From Keratinibaculum paraultunense (GTDB taxonomy: Bacteria > Bacillota > Clostridia > Tissierellales > Tepidimicrobiaceae): DNA of 64,000 nucleotides. A program made the translations under genes and the position numbers. The DNA is taken from the NCBI RefSeq assembly GCF_016767175.1, contig NZ_CP068564.1, positions 992,001-1,056,000 of the forward strand. Direction: 5' to 3'. The stretch's first letter is position 1, and the number at the start of each line of letters is the position of its first letter. Shown here piece by piece: positions 1 through 64,000 of this stretch. Below the pieces are notes generated by a model that had not been told where the DNA came from, searched no databases, and saw only the letters and a program-made list of their open reading frames with translations.

Positions 1-2
1 GT

Positions 3-1079
3 TTAGAAATAAAAGCTAGATCAGCAATTTTAATGGATTATCATACTGGTGAAATAATTTATGAGAAGAATCCTCATGATAGACTACCTCCTGCAAGTAT
101 TAGCAAAATCATGACTCTTCTATTAGGCATGGAAGCTTTAGAAAATGGAAAAATTAGATTAGAAGATGAGGTTAGAATAAGTGCTCACGCTTCAAAAATG
201 GGAGGAAGTCAATTATGGTTAGAAGAAGGAGAAATTCAGACAGTAGAAAATTTATTTAAAGCTATATGTTTAAGGTCTGCTAACGATGCATCGGTAGCAT
301 TAGCAGAGCATATAGCAGGAAGTGAGATGGCATTTGTAAAAATAATGAATGAAAAAGCAAAAGAGTTAGGAATGGAGAATAGCAATTTTATTAATGCAAC
401 TGGACTGCCTGATGAAAATCAATATGTATCCGCATATGATGTCGCTAAAATGTCTAGAGAATTATTAAAATATGAAAAAATTCATGAATGGTTAACTATT
501 TATATGGATGAAATAAAAGTAGGAAAAAAGAAAGACAAAGTACAAAGTTTAGTTAATACAAATAGATTAGTAATAGATTATGAAGGAACTACAGGAATAA
601 AAACTGGTTCTACAAATGAGGCTGGTTTTTGTTTATCTGCCTCTGCAAAGCGTGGTAATTTACAATTGATAGCAGTAGTTATGGGAAGTGAAACTTCAAA
701 ATCGAGGTTTGAAGAAAGTATAAAATTATTAGATTACGGTTTTGCTAACTATGACTCTTTACTTATTGGTAAAAAAGGAGAGACCATAAGTAAAGTTTTA
801 GTTCATAAGGGTATGGAAGAATATGTTGAAGCGGTTTTAGAAAGAGATGGATATATACTTGTTCCTAAAGGCAAAGGAACAAATATATCAAAGGAAATAA
901 TATTACCTGAATTTGTGGAGAGTCCTATAAGTAAAGGAGAAGAAGTTGGCTACTTAGTTATAAGTTTAGACGGAAAAGAGGTTGATAAAATTAGATTGAT
1001 TTCAAAACATAATATAGATAGAGCTGATTTAAAAAATATGTTTAAAAAAATGTTAAAAAATTTACTTATTAATAAATAG
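3..1079 (+). CDS. D-alanyl-D-alanine carboxypeptidase (DacF/PBP5 type), 5' end missing
   Basis: Serine D,D-carboxypeptidase (peptidase S11) that trims the terminal D-Ala of peptidoglycan stem peptides at the outer membrane face. The reading frame is open from the first bases of the window, upstream of the first ATG at 33, so the gene is cut by the window edge and its signal peptide lies outside. All three active-site motifs are present: SxxK (ASISK), SxN (SANDA) and KTG (KTGSTNEAG). The C-terminal third fits the PBP5 accessory domain plus an amphipathic tail rich in Lys and Leu. A second, divergent paralogue lies at 4189-5298. Confidence 0.9.
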   Translation, partial: LEIKARSAILMDYHTGEIIYEKNPHDRLPPASISKIMTLLLGMEALENGKIRLEDEVRISAHASKMGGSQLWLEEGEIQTVENLFKAICLRSANDASVALAEHIAGSEMAFVKIMNEKAKELGMENSNFINATGLPDENQYVSAYDVAKMSRELLKYEKIHEWLTIYMDEIKVGKKKDKVQSLVNTNRLVIDYEGTTGIKTGSTNEAGFCLSASAKRGNLQLIAVVMGSETSKSRFEESIKLLDYGFANYDSLLIGKKGETISKVLVHKGMEEYVEAVLERDGYILVPKGKGTNISKEIILPEFVESPISKGEEVGYLVISLDGKEVDKIRLISKHNIDRADLKNMFKKMLKNLLINK

Positions 1080-1137
1080 TAAAGTATATATTTGTATTTT
1101 TTATAGAAACATTATAAAATAGAATAGGACTAAAATA

Positions 1138-1168
1138 AACCTCGACTAGGTAGGTCGAGGTTATAATA
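1138..1168 (+). terminator. Probable intrinsic terminator after the first carboxypeptidase gene
   Basis: Perfect 9-bp stem AACCTCGAC / GTCGAGGTT (1138-1146 and 1154-1162) with a 7-nt loop. It is followed by an AT-rich stretch, not a pure T run, so termination may be partial. Confidence 0.6.
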
Positions 1169-1194
1169 ATTAATGATTAGAAAGAGGACAAGAT

Positions 1195-1788
1195 ATGAAA
1201 ATTGATATATTATTAAATATACCTGGATTATTGGTAGCTATAATTATTCATGAATACGCACATGGTTTTATAGCATACTTACTTGGAGATGATACTGCTA
1301 AAAACTCTGGTAGATTAACTCTTAATCCTTTTAAGCATTTTGATATAATTGGATTTGTATTTTTGTTATTATTTAAATTTGGATGGGCAAAGCCTGTACC
1401 AATAAATCCTAATAATTTTAAAAAGCGAAAAAGAGATACTATATTAGTATCTTTGGCAGGTCCTTTTTCCAATTTTATATTAGCTATAATAATAAGTTTT
1501 ATTATATCTTTAGGATTAGTAACTAATAATATTTTATTAAGTATACTAATAATAATGTTATGGTATAATCTAATGTTAGGAGTTTTTAATTTATTACCTT
1601 TTCCACCTTTAGATGGTTCTAAAATATTGGCTAGTTTATTACCTAATAAATATGAATATATATTTTACAAATATGAAAGATATTTATATTTAATATTAAT
1701 TTTATTAATAGTTACAAATACTATTGATAAAATACTTGGACCATTTATAAATTTTAGTTTGAATTTGTTAATTAGAATAGTTGGTTAA
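1195..1788 (+). CDS. Site-2 protease family (M50) membrane metalloprotease
   Basis: Small polytopic zinc protease of the M50 family, 197 aa. Zinc-binding HEYAH (HExxH) lies at residues 19-23 inside the first membrane segment. The third-ligand motif NLLPFPPLDG is at about residues 132-141, and the conserved AGPFSNF segment at 88-94. There is no PDZ domain, so it belongs to the short YwhC-like group rather than RseP/RasP. The substrate is unknown. It sits directly before scpA, as is common in Clostridia. The start has an AGAGGACAAG ribosome site. Confidence 0.88.
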   Translation: MKIDILLNIPGLLVAIIIHEYAHGFIAYLLGDDTAKNSGRLTLNPFKHFDIIGFVFLLLFKFGWAKPVPINPNNFKKRKRDTILVSLAGPFSNFILAIIISFIISLGLVTNNILLSILIIMLWYNLMLGVFNLLPFPPLDGSKILASLLPNKYEYIFYKYERYLYLILILLIVTNTIDKILGPFINFSLNLLIRIVG

Positions 1789-1804
1789 TATAGGGGTTTT
1801 TTGT

Positions 1805-2542
1805 ATGGAATATAAAATTATACTAGAGTCTTTTGAAGGACCTATGGATTTATTGTTACATCTTATAGATGAAGCAAAGATTGATATATATGATATTCCT
1901 ATAAATGAGATAACAGAACAATATTTAGAATATATTACTAAGATGGAAGAGTTGGATTTGGAAATTACAAGTGATTTTTTGTTGATGGCTGCTACATTAC
2001 TTGAAATAAAATCAAAGATGCTTCTTCCTCAACTTGATAAAAATGAAGAAAAGCAATTGGAAATGGAAGAAAATGATCCTAGATTAGAATTAACTAAAAA
2101 ATTGATAGAATATAAAAAATTTAAGTATATTTCTAAAGAACTAAAAGAATATGAAGAAATCCAAAGAAAAGTTTTTTACAAACCTAAAGAAGATTTATCT
2201 TTATTTATAGAAGAAGATGAAAGTTTAAAGCCAATGGATTTAGATGAACTGGTAAAAGCCTTCAATTGTATACTTGCTAAAACTAAAGACAGTAATAATA
2301 TTATTGATGTAGATAAGATACAAAGAGAAGAATATACACTAGATAAATGTATGGAAAATATAAAAAAGAAATTAAGTAATAAAAAACAAATAAAGTTTCA
2401 GCATTTATTTGACGAGAATGTTGATAAGCAAGAAATAATAGTTACGTTCTTGTCTTTACTTGAATTAATTAAAATGAAAGAAGTTGTTGTATATCAAGAA
2501 AAAAATTTTTCAAATATTGTGATTAAAAAAAGAGGTGTTTGA
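1805..2542 (+). CDS. scpA: Segregation and condensation protein A
   Basis: Kleisin subunit of the SMC-ScpAB condensin, which bridges Smc heads for chromosome compaction and segregation. The N-terminal kleisin signature (ESFEGPMDLLLHLI) and the C-terminal winged-helix region are visible, and length is about 245 aa, normal for ScpA. An in-frame ATG at 1781 overlaps the preceding gene, but AGGGG at 1792-1796 is correctly spaced for ATG 1805, which also gives the usual N-terminus. The stop overlaps the upstream part of scpB, so translation is probably coupled. Confidence 0.95.
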   Translation: MEYKIILESFEGPMDLLLHLIDEAKIDIYDIPINEITEQYLEYITKMEELDLEITSDFLLMAATLLEIKSKMLLPQLDKNEEKQLEMEENDPRLELTKKLIEYKKFKYISKELKEYEEIQRKVFYKPKEDLSLFIEEDESLKPMDLDELVKAFNCILAKTKDSNNIIDVDKIQREEYTLDKCMENIKKKLSNKKQIKFQHLFDENVDKQEIIVTFLSLLELIKMKEVVVYQEKNFSNIVIKKRGV

Positions 2543-2544
2543 TA

Positions 2545-3072
2545 GTGGATGAACGGGAGATAAAGGCAATAATAGAAGCATTATTATTTGTTTGGGGTGA
2601 TCCTTTATCTTTAAGTGATATATCTAGAATTATTGAATTAGATGAAGAAAATGTAAAAGAAATATTAGATAATATGATTGCTGAATTTGATTTCTATAGA
2701 AGGGGTTTAAAAATAATATGTATAGAGGACAAGTATCAATTAGCTACTAGACCTGAACATTATCAATGGATTAAAAAGTTAACTCATGAAAAGAAAACTA
2801 AAAGCTTATCAGCAGCAGCTTTAGAAACTTTATCTATTATTGCTTATAAACAGCCTATAACTAAAAATGAAATAGAAGACATAAGAGGAGTTAGATGTGA
2901 TAAGGTCATAGATACATTGCAAGAAAAAGGTTTAATAGAAGAAAAAGGGCGACTAGAAAGAACTGGTCGTCCAATAATATATGGCACTACAAGTGAATTT
3001 TTAAAATATTTTGGTTTAGAAAGCTTAAAAGATTTACCTTCGCTTAAGGATATAAGAATAAAAAAAGAATAA
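2545..3072 (+). CDS. scpB: Segregation and condensation protein B
   Basis: Winged-helix partner of ScpA that dimerises and binds the kleisin in the Smc complex. About 175 aa with two winged-helix domains; the conserved segment ALETLSIIAYKQPIT is near residues 90-105. Start choice: a TTG at 2539 is almost on top of the AGAGGTG ribosome site (2531-2537), while GTG 2545 is spaced 7 nt from it, so GTG is preferred. It is in an operon with scpA and is followed by a strong terminator. Confidence 0.94.
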   Translation: MDEREIKAIIEALLFVWGDPLSLSDISRIIELDEENVKEILDNMIAEFDFYRRGLKIICIEDKYQLATRPEHYQWIKKLTHEKKTKSLSAAALETLSIIAYKQPITKNEIEDIRGVRCDKVIDTLQEKGLIEEKGRLERTGRPIIYGTTSEFLKYFGLESLKDLPSLKDIRIKKE

Positions 3073-3102
3073 TACCTTTTAAAAGGTATTATTCTTTTTT
3101 TA
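3069..3102 (+). terminator. Intrinsic terminator after scpB
   Basis: Inverted repeat AATAATACCTTTT / AAAAGGTATTATT, starting within the scpB stop codon, followed by CTTTTTTT. Confidence 0.85.
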
Positions 3103-3149
3103 TTTGGAAAGATATAGTTATAGTAATTCATTTACATTGGGGTGTTTAC

Positions 3150-3713
3150 ATGAAATATTTATTAATTTTAATACTTTTATTAACTTTTATTTTGTTATTA
3201 TCGTATATAAAATTTAATATTCAATTTATATATAAAACTGATGAAGTAAAGTTTGAGATGTCTATATCTTTATTTAAGATTTTTAATTTTAAAATAAAAC
3301 CATTTAGCGATAAAAAACGGAAGATAAATAAAAAAAGTGGTTTTAATCAATTTTATTTGAATAAAGATTTTTTAAATTATATATTGGATAAAATTATATT
3401 AAAGCAATTAACGTGGAAAACTAAAATAGGATTTAATGATGCATTTTTAACAGCTATAGTATATGGAAGTATTTGGAGTATAAAAAGCGTTTTAATTAGT
3501 TTTATATTAACAAATAAAGAAATAGAATATTTAGATTTTGATGTTGAAGCTATATTTAATAAAGAAGAACTCAATGTTTTATTTAATTGTATAATAAGAA
3601 TAAGAATGGTTTATATTATAATTATATGGATTAAAATATTAAGAATGCGTAAAGGTGGTGGCAAAAATGTCAGAACATCCAATAGAAGGGCTTATGCATA
3701 CAACAATGAATAG
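3150..3713 (+). CDS. DUF2953 membrane protein (YtfI-like)
   Basis: Uncharacterised protein of 187 aa with one N-terminal transmembrane segment (residues 3-22) and a soluble domain. The DUF2953 pattern WKTKIGFNDAFLTAIVYG is near residues 90-107. It is placed immediately before, and overlapping by 47 nt, the GerW/YtfJ gene; the same ytfI-ytfJ pairing is known in Bacillus, so a spore-related role is inferred. Its C-terminal 15 residues are coded by the overlap and are probably not conserved. Confidence 0.75.
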   Translation: MKYLLILILLLTFILLLSYIKFNIQFIYKTDEVKFEMSISLFKIFNFKIKPFSDKKRKINKKSGFNQFYLNKDFLNYILDKIILKQLTWKTKIGFNDAFLTAIVYGSIWSIKSVLISFILTNKEIEYLDFDVEAIFNKEELNVLFNCIIRIRMVYIIIIWIKILRMRKGGGKNVRTSNRRAYAYNNE

Positions 3714-4098
3714 CTTAAAAGAAATGGTTGATGTAAATACTATTATTGGTGACCCAGTTCAATCAGAAGACGGTTTAATTATTATACCAGTTTCAAAAAT
3801 TTGCTTTGGTTTTGCATCTGGAGGAACAGAGTTTAAAAAAATATTAAATAATAAGGAAACAAACATTTCTGATGAGAAATTACCTTTTGGAGGGGGTAGT
3901 GGTGCAGGAGTTTCAGTTCAACCAGTAGGTTTTATTGTTGTAGGAAATGATCAAATTAAGTTACTAACAGTGGATGAAGGAAATACAGCTTTAAGTAGTT
4001 TATTTGATTTTCTAGGTAAGGTAGTAGATAATGTGCAGGAATCTATGACTAAAAATAAAGCTAAGAATGATTATGATGATTCCATAGATATTAGCTAA
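3667..4098 (+). CDS. ytfJ: GerW/YtfJ family sporulation protein
   Basis: Spore protein of the GerW family, needed in Bacillus for germination or access of SleB-type lytic enzymes. The opening residues (EHPIEGLMHTTMNSLKEM) and the glycine-rich FGGGSGAGVSVQPVGFIVV stretch are hallmarks. In-frame GTG codons at 3655 and 3658 lie inside the AAAGGTGGTGG ribosome site; ATG 3667 gives the family N-terminus. 143 aa, typical. It overlaps the end of the DUF2953 gene, suggesting coupled translation. The Asp/Lys-rich tail is variable in the family. Confidence 0.92.
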   Translation: MSEHPIEGLMHTTMNSLKEMVDVNTIIGDPVQSEDGLIIIPVSKICFGFASGGTEFKKILNNKETNISDEKLPFGGGSGAGVSVQPVGFIVVGNDQIKLLTVDEGNTALSSLFDFLGKVVDNVQESMTKNKAKNDYDDSIDIS

Positions 4099-4129
4099 AT
4101 ATAATCAAATATTAAAATTAGTTTATTGG

Positions 4130-4160
4130 AGAAGCAGAATATTTCTGCTTCTATTAATTT
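4130..4160 (+). terminator. Weak terminator-like hairpin after ytfJ
   Basis: Perfect 10-bp stem AGAAGCAGAA / TTCTGCTTCT with a 3-nt loop (4130-4152), then TATTAATTTAATT. It falls inside the extended reading frame of the next gene, arguing that gene starts downstream. Confidence 0.5.
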
Positions 4161-4188
4161 AATTATTAAAATGAAAGGAAGATTCTAT

Positions 4189-5298
4189 TTGAAAAAAAAT
4201 ATTTTTATATTATTGCTTACTATCATCTTGTTTATAAGTAGTTATTCATTTGGGCAAAAACCGAATATTAGTGCACAAAGTGCTATATTAATGGATAAAG
4301 AGTCGGGTAGAATACTAATTGAATATAATCCTTATATAAGATTACCCATGGCTAGCACTACCAAAATAATGACAGCATTAATTGCATTAGAAAGAGGAAA
4401 TATAAATGATAAGATTGAAATAAAAAAACATTATGTGGGTGTTGAAGGCTCTAGCATATATCTTTATGAAGGTGAAATTATAAGTTTAGAAGATTTATTA
4501 TATGGTTTAATGTTAAGATCTGGAAATGATGCTGCTATTGCTATAGCTGATTATATTGGGGGTAATATTGAACAATTTGTATTTATGATGAACCAAAAGG
4601 CTAAAATTATTGGTGCTAATAATACAAATTTTGTGAATCCTCATGGTCTTCATGATGATAATCATTATACAACAGCTTATGATCTTGCATTAATAACTAA
4701 AGAAGCAATGAATATTGAGAAATTTACAGAAATTGTGAAGTCGAAAATGTGGAAGGCTCATAGGGAGAAAAATAATTTATTCTATAATAAAAATAATACT
4801 CTTTGGGAATATGAAGGAGGTGATGGGGTAAAAATTGGATATACTATAAGGGCAGGAAGATGTTTAGTATCTAGTGCAACTCGGAATGGGCGTACTATTA
4901 TTGCAATAGTGCTTAATGATAGAAATTGGTTTAATGATTGTTATAATTTACTAGATTATGGATTTGAGAATTTTAGAAACTATGTAATATTTGATAGAGG
5001 TCAGTGTTTGAGAGAAATTGCTGTGATAAATGGCAGGAAAGATTTTGTATCAGTTGTGATAAAAAATTTATTTACTTATCCATTAAAAGAAGAGGAACTA
5101 GATAAAGTTAAAATCTATATTGATTTACCAAATGAAATACTTGCACCAATAGAAAAAAATCAAGTTATAGGTAAAGCTAGGGTATATTTAGATGGAGTAT
5201 TAATCCATGAGGAAGATATTATATCTAAAGAAGCTGTAGCAAAACTAGGTTTTTTTGAGAGTTTAATTAAAACTATAAACACAAAAGATAAAAATTGA
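4189..5298 (+). CDS. DacF-type D-Ala-D-Ala carboxypeptidase paralogue with KIG in place of KTG
   Basis: Secreted serine carboxypeptidase-like protein (S11). The TTG at 4189 is taken as start because AAAGGAAGA (4174-4182) precedes it and the signal peptide KKNIFILLLTIILF then begins at residue 2; ATG 4171 is an alternative, and ATG 4126 lies upstream of a hairpin. SxxK (ASTTK) and SxN (RSGND) are intact. The third motif reads VKIGYTIRAG, so the usual KTG is KIG, removing the hydroxyl residue next to the catalytic lysine. The enzyme may be weakened or altered. The C-terminal PBP5-like domain is present. About 369 aa. Confidence 0.88.
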   Translation: MKKNIFILLLTIILFISSYSFGQKPNISAQSAILMDKESGRILIEYNPYIRLPMASTTKIMTALIALERGNINDKIEIKKHYVGVEGSSIYLYEGEIISLEDLLYGLMLRSGNDAAIAIADYIGGNIEQFVFMMNQKAKIIGANNTNFVNPHGLHDDNHYTTAYDLALITKEAMNIEKFTEIVKSKMWKAHREKNNLFYNKNNTLWEYEGGDGVKIGYTIRAGRCLVSSATRNGRTIIAIVLNDRNWFNDCYNLLDYGFENFRNYVIFDRGQCLREIAVINGRKDFVSVVIKNLFTYPLKEEELDKVKIYIDLPNEILAPIEKNQVIGKARVYLDGVLIHEEDIISKEAVAKLGFFESLIKTINTKDKN

Positions 5299-5317
5299 AA
5301 TTTATATCATATATTTA

Positions 5318-5340
5318 TTAGCCCTCAGGGCTTTTTTATT
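5318..5340 (+). terminator. Intrinsic terminator
   Basis: Short stem AGCCC-TCA-GGGCT followed by TTTTTTATTTG, directly after the carboxypeptidase gene. Confidence 0.75.
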
Positions 5341-5404
5341 TGTCACAAATGAGGGTTATTTTAAATATGTTATATATATGAAAGGATTTTGAGAGGTGAT
5401 TTAT

Positions 5405-6340
5405 ATGAATTTTTATAAGTGTATGGATTCTGGTAGTAAATATTGTCCGTGTAATTTAGCATATACTATGGATTGTATTTCTTGTTCTCATTTAAGAGGA
5501 GAAGATTTTTGTGATTGTATATGGAACGGAGTTTGTATTCTTTATGAAAAATATATGAAGAATGAAGAAGATATAAACCAGAGAAAAGATTATAAAGGGA
5601 AAATAATAGAAAAAATATCTTTAGATAGAAATTTATATCTATTGAAAATAAAATTGGATAAGAGTTTTATAAGAGATTTAGATATCATAGGTTCCTATAT
5701 ATTTATTAGAAAAAATAATACTAATTCTCATTATGATACTCCTATGTCAGTATTTAATTTGGATGAAGATCATATATATATTGTGTATCAAGAAATAGGA
5801 CCTAAAACTAAAAATTTTAATAAGGGAGATAAGCTAATTATAAAAGGGCCATACTGGAGTGGAATAATAGGAGATGGAGACTTATCAAAACAAGAAAATA
5901 GTTCTATACTTATTGTTGCTAGAGGAATTGGGCAATCGTCAATTTTAATACCTATAAATAAACTACTTAATAAAGGAAATGATATAGTATTGTTTTTAGA
6001 TAAAGGAAAATTTAATTCTTTGTATTCCATTGACTATATGGATACTGAAAAGATAAGAATAATACCTATAGATTTATTTAATTATGAAGATGAATTGATG
6101 TTAAGAAAATACATTAAAGAAAATTCAGTTGATGTAATATTTAGTGCTGGATCAGATATGGTCCATCGAAAAATAAAATCTATAATAGAAAAATCTACAA
6201 AATCAATTAAATGGTTTGTTTCTAATAATAGCGTTATTTGTTGTGGCGAGGGTATATGTGGTGCTTGCATAAGAAAAACAAAAGATAAAGATAAAATTAA
6301 GCTGTGTAAGACTATGATTAATCCAATAAATATTTATTAA
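5405..6340 (+). CDS. PyrK-like FAD/[2Fe-2S] electron-transfer flavoprotein with Cys-rich N-terminus
   Basis: A protein of about 311 aa. The Cys-rich head (residues 1-50, with CPC, CISC, CDC and C-I repeats) could bind an iron-sulfur cluster. A ferredoxin-reductase-like FAD/NAD(P) module follows, with the TPMSVFNL flavin-binding segment near residue 110. A PyrK-type [2Fe-2S] motif, CGEGICGAC, is near residue 285. PyrK normally passes electrons from dihydroorotate dehydrogenase to NAD, but no pyrD is nearby. The partner is the FAD oxidoreductase 12 nt downstream, so the two probably form one redox enzyme of unknown substrate. ATG 5405 is chosen because GAGAGGTGA is spaced for it; GTG 5396 sits inside that site. 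Confidence 0.75.
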   Translation: MNFYKCMDSGSKYCPCNLAYTMDCISCSHLRGEDFCDCIWNGVCILYEKYMKNEEDINQRKDYKGKIIEKISLDRNLYLLKIKLDKSFIRDLDIIGSYIFIRKNNTNSHYDTPMSVFNLDEDHIYIVYQEIGPKTKNFNKGDKLIIKGPYWSGIIGDGDLSKQENSSILIVARGIGQSSILIPINKLLNKGNDIVLFLDKGKFNSLYSIDYMDTEKIRIIPIDLFNYEDELMLRKYIKENSVDVIFSAGSDMVHRKIKSIIEKSTKSIKWFVSNNSVICCGEGICGACIRKTKDKDKIKLCKTMINPINIY

Positions 6341-6352
6341 GGAGGAATCTTT

Positions 6353-7627
6353 ATGAATAAGGTAGTAATTATAGGCGGTGGTTGGGCTGGATGTGCAGCG
6401 AGTATAGCTGCTATTAAGTTAGGAGTTTCAGTGGTTCTAATTGAAAAAACAGATATGTTACTAGGTTTAGGTAATGTAGGAGGGATAATGAGAAATAATG
6501 GTCGATATACAGCAGCAGAAGAAAATATTTTTTTAGGAAGAGATGAGCTATTTGATATAACAGATAAATTTACTTTGCATAAAGATATAGAATTCCCTGG
6601 TCATAAACATGCATATTTATATGATGTAACAAAAATTGAACCAGCTGTTAGAAAATTAATATTATCATTAGGTGTTGAATTAAAGTTGCAAAAACGAGCT
6701 ATAGATGTAATATTAGAAGATGATTATATAAAAGGTATTGTACTAGATGATGGAGAAATAATATATGGTGATGGTTTTATAGAAACAACAGGCTCTACTG
6801 GTCCTATGGGAAATTGCCTGAAGTATGGTAACGGTTGTGCTATGTGTATTTTAAGGTGTCCTACTTTTGGTCCAAGAATTAGTATAAGTCAAAAAGCTGG
6901 AGTTAAGGATATAGTAGGTATGAAGAAGGATGGTTCTTATGGAGCATTTAGTGGTTCTTGTAAACTAAATAAAGATTCATTAAGTATTGAAATAAAAAAT
7001 GAGTTGGAAGAAAAAGGAGTTGTATTACTTCCTATTCCTCAGGAAGATATTAAGCGAGAAAAATTGTCTAAAAAAGTATGTCAACAATATGCATTAGATG
7101 AATATGCAGAAAATGTAATATTATTGGATACTGGGCATGCTAAGATGATGACACCATTTTATCCATTAGAAAAACTTAGAAAAATTAGAGGCTTAGAAAA
7201 TGCTCGTTATGAAGATCCATATTCAGGTGGTATAGGTAATTCAGTAAGATATCTATCTATTGCTCCAAGGGATAATACTATGAAAGTTAAGGGAATAAAA
7301 AATTTGTTTTGTGCAGGTGAAAAATCAGGTCTATTTGTTGGGCACACAGAAGCAATTGTTACAGGCAGTTTGGCAGGATACAATAGTGTCAGATATGTAT
7401 TTAATAGAGAGTTATTAAAACTTCCTACAGATTTGGCTATTGGAGATTTAATTTATTTTGTAAATAAAAAAATGAAAACAGAAGAAGGTTTAAAAGATAG
7501 ATATACCTTTGCAGGAAGTACTTATTTTAATAGAATGATTGATAAAGGTTTATATACTACTAATGATCAGCAAATAAGAGATAGAGTTGAAAAATTAGGA
7601 TTATTAAATATATATAATAGAATTTAA
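6353..7627 (+). CDS. FAD-dependent oxidoreductase, partner of the PyrK-like flavoprotein
   Basis: A 424-aa flavoprotein with an N-terminal dinucleotide fold (VVIIGGGWAGCAASIAA, residues 4-20). Near residue 160 there is a cysteine cluster (CLKYGNGCAMCILRCPTFGP). Near the C-terminus the motif IKNLFCAGEKSGLFVGHTE resembles the FAD-closing motif of MnmG/TrmFO proteins. The resemblance suggests a GidA-like fold, but it is not MnmG or TrmFO, which have different lengths and motifs. It is translated right after the PyrK-like gene from an AAGGAGGAATC site. The substrate is unknown. Inference: NAD(P)H electrons enter by the PyrK-like protein and reach this subunit through the Fe-S cluster. Confidence 0.72.
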   Translation: MNKVVIIGGGWAGCAASIAAIKLGVSVVLIEKTDMLLGLGNVGGIMRNNGRYTAAEENIFLGRDELFDITDKFTLHKDIEFPGHKHAYLYDVTKIEPAVRKLILSLGVELKLQKRAIDVILEDDYIKGIVLDDGEIIYGDGFIETTGSTGPMGNCLKYGNGCAMCILRCPTFGPRISISQKAGVKDIVGMKKDGSYGAFSGSCKLNKDSLSIEIKNELEEKGVVLLPIPQEDIKREKLSKKVCQQYALDEYAENVILLDTGHAKMMTPFYPLEKLRKIRGLENARYEDPYSGGIGNSVRYLSIAPRDNTMKVKGIKNLFCAGEKSGLFVGHTEAIVTGSLAGYNSVRYVFNRELLKLPTDLAIGDLIYFVNKKMKTEEGLKDRYTFAGSTYFNRMIDKGLYTTNDQQIRDRVEKLGLLNIYNRI

Positions 7628-7695
7628 TGATAATTTACAAGATAGATAAAAAAAGGTATTATATACTATAGTTGAACTTAGAAAGGATGAGGTAG

Positions 7696-8403
7696 ATGAG
7701 GTTACAGAAATATATGGCTAAATGTGGTGTGGCTTCAAGAAGAAAGTCTGAAGAAATTATACTTGAAGGTAGGGTAAAGGTAAATGGAATTATTGAAAAG
7801 AAACTAGGTACTGTTATTGATCCAAATAAAGATGTGATAGAAGTTGACAATAAAATAATTAATATGGAGGAAAATAAAGTATATATTATGTTAAACAAAC
7901 CTGAAGGATATGTCACAACTGTAAAGGATAAATATAGTAAAAAGATTGTATTAGATTTAATAGTTGGAATTGATGAAAGAATCTATCCAGTAGGTAGATT
8001 AGATTCAGAAACAACTGGATTGTTGCTTATGACTAATGATGGAGATTTAACTTATAAATTAACCCATCCAAGTTATCAAGTTCCTAAAAAATATATTGCT
8101 TTAGTAGAAGGTATACCAAATAATAAAAAACTTCATAAATTTAGAAGAGGACTTAAAATAGATGGAAGGATAACAGCAGAAGCGTATATAAAAATACTAA
8201 AAGAATATAAGAATACTTCATTATTAGAAATTTCAATACATGAAGGGAGAAATAGACAAATAAGGAAAATGTGTCAGCATATTGGTCACCCAGTCATTAA
8301 GTTAAAAAGAGTAGCTATTGGAGAATTAGAACTGGGGAAATTAGAAGTTGGAAAATGGAGATACTTAACTTCTAAAGAAGTTAAGTATCTCAAAACGCTT
8401 TAG
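7696..8403 (+). CDS. rluB: 23S rRNA pseudouridine synthase, RluB/RsuA family
   Basis: Isomerises a uridine in 23S rRNA (position 2605 in E. coli RluB). N-terminal S4 RNA-binding domain (MRLQKYMAKCGVASRRKSEE, residues 1-20 onward). The catalytic motif GRLDSETTGLLLMTNDG (residues about 97-113) contains the catalytic aspartate. The C-terminal EGRNRQIRKM segment is typical. 235 aa is the normal length. In Bacillus the rluB gene also lies near scpAB, so the association is old. Confidence 0.93.
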   Translation: MRLQKYMAKCGVASRRKSEEIILEGRVKVNGIIEKKLGTVIDPNKDVIEVDNKIINMEENKVYIMLNKPEGYVTTVKDKYSKKIVLDLIVGIDERIYPVGRLDSETTGLLLMTNDGDLTYKLTHPSYQVPKKYIALVEGIPNNKKLHKFRRGLKIDGRITAEAYIKILKEYKNTSLLEISIHEGRNRQIRKMCQHIGHPVIKLKRVAIGELELGKLEVGKWRYLTSKEVKYLKTL

Positions 8404-8440
8404 TATTGTAGCGATATACAGCACTACAATACTTTTATTT
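8402..8440 (+). terminator. Intrinsic terminator after rluB
   Basis: Stem AGTATTGTAG / CTACAATACT (8402-8411 and 8424-8433) with a 12-nt loop, followed by TTTATTT. The stem begins inside the stop codon. Confidence 0.75.
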
Positions 8441-8573
8441 AACCTTTATTTTTAATATAATATCTATTATAATTGATGTAGAGTTAAAAAAAGACAAAAT
8501 AATTATAATTGTATTATTTAATTAGAAGAATATATATAATTTTTTTGAGTATGTTGTTTATGTGGTGATAAAA

Positions 8574-9146
8574 ATGAAATTTAAACATTTTATTAATCCA
8601 GTAGAAACAGTAAAAAAAATAATGTATTATTACGTGAAAGAAGGATATATAGCATTAGATTGTACCGTAGGGAATGGCAAAGATACTTTAAGATTAGCTA
8701 AATTAGTTGGTAAAAACGGCAAAGTATATGGATTTGATATTCAAGGGGAGGCAATAAATAATACAAAAAATAAATTAAAAGAATTAGGTTTAGAACAAAA
8801 TGTTATTTTAATTAATGATGGACATGAAAATATAAATAAATATATTCATGAAAACTTAGATTTTATAGTTTATAATTTAGGATATTTACCAGGAGGAGAT
8901 AAAAATATTAAAACCCAACCTACAACAACTATAAAAAGTTTAAAAAAGGCTCTACCACTTTTAAATAACAATGGGTTATTACTAATTACTTGCTATGTTG
9001 GGCATGATGGAGGAAAAGAAGAACAAGAAATAGTGGAAATTTTTTTAAAATCTTTGGATCAAAAGATGTATAATGTTTTACAATTTAAATTTATTAATCA
9101 AAGAAACAATCCGCCAATATTATATGGCGTAGAAAAAACATATTAA
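8574..9146 (+). CDS. mnmM: tRNA U34 methyltransferase MnmM (YtqB family)
   Basis: SAM-dependent Rossmann methyltransferase that converts nm5s2U34 to mnm5s2U34 in tRNA anticodons in Gram-positive bacteria lacking the MnmC methyltransferase. The SAM motif ALDCTVGNGKDT is near residue 25. The family hallmark YNLGYLPGGDK is near residue 100, and HDGGKEEQ follows near residue 143. ATG 8574 is chosen, with GGTG at 8564-8567 as ribosome site; the upstream GTG codons at 8562 and 8565 lie inside that site. About 190 aa, normal for the family. Confidence 0.9.
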   Translation: MKFKHFINPVETVKKIMYYYVKEGYIALDCTVGNGKDTLRLAKLVGKNGKVYGFDIQGEAINNTKNKLKELGLEQNVILINDGHENINKYIHENLDFIVYNLGYLPGGDKNIKTQPTTTIKSLKKALPLLNNNGLLLITCYVGHDGGKEEQEIVEIFLKSLDQKMYNVLQFKFINQRNNPPILYGVEKTY

Positions 9147-9160
9147 CAGGAGGGATAATA

Positions 9161-10561
9161 ATGGCAGGTATAAAAATAACAGATACAACTTTAAGAGATG
9201 CACACCAATCTTTAATAGCTACAAGAATGAAAACAGAAGATATGCTACCTATAGCAGATAAGATTGATAAGGTAGGTTTTTATTCTTTGGAAGTTTGGGG
9301 TGGTGCAACTTTTGATGCTTGTCTAAGATTTTTAAATGAAGATCCATGGGAAAGATTAAGGAAATTAAGAAAAACAGTCAAGAATACTAAACTTCAAATG
9401 CTATTGAGGGGACAAAATCTTTTAGGCTATAGGCACTATCCTGATGATGTAGTGGAGGAATTTATTAAAAAATCTATTGAAAATGGAATAGATATAATTA
9501 GAATATTTGATGCTTTAAATGATCCAAGAAATATTAAGAAATCTTTAGAAGCAACTAAAAAATATGGTGGACATGCTCAAGCTGCTATATCTTATACTAC
9601 AAGTCCTGTTCATAATAATGAATATTACATAAATTTAGCGATTGAAATGGAAAAAATGGGTGCTGATTCTATATGTATTAAAGATATGTCAGGAATTTTA
9701 TTACCTTATGAAGCTGAAAAGTTAGTTAAAGGGTTAAAAGAGCAAATATCTGTCCCAATTCAAATTCATTCTCACTTTACTAGCGGAATAGCAAATCAAA
9801 CTTATATGAAAGCCATAGAAGCAGGAGCTGATATAATAGATACAGCTATTTCTCCTTTAGGGATGGGAACTAGTCAACCTGCTACTGAATCTATGATAGC
9901 TTCTTTACAAAATTCACCATATTATCCTAATGAAATAGATATGGATCTACTTTTAGAAATAACTGATTATTTTAAGGACTTAAGAGATAAATATTTAGAA
10001 GAAGGATTGCTTGATGTAAAAGTATTAAATGTAGATGTAAGAACTTTAAAATATCAAGTACCTGGGGGAATGCTTTCTAATTTAGTTTCACAATTAAAGG
10101 AACAAGGAGCTTTAGATAAGCTTGATGAAGTGTTAGAAGAGGTTCCAAAGGTTAGAGAAGATTTAGGGTATCCACCTCTAGTTACTCCTATGAGTCAAAT
10201 GGTTGGGACTCAAGCAGTGTTAAATGTATTATTAGGTGAAAGGTATAAGATGGTTCCTAAAGAAGCCAAAGATTATGTTAGAGGTTTATATGGCAAACCA
10301 ACAGTTCCAATAAAAGAAGAGATAAAGAAGAAGATAATAGGTGACGAGGAAGTATATACAGGAAGACCAGCAGATTTATTAGAACCTGAATTAGATAAAT
10401 TGAAAAATGAAATAAAAGAATATATAGAGCAAGAAGAAGATGTATTAACCTATGCATTATTTCCTCAAGTTGCTATGGATTTTTTTAAATATAGACAAGC
10501 AAAAAAGTATAAGATAGATAATAATTTATTAGATGATGAATTTAAGACTTATCCCATATAA
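9161..10561 (+). CDS. oadA: Oxaloacetate decarboxylase alpha / pyruvate carboxylase subunit B type carboxyltransferase
   Basis: Biotin-dependent carboxyltransferase (HMG-CoA lyase-like TIM barrel). It carries the zinc- and substrate-site motifs TDTTLRDAHQSL (residues 6-17), LLRGQNLLGY, and HSHFTSG with the metal-binding histidines. Residues about 300-466 fit the conserved carboxylase domain. The 466-aa protein ends after that domain, with no biotin-attachment domain (no MKM motif). It must therefore use a biotin carrier coded elsewhere. No oadB, gamma subunit or biotin carboxylase is nearby, so the direction (decarboxylation, Na+ pump, or carboxylation of pyruvate) cannot be told from this window. 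It has its own terminator. Confidence 0.88.
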   Translation: MAGIKITDTTLRDAHQSLIATRMKTEDMLPIADKIDKVGFYSLEVWGGATFDACLRFLNEDPWERLRKLRKTVKNTKLQMLLRGQNLLGYRHYPDDVVEEFIKKSIENGIDIIRIFDALNDPRNIKKSLEATKKYGGHAQAAISYTTSPVHNNEYYINLAIEMEKMGADSICIKDMSGILLPYEAEKLVKGLKEQISVPIQIHSHFTSGIANQTYMKAIEAGADIIDTAISPLGMGTSQPATESMIASLQNSPYYPNEIDMDLLLEITDYFKDLRDKYLEEGLLDVKVLNVDVRTLKYQVPGGMLSNLVSQLKEQGALDKLDEVLEEVPKVREDLGYPPLVTPMSQMVGTQAVLNVLLGERYKMVPKEAKDYVRGLYGKPTVPIKEEIKKKIIGDEEVYTGRPADLLEPELDKLKNEIKEYIEQEEDVLTYALFPQVAMDFFKYRQAKKYKIDNNLLDDEFKTYPI

Positions 10562-10590
10562 AAACAAGCCCACGCATGGGCTTGTTTTTA
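10561..10590 (+). terminator. Strong intrinsic terminator
   Basis: Perfect stem AACAAGCCCA-CGCA-TGGGCTTGTT flanked by A and T runs. It begins at the stop codon of the carboxyltransferase gene, and the T run TTTTTA follows. Confidence 0.9.
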
Positions 10591-10620
10591 TATGGGTTCA
10601 TTATTGATAAATGAATGACT

Positions 10621-10636
10621 TGAAATTTAAATTTCA
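10621..10636. promoter_or_regulatory. 16-bp perfect palindrome upstream of kor operon
   Basis: TGAAATTTAAATTTCA is its own reverse complement and lies about 80 bp upstream of the kor promoter candidate. It could be an operator, but AT-rich palindromes of this kind also arise by chance. Confidence 0.35.
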
Positions 10637-10644
10637 TTTTGTAC

Positions 10645-10724
10645 TTAATTAATTTACAAATAAAATGAAATAAATCTTGCATATTTAATTAATTTACAAA
10701 TAAAATGAAATAAATCTTGCACAT
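10645..10724 (+). repeat. Two tandem copies of a 40-bp unit
   Basis: Copies at 10645-10684 and 10685-10724 match at 39 of 40 positions; the only difference is T10682 versus C10722. Each copy ends in a TTGCA that looks like a -35 element, and the second is placed to serve the kor promoter. This may double a regulator-binding site or be a recent slippage duplication. Confidence 0.9.
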
Positions 10725-10745
10725 TTGAAATAATTTTGATATTAT
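10718..10745 (+). promoter_or_regulatory. Candidate sigma-A promoter of the kor operon
   Basis: TTGCAC (10718-10723), 16-nt spacer, TATTAT (10740-10745), about 30 nt before the ribosome site of the ferredoxin gene. The -35 box is the end of the second tandem repeat copy. Confidence 0.55.
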
Positions 10746-10780
10746 AAAAATAGAAAATATCATAACAAGGGGGAAGGACA

Positions 10781-10981
10781 TTGACTAAAAAAATGTTAAA
10801 AAAGCTTAATTTAGAAAAAGAATTGTGTAAAGGTTGTGGAATATGTGTTGCCTTCTGTCCGAAGAATGTTTTAGTTTTGAAACAAGGTAAAGCAGAAATA
10901 AAAAATCTAGACGATTGTATACAATGTGGTCAATGTGAATTAAGGTGTCCAGATTACGCTATTTATTTAGGAGGGATATAA
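10781..10981 (+). CDS. korD: 2-oxoacid:ferredoxin oxidoreductase delta (ferredoxin) subunit
   Basis: 66-aa double [4Fe-4S] ferredoxin subunit that takes electrons from the KorAB catalytic core. Two cluster motifs are seen: CKGCGICVAFCP and CIQCGQCELRCP. The start is TTG 10781, 6 nt after AAGGGGG; ATG 10793 is too far from the ribosome site. First gene of korDABC; korA begins 2 nt after its stop. Confidence 0.9.
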   Translation: MTKKMLKKLNLEKELCKGCGICVAFCPKNVLVLKQGKAEIKNLDDCIQCGQCELRCPDYAIYLGGI

Positions 10982-10983
10982 AA

Positions 10984-12120
10984 ATGTCAGAAAATACAGT
11001 AAAGCTAATGCAAGGTAATGAGGCTTGTGTAGAAGGAGCAATTGCTGCAGGTATGAGGTTTTATGCTGGTTATCCTATAACTCCTTCAACAGAGATTGCA
11101 GAGCTTTCAGCAGAAAAGTTACCAAGGATAGGTGGTAAATTTATTCAAATGGAAGATGAAATTGCAAGCATTAGTGCTATTATTGGAGCTTCTTTGGCTG
11201 GTAAAAAATCTATGACAGCCACTAGTGGTCCAGGTTTTTCATTAAAACAGGAAGGTATAGGTTATGCAGTTATGGCAGAAATTCCTTGTGTTATAGTTAA
11301 TGTTCAAAGAGGTGGTCCTAGTACTGGATTGCCTACTTCGCCAGCTCAGGGAGATATAATGCAAGCTAGATGGGGAACTCATGGGGATCATTCAATTATT
11401 GCTTTATATCCTTCTACAGTAAGAGAAATATATGATACTACTATAAAAGCTTTTAATTTTGCAGAAAAATATAGAACACCAGTTATATTATTGATGGATG
11501 AAGTTATAGCACATATGAGAGAAAAAGTAAAGATACCTGATAAAGATGAGATAACGGTTATTAATAGGAAAAAACCTAATATTAAACCTGACGAATATTT
11601 ACCATATAAAGTAGAAGAGAATGATTTTGTTCCTGCAATGGCAAACTTTGGAGAAGGATATAGATATCATGTTACTGGTTTAGTTCATGATGAAACAGGG
11701 TTTCCAACTAGCAATCATCATATAGCTGAAAATCTCGTAAATAGATTGGTTAATAAGATAGAAGATAATATAGAAGATATAGTAGAATATGAGGAATATC
11801 AATCAAAAGATGCAGAAGAAATAATTGTTGCTTATGGAGCTACAGCTAGGTCAGTAAAATCTGCAATTGATGTATTAAGGAAAGAAGGAATAAAGATTGG
11901 ATTGTTTAGACCTATAACTATATGGCCTATAGCAGAGAAACAACTAAAAGAAATATCCAAGAAAGTAAATAAAATTACAGTAATAGAGATGAATATGGGA
12001 CAATATTTTAATGAAGTAGATAGAATTGCTGGCAAAGATACAAAAGTAAATAAGTATAATAGAGTAAATGGAGAGTTAATTACTCCAGAGGAAATTGTTT
12101 CTTTTATTAAGGAGGGTTAA
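10984..12120 (+). CDS. korA: 2-oxoacid:ferredoxin oxidoreductase alpha subunit
   Basis: Alpha subunit of the CoA-dependent 2-oxoacid (probably 2-oxoglutarate) ferredoxin oxidoreductase. With KorB it forms the thiamine-diphosphate active site. The opening LMQGNEACVEGAIAAGMRF and the GYPITPSTEIAE motif (about residue 30) are characteristic. The pyrimidine-binding domain is followed by the C-terminal domain II. ATG 10984 follows AGGAGGG with good spacing; the extended frame to 10945 overlaps korD and is not needed. The substrate could be another 2-oxoacid; subunit sequences alone do not settle it. Confidence 0.9.
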   Translation: MSENTVKLMQGNEACVEGAIAAGMRFYAGYPITPSTEIAELSAEKLPRIGGKFIQMEDEIASISAIIGASLAGKKSMTATSGPGFSLKQEGIGYAVMAEIPCVIVNVQRGGPSTGLPTSPAQGDIMQARWGTHGDHSIIALYPSTVREIYDTTIKAFNFAEKYRTPVILLMDEVIAHMREKVKIPDKDEITVINRKKPNIKPDEYLPYKVEENDFVPAMANFGEGYRYHVTGLVHDETGFPTSNHHIAENLVNRLVNKIEDNIEDIVEYEEYQSKDAEEIIVAYGATARSVKSAIDVLRKEGIKIGLFRPITIWPIAEKQLKEISKKVNKITVIEMNMGQYFNEVDRIAGKDTKVNKYNRVNGELITPEEIVSFIKEG

Positions 12121-12122
12121 AA

Positions 12123-12932
12123 GTGCCAAGTGAATTGATAAATAAATATTTTAGAACTGAAAGTTTACCTCATATTTGGTGTCCTGGATGTGGTAATGGT
12201 ATAATTACTAGAGCTATTGTAAAAGCTATAGATAATTTAAATTTAAAACAAGATGATGTGTGTATAGTTTCAGGTATTGGGTGTTCATCTAGAGCATCTG
12301 GATATTTAGATTTTAATACTGTACATACTACACATGGAAGAGCTTTAGCTTTCGCTACAGGTATAAAATTTGCAAATCCTAATTTACATGTAATAGTGAT
12401 AACAGGAGATGGAGATTGTGCTGCTATTGGAGGTAATCATTTAATACATGCTGCAAGAAGGAATATAGATTTAACAACTGTAGTTTTTAATAATAATATT
12501 TATGGAATGACTGGTGGACAATATTCTCCAACTACACCTACTGGAGATAAAGGTACAACTGCACCTTATGGAAATATAGATGCTAATTTTGATTTATGTG
12601 AGTTAGCTAAAGCTGCAGGAGCTACATATGTAAGTAGATCTACTGTATATAGTGCTAATATGATAATAAAACAAGTAGAAGAAGGTATAAAAAATAAAGG
12701 ATTTTCTTTTATAGAAGCTATAAGTATATGTCCTACCTATTATGGTAGAAAAAATAAAAAAGGTGATGCAGTAGATATGATGAAATATTTAAAAGATAAC
12801 TCTATAAATAAAGCTACTTATGAAAAGTTATCAAAAGAAGAACAGGAAAATAAAATTGTTGTAGGTGAAATATATAAAACTCAAATGCCCGAGTATACCG
12901 AAAAGTATCAAAAAATTATAGAATTATTTTAA
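12123..12932 (+). CDS. korB: 2-oxoacid:ferredoxin oxidoreductase beta subunit
   Basis: Thiamine diphosphate-binding subunit. The HIWCPGCGNGI segment near residue 17 and GIGCSSRASGYLDFNTVHTTHG near residue 50 are typical. The TPP-Mg motif GDGDCAAIGGNH (about residues 100-111) ends further on in NNNIYGMTGGQ. GTG start after AAGGAGGG. 269 aa, as in family members. Third gene of the operon. Confidence 0.92.
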   Translation: MPSELINKYFRTESLPHIWCPGCGNGIITRAIVKAIDNLNLKQDDVCIVSGIGCSSRASGYLDFNTVHTTHGRALAFATGIKFANPNLHVIVITGDGDCAAIGGNHLIHAARRNIDLTTVVFNNNIYGMTGGQYSPTTPTGDKGTTAPYGNIDANFDLCELAKAAGATYVSRSTVYSANMIIKQVEEGIKNKGFSFIEAISICPTYYGRKNKKGDAVDMMKYLKDNSINKATYEKLSKEEQENKIVVGEIYKTQMPEYTEKYQKIIELF

Positions 12933-12944
12933 AGGAGAGATAAA

Positions 12945-13508
12945 ATGATGCGTCAAGAGTTAAGATTAAGTGGTTCAGGAGGACAAGGACTTATTTTAGC
13001 GGGAATTATATTAGCAGAAGCAGCATTATATGATGGAAAGAATGTTGTTCAATCTCAATCTTATGGCCCAGAAGCAAGAGGTGGAGCTAGTAAAGCTGAA
13101 GTTATAATAAGTGATGAAACTATAAATTATCCAAAAATTAATAAGTGTGATATACTATTGTGTTTGACACAAAAAGCTTGTGATAAATACATTGAATCAT
13201 TGAAACCGGGAGGTATATTAATATTAGATGATACAATATCAAATATACCTAATAGAGAGGATATAAAAATATATAAGGTTCCTATATTAGAAACAGCTTC
13301 TAAAAATTTAAAAAGTTTTATGGTAGCAAACATTGTTGCACTAGGAAGTATTTATGAATTAACTAAAATAGTTACTAAAGAATCTTTAGAAAAGGCTGTG
13401 TTAAATAGAGTTCCTAAAGGAACAGAGCAATTAAACAGAAAAGCATTAGAAGAAGGATTTAATTTAATATCAAATAAAAAGGAAAGCTCTTATGGAGAAG
13501 TATGCTGA
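12945..13508 (+). CDS. korC: 2-oxoacid:ferredoxin oxidoreductase gamma subunit
   Basis: Gamma domain of the oxidoreductase, proposed to bind CoA or stabilise the complex. The GSGGQGLILAG motif (residues 10-20) and QSYGPEARGGASKAEV near residue 45 are the family signature. The ribosome site AAAGGAGAG is clear. The last 17 nt overlap the start of the following regulator gene, which links the regulator to this operon. Confidence 0.92.
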   Translation: MMRQELRLSGSGGQGLILAGIILAEAALYDGKNVVQSQSYGPEARGGASKAEVIISDETINYPKINKCDILLCLTQKACDKYIESLKPGGILILDDTISNIPNREDIKIYKVPILETASKNLKSFMVANIVALGSIYELTKIVTKESLEKAVLNRVPKGTEQLNRKALEEGFNLISNKKESSYGEVC

Positions 13509-14376
13509 TATTATTAAAATAATACAAAACAATTTTAATACTCTCAGTAAAGGACAAAAATTAATAGCTGAATATATAATGAATAATTATGATAAAGCTG
13601 CTTTTATGACAGCTGCAAAACTAGGGGAAACAGTGGGAGTAAGTGAATCTACTGTAGTACGATTTGCTAATACTTTAGGATATGATGGATATAAAGAACT
13701 TCAAAAAGAATTACAAGAATTAATAAGAAATAAATTAACTACTGTACAGAGAATTTCTTTAAGTAAAGATTTTTCAGATTATGAAAATACTATTAAGCAA
13801 GTAATAAAAAAAGATATAGATAATATTGAAAAGACATTAAAAGAAATAGATTACCATGCCTTTAAGGAAGCTGTTGAAATTACTTTAGAAGCAGACAATA
13901 TATATATATTAGGTCTTAGAAGTTCTTCATTTTTAGCAGGGTATTTAGGATTTTACTTAAATTTCTTATTAGATAATGTAAAAGTTATATCATTTGGACC
14001 AAATGATATATTTGAACAATTATTAAGATCAACTAAAGATGATGTAATCATTGGTATAAGCTATCCTAGATATTCAAAAAGAACTTTAGAAGCTTTAAAT
14101 TATGGAAAAGAAAAAGGTTGTAAAATAATTGGTATAACTGATAGTTTGGTTTCACCAGCAGCTCAATATGCTGATGTAACATTGATTGCAAGTAGTAACA
14201 TGTTATCTTTTGTAGATTCTTTAGTAGCTCCTATGAGCCTAATAAATGCTTTCATAGTTGCTCTTGGTATGGAAAAGAAAGAAGATATAACCGTCTATTT
14301 TGAAGATTTAGAAAGAATATGGAAAGAACAAAGTGTATATGATACTAATAATAAAAATAACAATAGCAAAGATTAA
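13492..14376 (+). CDS. MurR/RpiR family transcriptional regulator
   Basis: 294-aa regulator with an N-terminal HTH_6 domain (residues about 1-77; AKLGETVGVSESTVVRFANTLGYDGYKEL as two overlapping segments) and a C-terminal SIS sugar-phosphate-binding domain (DNIYILGLRSSSFLAGYL; DVIIGISYPRYSKRTLEAL). Family members usually respond to phosphosugars. The ATG lies 17 nt inside korC, so it is co-translated with the oxidoreductase, suggesting it adjusts kor expression to a metabolite. That link is inference; the ligand is unknown. Confidence 0.88.
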   Translation: MEKYADIIKIIQNNFNTLSKGQKLIAEYIMNNYDKAAFMTAAKLGETVGVSESTVVRFANTLGYDGYKELQKELQELIRNKLTTVQRISLSKDFSDYENTIKQVIKKDIDNIEKTLKEIDYHAFKEAVEITLEADNIYILGLRSSSFLAGYLGFYLNFLLDNVKVISFGPNDIFEQLLRSTKDDVIIGISYPRYSKRTLEALNYGKEKGCKIIGITDSLVSPAAQYADVTLIASSNMLSFVDSLVAPMSLINAFIVALGMEKKEDITVYFEDLERIWKEQSVYDTNNKNNNSKD

Positions 14377-14412
14377 AATTAAATTGCCTAGACATCTAGG
14401 CAATTTAATTTT
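14375..14412. terminator. Long perfect hairpin terminator of the kor-rpiR operon
   Basis: An 18-bp perfect inverted repeat (14375-14392 and 14395-14412) with GCCTAGA/TCTAGGC at the tip and AAAATT/AATTTT at the base. The tail is A-rich, so the U tract is within the stem itself. Confidence 0.8.
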
Positions 14413-14432
14413 AAAACAAATAGGCAAAAGTA

Positions 14433-14495
14433 ATCATAATTAATATTATCATAAACGATAATAAATAAACAAATAAATAATAATTATGATATAAT
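14433..14495 (+). promoter_or_regulatory. Extended -10 promoter with flanking inverted repeat
   Basis: TGATATAAT at 14487-14495 is an extended -10 element about 35 nt before the phosphatase gene; no good -35 is seen. The 10-bp arm ATCATAATTA (14433-14442) is inverted as TAATTATGAT (14481-14490), overlapping the -10, and could be an operator. Confidence 0.5.
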
Positions 14496-14530
14496 ATCAA
14501 TATAAAAAACAAAAAAATGGAGGTACTAGA

Positions 14531-15148
14531 ATGAAGAAAATATACCTAGTTAGACATGGAGAATCCCAATGGAATCCAATAAAAAAAATACAAGGTCAAA
14601 CAGATATCCCTCTTACAAAAAAAGGTTTAAATCAAGCTCATTTAATAGGAAACAGATTAATTAGTGAAAACATAGATAAAATATATTCAAGTGACTTAAA
14701 AAGAGCTTATACTACAGCTAAAATAATTGGCAATAAAATAAAATTAGAAGTAACTATTATGAAAGAATTTAGAGAGATAAATTTTGGTATTTGGGAAGGT
14801 ATGACAAATGAAGAGTTATTACAAAATTTTTATGATGAAATACAAATTTGGAGAAGAAACCCAGAAAAACTTAGTCTTGAAAAGAGCGAATCATTACAAA
14901 TGCTTCAAGAAAGAGCAATGAAAGGAATAAATAATATAATTGCCGAAAACAAAGAAAAGAGTAACATTTTAGTAGTATCACATGGTGCTACTATCAAAAC
15001 TATAATATTAGGATTATTGAATATTGATTTAACTCATTTTAAAAATTTAACAATAAGTAATACAGGATTAACAATCATTGAATTTAGAGAATATAATCCA
15101 GTAATAAAAATTTTAAATGATATATGTCATTTAAAGGAGTGCTTATAA
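14531..15148 (+). CDS. Histidine phosphatase family protein (phosphoglycerate mutase-like)
   Basis: 205-aa member of the histidine phosphatase superfamily. The catalytic RHGES motif with its phospho-accepting histidine lies at residues 8-12. The second conserved block INFGIWEGMTNEE with the acid residue is near residue 80, and the second catalytic histidine is in VVSHGA near residue 150. The substrate cannot be told from sequence; CobC, GpmB and broad phosphatases look alike. It ends one nt before the next gene, suggesting coupled translation. Confidence 0.88.
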   Translation: MKKIYLVRHGESQWNPIKKIQGQTDIPLTKKGLNQAHLIGNRLISENIDKIYSSDLKRAYTTAKIIGNKIKLEVTIMKEFREINFGIWEGMTNEELLQNFYDEIQIWRRNPEKLSLEKSESLQMLQERAMKGINNIIAENKEKSNILVVSHGATIKTIILGLLNIDLTHFKNLTISNTGLTIIEFREYNPVIKILNDICHLKECL

Positions 15149-15149
15149 G

Positions 15150-16373
15150 ATGTCAGAAAAAATAGCTGTAATTGGTGGAGGTCCTGCTGGAATGATTGCT
15201 GCTGGATTTGCAGGTTCCAGAGGCAAAAATGTAACATTAATTGAAAAAAACAATAAATTAGGTAAAAAATTATTCATAACAGGGAAAGGGAGATGTAATA
15301 TTACCAATGCTACTCCAATAGATAATTTTTTTGATAATGTAACAACTAATAAAGATTTTATGTATAGTGGATTTTATTCCTTTACTAATGAAGATATAAT
15401 AAACTTGTTAAAATCTTATGGACTTAATGTAAAAATTGAAAGAGGAAATAGAGTTTTTCCTTTTACAGATAAATCTGATGACGTCATAAAAGTATTTGAA
15501 AAATTTTTAATAAATAATAATGTAAAAATTTTACTAAATATGGAAGTAAAAGATATATATAAAGACAAAGAAGAATTTATTATAAAGTTTAAAAATAAGG
15601 ATACTCTAAGATTTCAAAAAATAATTTTAGCAACAGGTGGTAAATCATATCCCTCAACAGGTTCAACTGGAGAAGGTTACAAGTTTGCTAAAAAGCTTGG
15701 ACATAGTTTAATACCTTTAAGACCATCTTTAGTACCTATAGAAGTTAAAGATAGTTGGGTAAAAGAGGTGCAAGGCTTATCATTAAAAAATGTTAATTTA
15801 ACTTCTTATATTGAGGATAGAAAAATTCATGAAGAATTTGGAGAAATGGTTTTTACTCATTATGGAATTTCTGGTCCTATAGTTTTATCTATGAGTAACT
15901 ATATAAATAAGTACAAAAACAAAAATATTAAATTAGCTATAGACTTAAAACCAGCTTTATCCGAAGAAAAATTAGATTCACGAATTTTAAGAGATTTTGA
16001 AAAATATAAAAACAAACAGATAAAAAATGTTTTAAAAAATTTATTACCTCAAAGGTTAATTCCAATAATAATTAAAAAGGTCGAAATAAATGAAGAAAAA
16101 CCTGTTAATCAAATAACTAGAACCGAAAGAATTAAATTAGTTTATACACTAAAAAATTTATTTTTAACTTTTAAAAAATTTAGACCTATAGAAGAAGCTA
16201 TAATTACATCAGGAGGAGTATCTACACAAGAAATAAATTCTTCTACTATGGAATCAAAAATTGTCTCTGGATTATATTTTGCAGGAGAAATTATAGATGT
16301 AGATGCATTAACAGGAGGTTATAATTTACAAATAGCTTATTCGACAGGTTATTTAGCTGGGACTAATATATAA
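15150..16373 (+). CDS. HI0933/YhiN family FAD-dependent oxidoreductase
   Basis: 407-aa flavoprotein of the HI0933 (BaiN/RdsA-like) family. FAD-binding motif IAVIGGGPAGMIAAGFAG at residues 5-22; the family blocks GKKLFITGKGRCNITN (about residues 39-54), ATGGKSYPSTGSTGEGY (about 165) and TSGGVSTQEI are present, and it ends with GLYFAGEIIDVDALTGGYN. The physiological substrate is unsettled. Coupled to the phosphatase gene upstream. Confidence 0.9.
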   Translation: MSEKIAVIGGGPAGMIAAGFAGSRGKNVTLIEKNNKLGKKLFITGKGRCNITNATPIDNFFDNVTTNKDFMYSGFYSFTNEDIINLLKSYGLNVKIERGNRVFPFTDKSDDVIKVFEKFLINNNVKILLNMEVKDIYKDKEEFIIKFKNKDTLRFQKIILATGGKSYPSTGSTGEGYKFAKKLGHSLIPLRPSLVPIEVKDSWVKEVQGLSLKNVNLTSYIEDRKIHEEFGEMVFTHYGISGPIVLSMSNYINKYKNKNIKLAIDLKPALSEEKLDSRILRDFEKYKNKQIKNVLKNLLPQRLIPIIIKKVEINEEKPVNQITRTERIKLVYTLKNLFLTFKKFRPIEEAIITSGGVSTQEINSSTMESKIVSGLYFAGEIIDVDALTGGYNLQIAYSTGYLAGTNI

Positions 16374-16448
16374 AATGATTTCATAATAACCACATTATTT
16401 GTAAACAATAAGCATAAAGTATTATAAATAAAGGATTAGGAGGTTATT

Positions 16449-16895
16449 ATGAAATTATCATTCAATAAGATAGAAAAATTATTATTATTTTTGTTTTCTT
16501 TTTGTTTTATACTATTATCGATAATTCAATTTATAACTTATAAAAATAACAATGGAATATATATATACAATGTAGGGATCAAAAATAAATCATTACCTTT
16601 TTTTGATGATAATGAATTAAAAGACAAAGGAATAATTATATTAAAAAATATGACCCCAAATTACAAAAATATAAAAATATTATTAAATGGCGAACCTGTT
16701 GGTGAATTTAGCAATGATGAAGTACAGATACATGTATCCCATAATGACATCATAGAAATAGATGGTACAAAATATAATAATCACTTAAAAGTGAAAGTAA
16801 TTGGAATAAGTAGTAATATTGAAACTCCTAAATTAAATACAATTATTACTACTTTTCAAAGCATAGAAATTCTAGGTAAAGTTCGATTAAAATAA
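16449..16895 (+). CDS. Hypothetical membrane-anchored protein
   Basis: 148 aa, not recognised. One N-terminal hydrophobic segment (residues 12-28, LLLFLFSFCFILLSIIQ) anchors a predicted extracytoplasmic domain. That domain contains ILLNGEPVGEFSNDEVQIHV, reminiscent of small beta-rich domains. It has a very good AGGAGG ribosome site and sits between the HI0933 flavoprotein and aroH. No function can be assigned. Confidence 0.7.
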   Translation: MKLSFNKIEKLLLFLFSFCFILLSIIQFITYKNNNGIYIYNVGIKNKSLPFFDDNELKDKGIIILKNMTPNYKNIKILLNGEPVGEFSNDEVQIHVSHNDIIEIDGTKYNNHLKVKVIGISSNIETPKLNTIITTFQSIEILGKVRLK

Positions 16896-16945
16896 CTTGT
16901 TAGATTGTGTTTTTTAATATATAATTATTACAGGAAGTGATAAAA

Positions 16946-17311
16946 TTGAATATTGTTTCAATTCGAGGGGCTATTACAGTTGTGGAAAATAAAAAGGAAG
17001 AAATACTAAAATCAACAAAAGAATTATTAATAGAGATAGAGAAAAAAAATAATTTACACAAAGATAATGTTATATGTATACTATTTTCATCAACAAAAGA
17101 TTTAAATGCTGAATACCCTGCTAAGGCTGCTAGACTGTTAGGATATAATCAATGTGGGTTAATGTGCTTTAATGAAATGTATGTACTAGATAATTTAAAG
17201 AAATGCATTAGACTTATGTTATTATATCAAAGTGATTTTTTAGAACAAAAAGATGTTAGTCACGTATATCTAAAAGGGGCAAAAATATTAAGACCTGATT
17301 TAAGTACATAA
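16946..17311 (+). CDS. aroH: Chorismate mutase, AroH class
   Basis: Monofunctional trimeric chorismate mutase (chorismate to prephenate). TTG 16946 is preferred over GTG 16937, because AGGAAGTGA (16932-16940) then has normal spacing and the key arginine falls at residue 7 (NIVSIRGAITV) as in Bacillus AroH. Other expected residues are visible: AKAARLLG with the active-site arginine, CFNEM with Cys and Glu, KCIR, and HVYLKGAKILRPDL at the C-terminus. About 121 aa, family-typical. No other aromatic biosynthesis gene is nearby. Confidence 0.9.
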   Translation: MNIVSIRGAITVVENKKEEILKSTKELLIEIEKKNNLHKDNVICILFSSTKDLNAEYPAKAARLLGYNQCGLMCFNEMYVLDNLKKCIRLMLLYQSDFLEQKDVSHVYLKGAKILRPDLST

Positions 17312-17359
17312 AAACACAACGCCACCAATAGGTGGTTATTATTTTGTGAGGAGGTTAAT

Positions 17360-18016
17360 ATGAAAAAAAGATTAGTTATTGCTATAGACGGTCCTGCAGG
17401 AGCAGGCAAAAGTACTATATCTAAAGAAATTGCAAAAAAATTAGATATAGAATATATCGATACAGGTGCTATGTATAGAGCATTAACGTTAAAAGTCCTT
17501 GAAAAAGGAGTTAATATAGATGATATTGACAAAATTTTAGATATATTAGAATCATCTTCTATATACTTTAAAAATAATCATATTTATTTAGATGGCATAA
17601 ATGTAGATAAAGAAATTAGAGAAAATAGAATAAGTAAATACGTGTCAGATATAGCAAAGATTAAGGAAGTTCGTTCTGAAATGGTAAAACTACAACGACA
17701 ATTATCTAAGGAATCAAATGTAATTGTGGATGGCAGAGATATTGGAACAGTAGTTTTACCTCATGCTAATTTTAAATTTTTCATTACTGCTTCACCAGAA
17801 GTAAGAGCAGATAGAAGATATAAGGAACTTTTATTAAAAGGAGAAAAAGTAACTTATGAGCAGGTTCTCAAAGAAATAAAAACAAGAGATAAAATAGATA
17901 GTACAAGGGAAGTTGCCCCCCTTAAAAAAGCTAAAGATGCATATGAAATTGACACCACTAACATGACTATTCAGGAAGTTGTTAATAAAATAATAAATAT
18001 AATTGAAGGGAGGTAA
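17360..18016 (+). CDS. cmk: Cytidylate kinase
   Basis: Phosphorylates CMP and dCMP. P-loop GPAGAGKST at residues 11-19; CMP-binding YIDTGAMYRA near residue 35; the NVIVDGRDIGTVVLP block near residue 125, and RDKIDSTREVAPLKKAKDA near the LID. 218 aa, normal. First of the cmk-plsC-ispH/rpsA cluster common in Clostridia, preceded by GAGGAGG. Confidence 0.95.
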   Translation: MKKRLVIAIDGPAGAGKSTISKEIAKKLDIEYIDTGAMYRALTLKVLEKGVNIDDIDKILDILESSSIYFKNNHIYLDGINVDKEIRENRISKYVSDIAKIKEVRSEMVKLQRQLSKESNVIVDGRDIGTVVLPHANFKFFITASPEVRADRRYKELLLKGEKVTYEQVLKEIKTRDKIDSTREVAPLKKAKDAYEIDTTNMTIQEVVNKIINIIEGR

Positions 18017-18022
18017 CTATTA

Positions 18023-18607
18023 TTGTATTTTTATCGTATTGTAAAAGTCATTGCAAATGTGATTTTTAGGATTATCTTTAGAATAGAAGTCAATGGTAAA
18101 GAAAATGTTCCAAAAGATGGTCCCTTAGTGCTTTGCTCTAACCATATAAGTAACTTTGATCCTATTATACTCGGTATTACATTTCCTAGACCAATTATAT
18201 TTATGGCAAAAAAAGAATTGTTTAAGAATAAACTTATTGGTCAGCTAATCAAAGCTCTAGGAGCTTTTCCTGTTGATAGAGAAAGTTCTGATATAGGTGC
18301 GATAAAAACATCTTTGAAAGTTTTAAAGCAAGGGAAAGTTCTAGGTATATTCCCAGAAGGTACCCGAACACAAAAAATGAATTTAGATAATGTAAAACCA
18401 GGTGTAGCCCTTATTTGTATTAGAAGTAAAGCACCAGTAATTCCTGTATTTATTGAATCTAAGTATAGATTATTTAGTAAAGTAGTGGTAACTATAGGTA
18501 AGCCAATATATTTTGATGAATATTATGACAAAAGACTTGAATCTAAAGATTATATAAAAATTAGTAAAGATATTATGAAAACCGTATACTCATTAAAAAG
18601 TTTATAG
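18023..18607 (+). CDS. plsC: 1-acyl-sn-glycerol-3-phosphate acyltransferase
   Basis: Membrane-associated acyltransferase that makes phosphatidic acid. Catalytic HISNFD (HxxxxD) near residue 41; FPEGTR near residue 113; acyl-acceptor region GAFPVDRE near 80. TTG start, 9 nt after GGGAGG; no ATG fits. N-terminal hydrophobic region VIANVIFRIIF. About 194 aa. It lies between cmk and ispH-rpsA with very short gaps, so it is in the same operon. Confidence 0.92.
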   Translation: MYFYRIVKVIANVIFRIIFRIEVNGKENVPKDGPLVLCSNHISNFDPIILGITFPRPIIFMAKKELFKNKLIGQLIKALGAFPVDRESSDIGAIKTSLKVLKQGKVLGIFPEGTRTQKMNLDNVKPGVALICIRSKAPVIPVFIESKYRLFSKVVVTIGKPIYFDEYYDKRLESKDYIKISKDIMKTVYSLKSL

Positions 18608-18618
18608 GAGGGAAAAAA

Positions 18619-20601
18619 GTGAATATATATATTGCAGAGTATGCTGGATATTGTTTTGGAGTTAAGCGTGCAGTTGATATCGCCATAAATACTATAAAAA
18701 ATACAGAAAATACTCTTATTTATTCATTAGGACCGTTAGTGCATAATACCCAAGTTGTTGAAAAATTAAACGAAAAAGGTTTGAAGATAATAGACAATAT
18801 AAATGTTTTGAAGGAAGGAAAAGTTATAATTAGAGCTCATGGTATCCCTTATGATTTACAAAAAGAAATAGAAGATTTAAATTTGGAATTAATAGATTGT
18901 ACATGCCCATACGTGAAAGCTATTCATAAAAGGGTAAAAAAATATTATAATAATGGATATAAAATAATAATAATTGGAGACAAACTTCATCCTGAGGTAA
19001 TTGGAATTAATGGATGGTGTAATAACGATGCTATAATAGTAAATACAAAAGAAGATGCAGAAACTATTCCTAAGTATGATAAAATATGTGTAGTGTCACA
19101 AACTACTAATAATATAGATATATTTAACGACATATCTAATATAATAAAAAACAAGGGAAATCATGTAAAAATATTTAATACAATATGCAATGCTACTAAC
19201 TTAAGACAAACGGCAACTAAAGAATTAGCAAAAAAAGTAGATGCAATGATAGTAATAGGTGGTTACCATAGCTCTAATACTAATAAATTAGTAGAAATAA
19301 GTAAAAAATACTGCAAAAACGTGTATCATATTGAAACTTCCAAAGATTTACCTTTACAAAAGCTATCTAAATTTAATACAATAGGAATAACTGCAGGTGC
19401 TTCTACACCTGATTGGATAATTAAGGAGGTTATTGATGCTATGAATAATAATAAAGATAATAATGAAATAATGGAGGCAATAGAAAATTCTATTGTAAAT
19501 ATCCATAGAGGGGATATAGTCAAAGGTAAAGTAATATATGTAACAGATAATGAAGTTATGGTAAATATAAATTACAAATCAGATGGTATAATAGAAAAAG
19601 AAGAATTATCTAATGATCCTAATATAAAACCTAGAGATTTATTTAAAGAAGGAGATGAAATAGAAGTATATGTTGTTAGATTAGATGATGGAGAAGGTAA
19701 TGTTGTATTATCAACTAAAAGATTAGAAATTATAAAAAGCTGGGACAAATTGGAAGAAAGTTTTAAAAATAATGAAACTGTTGAGTGTAAAATAATAACT
19801 GATGTAAAGGGTGGATTAATAGCTACAGTTAATGGTATTAGAGCTTTCATGCCTGCTTCACAAATATCCGTAAACTATGTTAAAGATTTAAGTATATACA
19901 AAGGAAAAAAGTTAAACGCAAAGATTATTGATTTTGATAAAAATAAAAGAAAAATAATTCTTTCAAGTAGAAAAATAGAGGAGCAACAATTAGAAAAGAA
20001 AAGGGAAGAATTATGGAATAGTTTTGAAGTTGGTAAAATTGTAGAAGGAAAAGTTGCAAGATTAACAGATTTCGGAGCATTTGTAGATTTAGGTGGTTTA
20101 GATGGGTTAATTCATATTTCCGATTTAGCCTGGTTTAGAATAGACCATCCATCTGATGTTGTAAATGTGGGAGATACTGTTAAAGTTCAGATACTTGATT
20201 TTGATAAAGAACGTAATAGAATATCATTAGGATTAAAACAAACCTTACCTAAGCCTTGGGATATATTTATAAAAAATAGAGAAGTGGGAGATATAGTAGA
20301 AGGTAAGGTAGTAAACATGTTGGATTTTGGAGCTTTTGTTAGACTTGAAGAAGGAGTAGATGGATTAGTACATGTATCTCAAATATCTAAAGAACATGTG
20401 GACAAACCCTCTGACGTATTAGAAATTGGTGAAAAAGTTGTAGTTAAAATCATTGATATAGATCCAGAAAAAGAAAGAATAAGTTTAAGTATGAAAGAAG
20501 TTGAAGAAGAAAAAGATAAAGAAGAAATTGAAGAAAATATTAAAGAAATAAATAATAAAGATGAAGAAGTTAAAATAAAAGATATTATAGAAGATAAATA
20601 A
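18619..20601 (+). CDS. ispH: Fused IspH (HMBPP reductase) and ribosomal protein S1
   Basis: 660-aa bifunctional protein. Residues 1 to about 280 are IspH, the last enzyme of the MEP isoprenoid pathway; its three cluster cysteines are C12 (GYCFGVKR), C96 (DCTCP) and C190 (TICNATN). Residues about 293-640 hold four S1 RNA-binding repeats (starts near 293, 380, 465, 550), the third and fourth being the most regular (DFGAFV). The acidic tail is low-complexity. The fusion is known from Clostridia and is not an assembly error: the frame is continuous and both halves look intact. GTG start after GGAGGG. Confidence 0.95.
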   Translation: MNIYIAEYAGYCFGVKRAVDIAINTIKNTENTLIYSLGPLVHNTQVVEKLNEKGLKIIDNINVLKEGKVIIRAHGIPYDLQKEIEDLNLELIDCTCPYVKAIHKRVKKYYNNGYKIIIIGDKLHPEVIGINGWCNNDAIIVNTKEDAETIPKYDKICVVSQTTNNIDIFNDISNIIKNKGNHVKIFNTICNATNLRQTATKELAKKVDAMIVIGGYHSSNTNKLVEISKKYCKNVYHIETSKDLPLQKLSKFNTIGITAGASTPDWIIKEVIDAMNNNKDNNEIMEAIENSIVNIHRGDIVKGKVIYVTDNEVMVNINYKSDGIIEKEELSNDPNIKPRDLFKEGDEIEVYVVRLDDGEGNVVLSTKRLEIIKSWDKLEESFKNNETVECKIITDVKGGLIATVNGIRAFMPASQISVNYVKDLSIYKGKKLNAKIIDFDKNKRKIILSSRKIEEQQLEKKREELWNSFEVGKIVEGKVARLTDFGAFVDLGGLDGLIHISDLAWFRIDHPSDVVNVGDTVKVQILDFDKERNRISLGLKQTLPKPWDIFIKNREVGDIVEGKVVNMLDFGAFVRLEEGVDGLVHVSQISKEHVDKPSDVLEIGEKVVVKIIDIDPEKERISLSMKEVEEEKDKEEIEENIKEINNKDEEVKIKDIIEDK

Positions 20602-20617
20602 TCATCTAATCTAATTT

Positions 20618-20700
20618 AAAGGTTTTGGTGTATATTCACTATTAATTAAATTATTTAAACATAAAACAAAATGTTGTTTGATACATCAAAACCTTTTTTA
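20618..20700 (+). terminator. Terminator with unusually large loop after ispH-rpsA
   Basis: A 16-bp stem (20618-20633 with 20681-20696, one G-U pair) encloses about 47 nt and is followed by a T run. The loop holds a second small stem (AAACAT / ATGTTGTTT region, 20658-20680). The size suggests a structured 3' end rather than a simple terminator. Confidence 0.65.
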
Positions 20701-20703
20701 TTG

Positions 20704-20726
20704 CTAAAACGACATGTTTTAGGGGG
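20704..20726 (+). promoter_or_regulatory. Hairpin abutting the cheR Shine-Dalgarno site
   Basis: Perfect 7-bp stem CTAAAAC / GTTTTAG (20704-20710 and 20716-20722) whose 3' arm runs into AGGGGG, the ribosome site of cheR. Pairing would crowd the site and could lower translation. Confidence 0.5.
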
Positions 20727-20731
20727 CTCAT

Positions 20732-21511
20732 ATGGATAAATATGAAATTTTCAAAAAGAACATTAACAATTTAATAGGTATAAATCTTGATTATTATAAA
20801 GAGAAACAAATGAAAAGAAGAATTACATCTTTAATGAATAGAAATGGTTTTGAAGACTTTGATGAGTATTTTATGGCGTTGAAATCTAATAAAGATATGT
20901 TAGAACAATTCATTAATCATTTAACAATAAATGTATCAGAATTTTATAGGAACCCAGCTCAATGGAGTATATTAGAAAAAGAGATATTGCCAGAATTGAT
21001 CCGTAAAAATGATAATAAACCATTAAAAGTATGGAGTGCTGCTTGCTCTACTGGAGAAGAACCTTATTCTTTGGTTATGTTATTATCTAAATTTTATGAT
21101 TTAAAAGATATAAAAGTTTTAGCTTCTGACATTGACGAAGAAGCTATAGAAAAAGCTAAATTAGGCATTTATAGTGAAAAAGCTTTAGTTAATTTGCCTA
21201 AAGAGTTTAAGATAAAATATTTTGATAAAGTAGGCAATTCTTTTAAAATAAAAGATATTATAAAAAATCAAGTAATTTTTGATAGAATTGATTTATTAAA
21301 AGATCCCTTTCCCATTAATATAGATTTAATAACTTGTAGGAATGTGATGATATACTTTACAGATGAAGCTAAAGAGTTGTTATATGATAAATTATACAGA
21401 AGTTTAAGTAAAAATGGAGTATTATTTGTAGGAAGCACGGAACAGATAATACTACCTGAGAGATATAATTTTAAAACTATTAAAACTTTTTTTTATACAA
21501 AAATAAATTAG
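20732..21511 (+). CDS. cheR: CheR-type protein-glutamate methyltransferase
   Basis: SAM-dependent methyltransferase that methylates glutamates of chemoreceptors. N-terminal CheR_N helical domain (residues 1-60), then TINVSEFYRNPAQW, the SAM motif VWSAACSTGEEPYSLVM near residue 98, and LITCRNVMIYF near residue 196. 259 aa, complete. No chemoreceptor or other che gene is nearby, so it is an orphan; placement after ispH-rpsA is seen in relatives to the best of my memory. Confidence 0.9.
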   Translation: MDKYEIFKKNINNLIGINLDYYKEKQMKRRITSLMNRNGFEDFDEYFMALKSNKDMLEQFINHLTINVSEFYRNPAQWSILEKEILPELIRKNDNKPLKVWSAACSTGEEPYSLVMLLSKFYDLKDIKVLASDIDEEAIEKAKLGIYSEKALVNLPKEFKIKYFDKVGNSFKIKDIIKNQVIFDRIDLLKDPFPINIDLITCRNVMIYFTDEAKELLYDKLYRSLSKNGVLFVGSTEQIILPERYNFKTIKTFFYTKIN

Positions 21512-21528
21512 TGTTTCTAAATAAATTT

Positions 21529-21537
21529 TGATATAAT
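21529..21537 (+). promoter_or_regulatory. Extended -10 promoter before the M42 peptidase cluster
   Basis: TGATATAAT 35 nt before the GTG start. No clear -35 box, as is normal for extended -10 promoters. Confidence 0.4.
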
Positions 21538-21571
21538 TATTATATATAATAAAAACTAAAGGGGGATTAAA

Positions 21572-22627
21572 GTGAGTACTAATGATTTTTTAGAAACATT
21601 ATGTAATACCCATAGTATTTCTGGTAATGAATTTAATTTAAAAGAAATTATTATTTCAACATTTAAAAATTACACTGACAATATTTTTACTGATGATTTA
21701 GGCAATATTATAGCTTTAAAAAAAGGTTATAATAATGAAAAAAATATAAAAGTAATGTTAGCTGCACATATGGATGAAATAGGTTTAATAGTAAAATATA
21801 TTGAAGAAAACGGATTTATTAGGTTTACTAGTATTGGCGGTATAGATCCAAGAACTATTTTAGGGCAAGAAGTAATTGTTCATGGGAAAAAGGATTTGTT
21901 TGGAGTAATTGGTTCAAAACCTCCTCATTTACAAGAAAAAGATGAAATTGATAAAGCTATAAAAATGGAAGATATGATAATAGATGTAGGATTAAATAAA
22001 GAACAATTAGTAAATTTGGTTAATATAGGAGATGTTATTTCAATAAAAAGAAATTTTAAAGTTTTACAAGGAAATAGAGTAACAGCTCGAGCTTTAGATG
22101 ATAAAGCAGGAGTTGCAACTATATATGAATGCATTAAGGAATTATCTAAATTGTATCATGAATGTGATGTTTATTTTGTTGCCACTGTACAAGAAGAAGT
22201 AGGTTTACGAGGAGCTTTTACAAGCACTTATAGAATAAATCCTGATATAGGTATAGCTATTGATGTAGGATTTGGTTCTACGCCTGAGTTATCTAAAGCT
22301 GAAACGTTAGACATGGGAAAAGGACCAGGAATAACTATAGGAGGAAATATACATCCAGGATTAAGGGAAAAATTAGTTAATGTTGCTAAAGAATATAATA
22401 TACCTTTCCAATATGAAGTAACACCAGGACCTACTGGAACTGATGGAAGAGCTATTCAAATTACAAGAGAGGGTATACCTACACTTTGCTTATCTATACC
22501 ATTAAGATATATGCATACATCTGTAGAAGTTGTAGACACATTGGATATAAAAAATACTGCAAAGTTATTGGCTTTTTTTGTATCTTCTATTACAAATGAA
22601 AATTTGGAGGGGTTACTATGTTATTGA
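21572..22627 (+). CDS. M42 family metallopeptidase (glutamyl/leucyl aminopeptidase type), copy 1
   Basis: Dinuclear-metal aminopeptidase of the tetrahedral TET type. Metal ligands are visible: His in AAHMDEIG, bridging Asp in ALDDKAG, Glu pair in VQEEVG, Asp in AIDVGFG, and the last His in RYMHTSVE. 351 aa. GTG start after AGGGGG. First of three tandem paralogues; its last 10 nt overlap copy 2, so they are co-translated. Likely role: cytoplasmic peptide breakdown. Confidence 0.9.
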   Translation: MSTNDFLETLCNTHSISGNEFNLKEIIISTFKNYTDNIFTDDLGNIIALKKGYNNEKNIKVMLAAHMDEIGLIVKYIEENGFIRFTSIGGIDPRTILGQEVIVHGKKDLFGVIGSKPPHLQEKDEIDKAIKMEDMIIDVGLNKEQLVNLVNIGDVISIKRNFKVLQGNRVTARALDDKAGVATIYECIKELSKLYHECDVYFVATVQEEVGLRGAFTSTYRINPDIGIAIDVGFGSTPELSKAETLDMGKGPGITIGGNIHPGLREKLVNVAKEYNIPFQYEVTPGPTGTDGRAIQITREGIPTLCLSIPLRYMHTSVEVVDTLDIKNTAKLLAFFVSSITNENLEGLLCY

Positions 22628-23637
22628 AAAAACTAACAGAAGCCTCAGGCGTATCTGGAAATGAAAAAGAAGTTAGAGATATTATTTTAAAGGAAATAGA
22701 AAATTTTGTTGATGATGTAAAAGTTGATAGATTAGGTAATATTATTGTCCATAAAAAAGGAGAAGGGAATTCGAAAAATCTCATGATAACAGCACATATG
22801 GATGAAGTAGGATTGATGATTACAGATATAGACGATATGGGTTTCTTGAAGTTTACTACTGTGGGTGGTATTGATAAGAGGATATTAGTGTCAAAACCAG
22901 TACTAATAGGTGAAAATAAAATATTAGGTGTTATAGGGTCCAAACCTATTCATTTACAAAAAAGAGAAGAATGGCAAAAAGCACTAGAAATTGAACAATT
23001 GTACATAGATATAGGAGTAAATAGTAAAGCAGAAGCTGAAAAATTAGTTTCAATAGGGGATTATGCAATGTTTGATAGTCAATATATAGAATTTGGTGAT
23101 AATTTAGTAAAAGCTAAAGCTTTAGATAATAGAGTAGGTTGTAGTCTATTGATTGAACTACTAAAAGAAATTGAAGATATTGATTTTTATGCTGTATTTA
23201 CGGTTATGGAAGAAATAGGATTAGTGGGTTCTGGTCCTGCTGCATATGCAGTTAATCCAGATTTAAGTATAATATTAGAAGGTACTCTTTGTTATGATAT
23301 ACCAAAACTTGATAGTCATTTAATACCTACGTATTTAAATAAAGGTCCAGCTATATCTTTAATGGATCAAACTACTTTATATAATATTGAATTTAGGGAT
23401 AAAATAGTTAGAATAGCAGAAAATAACAACATACCTTATCAATATAGAAAATCTTCAATGGGAGGCAATGATTCAGGTGAGATTCATACCACTAAAGAAG
23501 GAGCTATAACTGCAACTATATCTGTACCTTGTAGAAATATACATTCTCCAACATCAGTTATGAGCAAGAAAGATTATGAAAATACTTATAAATTATTGAA
23601 ATCTATTTTATTTGAATATAAAAAGGGGGCACTTTAA
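22618..23637 (+). CDS. M42 family metallopeptidase, copy 2
   Basis: Second of the tandem set, 339 aa. Ligands: His in TAHMDEVG, Asp in ALDNRVG, Glu pair in VMEEIG, and His in RNIHSPTS. At the place where copies 1 and 3 have an Asp (AIDVG, AIDVT), this copy has Glu (ILEGT), a variation also known in the family. The start overlaps copy 1, with GGAGGGG just upstream. The difference in ligand and pocket may give a different residue preference from its neighbours. Confidence 0.9.
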   Translation: MLLKKLTEASGVSGNEKEVRDIILKEIENFVDDVKVDRLGNIIVHKKGEGNSKNLMITAHMDEVGLMITDIDDMGFLKFTTVGGIDKRILVSKPVLIGENKILGVIGSKPIHLQKREEWQKALEIEQLYIDIGVNSKAEAEKLVSIGDYAMFDSQYIEFGDNLVKAKALDNRVGCSLLIELLKEIEDIDFYAVFTVMEEIGLVGSGPAAYAVNPDLSIILEGTLCYDIPKLDSHLIPTYLNKGPAISLMDQTTLYNIEFRDKIVRIAENNNIPYQYRKSSMGGNDSGEIHTTKEGAITATISVPCRNIHSPTSVMSKKDYENTYKLLKSILFEYKKGAL

Positions 23638-23638
23638 T

Positions 23639-24637
23639 ATGAAATTTAATAGTGAACTTATGGAAGAGTTAGCTACTACCTATGGTCCTTCGGGGAATGA
23701 AAATAGGATCAGAAACTATATTAACGAACATATAAAAAACTACGTTGATGAAATTGAAATAGATAGTTTAGGTAATTTAATTGCTAGGAAAAAAGGAAAT
23801 GGTAAAAAAATAATGATTGCGGCTCACATGGACCAAATTGGACTTATGGTTACAGATATAGATGAAAATGGGTTTTTGAGATTTACAAATATTGGAGGAA
23901 TTTCACCTTATAACATTTTAAGTCAACAAGTAATATTTGAAAATGGAACTGTTGGAGTAGTTTTTAGTGAACCTGTAGAGGATATTTCTAAATTAAAGTT
24001 ATCTAATATGTTCATAGACATTGGAGTTAACAATAAGAAAGAAGCGGAAAGTTTAGTTAACATAGGAGATATATGTATATATAATACGGTATATAGTGAA
24101 AATGATAATGTTGTATTTACCAGATACTTGGATGATAGAGTAGGCTGTTACGTTGCTATAGAAGCTATAAAAGAAATAGTAAATCCTCAAAATGACTTAT
24201 ATTTTGTATTTACGGTACAAGAAGAAGTAGGTTTAAGAGGAGCAAAAACCGCTGCCTATAAAATTGAACCAGATATTGGTATAGCTATAGATGTAACTGG
24301 TAGTGGGGATACTCCTAAAGCTAAAGCTTTTGCTGTTGGATTAAATAAAGGTACAGCTATAAAGGTTAAAGATAATTCTATACTAACTCACCCTAAATTA
24401 CGTAAACATATGATTAATATAGCTAAAGATAATAATATACCTTACCAATTAGAAGTATTGGAACATGGTGGTACAGATTCAGGTGCTATTCATTTGACTA
24501 AAATGGGTGTACCTACTGGAGCTATATCAATTCCAACAAGATATGTTCATTCAACTATTGAAACAGCTTCAAAAAATGATATTATAAATTCAATCAAATT
24601 ACTTGTAAAAGTATTAGAAAGTAATATTCAATTATAA
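23639..24637 (+). CDS. M42 family metallopeptidase, copy 3
   Basis: Third tandem paralogue, about 332 aa. ATG 23639 with AAGGGGG (23623-23629) is chosen over the in-frame ATG 23612 inside copy 2. Ligands: AAHMDQIG, YLDDRVG, VQEEVG, AIDVTGSG and RYVHSTIE. A terminator follows. Together the three could form mixed or separate TET particles covering different peptide ends; that is inference. Confidence 0.9.
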   Translation: MKFNSELMEELATTYGPSGNENRIRNYINEHIKNYVDEIEIDSLGNLIARKKGNGKKIMIAAHMDQIGLMVTDIDENGFLRFTNIGGISPYNILSQQVIFENGTVGVVFSEPVEDISKLKLSNMFIDIGVNNKKEAESLVNIGDICIYNTVYSENDNVVFTRYLDDRVGCYVAIEAIKEIVNPQNDLYFVFTVQEEVGLRGAKTAAYKIEPDIGIAIDVTGSGDTPKAKAFAVGLNKGTAIKVKDNSILTHPKLRKHMINIAKDNNIPYQLEVLEHGGTDSGAIHLTKMGVPTGAISIPTRYVHSTIETASKNDIINSIKLLVKVLESNIQL

Positions 24638-24668
24638 TCTTTTTTATATTACCGTTCATGTATGTTAA

Positions 24669-24711
24669 AGAAAGCTGCTATGTAGATATATAATAGCAGC
24701 TTTCTGTTATT
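24669..24711 (+). terminator. Intrinsic terminator of the M42 cluster
   Basis: 13-bp perfect stem AGAAAGCTGCTAT / ATAGCAGCTTTCT with an 11-nt loop, then GTTATTT. Confidence 0.8.
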
Positions 24712-24853
24712 TAAAGCTAATAAATATCAATATATGATAACATTTAACATATTTTATCGATATTTGCTGATTAAAAGTCAGTGTTATATAAAGGATTTCT
24801 AAAAGAATTAAAGAATATTATTAATATAAGGGACAAGCAAAGGGGGTTGTATT

Positions 24854-25453
24854 ATGCTAGAAGTTGATAAAGAATATAGTATATCTGAAGCAGCTGAAAT
24901 TACAGATTATCCTCCTCATGTACTAAGATATTATGAAAAAGAATTTGAATTAGAAATTCCAAGAAATGAATCGAATCATAGATATTATACTTATAAAGAA
25001 ATAGAATTATTCCAATATATTAAATCTCTTCAAGAACAAGGCTTTAGCAATAAACAAATTAAACTAATAATGAATTCTCCGGAATTATTATTAACTTCAG
25101 ATAATAATGAGATAGCTTTAACGACTATAGATTCTCATAGTAAAATAGATCCTGTTCAGCTAGCTAAGGATATTAGTTTAAATTTGTATACAGAAATATT
25201 TGATGAAATAACAAAGATTCTTAATGATAATGCTGTAAATGATACAAAAAAATTTGAAGAATTAAAAGAAGAAATAATTAATTTGAGAAATGAATTAAAT
25301 AGTAAAGAAAGAGATGTATTGATATGCGAAAATGCAAAATTAAAAATGAAAGTAAAAGAAAAATCTTATGAAGCAGCGGAGTTAAAAGAAAAAATAAAAA
25401 GAATGGAAAATAAAAAAGGACTTTTCCAAAGAATATTTAGAAGGAAAATATGA
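24854..25453 (+). CDS. MerR-like helix-turn-helix protein with coiled-coil tail
   Basis: 199 aa. N-terminal MerR-type winged helix-turn-helix (EYSISEAAEITDYPPHVLRYYEKEF, residues 7-31, then HRYYTYKEIELF near 43). A long charged coiled coil follows (about residues 130-190), ending in a basic tail FQRIFRRKI. There is no metal-binding cysteine pattern. The layout, HTH plus coiled coil and basic end, recalls RacA-like chromosome-anchoring proteins as much as a regulator. Function not assigned. Confidence 0.8.
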   Translation: MLEVDKEYSISEAAEITDYPPHVLRYYEKEFELEIPRNESNHRYYTYKEIELFQYIKSLQEQGFSNKQIKLIMNSPELLLTSDNNEIALTTIDSHSKIDPVQLAKDISLNLYTEIFDEITKILNDNAVNDTKKFEELKEEIINLRNELNSKERDVLICENAKLKMKVKEKSYEAAELKEKIKRMENKKGLFQRIFRRKI

Positions 25454-25490
25454 AATAATTAATAATAGAGTAAAAATAACATAAAATTAT

Positions 25491-25635
25491 TTGCAATAAT
25501 TAAAAATAAGGTTTTCTATTGTAATTATATTGATTGTTTACAATGCTAAAATTTATTGCTTTTATATAAATTGTTAATCCATTGAGGGAGTCGAGGAAGT
25601 CTCTTTAAATCTTTTCAATGGATTTTTGTTTTTAT
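25491..25635 (+). ncRNA. Candidate small RNA or structured leader upstream of miaB
   Basis: The 288-nt gap before miaB holds a pairing TTGCAATA / TATTGTAA (25491-25498 and 25517-25524, one G-U) and then a terminator-like element. In the latter, AATCCATTGA pairs with TCAATGGATT (25576-25585 and 25615-25624), with an inner AGGGAG / CTCTTT helix, and TTTGTTTTTAT follows. The preceding gene ends 120 nt earlier, and miaB has its own promoter downstream, so this looks like a separate short transcript. No known RNA family was recognised. Confidence 0.45.
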
Positions 25636-25679
25636 ATTTGTTCATTTGCTTATATTGATGAAAGTAATAATATAATTAG

Positions 25680-25708
25680 GTTCTTTTTTTTAAGATATTT
25701 GTTATAAT
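25680..25708 (+). promoter_or_regulatory. Promoter of the miaB-mutSL operon
   Basis: TGTTATAAT extended -10 (25700-25708) with a weak -35 around 25680; the ribosome site AGGAGG of miaB is about 20 nt downstream. Confidence 0.5.
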
Positions 25709-25741
25709 AGTTATGAATAGTTTTTTAGGAGGTTATGACTT

Positions 25742-27064
25742 TTGGAAAATAAAAAATATACGATAGTAACTTATGGATGTCAAATGAATGAACATGATTC
25801 TGAAAAAATATCTTGGCTATTAGAAAATATGGGGTATGTTTGGACAGATCAAAAAGAAGAAAGTGATTTAATTATATATAATACATGCCTTGTAAGAGAG
25901 AGTGCTGAATTAAAAGTATACGGTCAGTTAGGAGCACTAAAAGAATTAAAAAGGCAAAAGCCAGATTTGATTATTGGTGTTTGTGGTTGTATGATGCAAA
26001 GAGAAAGCATAAGAAATATTATATTATCTAAGCATAAACATGTAGATATAATATTTGGAACAAATAATATTCACAAATTGCCACAGCTTATTAATAGATA
26101 TGAGCAAACAGGAAATACTGTAGTTGATATAATAGAGGATAGTAGAGAAATTGTTGAAGATATTGATGCTAATCGAATGTATGCTTATAAAGCATTTGTA
26201 AATATAATGTATGGATGTAATAATTTTTGTACTTATTGTATAGTTCCATATACGAGAGGAAGAGAAAAGAGTAGAGAACCTAAGAATATAATAAAAGAAA
26301 TCCAACAATTAGCAAAAAAAGGATACAAAGAAGTAACTTTGTTAGGTCAAAATGTAAATTCTTATGGGAAAACCTTAAATTATGATTATTCTTTTGCTAA
26401 ATTATTGGAAGAAATAAATAAAATCAATGGCATAGAAAGGATTAGATTTATGACTTCCCACCCTAAGGATTTATCTGATGAATTAATTGAAGCTATGGCT
26501 AGCCTTGATAAAGTATGTGAACATTTACATTTACCAGTACAATCTGGTAGCAATAAAATATTAAAAGCTATGAACAGAAAGTATACTAGAGAAGAATATT
26601 TGCTACTTATAGATAAAATTAGGGAAGCTATTCCCAATATTTCTATATCGACTGATATTATAGTAGGTTTTCCAGGAGAAACAGAAGAGGATTTTGAAGA
26701 TACATTGGAATTGGTAAAACAAGTTAGATACGATTCAGCTTTTACCTTTTTATATTCCATAAGAGAAGGAACAGTTGCAGCAAATATGCCAAATCAAGTA
26801 CCAGATGAAATTAAGCATGAGAGATTTCAAAAATTATTAGATATTATGTATCCAATATTTTATGAAAAAAATCTTAAATATAAGGATAAAGTTGTAGAAG
26901 TACTGGTAGAAGAAGTTAGTAAAAACGATCCTAATATGTTAACTGGTAGAACTAGAACAGGTAAGCTAGTTCATTTTAAAGGTAATAAGGAATTGATAGG
27001 TAAACTAGTAAATGTTAAAATTAATAAAGTGAAAACTTTTACATTAGAAGGTTTTTTAGTTTAA
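25742..27064 (+). CDS. miaB: tRNA-2-methylthio-N6-dimethylallyladenosine synthase
   Basis: Radical-SAM methylthiotransferase acting on i6A37 of tRNA; MiaA in the same operon makes the i6A substrate. UPF0004 domain with cysteines in [16 protein letters not shown] and GVCGCM. Radical SAM cluster motif CNNFCTYC near residue 155. C-terminal TRAM domain (about residues 375-437). TTG start with GGAGG. 440 aa, normal. The leader GGAGGTTATGACTTT is repeated in front of mutS. Confidence 0.95.
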
Positions 27065-27080
27065 TACGGAGGTTATGACT

Positions 27081-29696
27081 TTGAGTAACTTAACACCAAT
27101 GATGAAACAATATATGAAAATTAAAAAGAAATACCCTAATACAATAGTTTTTTTCCGATTAGGAGATTTTTATGAAATGTTTTTTGATGATGCTATCACA
27201 GCATCTAAAGAATTAGAAATTACTTTAACTCAAAGAGATTGTGGTGGAGATAAAAAAGCACCAATGTGTGGTGTTCCTCATCATGTGTCTGATTCTTATA
27301 TATCAAAATTAGTAGAAAAAGGGTATAAGGTTGCTATATGTGAACAATTAGAAGATCCTTCTGTAGCAAAAGGATTAGTAAAAAGAGATGTTATAAGGAT
27401 AGTAACTCCTGGAACTATAACAGATTTAAATGTGTTAGATGAAAAATCTAATAATTATTTAGTTTCTATATATTTAGATGATATAGGGATAGGTATATCC
27501 TATGTAGATACTACCACTGGTGAAATGTATACTACAGAATATATAGGCAATAAAGAAGGTTCTTACGCATTTGTATTAGATGAATTAGGCAAAATATATC
27601 CTTCAGAAATAATAGTTAATAATTCTTTTATGCAAAACAAAAAATTTGTAAGATCTATAGAAACTAGAATAAATCCTTTTATTAATTTATATGATGATAA
27701 TTTTATAACTCAAAAAGATTGGGAAAAACTTATTTTATCCCATTTTAATATAAATAATTTAAATATAATAGGCATAAAAGATAAAATTTATTCTATAATA
27801 TCTACTGGTGTACTTATAGATTATTTATATGACACTCAAAAAAGTTCTTTAGAACATATTACTCAACTTAATTATTACGAACCAAAAGAGTATATGATAT
27901 TAGATATCAATACTCGCATCAATTTAGAAATTCATGAAACTATTAGAAGTAGAGAAAAAAAAGGTTCTTTGATAGGAATTCTAGATAAAACATCTACTGC
28001 TATGGGAGGAAGACTCTTAAAAAAATGGTTAGAACAACCTTTAATTAATATAAATGAAATTAAAAAGAGACAAGAAATAGTAGAACATTTTGTAGATGAT
28101 ATTATATTAATGGATCAAGTGAAAAATTGCCTAAGAGGTATCTATGATTTAGAACGTTTAGTTGGGAAAATATCCTATGGAAATTGTAATGCTAGGGATT
28201 TAGTATCTTTAAAAATTTCTATAGAAAAGATTCCAGAATTAAAAAATTTATTGTTGCAATCTGGACAAAAAAATTTTATAGAACTAGCTATGATAATAGA
28301 TCCTATGAAGGATGTTTATGATTTGATTGATAAATCTATAATAGACAATCCTCCTATATCAATAAAAGAAGGAGGTTTAATAAAAGAAGGTTATAATCAA
28401 GATCTTGATGAACTAAAAAGAGCTAGTATTGATGGAAAACAATGGTTAGCTAAATTAGAAAGTAAAGAAAAAGAAAATACTGGAATAAAAAACTTAAGAA
28501 TCGGTTTTAATAAAAAATCAGGTTATTTCTTTGAAGTAACAAAATCAAATTTGAATCTAGTTCCAGATTATTTTATTAGGAAGCAAACTTTAACTAATTC
28601 AGAAAGATTTATTACAAAAGAATTAAAAGAAATAGAAAATAAAATTATTGGTGCAGAAGATAAGATGATTGAAATAGAGTATATGATATTTCAAGATATA
28701 AGAAAAAGGGTAAAGAACGAAACATATAGAATACAAAAAGTAAGTAAATTAATTTCTCAAATTGATGTGCTAAATTCTTTTGCTCAAGTTGCATATGAAA
28801 ATAATTATATAAAGCCACAATTAAATGATAAAGGGATAATCCATATAGTAGAGGGAAGACATCCAGTTGTAGAAAAAACTATTGAAAATGAAATGTTTGT
28901 TCCTAATAATACTTATCTAGATATGGATTCTAATAGAGTTCAGATAATAACTGGACCTAATATGGCAGGTAAATCCACTTATATGCGTCAGGTGGCAATT
29001 ATTACTTTAATGGCTCAAATTGGTTCTTTTATACCTGCAAAAGAGGCCAATATTGGAATTGTAGATAGAATATTTACTCGAATAGGAGCTTCAGATAATT
29101 TATCCCAAGGAGAAAGTACATTTATGGTAGAAATGAATGAAGTATCCAATATTATTAAAAATGCAACAAAAAATAGTTTAATAATATTAGATGAAGTAGG
29201 TAGAGGCACTAGCACTTATGATGGATTAAGCATCGCATGGGCTATAGTAGAATATATTGCAAATGAAATAAAAGCTAAAACTTTGTTCGCAACCCACTAT
29301 CATGAATTAACTGAATTAGAAGAAAAAATTGAGGGAATAAAAAATTTAACTATATTAGTAGAAGAAAGAGGAGAAGAAATAATATTTTTAAGAAAGATTA
29401 TTGAAGGTAGTACTAATAGAAGTTATGGAATAGAAGTGGCTAAATTGGCTGGGATTAATAATAAAATAATAGATAGAGCTAATGAAGTTTTGCATCAAAT
29501 TGAAAAGAAACATAATTTTGCTATTGATCAAAAGCCTGATAAATTAGATAAACAATTAAGCGTTGATGATTATAAAAAAGAATATTTTATAGATAAGATA
29601 AATAAAATTGATGTATCAAAGATAACTCCAATAGAAGCAATTAATATTTTATATGATTTAAGTGAAGAAGCTAAGAGGTTGAAGGAGAAAGCATAG
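27081..29696 (+). CDS. mutS: DNA mismatch repair protein MutS
   Basis: Recognises mismatches and starts repair with MutL. N-terminal mismatch-binding domain with the Phe-x-Glu motif (FYEMF in LGDFYEMF near residue 30), connector, lever and clamp domains, then the ABC ATPase (Walker A GPNMAGKST at about 625; ILDEVGRGTSTYDG). TTG 27081 is preferred over ATG 27075: GGAGG ends only 2 nt before the ATG but 8 nt before the TTG, and SNLTPMMKQY then aligns with known MutS starts. About 871 aa. Confidence 0.95.
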   Translation: MSNLTPMMKQYMKIKKKYPNTIVFFRLGDFYEMFFDDAITASKELEITLTQRDCGGDKKAPMCGVPHHVSDSYISKLVEKGYKVAICEQLEDPSVAKGLVKRDVIRIVTPGTITDLNVLDEKSNNYLVSIYLDDIGIGISYVDTTTGEMYTTEYIGNKEGSYAFVLDELGKIYPSEIIVNNSFMQNKKFVRSIETRINPFINLYDDNFITQKDWEKLILSHFNINNLNIIGIKDKIYSIISTGVLIDYLYDTQKSSLEHITQLNYYEPKEYMILDINTRINLEIHETIRSREKKGSLIGILDKTSTAMGGRLLKKWLEQPLININEIKKRQEIVEHFVDDIILMDQVKNCLRGIYDLERLVGKISYGNCNARDLVSLKISIEKIPELKNLLLQSGQKNFIELAMIIDPMKDVYDLIDKSIIDNPPISIKEGGLIKEGYNQDLDELKRASIDGKQWLAKLESKEKENTGIKNLRIGFNKKSGYFFEVTKSNLNLVPDYFIRKQTLTNSERFITKELKEIENKIIGAEDKMIEIEYMIFQDIRKRVKNETYRIQKVSKLISQIDVLNSFAQVAYENNYIKPQLNDKGIIHIVEGRHPVVEKTIENEMFVPNNTYLDMDSNRVQIITGPNMAGKSTYMRQVAIITLMAQIGSFIPAKEANIGIVDRIFTRIGASDNLSQGESTFMVEMNEVSNIIKNATKNSLIILDEVGRGTSTYDGLSIAWAIVEYIANEIKAKTLFATHYHELTELEEKIEGIKNLTILVEERGEEIIFLRKIIEGSTNRSYGIEVAKLAGINNKIIDRANEVLHQIEKKHNFAIDQKPDKLDKQLSVDDYKKEYFIDKINKIDVSKITPIEAINILYDLSEEAKRLKEKA

Positions 29697-31514
29697 ATGA
29701 AAAGAATAAAAATATTAGATGAAAAAACAATTCAAAAAATCGCAGCTGGTGAAATAATAGAAAGACCATCTTCTGTAGTAAAAGAGTTAGTAGAAAACTC
29801 CTTAGATGCAAATGCAACAAATATTACAATAGAAATACGACAAGGAGGAAAATCATATATAAGAATTACAGATGATGGAGATGGGATCTTAGAGGAAGAT
29901 TTAAGTATTGCATTTAAACGGCATTCTACTAGTAAGTTAACCAATGCTAATGATTTGTATAGAATTATGTCTTTTGGATTTCGTGGTGAAGCTTTAGCTA
30001 GTATATCTACAGTGTCAAAAGTAGAAGTTTTAACTAAAACTAATAAAGATAAATTTGGAGTCCAAGCTTTTGTAGAAGAAGGGAAAATTATAGATAAAAA
30101 GCCGGTAGGTTGTCCTAAGGGAACAACGATGATTGTTAGAGATTTATTTTATAATGTTCCTGTAAGAGAAAAATTTTTGAAATCTGATATATCAGAAGCA
30201 AATCATATAAACGATATAGTATACAAATTAGCTTTAGGTAATCCTGGTGTAAGTTTTAAATACATTAAAGATAATAAGATAATATTTCAAACTTCAAATA
30301 ATAATGATATACTTACAAACATATATACTTTATTAGGTGAAGACTTTAGTAAAAATTTATTAGAGATAAACTATGAAGATGTTGATTTTAGAATTTATGG
30401 TTATATATCTAATAATACATTTTATAGAAGTAATAGGAAACATCAATATATCTACGTTAATAATAGGTATGTAGATAATAATCACATTTCAAATTTAATA
30501 GAGTGTAAATATAAATCCATAATACCTATTAATAGATTTCCAGTATTTGTAATATTTATTGATATAGATCCATCTTTTATAGATGTTAATATTCATCCTA
30601 ATAAACAACAGATAAAATTCATTAATCAAAATAAGCTAGATAGTAAATTGGAGTATATAATTAATTCACAATTAAATAAAAATCTTTCTATACCGAAAAA
30701 AGAATTTCATGAAAAAAAACAAAATGATAATACAAATGAAATTCCTCGGTTGTATAGAGAAATTTTGTTAGAAGAAGATAAATTAGAAAAAGATAAAGAA
30801 GTTATAAATTTAGACAAAAAAAACAAAATAGCAGAATCAGAAATAAATTATAATAATATAAATAAGGTATATAAAGAAAACACAATAACTACTAAAGAAA
30901 AAGAAGAAGATTTAAATGATTTAAAAAATGTATTAAATAGATTACGACCTATAGGAATAATTTTTTCAACTTATATATTAGCTGAAGATCCATTATATGA
31001 TAAACTACTAATTATTGATCAACATGCAGCTCATGAAAGAATTATATTTGAAAAATATAAAAATGAATATGAAAAAGAAATGGTAGCTATACAACATTTA
31101 ATAACTCCTCAAATATTAGAATTGACCAATACAGAACTGGAGATAGTAAAAAAGAATATAGATTTATTTAATAGATTAGGTTTTATAGTAGAAGAGTTTG
31201 GAACAAATAGTGTTATAATTAGAGGTGTACCTATATTGTTTGGGAAACCTCAAACTAAAAAACTTTTTTTAGAGTTAGTAGATACAATAAGTAATGATAT
31301 AAAAAGTACTTATGAAGTTAAATTAGATAAAATAATTAAAATAGCATGCACTGAAGCTATTAAGAGTGGTGATAGGATTGAAAATATTGAAGTAGATAGC
31401 TTATTACAACAATTAGGAAACACATCTAATCCTTATACCTGTCCTCATGGACGACCAACAATTATACAAATAACAAAAAAAGATTTAGAAAAAGAATTTA
31501 AAAGAATTATGTAA
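29697..31514 (+). CDS. mutL: DNA mismatch repair protein MutL
   Basis: GHKL ATPase and latent endonuclease of mismatch repair. ATP-binding motifs: AAGEIIERPSSVVKELVENS, DDGDGI and GFRGEALASI. C-terminal endonuclease motif DQHAAHERIIFE near residue 441 and zinc-site CPHGRPT near the end show that it is a nicking MutL, as expected in an organism without MutH. A low-complexity linker lies at about residues 335-410. The ATG follows the mutS stop without a gap. Confidence 0.95.
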   Translation: MKRIKILDEKTIQKIAAGEIIERPSSVVKELVENSLDANATNITIEIRQGGKSYIRITDDGDGILEEDLSIAFKRHSTSKLTNANDLYRIMSFGFRGEALASISTVSKVEVLTKTNKDKFGVQAFVEEGKIIDKKPVGCPKGTTMIVRDLFYNVPVREKFLKSDISEANHINDIVYKLALGNPGVSFKYIKDNKIIFQTSNNNDILTNIYTLLGEDFSKNLLEINYEDVDFRIYGYISNNTFYRSNRKHQYIYVNNRYVDNNHISNLIECKYKSIIPINRFPVFVIFIDIDPSFIDVNIHPNKQQIKFINQNKLDSKLEYIINSQLNKNLSIPKKEFHEKKQNDNTNEIPRLYREILLEEDKLEKDKEVINLDKKNKIAESEINYNNINKVYKENTITTKEKEEDLNDLKNVLNRLRPIGIIFSTYILAEDPLYDKLLIIDQHAAHERIIFEKYKNEYEKEMVAIQHLITPQILELTNTELEIVKKNIDLFNRLGFIVEEFGTNSVIIRGVPILFGKPQTKKLFLELVDTISNDIKSTYEVKLDKIIKIACTEAIKSGDRIENIEVDSLLQQLGNTSNPYTCPHGRPTIIQITKKDLEKEFKRIM

Positions 31515-31526
31515 AAGGATGATATA

Positions 31527-32477
31527 ATGAAGGAAAAAGATAATTTGGTAGTATTATTAGGACCAACAGCTGTTGGAAAAACTAGTATATCTATAGAGTT
31601 AGCTAAAAAAATAAATGGTGAAATTATTTCTGCCGATTCCATGCAGATATATAAATATATGGATATAGGAACAGCTAAAATAACTAAAGATGAAATGGAT
31701 GATATCCCTCACTATATGATAGATATAATTTATCCAGATGAAGAGTTTACAGTTGCAGATTTTAAAAAAAGAGCATCTGAATATATACGACAAATTAACG
31801 ATAGAAATAATATCCCTATGATAGTAGGAGGAACTGGTCTGTACATTAATTCAATAGTATATGAGTTAAAATTTGCCAGAGTTAAACCCAATGAAAAGTT
31901 TAGAAATAAATGGAACAATATTGCAGACAAATACGGTAATCAATATATTTATGAAGAATTAAAAAATGTTGATCCTTTATCGGCTAAACGTATTAACGTT
32001 AACGATAGAAAAAGAATAATAAGAGCTTTAGAAATATTACATGAAACAGGTAAGCCTATGTCTTATTATAATAAAAATTTTAGAAAAGAAACAGAGGAAT
32101 ATAATTTGGTAATGATTGGTTTTACTATGGATAGAGCCAAACTTTACTCTCGCATAAACAAAAGAGTTGATAATATGCTGGAGCAAGGGTTAATAGAAGA
32201 AGTTAAAATGTTAATGGATATGGGATATACAAAAGACCTTGTTTCTATGCAAGGTATTGGATATAAGGAAGTTATAGATTACTTAGAAGGAAATACAGAA
32301 TTAAATCAAATGATTGAAATACTTAAAAGAAATACAAGAAGATTTGCAAAAAGACAATTAACATGGTTTAGAAGAGACAATAGAATTAAATGGATTGATG
32401 TTGATCAATTTGATTCTATTGATTCTATTAGTATATATTTAGCCGATTATATATTAAAGTCATTAAATATAAATTAA
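31527..32477 (+). CDS. miaA: tRNA dimethylallyltransferase
   Basis: Adds the dimethylallyl group to A37 of tRNAs reading U-starting codons. P-loop GPTAVGKTS (residues 11-19); [26 protein letters not shown] near residue 95; RLTWFRR-like QLTWFRRD near the C-terminus. 316 aa. Same operon as miaB, mutS, mutL and hfq. Confidence 0.95.
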
Positions 32478-32490
32478 GGAGGAAGCAAGT

Positions 32491-32727
32491 ATGAAAGGGA
32501 ATATTAACTTACAAGATATTTTTTTAAATAAGGCAAGGAAAGAAAATATAAATCTCATAGTATATTTAGTAAATGGATATCAAATAAGAGGATTGGTAAG
32601 AGGATTTGATAATTACACCATAATATTAGAAAGTGATGGAAAACAACAATTAATATATAAACATGCAATATCTACTATTATACCGAGTCAATTCATAGAT
32701 TTAAACAATAAATCAATAGAAGAATAA
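32491..32727 (+). CDS. hfq: RNA chaperone Hfq
   Basis: 78-aa Sm-like protein that binds U-rich small RNAs and mRNAs. Sm1 region [23 protein letters not shown] and Sm2 region [10 protein letters not shown] (the canonical YKHAIS). [15 protein letters not shown] covers the proximal helix. Strong GGAGGAAG site. miaA-hfq order is conserved widely. Confidence 0.95.
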
Positions 32728-32740
32728 TAATTATATCTTA

Positions 32741-32776
32741 CAAATGTCTCTGATTTATTCAGAGGCTTTTGTATTT
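32741..32776 (+). terminator. Terminator after hfq
   Basis: CTCTGA / TCAGAG core with imperfect outer pairs (32741-32771), followed by T-rich TATTTATG. Moderate stability. Confidence 0.6.
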
Positions 32777-32809
32777 ATGTTAGATTTATGTTAGAAAGGT
32801 GGTTTTAAT

Positions 32810-34114
32810 ATGGACAAGGATACAATAATATTATTATGTAAACATTACGATATAAATCCAAAAGTTATTAATTATGTTAATAGTAGAGAAATTTTAATAA
32901 AAGATAAATTTAATGAAATTAATAAAATAAAAGAATATAATCAATTTAAAATTATTCATAGTATGCAGAAAGCAAGACTTAGTTCAATAGACTTTAATTG
33001 GACTACAGGATACGGATATGGAGATATAGGTAGAGATAAGGTAGAAGAAATATATTCTCATGTATTTAATACTGAAGATGCTTTAGTTAGACCTACAATA
33101 GTTTCTGGAACTCATGCTATTACTTTAACTTTATCAGGGTTATTAAGACCAGATGATGAATTTTTATCTATAACTGGAAGTCCTTATGACACTTTACAAA
33201 AAGTTATAGGAGTAAAAGGAGATACACAAGGAACTTTATTTGATTATGGAATAAAATATAAAGAAATTCCTTTAAAAGATGGGAAGATAGATGTAGATAA
33301 TGCTATAAGGAATATTTCTGAATCTACAAAACTTATATTAATACAAAGATCTACTGGATATAGTGATAGAAAAGCTATAAATATTGATGAAATAAAAACT
33401 GCTATTAATAAAATTAAAAATTATAATAAAGATATTATTATAATGGTAGATAATTGTTATGGAGAATTTGTTGAAAAACTAGAACCTAGCGATGTAGGTG
33501 CTGATGTAATGGCAGGCTCATTGATAAAAAATCCAGGAGGGGGCATAGCTTTAACTGGTGGATATATAGTAGGAAAATCAAATTTAATTGAACAAATTGC
33601 AAATAGAAGTACTGCACCTGGATTAGGGAAGGATTGTGGATTAACTTTTGGAACTACTAGGACTACGCTACAAGGATTGTTTTTAGCACCTCATATAGTA
33701 GCAGAGGCTATTAAAGGAGCATTATTAGTTGGAATTGCTTATAAACAATTAGGTTTTGAAATTATACCAGATTTAGAGGATGCTAGAAGTGATATAATAC
33801 AAGCTATAAAATTTAATTCTCCTGATAGAGTTATAGAGTTTTGTAAAGGTATTCAAGAAGCATCAGTAGTGGATTCTTTCGTTACACCTATTCCTTGGAA
33901 CATGCCTGGTTATGAAGATGAGGTAATAATGGCAGCAGGTGGTTTTATAGATGGATCATCAATTGAATTAAGTGCTGATGGACCAATGAGAGAACCATAT
34001 TTTGCGTATTATCAAGGTGGTCTAACATATGAACATTGTAAACTTGGAGTTATGATATCTATTAATAATTTATTAAAAAACAATCTAATTGATAACAAAA
34101 AGCTAGTTTATTAA
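32810..34114 (+). CDS. Methionine gamma-lyase family protein (YnbB, formerly aluminium resistance protein)
   Basis: 434-aa PLP-dependent enzyme of the cystathionine/methionine lyase-like YnbB group. The putative PLP lysine is in AGSLIKNPGGGIALTGGYI near residue 240; RPTIVSGTHAITLTL near residue 94; CYGEFVEKLEPSDVGADV ahead of the lysine. Position after hfq is conserved in Firmicutes. The true substrate is unproven despite the family name. Confidence 0.88.
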   Translation: MDKDTIILLCKHYDINPKVINYVNSREILIKDKFNEINKIKEYNQFKIIHSMQKARLSSIDFNWTTGYGYGDIGRDKVEEIYSHVFNTEDALVRPTIVSGTHAITLTLSGLLRPDDEFLSITGSPYDTLQKVIGVKGDTQGTLFDYGIKYKEIPLKDGKIDVDNAIRNISESTKLILIQRSTGYSDRKAINIDEIKTAINKIKNYNKDIIIMVDNCYGEFVEKLEPSDVGADVMAGSLIKNPGGGIALTGGYIVGKSNLIEQIANRSTAPGLGKDCGLTFGTTRTTLQGLFLAPHIVAEAIKGALLVGIAYKQLGFEIIPDLEDARSDIIQAIKFNSPDRVIEFCKGIQEASVVDSFVTPIPWNMPGYEDEVIMAAGGFIDGSSIELSADGPMREPYFAYYQGGLTYEHCKLGVMISINNLLKNNLIDNKKLVY

Positions 34115-34130
34115 TAAACTAGCTTTTTGT
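34095..34130. terminator. Bidirectional terminator between convergent genes
   Basis: 36-nt perfect inverted repeat, ACAAAAAGCTAGTTTATT with its complement. It carries T runs for both directions, serving the plus-strand lyase gene and possibly lexA from the minus strand. Confidence 0.8.
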
Positions 34131-34240
34131 TGGTTTTACCGTAAAAAAGTTCATAAAGGCAACCGTTGACTGATATATGACTTAACTTGCCATAATATAA
34201 TAGTAACTTTATTTAAGATCAAACGTTAAGTTATCGATTA

Positions 34241-34858
34241 TTATATTTTTCTATAAAGTCCAATAACTTTCCCTAAAATTGTAACATTTTTTACTAATAT
34301 AGGTTCCATCAAAGTATTTTCTGGCTGAAGGCGAATATATTCTTTTTCTTTGTAAAAAGTTTTTATAGTTGCATCATCTTCTATTAATGCTACAACGATA
34401 TCACCATTTTTAGCATCATTTTGTTGTTTTACTAGGACATAATCGTCACTATATATTCCTACATCTATCATACTATCTCCCTCGACTTTGAGCATAAATA
34501 GAGAACCTTTTTCTGCTATTTCAATAGGAATGGGAAAAGTATCTTCAATGTGTTCAACTGCTAAAATTGGTTGTCCAGCAGTTACTTTGCCTATAATGGG
34601 AATATCTACAGTTTTTTTAGGTGTGAGTAGTGAGTTTTCAGTTCTGTTTAATATTTCAATAGCTCTAGGTTTAGTAGGATCCTTTCTAATATACTCTTTT
34701 TCTTCTAAAATTTCTAAGTGCCTGTGAACTGTTGATGTTGATTTTAAATCAACACCTTTACAAATTTCTCTAACTGATGGGGGATAACCTTGACGTTGTA
34801 TATGATTTTTAATAAAATGTAAAATTTCAATTTGTTTTTGACTTAAATCTTCATACAC
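34241..34858 (-). CDS. lexA: SOS repressor LexA
   Basis: Represses DNA-damage genes and cleaves itself when RecA is activated. N-terminal winged helix ([27 protein letters not shown]). Cleavage site in KVTAGQP; catalytic Ser in VEGDSMID, and Lys in TIKTFYK. Start: GTG at 34865-34867 lies within the GAGGTG ribosome site, so GTG at 34856-34858, spaced 6 nt, is chosen. 205 aa. Divergent from the yneA-like gene; its own promoter carries a LexA box. Confidence 0.94.
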
Positions 34859-34931
34859 AGTAAACACCTCACATTTAAATGTAATATTTTGTTTTTATTA
34901 TTATAATCATAAAGCACGTTTAGTTTAACTA

Positions 34932-34971
34932 ATTATACCATATGAATACACAATAATCAAACGTGGGTTCG
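34932..34971 (-). promoter_or_regulatory. lexA promoter with LexA box (autoregulation)
   Basis: On the minus strand TTGATT (34960-34955), 17-nt spacer, TATAAT (34937-34932). A Cheo/DinR-type box CGAACCCACGTTTG lies at 34971-34958, overlapping the -35. It matches CGAAC-N4-GTTYG. Confidence 0.8.
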
Positions 34972-35000
34972 TTTTTTTAAAAAAAATTAAAGAATATCTA

Positions 35001-35052
35001 TTGACAAAGAACTAATGTTTCGATATTATAGGATATAGCGAACAAATGTTTA
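35001..35052 (+). promoter_or_regulatory. yneA-like promoter with two LexA boxes
   Basis: TTGACA (35001-35006), 17-nt spacer, TATTAT (35024-35029). One box, AGAACTAATGTTTC (35008-35021), lies between -35 and -10; a better one, CGAACAAATGTTTA (35039-35052), covers the start site. Confidence 0.82.
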
Positions 35053-35075
35053 GAACTTATGTGTGAGGTGATATT

Positions 35076-35399
35076 ATGTATAATAAAACAAGTAAAAGGA
35101 AATATGTTGTAATTGATAAGTTTAGGTTCTTTGTATTTTTATTCTCTTTAATAGTTTTATCAATATACATAATTTTAATATTTTCTAGTAATACTAAAGC
35201 ATACAGCTCTATATATGATGAAAAATATATAGAGGTAGAAGTGAAATATGGTGATACTCTATGGGATATAGCTAAAAAACATATGCCAGATGATTATGAT
35301 ATAAGAAAAATGGTATACGAACTAAGAGAATTTAATAATATGAAGGATGTAAATATATATCCAGGAGATGTAATAAAAATTCCAAATAGATATAATTAA
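35076..35399 (+). CDS. yneA: LysM membrane protein, probable SOS cell-division suppressor (YneA type)
   Basis: 107 aa: one transmembrane segment (residues 17-37) and a LysM domain (about 51-106; VEVKYGDTLWDIAKKHMPDD, IYPGDVIKIP). The same layout and the divergent position next to lexA are known for YneA, which delays septation during DNA damage in Bacillus. Two LexA boxes at the promoter strongly support the same role. Sequence identity to YneA cannot be measured here. Confidence 0.8.
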   Translation: MYNKTSKRKYVVIDKFRFFVFLFSLIVLSIYIILIFSSNTKAYSSIYDEKYIEVEVKYGDTLWDIAKKHMPDDYDIRKMVYELREFNNMKDVNIYPGDVIKIPNRYN

Positions 35400-35423
35400 G
35401 GGGGAAAACCCCCTTAATTTTTT
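35394..35423 (+). terminator. Strong intrinsic terminator after the LysM gene
   Basis: 11-bp stem AATTAAGGGGG-AAAA-CCCCCTTAATT, then TTTT. It overlaps the stop codon. Confidence 0.92.
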
Positions 35424-35496
35424 AGCTTTTTTAAATATTTATCAATTCTTTATTTATTATTTAGTAAACAGAATAGGACCTATAATTAATATTTAA

Positions 35497-36468
35497 TTAT
35501 TTAGTGGTAGGATCTATGTTACCTAATGGATTACTTTGGACTGCTTGTCTAAGTCTTTCATCATCAATATGAGTATATATCTGAGTTGTAGACACATTTT
35601 CATGACCAAGAATTTCCTGCAATGCTCTAATATCTACATTTCCATGTTTATACATTAATGTAGCTGCAGTATGTCTTAGTTTATGAGTAGAGTATATTTC
35701 AGTATCAAAACCTGCTTTTTCCAAATACTTATCAATCATATGTTGTATAGCCCTATTGCTCATTCTGCGTTTTCGTTTACTTAAAAAAAGTGCTTCTTCA
35801 TCTATAGCATCAATTGGTCTTACATCAATATAATCATTTATTGCTTTAATGCAAGCATCATTTAAATAAATGGTTCTTTCTTTGTTTCCTTTGCCTATAA
35901 CAGTTAAAGTATCCTTTTTTATGCGATTTAAATTAATACTTGATAGTTCAGATAAACGCAAGCCACAATTTAAAAAAAGCATGATTATAGCATAATCTCT
36001 TTTCCTAAAAAATTCATTCTTATTTTCAAGTACAGTGTTTAATAAAAGCTTACATTCATCTAGAGTAAGGTATATGGGATGTCTGTTATTCGTTTTAGGA
36101 AATTCTAGATTAATAGCAGGATTCTTATCGATTAAATCTACCTTAGAGTGGAGGTAGTCAAAAAAAGATTTTAAACTAGCTACTTTTCTAGATTTAGTAT
36201 TATTATTATTTCCTAGTTTTTTATCAGTAAAAGATATAAATGCATGTAAGTCTTGTATACTAATTTTTTTTATCAAATCCAAATCTACATCACTAATATC
36301 TATTTGATCAAAAGGTTTATCTTTTTCAACTAATTTATATCGAATTTTAATAAACCTAAAAAAAGTACGTATATCATAAAAGTATTCCTTGGTAGTGCTA
36401 GGAGAAGTGCCTTTTATAGTTTCCATATAATTTAAATAGTCTTCTAATATAATAGGTATTTCATTCAA
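35497..36468 (-). CDS. Tyrosine recombinase, XerC/XerD type
   Basis: 323 aa site-specific recombinase. N-terminal SAM-like core-binding domain (residues 5-110), then the catalytic domain with Arg in CGLRLSEL, Lys in GKGNKER, HKLRHT (HxxR), GHENVSTTQIYTH with the last His and the nucleophile Tyr. All catalytic residues are present, so it should be active. TTG start after AGAGGGG. Near lexA, as in many Clostridia, and about 3 kb from a dif-like palindrome. Whether it resolves chromosome dimers alone or with another Xer is unknown. Confidence 0.9.
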   Translation of the reverse strand: MNEIPIILEDYLNYMETIKGTSPSTTKEYFYDIRTFFRFIKIRYKLVEKDKPFDQIDISDVDLDLIKKISIQDLHAFISFTDKKLGNNNNTKSRKVASLKSFFDYLHSKVDLIDKNPAINLEFPKTNNRHPIYLTLDECKLLLNTVLENKNEFFRKRDYAIIMLFLNCGLRLSELSSINLNRIKKDTLTVIGKGNKERTIYLNDACIKAINDYIDVRPIDAIDEEALFLSKRKRRMSNRAIQHMIDKYLEKAGFDTEIYSTHKLRHTAATLMYKHGNVDIRALQEILGHENVSTTQIYTHIDDERLRQAVQSNPLGNIDPTTK

Positions 36469-36496
36469 TTTAACCCCTCTTTTCTATTATTTGCCT

Positions 36497-36536
36497 TATC
36501 ATTAGTCACAAAATAAATATTTTGTGACTAATGATA
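36497..36536. repeat. 18-bp perfect inverted repeat upstream of the recombinase gene
   Basis: TATCATTAGTCACAAAAT (36497-36514) and its exact complement (36519-36536) flank AAAT. It falls in the leader or promoter of the recombinase gene. There is no T run on either strand, so it is not a usual terminator; it may be an operator or recombination site. Confidence 0.75.
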
Positions 36537-36592
36537 TAATTCGACATAAGTTATAAAAAATCCTTCTAAATTATAAAAATAATAATATTATT

Positions 36593-36618
36593 TTTGTTTA
36601 CTATATTTGTTTACTATA
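36593..36618. repeat. Exact 13-bp tandem duplication
   Basis: TTTGTTTACTATA occurs twice head to tail (36593-36605, 36606-36618) in the non-coding stretch between the recombinase gene and the IS element. Confidence 0.8.
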
Positions 36619-36733
36619 ATTGGTTCGTCGGAATTAAGAATAAGAACAAATTTAAAATTCTTATTTAATACATTTTCTTTTATGTGATTTTGAAATAGTA
36701 AAATTCTAGATTTTAGATCTGTTTTGATTCAGA

Positions 36734-36781
36734 TCCATGTTTATACATTAATGTAGCTGCAGTATATCTTAGTTTATGAGT
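36734..36781 (-). pseudogene. 48-bp fragment copy of the tyrosine recombinase gene
   Basis: Matches 47 of 48 bases of the recombinase gene at 35641-35688, the part coding HKLRHTAATLMYKHG. In the copy the second His of the HxxR block reads Tyr (LRYT). Flanking sequence is unrelated. The frame stays open for about 27 codons (to stop near 36710), so it may be the last trace of a second recombinase gene cut by the nearby insertion, or a gene-conversion scar. The rest of the 36469-36829 gap holds only repeats and no gene. Confidence 0.75.
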
Positions 36782-36829
36782 TATGAATGGTTTATACAAT
36801 ATATACTTGTAAGTGGTAAAATAAAATCA

Positions 36830-36869
36830 TGAGATTTCGGAAAATAAGAATCCTGAAATTTTTCCAGTT
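36830..36869 (+). repeat. Left terminal inverted repeat of the IS21 element
   Basis: Begins TGAGATTTCGGAAAATAA and ends TTTCCAGTT; pairs with the right end at 39234-39273. Confidence 0.8.
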
Positions 36870-36882
36870 GTATATGAAACAA

Positions 36883-36919
36883 ATCTACTTTCCTGTAAAA
36901 TATCTTACAGGAGGTAGAT
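36883..36919 (+). promoter_or_regulatory. Hairpin that hides the istA ribosome binding site
   Basis: ATCTAC-TTT-CCTGTAA pairs with TTACAGG-AG-GTAGAT. The AGGAGG Shine-Dalgarno sequence (36909-36914) is in the 3' arm, so in this fold the transposase message would be translated poorly. Confidence 0.65.
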
Positions 36920-36924
36920 AGAAA

Positions 36925-38478
36925 ATGGGATTGAAGGGTTGGCATATGTTTAATGAAATTAAAAACATGAAGGAGTTAGGGCTAAAGAAATCTCAAATAT
37001 CAAGATATTTAGATTTAGACTATGGGACTGTATCTAAATACTGGAATATGCAGGTAAAGGAGTTTGCTGAAAATATGGAAAAAGTGAAGGTTAGAAAGAA
37101 AATACTAGATGAATATGAAGATGAGATAGTAGGTTGGTTAAGAGATTTTCCAGACATGAGTGCAGCTCAGATTTTGGATTGGTTAAAGGAAAGATATGGA
37201 GATATTAAATGCACAGATAGGAGTGTGAGAAACTATGTAAGATACATAAGAGATAAATATGATATTCCAAAGGTTGTATCTAAAAGACAACATGAAGCAG
37301 TGCAAGAACTTCCAATGGGCTATCAGGCACAAGTTGATTTTGGACAAATATGGCTTAACAATGCAGATGGGAAAAGAGTTAAACTTTATGCCTTTGCTAT
37401 GGTACTGTCTCACTCTAGAATGAAATATGCCTATTGGCAGAACAAGCCATTTACAACGAAAGATTTTATTGATGCTCATACTAAGGCCTTTGAATACTTT
37501 GGAGGTAAAACCCACGAAATAGTATATGACCAAGACAGACTATTAGCAGTTAATGAAAACTATGGAGACATAATTTTTACAGAAGAATTTCAAAACTTTA
37601 AAGACTTTATGAAAATTAGAGTAAGAATGTGTAGAGGATATGACCCAGAAAGCAAAGGAAAAATAGAAGCAGTTGTTAAATATTTAAAGTATAATTTTGC
37701 AAAGAATAGAACTTTTGTTGATATAGACAAGTTTAATGAAGATTGTCTATTGTGGTTAGATAGAACAGGAAATGCTAATATTCATGGAACAACAAAAAAG
37801 ATACCGAAAGAAGTATTCTCCCTCGAAAAGAAATACCTTCTTCCAGTATCACAAACATTTAGAAATGTACCATCTAATTCAATTTTAACCTATACAGTAA
37901 GAAAAGACAACACCATTTCGTATAAACAAAATAGATATCAAGTTCCTAAAGGGACATATGAACCAGGAAAAACAGTTGGAGTTCGTAATTTAGATGGTAT
38001 TATTCAGATAATAGATAAGGATACAGGTAAAATTTTAGCAGAACATAAGGAGTGCATACTGAAAGGAAAATTAATACAAATTGATCATCCTGAAAGGGAT
38101 AAAACTTTAAAGATAGACAAACTATATGAAAAAGCTTTAAATGTACTGAACAACACCAATGAAGCCAAGATTTTTCTCGATAGAATTAGGATTGAAAAAC
38201 CAAGATACATAAGGGACCAATACAGTTTAATATGCAATACTTGTAAAAATGTAGAGAAAAAACTCATAGAAGAATCTCTTAAATATTGCATAGAAAGAGA
38301 GATATTCAGTGCTGTAAGTTTTAGAGATGCAATTGAATTTTTAGGTGAGAAATATAAGGAATTAGATAACCAAAAACTAGAAACAGCTAATAAAAACATC
38401 CCTTCTATCCCTCAAAGATATGATATTAAAACCCAAATTAGGGATACATCAGAATATGTAAAAGCATTGGAGGGATAA
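36925..38478 (+). CDS. istA: IS21 family transposase IstA
   Basis: 517-aa DDE transposase. N-terminal helix-turn-helix ([20 protein letters not shown], about residues 20-40), a second DNA-binding region, then the RNase H-fold core. Catalytic acids: Asp in AQVDFGQIW (near 137), Asp in VYDQDR (near 203), Glu in [10 protein letters not shown] (near 248). The C-terminal Mu-transposase-like beta domain follows. Full length; start after AGGAGG, which lies in a hairpin. Confidence 0.94.
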
Positions 38479-38479
38479 G

Positions 38480-39232
38480 ATGATAGGTAAAATTGATTAT
38501 ATAAAAGAATATGCCAAAGAACTAAAGCTATTAAATCTACAGAAAAAGATAGATGAGTTCATAGAACATGGAGAAAATGAAGATTTATCATATCAAGAAT
38601 TTCTTTACAAAATACTAAATGAAGAGATAATTGCTAAAGAGGAAAGAAAGAAACAAACTCGATTAAAAAATGCAGGATTTCCTGTAATAAAGACAATAGA
38701 AGAATTTGATTTTGAATTTCAAAAGTCTATCAGCAAAAGACATATAAACAGGCTTCTAGAAATGGACTGGATAGATAAGATATACAATCTTATCTTCCTA
38801 GGTCCTCCTGGTGTAGGGAAGACACATTTAGCCATAGCATTAGGCTATAAAGCTATAGATATGGGATACAAGGTAAGTTTCATCTCAATGGACAATTTGG
38901 TCTATTCATTAAAAACACAGGATATAATGAGAAAGAGTAAGATAAAGATAAATAAAATACATTCCTCAGACCTTGTAATTATTGATGAAATTGGATATCT
39001 ACCAATTAATCGCGAGGAAGCTAATATGTTTTTCCAGTTAATATCAGCCTTACACGAACAGACTTCAATTATAATTACATCAAATAAGGGCTTTGGAGAT
39101 TGGAACGAATTATTAGGAGACCCAGCATTAACTACAGCTATATTAGACAGGCTTACCTATAAATGTGAGTTATTTAATATGACTGGCAAAAGCTATAGGC
39201 TTACACATAGAAAATCCTTTTTAGAGGATTAG
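38480..39232 (+). CDS. istB: IS21 family ATPase helper IstB
   Basis: 250-aa AAA+ ATPase that selects target DNA and activates IstA. Walker [10 protein letters not shown] near residue 110; Walker [12 protein letters not shown] near residue 162; sensor [12 protein letters not shown]. Starts 1 nt after the istA stop. Ends at the inner edge of the right terminal repeat. Confidence 0.94.
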
Positions 39233-39233
39233 A

Positions 39234-39273
39234 AACTGGAAATTGTTCGGGAAAATTATTTTCCGAAATTTAA
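39234..39273 (-). repeat. Right terminal inverted repeat of the IS21 element
   Basis: Reverse complement begins TTAAATTTCGGAAAATAA and ends TTTCCAGTT; 31 of 40 positions match the left end. Confidence 0.8.
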
Positions 39274-39600
39274 GGAAAAGTACTTGCCGTTTACAATACT
39301 CTACTATACATATACAATCGTAAAATTTACTATGTTTTTTATTTCATTAAAATCTATATTTTTTAGAATAGTGTTATACAATTCTCCTGCTTTATATATT
39401 TATATATTATTGAATATTTCTAAATGCTACCCAGAGAAATACTTTTATTTTATGTTTTATAATTTTTTTAAATAAACATTAGTGAACATCTTATTATTTT
39501 ATTTAAATATAGTCCAATTCTATGCTAAATTTATGTAATAAACAAAAACTTCATAAAAAAATATAAAAATACACTAACCTCAAAAAATACTTTTTATTTT
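39274..39600. other. Non-coding AT-rich stretch, nothing recognised
   Basis: No credible gene. A 63-codon frame (39284-39475, TTG start) lacks a ribosome site and is low-complexity. A short minus-strand frame near 39300-39385 is also unconvincing. It may be eroded sequence between the IS element and the palindromic elements that follow. Confidence 0.5.
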
Positions 39601-39720
39601 GTGTTCTATGACGATTTTGAAGGTACACTCATATCAATGGTATAGAACCATGATAATCGCTCTTAAAAACTCCCCTGGGCACTTAAAGGGTCTTTTAGGA
39701 ACGTTTAAGAGGTAGAACAC
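39601..39720. other. 120-nt palindrome-closed element with three-way-junction folding potential
   Basis: Outer arms GTGTTCTA (39601-39608) and TAGAACAC (39713-39720) pair perfectly. Inside are two further arms: CGATT / AATCG (39612-39616, 39655-39659) topped by ATGGT / ACCAT; and CTCTTAAA / TTTAAGAG (39660-39667, 39704-39711) with a G- and C-rich tip. Nested complementarity of this kind suggests a structured RNA or a MITE-like DNA element. The strand cannot be decided; no known RNA family was recognised. It lies 11 nt from the dif-like palindrome. Confidence 0.55.
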
Positions 39721-39731
39721 CCTTTATAAAC

Positions 39732-39770
39732 AGTTAAGGTTTACATAATATATTTATGTAAACCTTAACT
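39732..39770. other. dif-like palindrome, candidate Xer recombination site
   Basis: 17-bp perfect arms, inner parts GGTTTACATAA (39738-39748) and TTATGTAAACC (39754-39764), around TATAT. The right inner arm matches 10 of 11 bases of the XerD-binding half of Bacillus dif as I remember it (TTATGTAAACT). The centre is 5 nt where dif has 6, and both arms are alike. It lies where gene orientation converges. An alternative is a terminator for the aminotransferase gene, but there is no T run on the minus strand side. Confidence 0.5.
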
Positions 39771-39827
39771 TCTATTAAAACGATTTATTTTAAAATTTTA
39801 CTCTATTAAATATTATTTGATATCAAA

Positions 39828-41021
39828 CTAAAACTGCTCTACAAAATCTTTTATTCGTTTTAAACCTTCTTTAATATTATCCATAGATGTTGCATAGGAC
39901 AGCCTGATATAATTATCATCACCAAAACCTATGCCGGGAATAACTGCTACTTTACATTCATCTAATAAAACCTTTGCAAAATCTAAAGAATTGTTTATTT
40001 TGATTCCTTTAATAGTTTTTCCTTTTAGTTGAGTAATATTAACCATTATATAAAATGCGCCTTTTGGTTTTTTACAACTAAGTCCCCTAATTGAATTTAT
40101 AGTTTCAACCATATAATTTCTTCTTTTCTCAAATTGTTTTTTCATTTCCTCTACACTACTTTGATCACCTATTAATCCTACTACACTTGCATATTGAGAA
40201 ATAGAGCATGGATTAGAAGTAGTATGGCTTTGAATATTACTCATTACTTTTATTATTTTTTCGTGAGCTGCAGCAAATCCAATTCTCCATCCTGTCATCG
40301 CATAAGCCTTTGACATACCATTTATTACTACAGTCAAGTTTTTGATATTTTCGTTTAGAGATGCAATACTTATATGTTTATCATCATATACTAATTTTTC
40401 ATATATTTCATCCGATATTATGAATATATTGTTTTCAATAGCCCAGCTGGCGATTTCTTTTAATTCGTTTTCATTATATATAGCTCCTGTCGGATTACTT
40501 GGACTATTTAATATTAGAGCCTTGGTTTTATTTGTTAATACCTTATTTAAATCTGATACAGAAAATTTAAAATCATTTTCTTCTTTTGTTTTTATATATA
40601 CTGGTATTCCACCGGAAATTTTAATTAATTCTGGATAACTAACCCAGTAAGGTACACCTACAATAACTTCATCTCCAGGATTTATAATTGCCATTAATGC
40701 ATTAAATATAGCATGTTTTGCACCGTTTGATATAATTATATTGTCGGTATTGTAGGTAAGATTATTATCTTTTTTTAACTTCTTACAAACTGCTTCTTTT
40801 AATTCAATAATACCCGAAGCAGGAGTATATCTTGTTAAACCTTCTTCTATGGCCCGTATACCTTCTCTTCTTATATTCTCAGGGGTATTAAAATCTGGTT
40901 CACCTGCTCCAAATCCAATAACATCTATACCTTGAGCCTTCATTGCTTTAGCTTTTGCTGTTATTTCTAAGGTAATAGATGGTGATATTTCTAATCCTTT
41001 TTTCGATAAATTGAAATTCAT
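39828..41021 (-). CDS. aspB: Class I/II PLP-dependent aspartate aminotransferase
   Basis: 397-aa aminotransferase, fold type I, subgroup I-gamma. The opening LSKKGLEISPSITLEITAKA is typical of AspB. Blocks GAGEPDFNTP, SNGAKHAIFNAL, NSPSNPTGAIY and the PLP lysine motif INGMSKAYAMTGWRIG (near residue 235) are present; the C-terminal RLSYATS holds the substrate-binding Arg. Transfers amino groups between aspartate and 2-oxoglutarate, though some relatives use aromatic or other amino acids. Start after GGAGGG. Confidence 0.92.
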   Translation of the reverse strand: MNFNLSKKGLEISPSITLEITAKAKAMKAQGIDVIGFGAGEPDFNTPENIRREGIRAIEEGLTRYTPASGIIELKEAVCKKLKKDNNLTYNTDNIIISNGAKHAIFNALMAIINPGDEVIVGVPYWVSYPELIKISGGIPVYIKTKEENDFKFSVSDLNKVLTNKTKALILNSPSNPTGAIYNENELKEIASWAIENNIFIISDEIYEKLVYDDKHISIASLNENIKNLTVVINGMSKAYAMTGWRIGFAAAHEKIIKVMSNIQSHTTSNPCSISQYASVVGLIGDQSSVEEMKKQFEKRRNYMVETINSIRGLSCKKPKGAFYIMVNITQLKGKTIKGIKINNSLDFAKVLLDECKVAVIPGIGFGDDNYIRLSYATSMDNIKEGLKRIKDFVEQF

Positions 41022-41162
41022 ATTATCCCTCCATATTATTATTTATTTTATTTCAAATTTTTATTAAAATATTATTCATTTGAATATTTCTTATATATTC
41101 TTATATATTATATATTTCTATATAAATTTAAAATTTCCTTCTTTATGTGATCTAAATGTAAT

Positions 41163-41543
41163 CTAAAATTTTATTCCATAAATATCTTTTAATACAGATT
41201 GTACAATATATAAAGAGTCTTCAAAAGCAGGTTTATATTGTAACAATATTATTTGATAATGTTTATATCCTTTGTCAGTAAGTTTATATCTTCTTATAGA
41301 TCTTTTATCTGGTTCTTCCCACCAGCCTATAACATATCCACTTTCTTCAAGATCCCTTAATAATGGATATACCATTCCAGGGCTAGGCTCCCATTTGCCA
41401 TCTAATCGATTTTTTATTTCTTCAATAATTTCATTTCCATAATAACTCCTATCTCTTAATAAATGTAAAATATATAGTTTTACAAAAGAAGTAGTGCTAA
41501 TTTTTGATGGGAACTGCCTATTTCTCTCGTTTTTATAACTCAT
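41163..41543 (-). CDS. PadR family transcriptional regulator
   Basis: 126 aa. Winged helix of the PadR type (FVKLYILHLLRDRSYYGNEI; PSPGMVYPLLRDLEESGYV; RRYKLTDKGYKHY). The ATG at 41543 overlaps the stop of the PHP gene (TAATG) and has AAAGGAAGG upstream; a longer frame reaching 41633 lies inside the PHP gene and is rejected. Co-translated with the PHP phosphoesterase; the target is unknown. Confidence 0.85.
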   Translation of the reverse strand: MSYKNERNRQFPSKISTTSFVKLYILHLLRDRSYYGNEIIEEIKNRLDGKWEPSPGMVYPLLRDLEESGYVIGWWEEPDKRSIRRYKLTDKGYKHYQIILLQYKPAFEDSLYIVQSVLKDIYGIKF

Positions 41544-42361
41544 TATATCCTTCCTTTCATTATTGGGATATAATCTATATTTACATAATAATTTCCTAAT
41601 AAATATTCCCCATTGATTAATATGCCATGACAATCAGAACCACCTGTAACTATTAAATTATGTTGTTTGGCAATATCTATTAATTTCTTTACATCTTCTG
41701 ATTTATGTCTAGAATGTACGGCTTCTATACCATCAATTCCTAAATTTACACAACTAGTGATTATATTAAAATTATTTAATAATCCAGGATGTGCTAATAC
41801 AGCAATTCCCTCTAATTCATGAATAAGATCTATAGTTTCTTCTAATTTTAATGATTCTTTTTCCACATAAGCTTCCTTTCCTCTGTTTAGATATAATTCA
41901 AAAGCTTCATCTATATTATTAACAAAGCCATGTTTTACGAGAACTCTAGCTATGTGTGGTCTTCCAATATAATTATTTCTTCCCGCTTCAATTTGCACTT
42001 CTTCTATACTAATATTCATACCAAGCTTATTAATTTTTTTAACCATCTCAATACCCCTTAAAATCCTTTTGTTTTTTAAACTATCAGTAATTTTTTTTAA
42101 TTTTAGTGATTTATAATCTATAAAATAACCCAATATATGTACTTCTTCATCTTTAAAAATACAGCTAAATTCTATTCCAGGAATTATATATAACTTTATT
42201 TTTGTTTTACTATATTGTATTGCTGATTCTATAGCATCTACGGTATCATGATCTGTAATGGCTATGCCATCAAGTTTTTTTGTTATAGCTAAATCAATTA
42301 CTTGATGAGGAGTTAATAATCCATCCGAACAAGTAGTGTGTACGTGTAGATCAAATATCAT
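41543..42361 (-). CDS. PHP domain metal-dependent phosphoesterase (YciV/RNase AM-like)
   Basis: 272-aa trinuclear-metal phosphoesterase. Motif I DLHVHTTCSDG (residues 4-14), motif II AITDHDTVDA, then GIEFSC, GRPHIARVL, VLAHPG and GGSDCHG. Best match is the 3',5'-nucleoside bisphosphate phosphatase / 5'-exonuclease group that degrades pAp and trims RNA 5' ends. Start after AGGAGAG. Operon with the PadR gene. Confidence 0.87.
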   Translation of the reverse strand: MIFDLHVHTTCSDGLLTPHQVIDLAITKKLDGIAITDHDTVDAIESAIQYSKTKIKLYIIPGIEFSCIFKDEEVHILGYFIDYKSLKLKKITDSLKNKRILRGIEMVKKINKLGMNISIEEVQIEAGRNNYIGRPHIARVLVKHGFVNNIDEAFELYLNRGKEAYVEKESLKLEETIDLIHELEGIAVLAHPGLLNNFNIITSCVNLGIDGIEAVHSRHKSEDVKKLIDIAKQHNLIVTGGSDCHGILINGEYLLGNYYVNIDYIPIMKGRI

Positions 42362-42521
42362 AAATATTCTCTCCTTTTTTTAAAAAAAGTATTTTAATTA
42401 ATATTGCATACAATCTATATTATATACACATCAATATATTAAGGCAATTTTTATAATTTTTATTTTTACAATACTTATAATAGTAACTATTATTAAACTA
42501 TTAAATATATTATATATATAT

Positions 42522-42553
42522 AAAAAAACCTGTTGTGAGCAACAGGTTTTTTT
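42522..42553. terminator. Strong bidirectional terminator after spoVS
   Basis: 14-bp arms AAAAAAACCTGTTG and CAACAGGTTTTTTT around TGAG, with T runs for both strands. Confidence 0.92.
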
Positions 42554-42562
42554 ACACTAAAT

Positions 42563-42823
42563 TTATCTTGGTTCTACAATTAACTTAATAGCTGTCCTTT
42601 CTTCACCGTCAATTTCAACATCAGTGAAAGCTGGTATGCAAATGAGATCAACTCCACTAGGTGCAACAAATCCTCTTGCAATAGCTACAGCTTTAACTGC
42701 CTGATTTAAAGCACCTGCTCCAATTGCTTGTAATTCTGCATTACCTTTTTCTCTTAATACTCCAGCTAGTGCTCCTGCTACAGAATTTGGACTTGATTTT
42801 GCTGATACTTTTAACACATCCAT
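42563..42823 (-). CDS. spoVS: Stage V sporulation protein S
   Basis: 86-aa Alba-like small protein, highly conserved in spore formers, affecting septation and coat assembly. The whole sequence matches the family (VLKVSAKSSPNSVAGALAG at the start; QAIGAGALNQAVKAVAIARG in the centre). Lies directly after rny, the same order as rny-ymdB-spoVS in Bacillus but without ymdB. Confidence 0.96.
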   Translation of the reverse strand: MDVLKVSAKSSPNSVAGALAGVLREKGNAELQAIGAGALNQAVKAVAIARGFVAPSGVDLICIPAFTDVEIDGEERTAIKLIVEPR

Positions 42824-42839
42824 TAAAACATCCCCCTTA

Positions 42840-42868
42840 TATTAATATATTTTTTGTATATATTAATA
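42840..42868. promoter_or_regulatory. Inverted repeat upstream of spoVS
   Basis: TATTAATATA (42840-42849) and TATATTAATA (42859-42868), 17 bp before the spoVS start codon. Could be an operator or a leader hairpin; AT-only composition makes chance likely. Confidence 0.3.
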
Positions 42869-42968
42869 TTCTATATTTAATTCAAAAATCCTTTTTTTAT
42901 TTTAAAAAAGTTATAAAAAATTTATATTTTTTATTATGCATGAAAATAAAAATTCCTGATAAATGAAT

Positions 42969-44513
42969 TTATTTTGCATATTCAACAGCTCTTGTTTCTC
43001 TAATAACATTTACTTTTATTTGTCCTGGATAATCTAATTCGGATTCTATCCTTTTAGCAATTTCTCTTGCAGTGTGAACTATTTCGTCATCTTTAACATC
43101 TTCAGGTTTTACCATAATTCTTAATTCACGTCCTGCTTGTATAGCATAAGATTTTTCAATTCCATCAAATGAATTTGCAATTTCTTCTAATTTTTCAAGC
43201 CTTTTTATATAAGCTTCTAAAGTCTCTCTCCTTGCACCAGGTCTTGCAGCAGAAATTGCATCAGCAGCTTGGACTAAAACAGCTTCTACACTCTGAGGTT
43301 CTATATCTCCATGATGAGCTGCTATAGCATGCAAAACTTCTTTTGATTCTCTATATCTTCTAGCTATATCTACTCCAATATCTACATGAGGACCTTCTAT
43401 TTCGTGATCTACGGCTTTCCCTATATCATGCAATAATCCTGCTCTTTTAGCTATTTTAACATTTGCCCCTAACTCGGCTGCCATAACCCCTGCAATATGA
43501 GATACTTCGATAGAATGTTTTAAAACGTTTTGACCATAGCTTGTTCTGTATTTTAATCTACCAAGTAACTTTATTAATTCTGGATGTAAATTATGAATAC
43601 CTGTTTCAAATGCTGCTTGTTCACCTTCTTCTTTTATAATATTATCAACTTCCACTTTAGCTTTTTCAACCATTTCTTCAATTCTTGCAGGATGTATTCT
43701 CCCATCTACAATTAATTTTTCTAAAGCAATTCTTGCAATTTCTCTTCTTATAGGATCAAATCCAGATAATACTACCGCTTCTGGCGTATCGTCAATTATT
43801 AGATCGATTCCTGTTAAAGTTTCAAGTGTTCTAATATTTCTACCTTCTCTACCAATTATTCTACCTTTCATTTCATCATTTGGTAAATTTACTACTGTTA
43901 CTGTTGTTTCTGCAACATGGTCTGCAGCACATCTTTGAATAGCGCATGAAATGATTTCTCGTGCTCTTTTTTCAGCTTCTTCTCTAGTTTGTGCTTCAAT
44001 TTCTTTAATAATCATGGCAGATTCATGAGCTATTTCTTTTTTAATATCGTTTAATAATAATTCTTTTGCTTCTTCGGAGGTTAAGCCTGAAAGTCTTTCT
44101 AATTCTTCTACTTGCTTTTCATAGAGTTCATTTATAAGAATTTCTTTTTCATTTAGTTCCTTTTCTTTTTTATTAAGAATTTCTTCTCTTCTTTCAAGAG
44201 TTTCACTTTTTCTATCTATAGATTCTTCTTTGTGCATTAAGCGACGTTCTAATTTTTGTATTTCTGATCGTCTTTCTCTATTTTCTTTTTCATTTTCAAT
44301 TCTTATTTTGTGAACTTCTTCTTTTGCTTCCAGTAAAACCTCTTTTTTACGTGTTTCAGCTTCATGATTAGCATCTTCAATAATCTTTATAGCTAATTCT
44401 TCGGCATTTTTGATTTTTCGTTCACCAATATTTTTCCTTATATAATAGCCAGCTACAATTCCGACAATAATACCTATGATAATACCTATGATGGTTATTA
44501 CAATATCAATAAT
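42969..44513 (-). CDS. rny: Ribonuclease Y, probable ATT start codon
   Basis: Membrane-anchored endoribonuclease that starts mRNA decay. From the ATT at 44513 the protein is about 514 aa: transmembrane segment ([19 protein letters not shown]), long charged coiled coil (residues about 30-200), KH domain ([19 protein letters not shown]) and HD domain ([10 protein letters not shown]). The frame is open from a stop at 44529-44531 down to the first ATG at 44237, with no ATG, GTG or TTG between. Starting at 44237 would delete the anchor. AGGAGG lies 6 nt before ATT 44513; ATT 44510 is the next option. Confidence 0.88.
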
Positions 44514-44580
44514 GACCCACCTCCTGTTCTATTTAATTTTCAAGTTCCATTTACATATTCCAGTTATACACACAATCTTA

Positions 44581-44610
44581 GTAAAAATATAAACCGAGTA
44601 GTCTCGGTCT
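44581..44610 (-). promoter_or_regulatory. Terminator-like hairpin in the rny leader
   Basis: Minus strand ACCGAG-ACTA-CTCGGT (44608-44593) followed by TTATATTTTTAC. It lies between the strong promoter and the rny start, so it can stop transcripts before rny (attenuator) or end upstream transcripts. Confidence 0.6.
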
Positions 44611-44654
44611 ATAGAGTCTACATACTATAATTTTGCATAGCATGGTTCGTTTTT

Positions 44655-44683
44655 ATTTTATTACTTTTTAATAAATATGTCAA
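44655..44683 (-). promoter_or_regulatory. Strong sigma-A promoter of rny
   Basis: Minus strand TTGACA (44683-44678), 17-nt spacer, TAAAAT (44660-44655). Predicted leader of about 135 nt before the ATT start. Confidence 0.78.
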
Positions 44684-44720
44684 GACAACTGAACTATTAC
44701 TTTACAACATTATAAATTAA

Positions 44721-45377
44721 TTAAAATGTGATTTCTTCTAAATAACTTCTTGATTCCTTCAAGTATACTCTATAGGCTTTAGTACCAATTGAAGAAAGAT
44801 GATTATTATGGGTCACCATAATAATTTGTCTATTAAATAATTCTGATGTCTTTTTTAAAAAATCAGCTACGTTAAAAATATACTCTTCACTTACATGTTT
44901 AGCAGGTTCATCTAGTATAAGAGGTCCTTCAATTTTGGGTTTATATATTTCTAGAAAAGCAATACGTAATGCTAAAGAAATAATATCTACTACTCCACCA
45001 CCCCTTGATAATTCTGGTTTAGTTTTTATAGTACCCTCTTTAGTTTTAGTCAATACATAAAACTCAGCATTTGGTTTACCATAAAGTTCATTTATTTCTA
45101 TTTTAAATTCTACATTGTTTTCAAAAATGTATTGTAAACAATTAGTAACTAATGATTCAACTTGAATTTTGGCTTGATTTCTAGCAAATTCAGAAGTATT
45201 TTGTAAAAGCACACTAACTTTTTCCATTAATTGAATTTTAGATTCAATTTTTTGAATTAAATTTTCATGTTCTTGTATTTGTTCTAGTATTTTTTCTTTT
45301 TTACCTTGTTCTTTTGAAATATAAGATTTCATATTAGAAATATAAGATTCCAATTCTTTATAATTATTTATAGGCAT
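44721..45377 (-). CDS. C-terminal half of a split Rad50/SbcC-like ABC ATPase
   Basis: 218 aa. A coiled coil (residues about 8-80) leads into the C-terminal ATPase lobe. ABC signature variant LSRGGG at 123-128, Walker B LILDEP at 153-158, D-loop region HVS, and switch His in VTHNN at 190. There is no Walker A. In ordinary SbcC/Rad50 this part is one chain with the N-terminal lobe; here the N-lobe is coded at 45644-47086. The frames are separated by stops and own ribosome sites, so this is not one simple frameshift. Confidence 0.82.
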   Translation of the reverse strand: MPINNYKELESYISNMKSYISKEQGKKEKILEQIQEHENLIQKIESKIQLMEKVSVLLQNTSEFARNQAKIQVESLVTNCLQYIFENNVEFKIEINELYGKPNAEFYVLTKTKEGTIKTKPELSRGGGVVDIISLALRIAFLEIYKPKIEGPLILDEPAKHVSEEYIFNVADFLKKTSELFNRQIIMVTHNNHLSSIGTKAYRVYLKESRSYLEEITF

Positions 45378-45381
45378 ATCA

Positions 45382-45630
45382 TCACTTCTCTTCTAATATA
45401 TCCTTTGGCAACAGAGCATTAGCTTTTTGGAAAAGTTCATTTATTTCTATTGTTAATTTTTCAATTTCTTCATCTAATTTTTCAGGATCTACTCCTAAAC
45501 TATTTAGTTCTTTTATAATTTCCGCTTGCTGATTATTTAATTGCTCTAATCTAGCTTCTGCTTTATATTTTAAGTTTTTAGCCCTTTCAAGATTATCTTT
45601 TAATTTATTAAGTTCTTTTTCATAATCCAT
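45382..45630 (-). CDS. Small coiled-coil protein between the Rad50-like halves
   Basis: 82 aa, almost entirely heptad-like charged helix (residues 1-70), without Cys. Clear AGGAGG ribosome site. It ends 4 nt before the C-lobe gene. It might supply part of the descending coil that is missing in the split protein. Not recognised as a named family. Confidence 0.75.
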   Translation of the reverse strand: MDYEKELNKLKDNLERAKNLKYKAEARLEQLNNQQAEIIKELNSLGVDPEKLDEEIEKLTIEINELFQKANALLPKDILEEK

Positions 45631-45643
45631 ATTTGTATCCTCC

Positions 45644-47086
45644 TTACTTATATTTATTAATTATTTCATCAATTTTTAGTTTGTCAATGGGACTAAAACA
45701 TAGTGGGCATACCTCAATCTTTGATAATATATATTTATATTGTTTTAAGTATTCATCTAACATTAGAGAAATATTTTTTATTTGTTTTTTAATATCAAGT
45801 TTTGTATCATTAATAGTTTTATATATTTTATTATAATCTTTTAATTTTATTATTCTATTTATTTTATTTTCAAGTAAATTATTTGTATAAATAACTTGTT
45901 CAAGATTTTTAAATTCATCCGTATAAATAATACCAATTGAAATATTTTTATTTATATTGTTTAATTTATTGTTTAGTTTTACTAGTTTATCTAATCTTAA
46001 TATCTTTTTTTCAATAAAACTAAGATCATATTGAATTTTGTGTATTTCTTCCAATTTAATTAACAATTTTTTGTTTTTTAAAATATCATTTTTTATATAA
46101 TTATAACTTTTGTTAAGATTATTGAGTTGTTCTATTTTATCATTATATAAATTAATTTTTTCTAATAAATTTTCAACTGTGAAAGTATTTTTTAAAACTT
46201 TAACTAAATTACTATTATGCTTAATTTGTTCCCTAATATTATTAAGTTCATAATATTTATCACTTAAATATATATGTTTTTTAATATCCTGAGATAGTCT
46301 TCGTTCTATTGTTATAATTTTATCAATATTATTAAGTTTTCTTAAATAATCTTCCATTAGTTTTATTTCTTTGTTTAATTTATTTAGCTCATTTCGCAAA
46401 AAGTCCAATTTTGTTAATTTTTGTTCACTCTTATATATAAAATGTTTAACTTTATCTAATTCCTCAATTCTATCTATTAAATTATCTAAATATTCATATT
46501 CTTCCAAGTTATTGTAAAGAACGTCTAAAGTTTCCTCATAAGATTTTTTCTTTATATTTAAATTCCTTATATCTTTTAAAGTATCTTTTAAAGCATCATC
46601 TACTATATGCACTCCAACTAATCTACCAATAGCATTAGCTCTTACAGAACTCTTTTCTGAAATAAGAAAAGGTCCTTCTAATTGTTCACTTATATTAATA
46701 GAGTTAGTTTGATTACTATCTAGAGGAACCTTTCTTATGGAAGTTGCAGCTATGATTTCCTTAGGAACTAAAGTTCCAAAACCTTCAAATATTTTTTCAT
46801 TTCCCTCTTTATCATATAAAATATATAAGTTTTTACTTTTGCTTCTATATCTTTTGATTTTGGTATTATCACTGAAAGTAACTGTTACACTACATTCACT
46901 TTCACCTTCTCTTATAAAAAAATCCCCAGAAGGTTCATTGTATAAAACCCATTTTAAAGCTCTGATTATAGCAGTTTTACCTTGATCTGATGGACCAACT
47001 ATAACATTCAAACTAGAATCAAACTCTATTTCCGTGTATTTATGCGATTGAAAGTTTTCTAATATAAGTTTCTTTATATATTTCAT
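45644..47086 (-). CDS. N-terminal half of a split Rad50/SbcC-like ATPase ending in a zinc hook
   Basis: About 480 aa. Rad50-type N-lobe with Walker A GPSDQGKT at residues 31-38 and a Q-loop region (NISEQLEGPFLIS). It is followed by about 270 aa of coiled coil and a zinc-hook CPLC at 460-463, only 17 residues before the end. Canonical Rad50 continues back through a second coil to the C-lobe; this chain stops at the hook. Start ATG 47086 has AGGAG 12 nt upstream; ATG 47098 is directly on the ribosome site. It overlaps or abuts the nuclease gene. Confidence 0.83.
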   Translation of the reverse strand: MKYIKKLILENFQSHKYTEIEFDSSLNVIVGPSDQGKTAIIRALKWVLYNEPSGDFFIREGESECSVTVTFSDNTKIKRYRSKSKNLYILYDKEGNEKIFEGFGTLVPKEIIAATSIRKVPLDSNQTNSINISEQLEGPFLISEKSSVRANAIGRLVGVHIVDDALKDTLKDIRNLNIKKKSYEETLDVLYNNLEEYEYLDNLIDRIEELDKVKHFIYKSEQKLTKLDFLRNELNKLNKEIKLMEDYLRKLNNIDKIITIERRLSQDIKKHIYLSDKYYELNNIREQIKHNSNLVKVLKNTFTVENLLEKINLYNDKIEQLNNLNKSYNYIKNDILKNKKLLIKLEEIHKIQYDLSFIEKKILRLDKLVKLNNKLNNINKNISIGIIYTDEFKNLEQVIYTNNLLENKINRIIKLKDYNKIYKTINDTKLDIKKQIKNISLMLDEYLKQYKYILSKIEVCPLCFSPIDKLKIDEIINKYK

Positions 47087-47087
47087 A

Positions 47088-48077
47088 TCAAAATTCATCT
47101 CCTAAACTTTTCATTTGGGAGTTAGATATTCTTCTTAATGCTTCTTTTTTTACTTCTTCTGGTACTCCTTCTGCATTAGATACTTCCATTAATATTTCGT
47201 TTATTTCTAGTTTTTCAAAATTTACTGCAGTATCTATAGATTGTTTGAAATCAAAAAGTTTTTCTGATTTGAATATATGATCTTCTATTTCTTTTCTATC
47301 TAAAACATCTAAGCCATGAGCTGCAGATTTTAATTGAATCAATTCTACATCAATATGATGATTATTCAAATTTATTAATACGACTTTAGGCATTCGTTCT
47401 ATTTCTGTTAAACTATTAGTTATTCTTATAAGACTGCCAGGATTTATAAAATATTTATTATCAATTTTTATAATGCCAAAACCTGAGTGATAATGTCCAG
47501 ATAAAGTAATATCAGCTTGTGTATCAATTATATCTTCAATTAAAGTATAAGGTATACCTTTGATAAAAGGTTTATTTAAAAGCATACCATGAACCATGTG
47601 AATAGAATAATCAACATCATCAGATACATCTTTTACTATATAATTAGATTTATTTTTTTCATTATCTATATTATATGTATAAGATTTTCCAGTCAATTGA
47701 ACTTTTACACCATTTTTATTTAAAAATATTTTTTCCTCATCTTTTATTATTCTTACTACATTTAATGTATCTAATAAACCAAGCATAGTTCTATCTATAG
47801 TTTGAGGATTATGACCATAGATATCATGATTTCCACAAATAGTATATATTGGCACTTTTATATTGTTCAACATAGATGCAAAATGTCCCACCACAGAAAC
47901 AGAGACATCAGGTCTATCAAATAAATCCCCTCCATGTAGAAGAAAATCTACATCATATTTTTTAACAATTTCATTTACTTCTAAAATCTTTTTTTCAAGT
48001 GTTTTATATAAATCATCTTTTCTGTTTTTAGGTGTAGTTCCTCTAATATGTGTATCTGTAATAAAAAGTAATCTCAA
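47088..48077 (-). CDS. Mre11/SbcD-like metallophosphoesterase
   Basis: 329 aa, calcineurin-like phosphoesterase. Dinuclear metal motifs: DTHIRG (residues 7-12), GGDLFDRP near 50, GNHDIYG near 85, HMVHG near 157 and GHYHSG near 190. The C-terminal capping/Rad50-binding region is present. TTG start after AAGGAG. Partner of the split ATPase; downstream of recA, so probably DNA end processing. Confidence 0.87.
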   Translation of the reverse strand: MRLLFITDTHIRGTTPKNRKDDLYKTLEKKILEVNEIVKKYDVDFLLHGGDLFDRPDVSVSVVGHFASMLNNIKVPIYTICGNHDIYGHNPQTIDRTMLGLLDTLNVVRIIKDEEKIFLNKNGVKVQLTGKSYTYNIDNEKNKSNYIVKDVSDDVDYSIHMVHGMLLNKPFIKGIPYTLIEDIIDTQADITLSGHYHSGFGIIKIDNKYFINPGSLIRITNSLTEIERMPKVVLINLNNHHIDVELIQLKSAAHGLDVLDRKEIEDHIFKSEKLFDFKQSIDTAVNFEKLEINEILMEVSNAEGVPEEVKKEALRRISNSQMKSLGDEF

Positions 48078-48094
48078 TGATTGCCACTCCTTGC

Positions 48095-48124
48095 AAATAA
48101 ACCTCCTTTAAAGGAGGTTTATTT
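48095..48124 (-). terminator. Hairpin between recA and the nuclease gene
   Basis: Perfect inverted repeat AAATAAACCTCC-TTTAAA-GGAGGTTTATTT touching the recA stop codon. T-rich arm only, so read-through into the nuclease operon is possible. Confidence 0.6.
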
Positions 48125-49200
48125 TATTTTCCTTTTTCTTCTTTTTCTTTTGACTCAATCTTTTTTTCATTATTATTATCGTTATTATCTAAATTTGGAT
48201 TTTGAGATGTTAATCCAAATTGTTCTCTTATTTTGTTTTCTATTTCCTGTGCAATTTCTGGGTTTTCTTTTAAAAAATCTTTGGCATTTTCTCTTCCTTG
48301 TCCAAGTCTATGTTCACCATAACTATACCAAGATCCAGATTTATTGATTATCTCTGCATCAACTCCAGCATCTAATATATTTCCTTCTTTTGATATACCG
48401 GTACCATACATTATATCAAATTCAGCTTGTTTAAAGGGTGGAGCTAGCTTGTTTTTTACTACCCTAACTCTAGTTCTATTACCAAGTATGTTATCTCCTT
48501 GTTTTATTGAATCAATTCTTCTAACATCGAGCCGTATACTTGCATAAAACTTTAAAGCTCTTCCTCCTGTTGTAGTTTCTGGATTACCAAACATTACACC
48601 AACCTTTTCTCTTAATTGGTTAATGAAAATTAAAGTAGTATTAGATTTATTAATTGCTCCTGCTAATTTTCTTAATGCTTGAGACATTAATCTAGCCTGC
48701 AGTCCTACATGGCTGTCACCCATTTCCCCTTCAATTTCTGCCTTAGGTACAAGAGCAGCTACTGAATCTACTACCACTATATCAACAGCACCGCTCCTTA
48801 CTAAAGCTTCAGCAATTTCCAATGCTTGTTCACCTGTATCAGGTTGGGATACTATTAAGTTATCTATATCGACCCCTAATTTTCTTGCATAAATAGGATC
48901 TAAAGCATGTTCTGCATCTATAAAAGCAGCAATACCGTCCAATTTTTGAGCTTCAGCAATTGCATGTAATGCTACAGTAGTTTTTCCTGATGATTCTGGA
49001 CCGAATATTTCAACTATTCTTCCTCTAGGTAGTCCACCAATACCAAGAGCAATATCTAAATCTAAAGAACCTGTTGGTATTACATCGATATTTTGAATGT
49101 CAGTGTCCCCTAATATCATGATAGAGCCCTTACCAAATTGTTTTTCAATTTGGTTTATAGCAATATCTAAAGCTTTCTTTTTTTCATTTTTATCAGTCAT
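48124..49200 (-). CDS. recA: Recombinase RecA
   Basis: 358 aa. ATP-binding GPESSGKTT at residues 67-75, MAW-type linker [15 protein letters not shown], Walker [10 protein letters not shown]1/L2 loops ([28 protein letters not shown]), and variable acidic/Asn-rich C-terminus. Drives strand exchange and LexA cleavage. Its promoter carries a LexA box. Confidence 0.97.
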
Positions 49201-49206
49201 TTTTCT

Positions 49207-49220
49207 CCCAGTTAGCTGGG
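49207..49220 (-). promoter_or_regulatory. Hairpin next to the recA ribosome site
   Basis: CCCAG-CTAA-CTGGG directly before AGAAAAATG on the minus strand; GGGAG, a possible ribosome site, is partly in the stem. AAAGGTGG further upstream may help initiation. Confidence 0.45.
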
Positions 49221-49240
49221 ATCACCACCTTTCTTATTAA

Positions 49241-49289
49241 CGAACGCTAGTTCTATATTAATTATATATCAACTTCTAAAATTAGTCAA
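49241..49289 (-). promoter_or_regulatory. recA promoter with LexA box
   Basis: Minus strand TTGACT (49289-49284), 17-nt spacer, TATAAT (49266-49261); LexA box AGAACTAGCGTTCG (49254-49241) covers the start site, with perfect GAAC-N4-GTTC. Confidence 0.85.
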
Positions 49290-49310
49290 ACAAAAATTAA
49301 AAGGATATAT

Positions 49311-50534
49311 TTAAATAATTTTTCTTAATTCATCAAAGGCTCTTATAGCAGTTCTATTTTGAATAGCAGTCCTGTTCCCATTAAATATAGATTTAATAGC
49401 AAAAGTATCATCACTAGTAGCTATTCCAATATATACCAAACCTACAGGTTTTTTACAATTTCCTCCAGAAGGTCCAGCTATACCCGTAGTTGATAAAGTA
49501 ATATCTACACCAGTCTTGTTTAAAAGCCCTAGAGCCATCTCTAAAGCTACTTGTTCGCTAACAGCACCATATTTATTTAATGTTTCTTCTTTAACCCCTA
49601 ACTCTTCTATTTTGGACCTATTGCTATAGGTAACTATTCCTCTATCTAATACTTGGGATACGCCAGGTACTTTAGTAAAACGACTTACTATGAGTCCTCC
49701 AGTTATAGATTCACAAAATGCTATTTTCATATTTTTTTCTAATAATTTATTATAAATTACTTCTTCTATAGATTTATCCTCATAACTATATATATATTTT
49801 GATATTTTAGAATCTATTTTTTGAATAGTATTTTGTAGTAGTTTATTTACTTTTTCTTCGCTCTTTCCCTTTGCTATAACTTTTATATCTACTTTACCAT
49901 CTTTTGCATATGTTGCAATATTGGGATTATTTGAATCGTTTATTATATCTTTTAACATACTTTCTAATGCTGATTCACCTATACCTATAGTATTTATAGT
50001 TTTTATTTTTATAATATTATCCTGTTTTATTAAAGGTATAACATATTTATTAAACATTAATTTCATTTCTTCAGGAGGACCAGGAAGTAATATTAAAATT
50101 TTACCCTGATGTTCAATATATAAACCAGGAGCTGTTCCAATTTCGTTTTTTAATAAGTGACTTCCTTTTGGTATATACGCTTGTTTTATATTATTAGATG
50201 TCATAGGTTTACTCATCTTTTTAAAATAATTTTCAATCTCTTCTTTTACAGAATTGTTTAATACGAGTTCAATACCTAAAGCTTTAGCTACAATTTCCTT
50301 GGTCATATCATCATATGTAGGTCCTAAACCACCAGTAAATACAATTAAATCTGCTCTTTTCATACTAATATTTATAACATCTTCTAATAGATTTGGATTA
50401 TCTATTACTGCAGTATGATATTGAACATTTATACCCATAGATGATAATTTTTTACTAATATAATGTGTATTAGTATTTAAAGTATTGCCTAAAATTATTT
50501 CAGTTCCCACAGAAATTATTTCTCCAATCATCAT
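49311..50534 (-). CDS. cinA: CinA, nicotinamide mononucleotide deamidase / ADP-ribose pyrophosphatase-like
   Basis: About 407 aa. N-terminal MoaB-like COG1058 domain (SVGTEIILGNTLNTN; FTGGLGPTYDDMT) and C-terminal CinA deamidase domain (FCESITGGLI; TTGIAGPSGG). Start ATG 50534 follows AGGAG; GTG 50540 lies too close. Linked to recA as in many Gram-positives, though its own role is in NAD recycling and competence. Confidence 0.92.
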   Translation of the reverse strand: MMIGEIISVGTEIILGNTLNTNTHYISKKLSSMGINVQYHTAVIDNPNLLEDVINISMKRADLIVFTGGLGPTYDDMTKEIVAKALGIELVLNNSVKEEIENYFKKMSKPMTSNNIKQAYIPKGSHLLKNEIGTAPGLYIEHQGKILILLPGPPEEMKLMFNKYVIPLIKQDNIIKIKTINTIGIGESALESMLKDIINDSNNPNIATYAKDGKVDIKVIAKGKSEEKVNKLLQNTIQKIDSKISKYIYSYEDKSIEEVIYNKLLEKNMKIAFCESITGGLIVSRFTKVPGVSQVLDRGIVTYSNRSKIEELGVKEETLNKYGAVSEQVALEMALGLLNKTGVDITLSTTGIAGPSGGNCKKPVGLVYIGIATSDDTFAIKSIFNGNRTAIQNRTAIRAFDELRKII

Positions 50535-50546
50535 AATCACTCCTAT

Positions 50547-51092
50547 TTATTTTTCTCCGGCTTCTAAAACATGTTTATTTTTATATATATAATCTATACC
50601 AGATATAACTGTAAAAAACAGTGCAATGTATAATATGATCTTATCTAAAGGAATGCCTATTAATTTAAAAGGATAATTATCTACTAGTAATAATATTATA
50701 GCTATTAATTGAGTAGCAGTTTTTATTTTACCTAAAGAAGAAGCTGCTATAGTTATTCCCTCTGAAGCAGCAATTGTTCTAAATCCAGTAATAGTAAACT
50801 CTCTAGCAATTATTATTACCACAATCCAAGCAGGAATTTGGCCTAATTGAACCATTGATATAAGAGCTGTAGAAACCAGTAACTTATCTGCTAATGGATC
50901 TATAAATTTCCCAAAAGTAGTTATTTGATTTCTACTTCTAGCTATATATCCATCTAGACCATCTGTGGCAGCTGCAATTGCAAATATTAGTGCTGCTATA
51001 TAGTTACTATTGTTTAAATTTGAAAATAATACTACCATAAATAATGGAATCAGTAAAACTCGAAATATAGTTATTTTATTTGCTAAATTCAT
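50547..51092 (-). CDS. pgsA: CDP-diacylglycerol-glycerol-3-phosphate 3-phosphatidyltransferase
   Basis: 181-aa integral membrane enzyme of phosphatidylglycerol synthesis. CDP-alcohol phosphotransferase motif DGLDGYIARSRNQ followed by GKFIDPLADK (residues 44-70). Several membrane helices. The start overlaps rimO by 17 nt. Confidence 0.94.
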   Translation of the reverse strand: MNLANKITIFRVLLIPLFMVVLFSNLNNSNYIAALIFAIAAATDGLDGYIARSRNQITTFGKFIDPLADKLLVSTALISMVQLGQIPAWIVVIIIAREFTITGFRTIAASEGITIAASSLGKIKTATQLIAIILLLVDNYPFKLIGIPLDKIILYIALFFTVISGIDYIYKNKHVLEAGEK

Positions 51093-52416
51093 CTACCATC
51101 TCTCCAATCAAATCATATTCTAAACAGTCTATAATTTTAACATAAACATATTCTCCTAAATCTAACTCTTTATTAGAATATATATAAACAAAACCATCTA
51201 TTTCAGGGCTATCCATATATGTTCTACCTATATATATACCCTCTTCACATATTTCTTCTACTAATGTTAAATATACCTTTCCAATTTTTTGTTGATTCAA
51301 TTCATATGATATCTTTTGTTGTAATTCCATTAATTTATTTCTTCTGTTTTGCTTAACTATTTCTTCTACCTGTGAGTCAAAATTATATGCTGGAGTTCCT
51401 TCTTCTCTCGAATAAGTAAACACCCCTAGTTTGTCAAATTTTATATTTTTCACAAAGTTGTAGAGTTCTTGAAAATGTATCTCCTCTTCTCCAGGAAATC
51501 CTACTATAAAAGTTGTTCTTATTATTATATTTGGAATTTCTTTTCTTAATTTACTTATTAAATTTATGATATCCTCTTTAGATGTTTTTCTATTCATTTT
51601 ATTTAGTATAGGATTGCTAATATGTTGTAGTGGAATATCTACATATTTAACTACCTTTTCATTAGTTTTTATTGCATAAATTAAATCATCTGTAAAATTA
51701 TCTGGATATAAATATAGAAGTCTAATCCACTGTAAATTTTTAATTGCATTGAGTTCTTTTAATAATTCAGCTAATTTATAATCTCCATATAAATCAATAC
51801 CGTAATCAGCAGTGTTTTGAGCAATTAGTATTACTTCTTTAACACCATTTTCTGCCATATAACTTACTTCTTTAATTATATCTTCTATTTTTCTACTTCT
51901 ATATTTCCCACGTAATCTAGGAATAATACAATAGGAACAATAGTTATTACATCCTTCTGATATTTTTACGTATTCTGTAGACTTAAAATTTGTTCTTTTA
52001 ATTTCTTCTAAGTAATTTTCGTTTATATTTTTTGTTTTTTCTACTCTTTTTTCTCCTTTTTCAAGAGAATCTATTACATCTACAATATCTTTAATATTTC
52101 CTGTGCCTATTATTGCATCAACTTCATTAATTTCTTTTAACAATTCTTTAGAATATCTTTCAGCTAAACAACCTGCTAGTATTAAATATTTACAATTACC
52201 TGTATTTTTATATTTTGTCATTTCCCATATAGTTTCAATCGATTCTTCTTTTGCATCTTGAATAAAACAACAAGTATTTATTATTATTATATCTGCTTTT
52301 TCTAATGAATTGGTAATAATATAATTGTTTTTTCTTAATAATCCCATCATTAATTCTGAGTCAATTTCATTTTTTGAACAACCTAAAGTCACTATAGATA
52401 TGTTTTTTACTCCCAT
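51076..52416 (-). CDS. rimO: Ribosomal protein S12 methylthiotransferase
   Basis: Radical-SAM methylthiotransferase of Asp in uS12. N-terminal cysteines in TLGCSKNE, NTCCFIQ and AGCLAER; radical SAM CNNYCSYC near residue 150; TRAM-like C-terminal. 446 aa. Paralogue of miaB at 25742. Overlaps the ftsK end by 10 nt, so co-translated. Confidence 0.94.
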   Translation of the reverse strand: MGVKNISIVTLGCSKNEIDSELMMGLLRKNNYIITNSLEKADIIIINTCCFIQDAKEESIETIWEMTKYKNTGNCKYLILAGCLAERYSKELLKEINEVDAIIGTGNIKDIVDVIDSLEKGEKRVEKTKNINENYLEEIKRTNFKSTEYVKISEGCNNYCSYCIIPRLRGKYRSRKIEDIIKEVSYMAENGVKEVILIAQNTADYGIDLYGDYKLAELLKELNAIKNLQWIRLLYLYPDNFTDDLIYAIKTNEKVVKYVDIPLQHISNPILNKMNRKTSKEDIINLISKLRKEIPNIIIRTTFIVGFPGEEEIHFQELYNFVKNIKFDKLGVFTYSREEGTPAYNFDSQVEEIVKQNRRNKLMELQQKISYELNQQKIGKVYLTLVEEICEEGIYIGRTYMDSPEIDGFVYIYSNKELDLGEYVYVKIIDCLEYDLIGEMVDEFSK

Positions 52417-54566
52417 TCTTTATCGCTCCCTAATAAAGTTTTTATATCATCTTTAGTTGCTAGAACTTTTCTTGGTTTACTACCTTCATGTCCACCAATA
52501 ATTCCCCTTGCTTCCATTTCATCTATAATTCTTGCTGCTCTAGCATATCCAATTTTTAATTTTCTTTGTAATAAGGAAATTGATGCCTGTCCCTCATCTA
52601 CAACTAATTTAATGGCTTCTGGCAACAAAGCATCTGAATCATCTATGAATTTATTAATTTCCACTTCTTTTTGAATGTTTTTTAAAATATTACTATCGTA
52701 CTCTGTTATATTTTGCTTTTTTAGAAATTTAACTACTTTTTCAACTTCTTTATCACTAATGTATGCACCTTGTATACGTATTGGTTTAGAAGAGTCTGAA
52801 GGGAAAAATAGCATATCTCCTTTTCCTAATAGTTTTTCTGCGCCAGCCATATCCAATATAGTTCTTGAATCTATTTGCGAAGATACGGCAAAAGAAATTC
52901 TAGAAGGTATATTAGCTTTTATAGTACCCGTTATAACATCTACCGAAGGTCTTTGAGTAGCTACTATTAAATAAATACCAGCTGCTCTTGCCATTTGTGC
53001 TAATCGACATATATAATCCTCTACCTCTTGTGCAGCTACCATCATTAAATCTGCTAATTCGTCAATTATAATAACAATTTTAAATAATTTTTCTTTTTGT
53101 TTGTTTTTTGTTTTACTGTTATATGAATTTATGTCTCGAACATTATTTTGAGCAAATATTTTATATCGTCTCTCCATTTCTTCTACAGCCCAATTTAATG
53201 CAAAAGCAGCTTTCTTAGGTTCAGTAACAACTGGTATTAATAAATGGGGTATCCCATTATATATACTTAATTCTACTACTTTCGGATCTATTAGCAATAA
53301 CTTAACTTCGTCAGGATGTGCTTTGAATAATATACTTAATATTATTGTATTTATGCATACAGACTTTCCAGAACCAGTAGCACCAGCAATCAACAAATGA
53401 GGCATTTTATCTATAGTAGATACTATGGGTTTACCTGCAATATCTTTACCTAATGTTAAAGGCAAATCACTATCTAGGTTTGTATATTCTTCAGATTTTA
53501 ATATTTCTTTTAAATTTACATTATCTTTAATTTTATTTGGGACTTCTATTCCTACTGCTGATTTCCCAGGTATAGGTGCTTCTATTCTAATATCAGATGT
53601 TGCTAAACTTAATGCTAAATCGTCTGCTAAATTAATAATTTTGCTAACTTTAACTCCTGGTGCTGGTTGAAGCTCAAAACAGGTTATAGTTGGTCCTTTA
53701 TTAATTTGGACAATTTTTGCATCAATATCAAAATTATTCATGGTTTCTTCAATTTTTTTTGCATTTTTCAATATTTCTTTTTTATTACTTTCATCTTGTT
53801 TAACAGGATTTTCTAACAAATCTAAAGGAGGTAATTTAAAATTGGTAAAGTTATATTTATTATTTGATGTAATATTATCAGTTCCTTCTTTATTAATTTT
53901 AAAATTATTATTAGAAGGGGTATTTTTAGTATAGTCATAAATTATTATTTCTTTTTTCTCTTTATTAGCAGCATTAGTAAATTTTTCTTCTTTATAGTCA
54001 GTTTTTATATTTATTTTATTATTTTGTTTTTTCTCCCATGTTTTATTGATACGTATTTTTTTTATATAATCGTTAATTCTAATTTCTGTAAATTGTAAAA
54101 TTGAAACAATGATTATAAAGCTTATAATTATATAGCTACCTATGGTACCAAATAACTTGAAGAAAATATATCCCAAAAATCCTCCAATTAATCCTCCGCC
54201 TAAACCTTCTTTACTTAATTTCAAAGATTGATTAATGCTTTTAGCAAAAGTTGTAAATTTTTGATTTTTTATATTTAAAAGCGTTAAAAAACAAATAAAT
54301 AATGTAAAAATATAAATAGATTTTTTATCATCTTCAATATTAACTTTATTTATTATAAACAACAAACCTAATGCTAAAATTATAACAGGAAATATGTATC
54401 CTCCAAAACCCATGAGAGTAAAATATACATTTCTTAAAAGTATTCCTACAATTCCTGTTTTATAGCTAAATAAACTTATAGCTGAAAGTATACCAAATGA
54501 AATAAGTGCAATGCCCAATATTTCTCGATTGTATTTTTCATTTCTATCTAATTTTTTTTTACTCAA
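52407..54566 (-). CDS. ftsK: DNA translocase FtsK/SpoIIIE
   Basis: About 719 aa. Four N-terminal membrane segments (within residues 20-170), a low-complexity linker, then the RecA-like motor: Walker A GATGSGKSV near 400, Walker B VIIIDELADLM, and the C-terminal gamma winged helix (KIGYARAARIIDEMEARGIIG) that reads polar DNA signals. TTG 54566 is chosen, 9 nt after AAAGGG; GTG 54575 touches the site. Pumps DNA during division or sporulation. Confidence 0.94.
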   Translation of the reverse strand: MSKKKLDRNEKYNREILGIALISFGILSAISLFSYKTGIVGILLRNVYFTLMGFGGYIFPVIILALGLLFIINKVNIEDDKKSIYIFTLFICFLTLLNIKNQKFTTFAKSINQSLKLSKEGLGGGLIGGFLGYIFFKLFGTIGSYIIISFIIIVSILQFTEIRINDYIKKIRINKTWEKKQNNKINIKTDYKEEKFTNAANKEKKEIIIYDYTKNTPSNNNFKINKEGTDNITSNNKYNFTNFKLPPLDLLENPVKQDESNKKEILKNAKKIEETMNNFDIDAKIVQINKGPTITCFELQPAPGVKVSKIINLADDLALSLATSDIRIEAPIPGKSAVGIEVPNKIKDNVNLKEILKSEEYTNLDSDLPLTLGKDIAGKPIVSTIDKMPHLLIAGATGSGKSVCINTIILSILFKAHPDEVKLLLIDPKVVELSIYNGIPHLLIPVVTEPKKAAFALNWAVEEMERRYKIFAQNNVRDINSYNSKTKNKQKEKLFKIVIIIDELADLMMVAAQEVEDYICRLAQMARAAGIYLIVATQRPSVDVITGTIKANIPSRISFAVSSQIDSRTILDMAGAEKLLGKGDMLFFPSDSSKPIRIQGAYISDKEVEKVVKFLKKQNITEYDSNILKNIQKEVEINKFIDDSDALLPEAIKLVVDEGQASISLLQRKLKIGYARAARIIDEMEARGIIGGHEGSKPRKVLATKDDIKTLLGSDKEWE

Positions 54567-54612
54567 AAATATCACCCTTTGAAATTAAAACTAAATATAA
54601 AATATGACAGTA

Positions 54613-55443
54613 TTATCTTATAAAATGAGAAAATATAGTTATACAACCAATTATCCATAAATAATATGAAAAATAATGTAATTTATTTCTTTTAAGAACT
54701 TTAATTAAGAATTTAATAGCTAATATTCCTACAATAGTAGATAATAAAATTCCTATTATTAGTGGCATATCAATAGTTGTTTTGCTTCCTGTTTTTATTA
54801 CATCCATTATTCCAAGTAACCCAGCACCGAATGTTGCAGGAAGTGCCAATAAAAATGAAAATTCTGTAGCTAACGATCTATCAAATCCTCTAAATAATCC
54901 TGCTACAATAGTTGATCCAGATCTTGATATTCCAGGTATTATAGCTATTCCTTGAAAAGTTCCAACTATTAATGAATCAAGTATTGTCATTTCTTTAACT
55001 TTTTTAGCTTCATTAGGTTTTTTATTCGCTATCCAAAGTAAAAATCCTGTTACCAAAAAAGCTATTCCAATTGGTAATAAAGATGATGAATATAGCTTTT
55101 CAAAAAAATCTTCAAATAACAATCCAATGATTGCTGTAGGGATACTTCCTATTATGATTAGTAATGCTAATTTTTGATAGTCATTAGTAATTTTAAATTT
55201 CTTATTTTTTATTCCATCCCTTAACATTTTAAAGAACTCAACTATTATATTCATTATATCATTAAAATATACTATTACTATTGAAATCAGAGTCCCAAAA
55301 TGAAGCATTTCAGTAAAAAAAAGATTTCCTTCCTTAATATTAAAAAAATGTTGCAGTACAACTAGATGTCCTGAACTACTTATAGGTAAAAATTCAGAAA
55401 TTCCTTGAAAAATGCCTAAAATTATAGCTTGAAATAATGTCAA
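54613..55443 (-). CDS. uppP: Undecaprenyl-diphosphate phosphatase
   Basis: 276-aa BacA/UppP membrane phosphatase that recycles the cell-wall lipid carrier. Motifs GISEFLPISSSGHLVV (residues 14-29) and IPGISRSGSTIVAGL near 168. Eight or so membrane helices. TTG start after AAGGGGG. Confidence 0.95.
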   Translation of the reverse strand: MTLFQAIILGIFQGISEFLPISSSGHLVVLQHFFNIKEGNLFFTEMLHFGTLISIVIVYFNDIMNIIVEFFKMLRDGIKNKKFKITNDYQKLALLIIIGSIPTAIIGLLFEDFFEKLYSSSLLPIGIAFLVTGFLLWIANKKPNEAKKVKEMTILDSLIVGTFQGIAIIPGISRSGSTIVAGLFRGFDRSLATEFSFLLALPATFGAGLLGIMDVIKTGSKTTIDMPLIIGILLSTIVGILAIKFLIKVLKRNKLHYFSYYLWIIGCITIFSHFIR

Positions 55444-55510
55444 AATGATTCCCCCTTATTTAAAAGTTTAGATATACTGTTGTTATTATAGCATAATTTA
55501 AATTCTTATA

Positions 55511-56203
55511 CTATTTATATTTATTATCTATTAATATATTTAATTTATTTAATGCACAATCAAATCCACCAACTTCATCTATAATCCCATAATCAACAGC
55601 TTCTTTGCCAATAAGAATTGTACCAATATCATTTGCTAGTTCATCAGTAGAATACATCAGTCGGATTAAATCTTTTTTATTTATATTAGAAGTTCGTAGT
55701 ATAAAATCTATTATTCTTTGTTGCATCTTTTCAAAATATCTAAAAGTTTGAGGTACGCCTATAACTAAACCAGTAGTTCGAATAGGATGAATTGTCATAG
55801 CTGCTGTCGGTACAATAAAAGAATAATCAGAAGCTGTAGCTAATGGAACGCCTATACTATGTCCACCTCCTAATACTAGGGATACTTTGGGTTTATCTAT
55901 ACTATTTATCATTTCAGCGAGAGCCAAACCAGCTTCTACATCTCCTCCTACTGTATTTAATATTATAAAAATACCCTTTATATTAGGATCTTGTACTGCT
56001 GCTATTAATATTGGAATTATATGTTCGTATTTAGTTGTTTTTTTATCAGAAGAAGATATATTATGCCCTTCTATTTCTCCTATGATAGTCAAGAACTGAA
56101 TAGAGCTTTGAAAATTAGATATATTTGGAGCTCCCATTTGTCTTATATTATTCACAATTTCTTCTTTTTCTTCTTTGTTATCACTATCTTTATTCTTATC
56201 CAT
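55511..56203 (-). CDS. tepA: ClpP-like serine protease, TepA/YmfB type
   Basis: 230 aa. Fold and motifs of the ClpP/crotonase family, TepA branch (translocation-enhancing protein): FIILNTVGGDVEAGLALAEMI, GGGHSIGVPLATAS with the predicted catalytic Ser, and TIHPIRTTG with the His. Disordered Lys/Glu-rich N-terminus. In Bacillus tepA also lies near dapG and spoIIIE. Confidence 0.88.
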   Translation of the reverse strand: MDKNKDSDNKEEKEEIVNNIRQMGAPNISNFQSSIQFLTIIGEIEGHNISSSDKKTTKYEHIIPILIAAVQDPNIKGIFIILNTVGGDVEAGLALAEMINSIDKPKVSLVLGGGHSIGVPLATASDYSFIVPTAAMTIHPIRTTGLVIGVPQTFRYFEKMQQRIIDFILRTSNINKKDLIRLMYSTDELANDIGTILIGKEAVDYGIIDEVGGFDCALNKLNILIDNKYK

Positions 56204-56291
56204 ATTATCCCTCCATTTAAATTAAACGTTGATATCTACCAATGCTATATTGTAGTTTTAACTCTTTTATTAATAATATGCTTAATTACAT

Positions 56292-56331
56292 AAAATAAAT
56301 CTAGTTCAAAGTATTGAACCAGATTTATTTT
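56292..56331 (-). terminator. Terminator after aspartokinase gene
   Basis: AAAATAAATCT-A-GTTCAA / TTGAAC-C-AGATTTATTTT with an AGTA loop and one mismatch; it can act in both directions. Confidence 0.8.
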
Positions 56332-56334
56332 ATA

Positions 56335-57549
56335 CTATTCGTATAATTTAAATTCATTATGGAGAGCTTTTAGTGCTTTATTTGTATCCTCTTCTTTTAT
56401 TAAACACCAAATAGTATTATGTGAATCTGAAGTTTGCAATATTTTTATATTTTCTTTTGATAAGGCTTTTACAATTCTTGCCATTACTCCGGGTATGCCT
56501 CTCATTTTATATCCAATAACGCTGATTTTACAACAATTTTCTACAATTTTGTATTCAAAATTACCCTTATTTAATATGGAAATGAGTTTATCTTTATTAT
56601 TTTCATCAATAGTAAATATTTTTTTATCTACGAGAAAATTGATCAAATCTAAGCTTATACCATTAGAAGTAATTTCATCCATTAGCTTATTTACATTAGA
56701 TTCATCATCGCTTAATGATATAATAAATTGAACTCTTCCTTTTTTATAAGTTATAGCGGTAATTATTTTTTCATTAAACAGTTCTTTTCTATTATTTATA
56801 AAATTTACATTTACTTCTTCTATAGAAGTACCTTCGCTATCTGAATAAGTGTTTTTTATAATCAAAGGTATATTTGATTGTTGAGCCATTTCTACGGCTC
56901 TTGGATGAATAACTTTTGCACCATCTTCTGCTAATTGATATACTTCGGAATAACACATTTTTTTTATTACCTTTGCATTTGGAACTATGTTAGGATCTGC
57001 TGTCATTATTCCATCTACATCGGTAAATATTTCTACATAGTTACAATTAAGTGCTTTACCTAAGGCAACAGCTGTTATATCACTTCCGCCTCTACCTAAT
57101 GTAGTAATTTCTCCAAACTTATTGCTACCTTGAAAACCTGCTACTACTACTATTTTGTTTTCTTCCAAATAATTTAGAATCCTATCTGGATTTACATCTA
57201 TAATATCTGCATTACCAAAATTACTATTAGTTATTATTCCTGCTTGAAAACCTGTTAATACTACTGCTTCATATCCTCTTTCGCATATGTGATTTGCTAA
57301 AATTACAGCTGAAATAATTTCACCACAAGATATTAAAAGATCTATTTCGCGATTGGAAATAATTTTTGGGTTAATTAATCCTAACAAAGTATCAGTTGCA
57401 TAAGGATCTCCTTTTCGACCCATTGCCGAAACAACAACTACTATTTTATTCCCTTCTTCATATTTTTTAATAATTTTATTAGTAGCTTTATTTCTACTTT
57501 CTACGGAAGATACGGATGTGCCCCCAAATTTTTGAACAACTATATTCAT
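56335..57549 (-). CDS. Aspartate kinase with two ACT domains
   Basis: 404 aa. Kinase motif VVQKFGGTSVSS (residues 4-15), VSAMGRKGD, TLGRGGSDITAV and FTDVDGIMTADP; tandem ACT regulatory domains in the C-terminal 140 residues. First step of lysine/threonine/methionine and diaminopimelate synthesis. Its site next to tepA and ymxH suggests the DapG-type enzyme for spore and cell-wall DAP. Confidence 0.92.
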   Translation of the reverse strand: MNIVVQKFGGTSVSSVESRNKATNKIIKKYEEGNKIVVVVSAMGRKGDPYATDTLLGLINPKIISNREIDLLISCGEIISAVILANHICERGYEAVVLTGFQAGIITNSNFGNADIIDVNPDRILNYLEENKIVVVAGFQGSNKFGEITTLGRGGSDITAVALGKALNCNYVEIFTDVDGIMTADPNIVPNAKVIKKMCYSEVYQLAEDGAKVIHPRAVEMAQQSNIPLIIKNTYSDSEGTSIEEVNVNFINNRKELFNEKIITAITYKKGRVQFIISLSDDESNVNKLMDEITSNGISLDLINFLVDKKIFTIDENNKDKLISILNKGNFEYKIVENCCKISVIGYKMRGIPGVMARIVKALSKENIKILQTSDSHNTIWCLIKEEDTNKALKALHNEFKLYE

Positions 57550-57616
57550 TATTTATCACCTCTAGTATTTTATCTATAGTTTATAATATGTTTTTAACTG
57601 TTATATTGTGAGATTA

Positions 57617-57859
57617 TCAGTCACTATCTAATTCAACGATTATCATATCATTTCCTATTTTTTTAATAGTTTGCCAAGGTATTTCAATGTAATCATCTTC
57701 AGAAAATAATTTAAATTGCAATTTTCTTTTAGGAACCAATAAAAATAATATTTTACCAGTTTTTTCATCTATTAATATATCACAGTCTGCAATGATACCT
57801 AATCTTTCGCCATTGTTTAAATTAACTAATTCTTTGCCTCCTAATTCATCTAATAGCAT
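57617..57859 (-). CDS. PRC-barrel protein, YlmC/YmxH family
   Basis: 80 aa. Sporulation-associated small PRC-barrel protein (ELGGKELVNLNNGERLG, IIADCDILIDEKTGKI, DYIEIPWQTIKKIGNDMIIV). Function uncertain. Position matches ymxH in Bacillus, between the pnp region and dapG. Confidence 0.88.
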   Translation of the reverse strand: MLLDELGGKELVNLNNGERLGIIADCDILIDEKTGKILFLLVPKRKLQFKLFSEDDYIEIPWQTIKKIGNDMIIVELDSD

Positions 57860-57963
57860 TGGATCAACTCCTTTGTTTTATATTAAATATTATTAAATAT
57901 TATGATGTTGTTTTTTGTTTTATGTTATTATCATTTATGATAAAATCTAATATGATATATTTT

Positions 57964-58398
57964 TTATCTATATCCAGTATGCCCAAAACCGCCTTCCCCT
58001 CTTTCAGTATCATCTAAAGAATCCACTTCTTTAAATTCTACTCTTTCATATTTTAAAAATACTATTTGCGCAATTCTATCTCCTTTATTTATTATATATT
58101 CTTCTTTACCTAAATTTACTAATATAACTCCTATTTCCCCTCTATAATCACTATCAATAGTTCCTATTCCATTTGCTAAACAAATTCCATGCTTTAATGC
58201 TAAGCCACTTCTAGCTCTAATTTGAGCTTCATATCCATCTGGTATGGACATATAAATACCAGTAGGGATTAAGACTCTATCTAATGGTTTTAAAACTATA
58301 GGTTCAGCTATGTTAGCGTATAGATCCATACCAGATGAACCAGTAGTTTTGTAATTAGGAGTTGGAAAAGGACTTTTATTTACTATATTTATTTTCAT
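57964..58398 (-). CDS. dut: dUTP diphosphatase
   Basis: 144-aa trimeric dUTPase. All five motifs: [41 protein letters not shown] and the C-terminal GEGGFGHTG (RGEGGFG). Removes dUTP and makes dUMP for thymidylate. Confidence 0.95.
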
Positions 58399-58490
58399 AT
58401 TTTATCACCTCAATTAGAAATAAAAAATTATTGCTTGTCCATATTTTTACATAAAATTATTATTATCAATCAAACTCAACTAATTTTTAT

Positions 58491-59198
58491 TTATTTGATT
58501 ATATCTTTTATCCTGCCAATTTTATAACCATTACTGTATAGTAATTTTATTATATCTGGTAATGCTTTTACTGTTTCTTCTGTAGGATGCATTAATATAA
58601 TTGCTGAATTATGCAATTTATCATTTATTCTATCAATTATCTTTTGTTTGTTACTATCTTCACGCCAATCAATTGTATCAATGCTCCACATAATTATATC
58701 ATAATTTAAATCTTTTGCAGCCCTTATTGTATTATCATTATAAGCTCCAGATGGAGGTGCAAAATATTTAGGCTCTTCTTTAACAATTTGAGTTATAGTA
58801 TTATGAGCTTTGATAATTTCTTCCTTGTTTGCTTCATAACTTAATTTATCATAATCTATGTGTTTATAACCATGATTCCCAATCTCATGCCCATTTTCAT
58901 AAATTTTTTTAAGCAATTCAGGATTTTTTTCAGCCCATACCCCTGTAACAAAAAAAGTTATATTAATGTTCTCGTTTTTAAATATTTCCAGTATAGCTGG
59001 TATGTATTCATTTCCCCAATCCACATTACAAGTAAGTGCTACTATCTTATCATCTATGTTGCCTTTATAGTAAATATCCATCTTAAACGTTTCTTCTGCT
59101 TTATTATAAAAATTAATATAAATTAAAGTCAATGTTATAATCAAAATTATTATTATACATATATTAAATATTTTCTTATTAAAAACAAATATTTTCAT
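58491..59198 (-). CDS. Polysaccharide deacetylase family protein (YlxY-like)
   Basis: 235 aa, membrane-anchored at residues 10-30, NodB/CE4 fold outside. Motif 1 reads NVDWG instead of TFDDG, keeping one Asp; motif 2 NHGYKH keeps both His; motif 3 APPSGAYN lacks the usual Arg; motif 5 ILMHPTEE keeps His. Position after pnp is that of ylxY. Given the altered motif 1 the activity is uncertain. Confidence 0.85.
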   Translation of the reverse strand: MKIFVFNKKIFNICIIIILIITLTLIYINFYNKAEETFKMDIYYKGNIDDKIVALTCNVDWGNEYIPAILEIFKNENINITFFVTGVWAEKNPELLKKIYENGHEIGNHGYKHIDYDKLSYEANKEEIIKAHNTITQIVKEEPKYFAPPSGAYNDNTIRAAKDLNYDIIMWSIDTIDWREDSNKQKIIDRINDKLHNSAIILMHPTEETVKALPDIIKLLYSNGYKIGRIKDIIK

Positions 59199-59271
59199 AT
59201 TATCCCTCCAAATATACCTATATATTATCTATATTCAAAGAAAGCAAAAATATTTTACTTTTAGGAAAAAT

Positions 59272-59306
59272 AAAAAACATGAACCTTGTTTTGGTTCATG
59301 TTTTTT
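59272..59306. terminator. Terminator after pnp
   Basis: AAAAAACATGAACC / GGTTCATGTTTTTT with a 7-nt loop; functions for both strands and overlaps the pnp stop codon. Confidence 0.9.
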
Positions 59307-61395
59307 ATTTTTTATTTTCTTTTGGTAAAGTTGCTTTTCTAGATAAATTAATTCTACCTTGACCATCTATATCTATTACTTTTACTAAAATCTCATCTCC
59401 TACTTTTAATACATCTTCTACTTTATCTATCCTTTCATGTGAAATATTTGAGATGTGTACTAATCCTTCTTTACCATTTGGAAATTCTACGAAGGCTCCA
59501 AAAGGAACTATTCTTACTACTTGACCTAGGTATGTTTCTCCTACTTCTACATCTTTAGTTATTTTGTTTATTAATTCAACAGCTTTTTTCCCATTTTCTG
59601 CATTATCAGATACAATAAATACTTTTCCATCATCTTCTATGTCAATTTTGACACCTGTTTCATCAATTATCTTATTGATCATTTTACCACCAGGACCTAT
59701 AATATCTCTTATTTTGTCAGGATCAACTTGCATTGTAAATATCCTTGGAGCATAAGGTGATAATTCTTCTCTAGGCTTGGATATTACTTCATTCATTTTA
59801 TCTAATATAAATAATCTAGCTTTTCTAGCTCTTAATAATGCTTCTTTCAATATAGCTCTATTTATACCAGGTATTTTTATATCCATTTGTACAGCAGTAA
59901 TCCCCTCTCTTGTACCTGCAACTTTAAAATCCATATCTCCTAGATGGTCTTCCAAACCTTGTATGTCAGTTAATATTACTACTTTCTCTTCAGATTTTAT
60001 TAGTCCCATAGCTATTCCTGCAACAGGTGCTTTAATTGGCACTCCAGCATCTAAAAGAGCCAATGTACTTCCACAGACACTAGCTTGAGAACTAGAGCCA
60101 TTTGAGCTTAATACCTCTGATACTAACCTTATTGTATATGGAAATTCATTTTCTTCCGGAATTACCGGTTCTAAAGCTCTCTCAGCTAATGCTCCATGCC
60201 CTACTTCTCTTCTATTTGGTCCTCTTAACGGTCTAGTATCACCAACACAATAAGGCGGAAAATTATAATGATGCATATATCTCTTAAACTCTTCTTCACT
60301 AATTCCGTCTATTATTTGTACATCACTAGAAGCGCCTAATGTAGCAACAGTTAATACTTGAGTTTGCCCTCTTGTAAATAAACCAGAACCGTGAACTCTT
60401 GGAAGTATACCTACTTCACAACTTATTGGTCGGATTTCATCAATTTTTCTATTATCTGGTCTTATACCTTCTTCTAATATTAATCTTCTAACTTCTTCTT
60501 TTACTATTTCATCAAGTACTTCAGATATATCTTCATCATTTTCTGGATATTCTTCTATAAATTTATTGATAGTTTCTTCTTTTACACTTTCTATATTGTT
60601 TTCTCTTTCCTGCTTTTCCACTGTTTTTATAGCTTCTATAAGTTTTTCAGTAGCATATTCTCTAACTTTTTTTTCTATCTCATCATCTGGCTTAAATACT
60701 TGATATTCTTGTTTTTCTTTACCCACTTCTAATTGTATAGATTCTATAAATTTACATAATTTTTTAATCTCTTCATGTGCATATAAAATTCCATCAAGAA
60801 TGATAGATTCTGGTAATTCATTTGCTCCTGCTTCTACCATCATTATAGCATTTTCAGTACCAGAAACTATCAGATTCATATCTGAATTATCCCTTTCTTC
60901 TGCTGTTGGATTTATTACTAACTCTTCATTAACCAAACCTACCGAAACTGAAGCAGTAGGACCATTAAAAGGTATATCAGATATTGTCAATGCTATAGAA
61001 GAACCAATCATAGCAACAATGTCTGGAGTACAATCTTGATCTACAGATAAGACTGTTGCTATAACTTGTACATCGTTTCTATATCCATCAGGAAATAAAG
61101 GGCGAATTGGTCTATCTATCAATCTAGATGTAAGTATAGCTTTATCACTAGGTTTGCCTTCTCTTTTTATAAATCCTCCAGGTATTTTACCTACTGCATA
61201 TAATTTTTCTTCAAAATCTACACTTAGTGGAAAAAAATCTATATCTTCCCTGGGTTCTTTAGACGCAGTTGCAGTAACTAATACTACAGTATCTCCATAT
61301 TGTAATAAGCATGCTCCATTAGCTTGTTCAGCAACCTTCCCAATAGTTACAATTAGAGATCTTCCTGCTAAGTCATATTTAAACCGTTTTTCCAT
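59305..61395 (-). CDS. pnp: Polyribonucleotide nucleotidyltransferase
   Basis: 696 aa, trimeric 3'-5' phosphorolytic exoribonuclease. Two RNase PH domains with a helical linker (residues about 1-230 and 300-540), KH domain ([12 protein letters not shown]) and S1 domain (DFGAFV-like [20 protein letters not shown]). Phosphate-binding [17 protein letters not shown]. With rny in this window it forms the core of mRNA decay. Confidence 0.96.
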
Positions 61396-61469
61396 TTTCT
61401 CACTCCTTAATAAAATTATTAATATTATTATAACCTATTGATAACATTAAAAACACTAAATAAATCAAT

Positions 61470-61490
61470 AGAGCGGGAAGTCCCCGCTCT
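61470..61490 (-). promoter_or_regulatory. GC-rich hairpin between rpsO and pnp
   Basis: Minus strand AGAGCGGG / CCCGCTCT with a 5-nt loop, followed by ATTGATTTATTT. Partial terminator or RNA-processing site, as in the rpsO-pnp region of other bacteria. Confidence 0.7.
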
Positions 61491-61492
61491 TA

Positions 61493-61762
61493 TTAACCTC
61501 TAATACCAAGTTTTTCAATTAATTCACGATATCTTTCAATATCTTTCTTCTGTAAATAATTTAAAAGTCCTCTTCTCTGTCCTATCATTTTAAATAAACC
61601 TCTTCTTGAATGATGATCTTTCTTATGATTTTTTAAATGTTCAGTCAGTGAATTAATCCTGTAAGTTAAAATTGCAATTTGAACTTCTGGAGAACCAGTG
61701 TCATTTTCATGCAATCCATATTCTTTGATAATTTGAGCTTTTTGTTCTTTAGTTAATGTCAT
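61493..61762 (-). CDS. rpsO: 30S ribosomal protein S15
   Basis: 89 aa, complete. The full family pattern is present ([42 protein letters not shown]). Ribosome site GAGGAGG is strong. A folded leader precedes it. Confidence 0.97.
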
Positions 61763-61793
61763 CTTTTTACCTCCTCTTTCTTAAAATTCACCA

Positions 61794-61834
61794 TTAGCTA
61801 AGTAAATCGCCGAGGAAACGATAAACATAGCTAA
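61794..61834 (-). promoter_or_regulatory. Candidate S15 autoregulatory leader
   Basis: Minus strand TTAGCTA (61834-61828) pairs with TAGCTAA (61800-61794), and inner ATCG with CGAT (61822-61819, 61809-61806), around TTTCCTCGG. A small two-helix leader at this place fits S15 autoregulation known in several bacteria; homology to a specific leader class was not established. Confidence 0.5.
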
Positions 61835-61859
61835 AGGTACTTCTATCAAAAATATGTTA

Positions 61860-62819
61860 TCATATATTTATCAATTTGTAAATATATTCATCAGTGATTT
61901 CTTTTTTTACATAGCATATATCTTTTTTTATTTGTTCTATTAATTTTTCAGTTGTATCAAATTTAATATCTTCTCTTATGAAATCCATAAACATTATTTC
62001 AATTATTTTCCCATATATATTGTTATTAAAATTTAATATGTGATTTTCAACTTTAAAATTTTTTTCATTAAAAGTTGGATTAAAACCTATATTAGTTAAG
62101 CTTAAATATTGTTGATCTTTTAATACAGTAATAGTTTTATAAACTCCATTTTTAGGTATGATATAATTATCAATAGGATTAATATTAGCAGTAGGAAATC
62201 CTAACTTTGTTCCTCTATTGCTACCTTTAATAACTTGCCCTAATATTGTATAATATCTTCCTAAAAATTTGTTTGCTTTTTTTATATTCCCCTCCATCAA
62301 TAATTGACGTATTCTTGTACTACTTACTATTTCATTATCAATTGTTATCGGCCTAATAATATTAGTTTTAAATCCTTTCTTGATTCCTAGCTCCTTTAAA
62401 TATCTACAATCACCCACAGCTTTATATCCAAATCTATAATCAAAACCAACTGTAACTAATTTTGCATTTAATAGATCTATTATTATTTTATCTACAAACT
62501 CTTCTCCTGAAAGTTTCATAATATTTTCATTAAAATTAAGAGTAAATACTACTTCTACTCCTAAATTTTTAAGTATTTTTAGTTTTTGTTCATTAGAAGT
62601 AAGAATAGGCACAGATTTTGAATTTTCCTTTAATACATTCTTTGTATGATTTTTAAATAGCAAAACTCCAGGTTTTAAACACATCTCAATTGCTTTTTGT
62701 ATATTATCTTCTATTAAATATTTATGACCTATATGAACACCATCAAAATTACCTAAGGCTATTGCTGTTTTATACTCACTCTTATTACTTAAATTTAAAT
62801 CTAAATCTATAATTTCCAT
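61860..62819 (-). CDS. ribF: Bifunctional riboflavin kinase / FAD synthetase
   Basis: 319 aa. N-terminal FMN adenylyltransferase (ALGNFDGVHIGHKYLI; VTVGFDYRFG; STRIRQLL) and C-terminal riboflavin kinase (GSNRGTKLGFPTANI; KNGVYKT). Makes FMN and FAD, serving the several flavoproteins here. Confidence 0.95.
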   Translation of the reverse strand: MEIIDLDLNLSNKSEYKTAIALGNFDGVHIGHKYLIEDNIQKAIEMCLKPGVLLFKNHTKNVLKENSKSVPILTSNEQKLKILKNLGVEVVFTLNFNENIMKLSGEEFVDKIIIDLLNAKLVTVGFDYRFGYKAVGDCRYLKELGIKKGFKTNIIRPITIDNEIVSSTRIRQLLMEGNIKKANKFLGRYYTILGQVIKGSNRGTKLGFPTANINPIDNYIIPKNGVYKTITVLKDQQYLSLTNIGFNPTFNEKNFKVENHILNFNNNIYGKIIEIMFMDFIREDIKFDTTEKLIEQIKKDICYVKKEITDEYIYKLINI

Positions 62820-62829
62820 AACATCACCT

Positions 62830-63723
62830 TTATATTAAAACTTTGTTCATTTTTAAATAGAAAGTATTATTTTCTTCAATAACTTTACCTATTCCAATAA
62901 AAGTATCCTTAGAATATATTCTTAATAAAGAATCTTTATTATAATTATTAAACATAGTTTTAGATATAGAAACACGAGCACCATTTCTTAATTTTTCAAA
63001 GTATCTATCCTCCATAATCAACTTATCTAAATGACTCAAAGCTTTATCCATTGGTAAAATAATATCCTTAATATCTTTTTTACTTAAACTTTTTATATAG
63101 TCAATACTATAACTATCTTCAACTTTAAAATTGCCTACACCTATTCTCATAAGATAAGACATATAACCATAGGTGCCTAAAACTTTCCCTATATCATCAC
63201 ATAATGTCCTTATATATGTTCCCTTTGAGCATTTTGTATAGAAAATAATTTTTTTATTATCAATGTTCTTCAATATTTTCATATCATAAATAAAAGCTTC
63301 CCTATATGCTCTTTTAACAACTTTACCCTTTCTTGCTAATTCATATAATTTTTTCCCTTGATGCTTCAATGCGGAATACATAGGGGGCTCTTGTAATATT
63401 TTACCTTTAAATTTATCAAATGCATTATATATTTCTTTCTCACTAACTTCCTTTAAAGAATAGTTTATAACTTTACCGTCTATATCTAAGGTATCAGTAG
63501 CCAATCCTAAACTTAATTCTCCAACATATTCTTTATCCATATTAAGTAGATATTCACTAATTCTAGTAGCTTTTCCAATACATAAAAGAAGAACTCCAGA
63601 TGCATTTGGATCTAAAATACCTGTATGTCCGATTTTATTAATTCCTATAGTTCTTCTCATTATATTGACTATATCATGAGAAGTTAATCCTTTTGGTTTA
63701 AAAATGTTAATTATACCATTCAT
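62830..63723 (-). CDS. truB: tRNA pseudouridine-55 synthase
   Basis: 297 aa. Catalytic motif HTGILDPNASGVLLLCIGKATR with the catalytic Asp (near residue 38), NIMRRTIG ahead of it, and CSKGTYIRTLCDDIG. Order nrnA-truB-ribF-rpsO-pnp is the Firmicutes standard. Confidence 0.95.
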   Translation of the reverse strand: MNGIINIFKPKGLTSHDIVNIMRRTIGINKIGHTGILDPNASGVLLLCIGKATRISEYLLNMDKEYVGELSLGLATDTLDIDGKVINYSLKEVSEKEIYNAFDKFKGKILQEPPMYSALKHQGKKLYELARKGKVVKRAYREAFIYDMKILKNIDNKKIIFYTKCSKGTYIRTLCDDIGKVLGTYGYMSYLMRIGVGNFKVEDSYSIDYIKSLSKKDIKDIILPMDKALSHLDKLIMEDRYFEKLRNGARVSISKTMFNNYNKDSLLRIYSKDTFIGIGKVIEENNTFYLKMNKVLI

Positions 63724-63730
63724 ATTTAAA

Positions 63731-64000
63731 TCACCTTAAAGCTATATTTATTTCATTTTTTATTTCATTAAGAATAAGTTTCTTTGCTTCTGCTATAGTA
63801 GCATAAATAGTGCAACCAGCAGCTTTTTTATGACCCCCACCATTAAATTTAGTGCATATCTTTGAAACATCAATTTTTTTCTTACTTCTTAAACTAGCTT
63901 TTATTTCATTGTATTCCATTTCTTTCAATAAGACAGCAACTTCTACGGAATTTATATCTCTTACAAAGGATACTAACCCCTCTGTATCTTCCAACTTTGC
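63731..64000 (-). CDS. nrnA: NrnA-type nanoRNase/pAp phosphatase, 3' end only
   Basis: The last 89 codons of a DHH/DHHA1 phosphoesterase that degrades nanoRNA and pAp. The DHHA1 motif FNGGGHKKAAGC is seen, preceded by EDTEGLVSFVR and VSK. The frame stays open through the right edge of the window, so the gene continues outside; the apparent TTG at 63994 is not a real start. Confidence 0.88.
   Translation of the reverse strand, partial: AKLEDTEGLVSFVRDINSVEVAVLLKEMEYNEIKASLRSKKKIDVSKICTKFNGGGHKKAAGCTIYATIAEAKKLILNEIKNEINIALR

Follow-up and report, generated by a model that had tools for sequence, protein, structure and literature searches.

In textbook accounts, a Rad50 or SMC protein is one chain, and a continuous coiled coil forms the arm between the two lobes of its ATPase. 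At a locus of Keratinibaculum paraultunense, such a protein appears to be encoded in separate pieces. In the window, a stretch of 64,000 nucleotides, the minus strand carries, in this order, recA (48124..49200), a metallophosphoesterase of the Mre11/SbcD type with a TTG start (47088..48077, 329 aa), three genes termed here N (45644..47086, 480 aa, or 484 aa from an alternative in-frame ATG 12 bases upstream), S (45382..45630, 82 aa) and C (44721..45377, 218 aa), and rny. The original prediction had interpreted these genes as a Rad50/SbcC-like ATPase split into three genes next to an Mre11-like nuclease, a reading that the profile and structure matches described below bear out. An inspection of open reading frames recovers nuclease, N, S and C as four separate genes downstream of recA. 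The nuclease stop and the N start are one base apart, the 13-base gap between N and S contains the AGGAGG ribosome-binding site of S (45639..45644, minus strand) and S and C are separated by four bases. The reading frames differ between N and S and again between S and C, each piece having its own start, thus indicating that neither one stop nor one frameshift accounts for the split, as had been anticipated. The accompanying claim that each piece also has its own ribosome site holds for S, whose Shine-Dalgarno sequence is strong, but not to the same degree for C, where the site is weak; given this weakness and the short gap, translation of C may be coupled to that of S.

A terminator-like hairpin, identified as a candidate in a pattern scan, is located between C and rny (44588..44613, minus strand). 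At the beginning of rny (window 44500-44530, minus strand), a perfect AGGAGGTG site precedes a conserved in-frame ATT, whose context is mostly GTT ATT GA., without any ATG, GTG or TTG for tens of codons. The same arrangement of AGGAGGTG and ATT is found in the relatives L002-L006, L008, L010-L012, L014, L015 and L017, and L022 and L024 contain an ATG at the position that holds ATT elsewhere. The sequence suggests that rny, encoding RNase Y, would start at AUU, a start codon known from infC.

The nuclease contains the metallophosphoesterase domain (PF00149, 1e-16), and its motifs DxH, GDxFD, GNHD, H163 and GHxH show little or no variation among 15 relatives. The best PDB matches of its profile (A4) are Mre11 proteins (3e-9), which together with the motifs identifies the Mre11/SbcD fold, although its score of 30 bits against the SbcD model TIGR00619 remains below the cut-off of 77.65 for a canonical SbcD. 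The same applies to the other models of the SbcC, SbcD, Rad50 and Mre11 families, which all match far below their cut-offs, and searches of Pfam and NCBIfam return generic or sub-threshold matches to Rad50/SMC and SbcD/Mre11. The N protein combines a Rad50-type N-lobe (PF13476, 9e-14) with a helical arm and a hook and matches the phage family PHROG 16465 over its full length (1e-70). Its Walker A motif GPSDQGKT (residues 31-38; 46973..46996, minus strand) has core residues that are invariant in our alignment A2, and its predicted lobe matches the N-lobes of SMC, Rad50 and RecF with Z-scores of 11-14 (VIA-align), where the 50 structures retrieved with the N-S model align largely to residues 1-228 and thus speak for the lobe and not for the arm. 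The motif CPLC (residues 460-463; 45698..45709, minus strand), in which C, P and C are invariant in A2 (CPxC in 14 of 14 aligned N proteins), is found 17 residues from the C-terminus, in line with the earlier proposal that the piece ends right after a zinc hook. More generally, 91 of 94 N proteins have a CxxC motif in their C-terminal half, and this motif is nearly always no more than about 30 residues away from the end, which places the first chain break just past the apex of the hook. As in Rad50 and SbcC, the arm thus appears to carry a CxxC hook at its apex, for which zinc binding is predicted.

The complementary part of the head is encoded by C, where an 80-residue helix precedes a Rad50-type C-lobe. 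The protein matches PHROG 15167 (3e-61), its best PDB profile matches are the C-lobes of Rad50 (2e-12) and the top Foldseek matches of its predicted fold are again Rad50 proteins. Its motifs comprise the signature LSRGGG, the Walker B motif LILDEP and the H-switch VTHN; all elements of a bipartite ABC head, among them Walker A and Q-loop of the N-lobe, are therefore present, though divided between N and C. Among 17 aligned C proteins, GGG is nearly invariant and the DE (D156 and E157 of the Walker B sequence LILDE, residues 153-157; 44907..44921, minus strand) and TH residues are invariant. In an ungapped alignment with Rad50 of P. furiosus, the LSGGE sequence is replaced by RGGGV (residues 125-129; 44991..45005, minus strand), and the protein thus contains a variant in place of the canonical SGG[EQ]. 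The signature had been noted as unusual before, and since RGGGV is kept in nearly all relatives we regard it as a property of the family and not as a defect. The replacement of the serine and the glutamate of the Rad50 signature could make ATP-dependent dimerization different. Structural features were taken from AlphaFold models of read-through fusions of adjacent genes in relatives (N-S from L013 and S-C from L014, with stops modelled as glycine), which are of fair confidence with respect to secondary structure and lobe folds, whereas their low overall pTM of 0.34 and 0.60 implies that they say nothing on how the pieces pack together. A full read-through chain of N, S and C is present in L166 (P0001).

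The distribution of the split was investigated in relatives, where the original prediction had suggested to look for the same gene order. In all 26 relatives that were initially fetched, N, S and C are separate genes, and the order recA, nuclease, N, S, C, rny is found wherever the contigs reach, two of them being cut at the 5' side. In relative L012, the nuclease gene is broken into two open reading frames (2294-3289) while N, S and C are intact, and in some relatives there is room for, or the presence of, another gene after recA, which in L166 is recX. In a sample of 398 genomes of the phylum, the C profile matches in 66, of which 65 were retained after dropping the 558-residue match in G246, which looks RecN-like. 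The 30 loci with the best matches were scanned together with 19 others chosen by place, which include nearly all weaker or odd matches, and N, S and C were apart wherever the locus is complete, save in one family. A continuous gene encoding both hook and arm, which would have spoken for a mutation in our genome, was found at none of the inspected loci. Second, divergent copies away from recA were observed in G070 (L083), G108 (L081) and G295 (L082), of which the copy in L083 looks truncated; these copies are perhaps carried by prophages.

In the exceptional family (G044, G364 and G300), a single protein of 684-700 residues combines the nuclease, the N-lobe and the C-lobe, which marks the two lobes as halves of one head. 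This fusion protein has neither a long arm nor a CxxC hook, and S was not found in searches of the whole genomes. In a maximum-likelihood tree of 129 C-lobes, obtained in a quick search and unrooted, the fusions group together and are nested within the chromosomal split clade, so that the fusion looks secondary. The chromosomal rows of the same tree form nearly one clade, whereas the viral rows branch more deeply and show greater diversity, and it is possible that the cassette originated from a phage.

Each of the three ATPase pieces has a full-length counterpart in a distinct phage family (PHROG 16465 for N, 18563 for S and 15167 for C), and the split is retained in the majority of 70 viral contigs, where the pieces occur in several gene orders and are hardly ever fused. 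These orders include N-S-C-nuclease, nuclease-N-S-C, N-nuclease-S-C and fusions of nuclease and N, with C nearly always being a gene of its own. Such nuclease-N fusions are found in the phage contigs L092, L097 and L098; in L097, which by its length of 218,948 bases we take to be Bacillus phage 0305phi8-36, S and C are separate open reading frames. The Bacillus phage vB_BboS-125 (L028) shows the order N, AP2 gene, S, C, another gene and nuclease, where the gene between N and S (7149-7721) encodes an AP2-domain, homing-endonuclease-like protein, and similar inserts may occupy the large gaps found at the N-S site of other prophages. Several viral loci, among them a 485-kb phage contig (L031) where the assignment was made by eye, contain S-like frames that the first model had not detected, whereas S was not recognized in some of the viral loci that are most distant. 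The contig L031 contains, also by eye, a sliding-clamp-like frame of 377 aa between the S-like frame and C (3858-4991) and a PD-(D/E)XK-like nuclease frame after the metallophosphoesterase. A putative nuclease-N-S fusion in L131 was rejected, since among its 141 residues past the hook the S profile matches just 30 (E 7e-4).

We then turned to the relationship with SbcCD. Family models detect no canonical SbcC or SbcD in the genome of K. paraultunense, where TIGR00618 matches SMC and the cassette locus only, none above the cut-off, and where neither PF13558 nor TIGR00619 finds a match; a second full sbcC, whose presence would have weakened the original prediction, is thus not found by these models. 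The genome also encodes an AddA-like protein and, at about 1343175-1346704 of G000:C1 (L091, 676-4205), a YhaN-like ATPase (811 aa) beside a YhaO-like metallophosphoesterase (365 aa). For the phylum-wide comparison SbcD was used, as PF13558 is a poor marker of SbcC, its strong matches of 1100-1500 aa being presumably Wadjet-type JetC proteins. Canonical SbcD is present in 3 of 65 genomes with the split system compared to 165 of 333 others (p 2e-13), and at family level, where 6 families contain both, 21 the split system only, 65 SbcD only and 49 neither, the p-value amounts to 0.001, with phylogeny being handled only crudely in these statistics. Two of the three exceptions have a phage-type gene order and the third is a marginal SbcD match.

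Several explanations of the locus can be weighed against these results. A recent mutation or a sequencing error in an ordinary sbcC would leave three adjacent pieces ordered as in one gene, which is what we observe, but the differing frames with their own starts, the conservation of S as a protein and the occurrence of these three genes, with their boundaries conserved, in numerous genomes and phages reduce its probability to a negligible level. Hardly more credible is the view that the genes are a decayed or inactive remnant that persisted by chance: it would account for the altered signature, but the other motifs and the nuclease ligands are conserved and both S and C are under purifying selection. 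The system could alternatively be an ATPase-nuclease of anti-phage defence, akin to Lamassu or Gabija, instead of a housekeeping repair factor. The defence models of PADLOC show partial and weak matches, confined to the ATPase lobes (LmuB, GajA and AriA), and the fixed core site between recA and rny, the near-exclusion with SbcD, the closer structural relationship to Rad50 and Mre11 and the frequent occurrence in phages, where the cassettes adjoin replication and recombination genes, make this assignment improbable. We thus consider it very probable that the four genes encode a complete nuclease of the Mre11-Rad50/SbcCD type, whose Rad50 subunit consists of three polypeptides assembled in trans and which replaces SbcCD.

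From the described features we infer the formation of the complex, its nuclease activity and substrate, the dimerization of hooks and the role of S. In the assembled particle, the lobe with Walker A would come from N, as would the zinc hook and the ascending arm. C would contribute the lobe with signature and Walker B motif as well as that part of the descending arm which is next to the head, and S a further partner of the arm. The lobes of N and C would unite as one ABC head whose dimerization would be driven by ATP, a nuclease dimer would dock on the head and the hooks would link two arms. Such a complex would be expected to cleave blocked, hairpin or broken DNA ends, which would subsequently be handed over to RecA-dependent repair.

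The arm of N displays an internal organization of its own. A profile autocorrelation defines six helical repeats of 47 residues (residues 180-461; 45704..46549, minus strand), with lags of 47, 94 and 141 ranking first, second and third and with 0 of 300 shuffles reaching the observed signal in each of three null models (blocks of 7, 11 and 14 residues). The same analysis reveals no period of 47 in the coils of SMC and YhaN of this genome. The consensus of the repeat is L..L...L..I...I......L..LK.I..AE.I...IE.K..KL.K, and in the models of the relatives' fusions the helices of the arm break close to the LK.I motif. In 62 dereplicated N proteins, the distance between Walker A and hook clusters near 331, 383, 429 and 478 residues, with a looser group at 270-312, and the best period is 46.5 (Rayleigh R 0.71, p 3e-14), where the p-value is optimistic as the group at 429 is large and related. 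Hence, the length of the arm varies across relatives by whole 47-residue repeats, a feature that was not part of the original prediction. That prediction had pointed out the disparity of the two coils, and with an ascending arm of about 290 helical residues compared to about 80 in C and at most about 72 in S, the descending part is indeed much shorter. With a single copy of each protein, roughly half of the arm would be left unpaired, thus requiring more copies of S, pairing of the arm with itself, or a second N.

The properties of S bear on this choice. Substitutions relative to the nearest relative are distributed as 8, 4 and 28 on the three codon positions and the length and core residues of the protein are kept in phages (family A9; PHROG 18563, 1e-11, over the full length), which together identify S as a real gene. 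Its fold is predicted in the fusion models as a helix of 43 residues, a turn at GVDP and a second helix of 25 residues. Among the four genes, S has the strongest Shine-Dalgarno sequence in relatives (median -11.3 compared to -9.4 to -9.6 kcal/mol; p 0.002-0.005), as would fit an excess of S. We thus envisage, as a speculative proposal that we judge rather unlikely in this form, an arm built from bricks, in which the repeats of N, about three to seven in relatives, would set the length, multiple copies of S, made in excess by virtue of their strong ribosome site, would be tiled along it and C would form the base. If true, the zinc-hook arm would be composed of several subunits and adjustable in length, for which no counterpart is known among SMC or Rad50 proteins. 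It is quite conceivable, though short of an even chance, that S is a separate regulator or adaptor binding to the head, to a repair partner or to the nuclease, with the arm of N pairing with itself or with that of a second N. This alternative is favoured by the absence of a relation between the lengths of S and of the arm (r -0.09, n 48), by the helix-turn-helix arrangement in place of one long strand and by the insignificant similarity of S to the coils of C and N, for which hhalign gives probabilities of 5% and 1%, so that no homology is proposed. Against it stand the location of the gene between N and C, where the descending arm would begin, the uninterrupted heptads typical of an arm partner and the fact that S is absent only where there is no arm either, as in the fused family.

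The proposed assembly of the Rad50 subunit from three polypeptides thus describes a chain with one break right behind the hook and a second one in the descending arm, a chain that is kept in this form across a bacterial phylum and in many phages, where it apparently stands in place of SbcCD. Beyond the original prediction, our analysis adds that the split is ancient and common to phages, that the arm of N is modular and changes in steps of 47 residues and that the split system probably replaces SbcCD. It offers a direct test of whether ATP-driven signalling from hook to head and back depends on an arm that is continuous. In a search of the literature, no description of a naturally split Rad50 or SbcC was found.

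Among characterized systems, SbcCD of E. coli and B. subtilis resembles the locus in the combination of a nuclease with a two-lobed ATPase of the ABC/SMC type, in arm and zinc hook and in the order of nuclease followed by ATPase. It differs by its LSGGE signature in place of RGGGV, by the 47-residue repeats found here and by the fact that SbcC is a single polypeptide of about 1000-1200 aa, as opposed to three proteins in the window and in its relatives. Among the Mre11-Rad50 complexes of archaea and eukaryotes, Rad50 of P. furiosus, M. jannaschii and C. thermophilum provides the closest solved structures for the C-lobe and Mre11 those for the nuclease, although Rad50 is one continuous chain there. 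In chains A and B of the entries 1f2t and 1ii8, Rad50 was artificially split into N and C fragments by crystallographers, much as in the natural split described here. The YhaO/YhaN pair, which is also present in the genome of K. paraultunense, similarly places a metallophosphoesterase next to a large ATPase, but its YhaN-like protein is continuous, contains membrane-like segments and shows no split. The same three pieces are represented in phages by PHROG families 16465, 18563 and 15167, which are unlinked there and named exonuclease, unknown function and ATPase, and for which the proposed complex offers a role. Finally, fusions of Mre11 and Rad50 in which the nuclease is joined to Rad50 lobes were described for Anaerostipes and Bacillus phage 0305phi8-36, both of which were without one segment of the P-loop NTPase (PMC3175470). 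In our loci the 'missing' half is a separate gene, and fusions of nuclease and N accompanied by separate C genes explain such halved Rad50 proteins.
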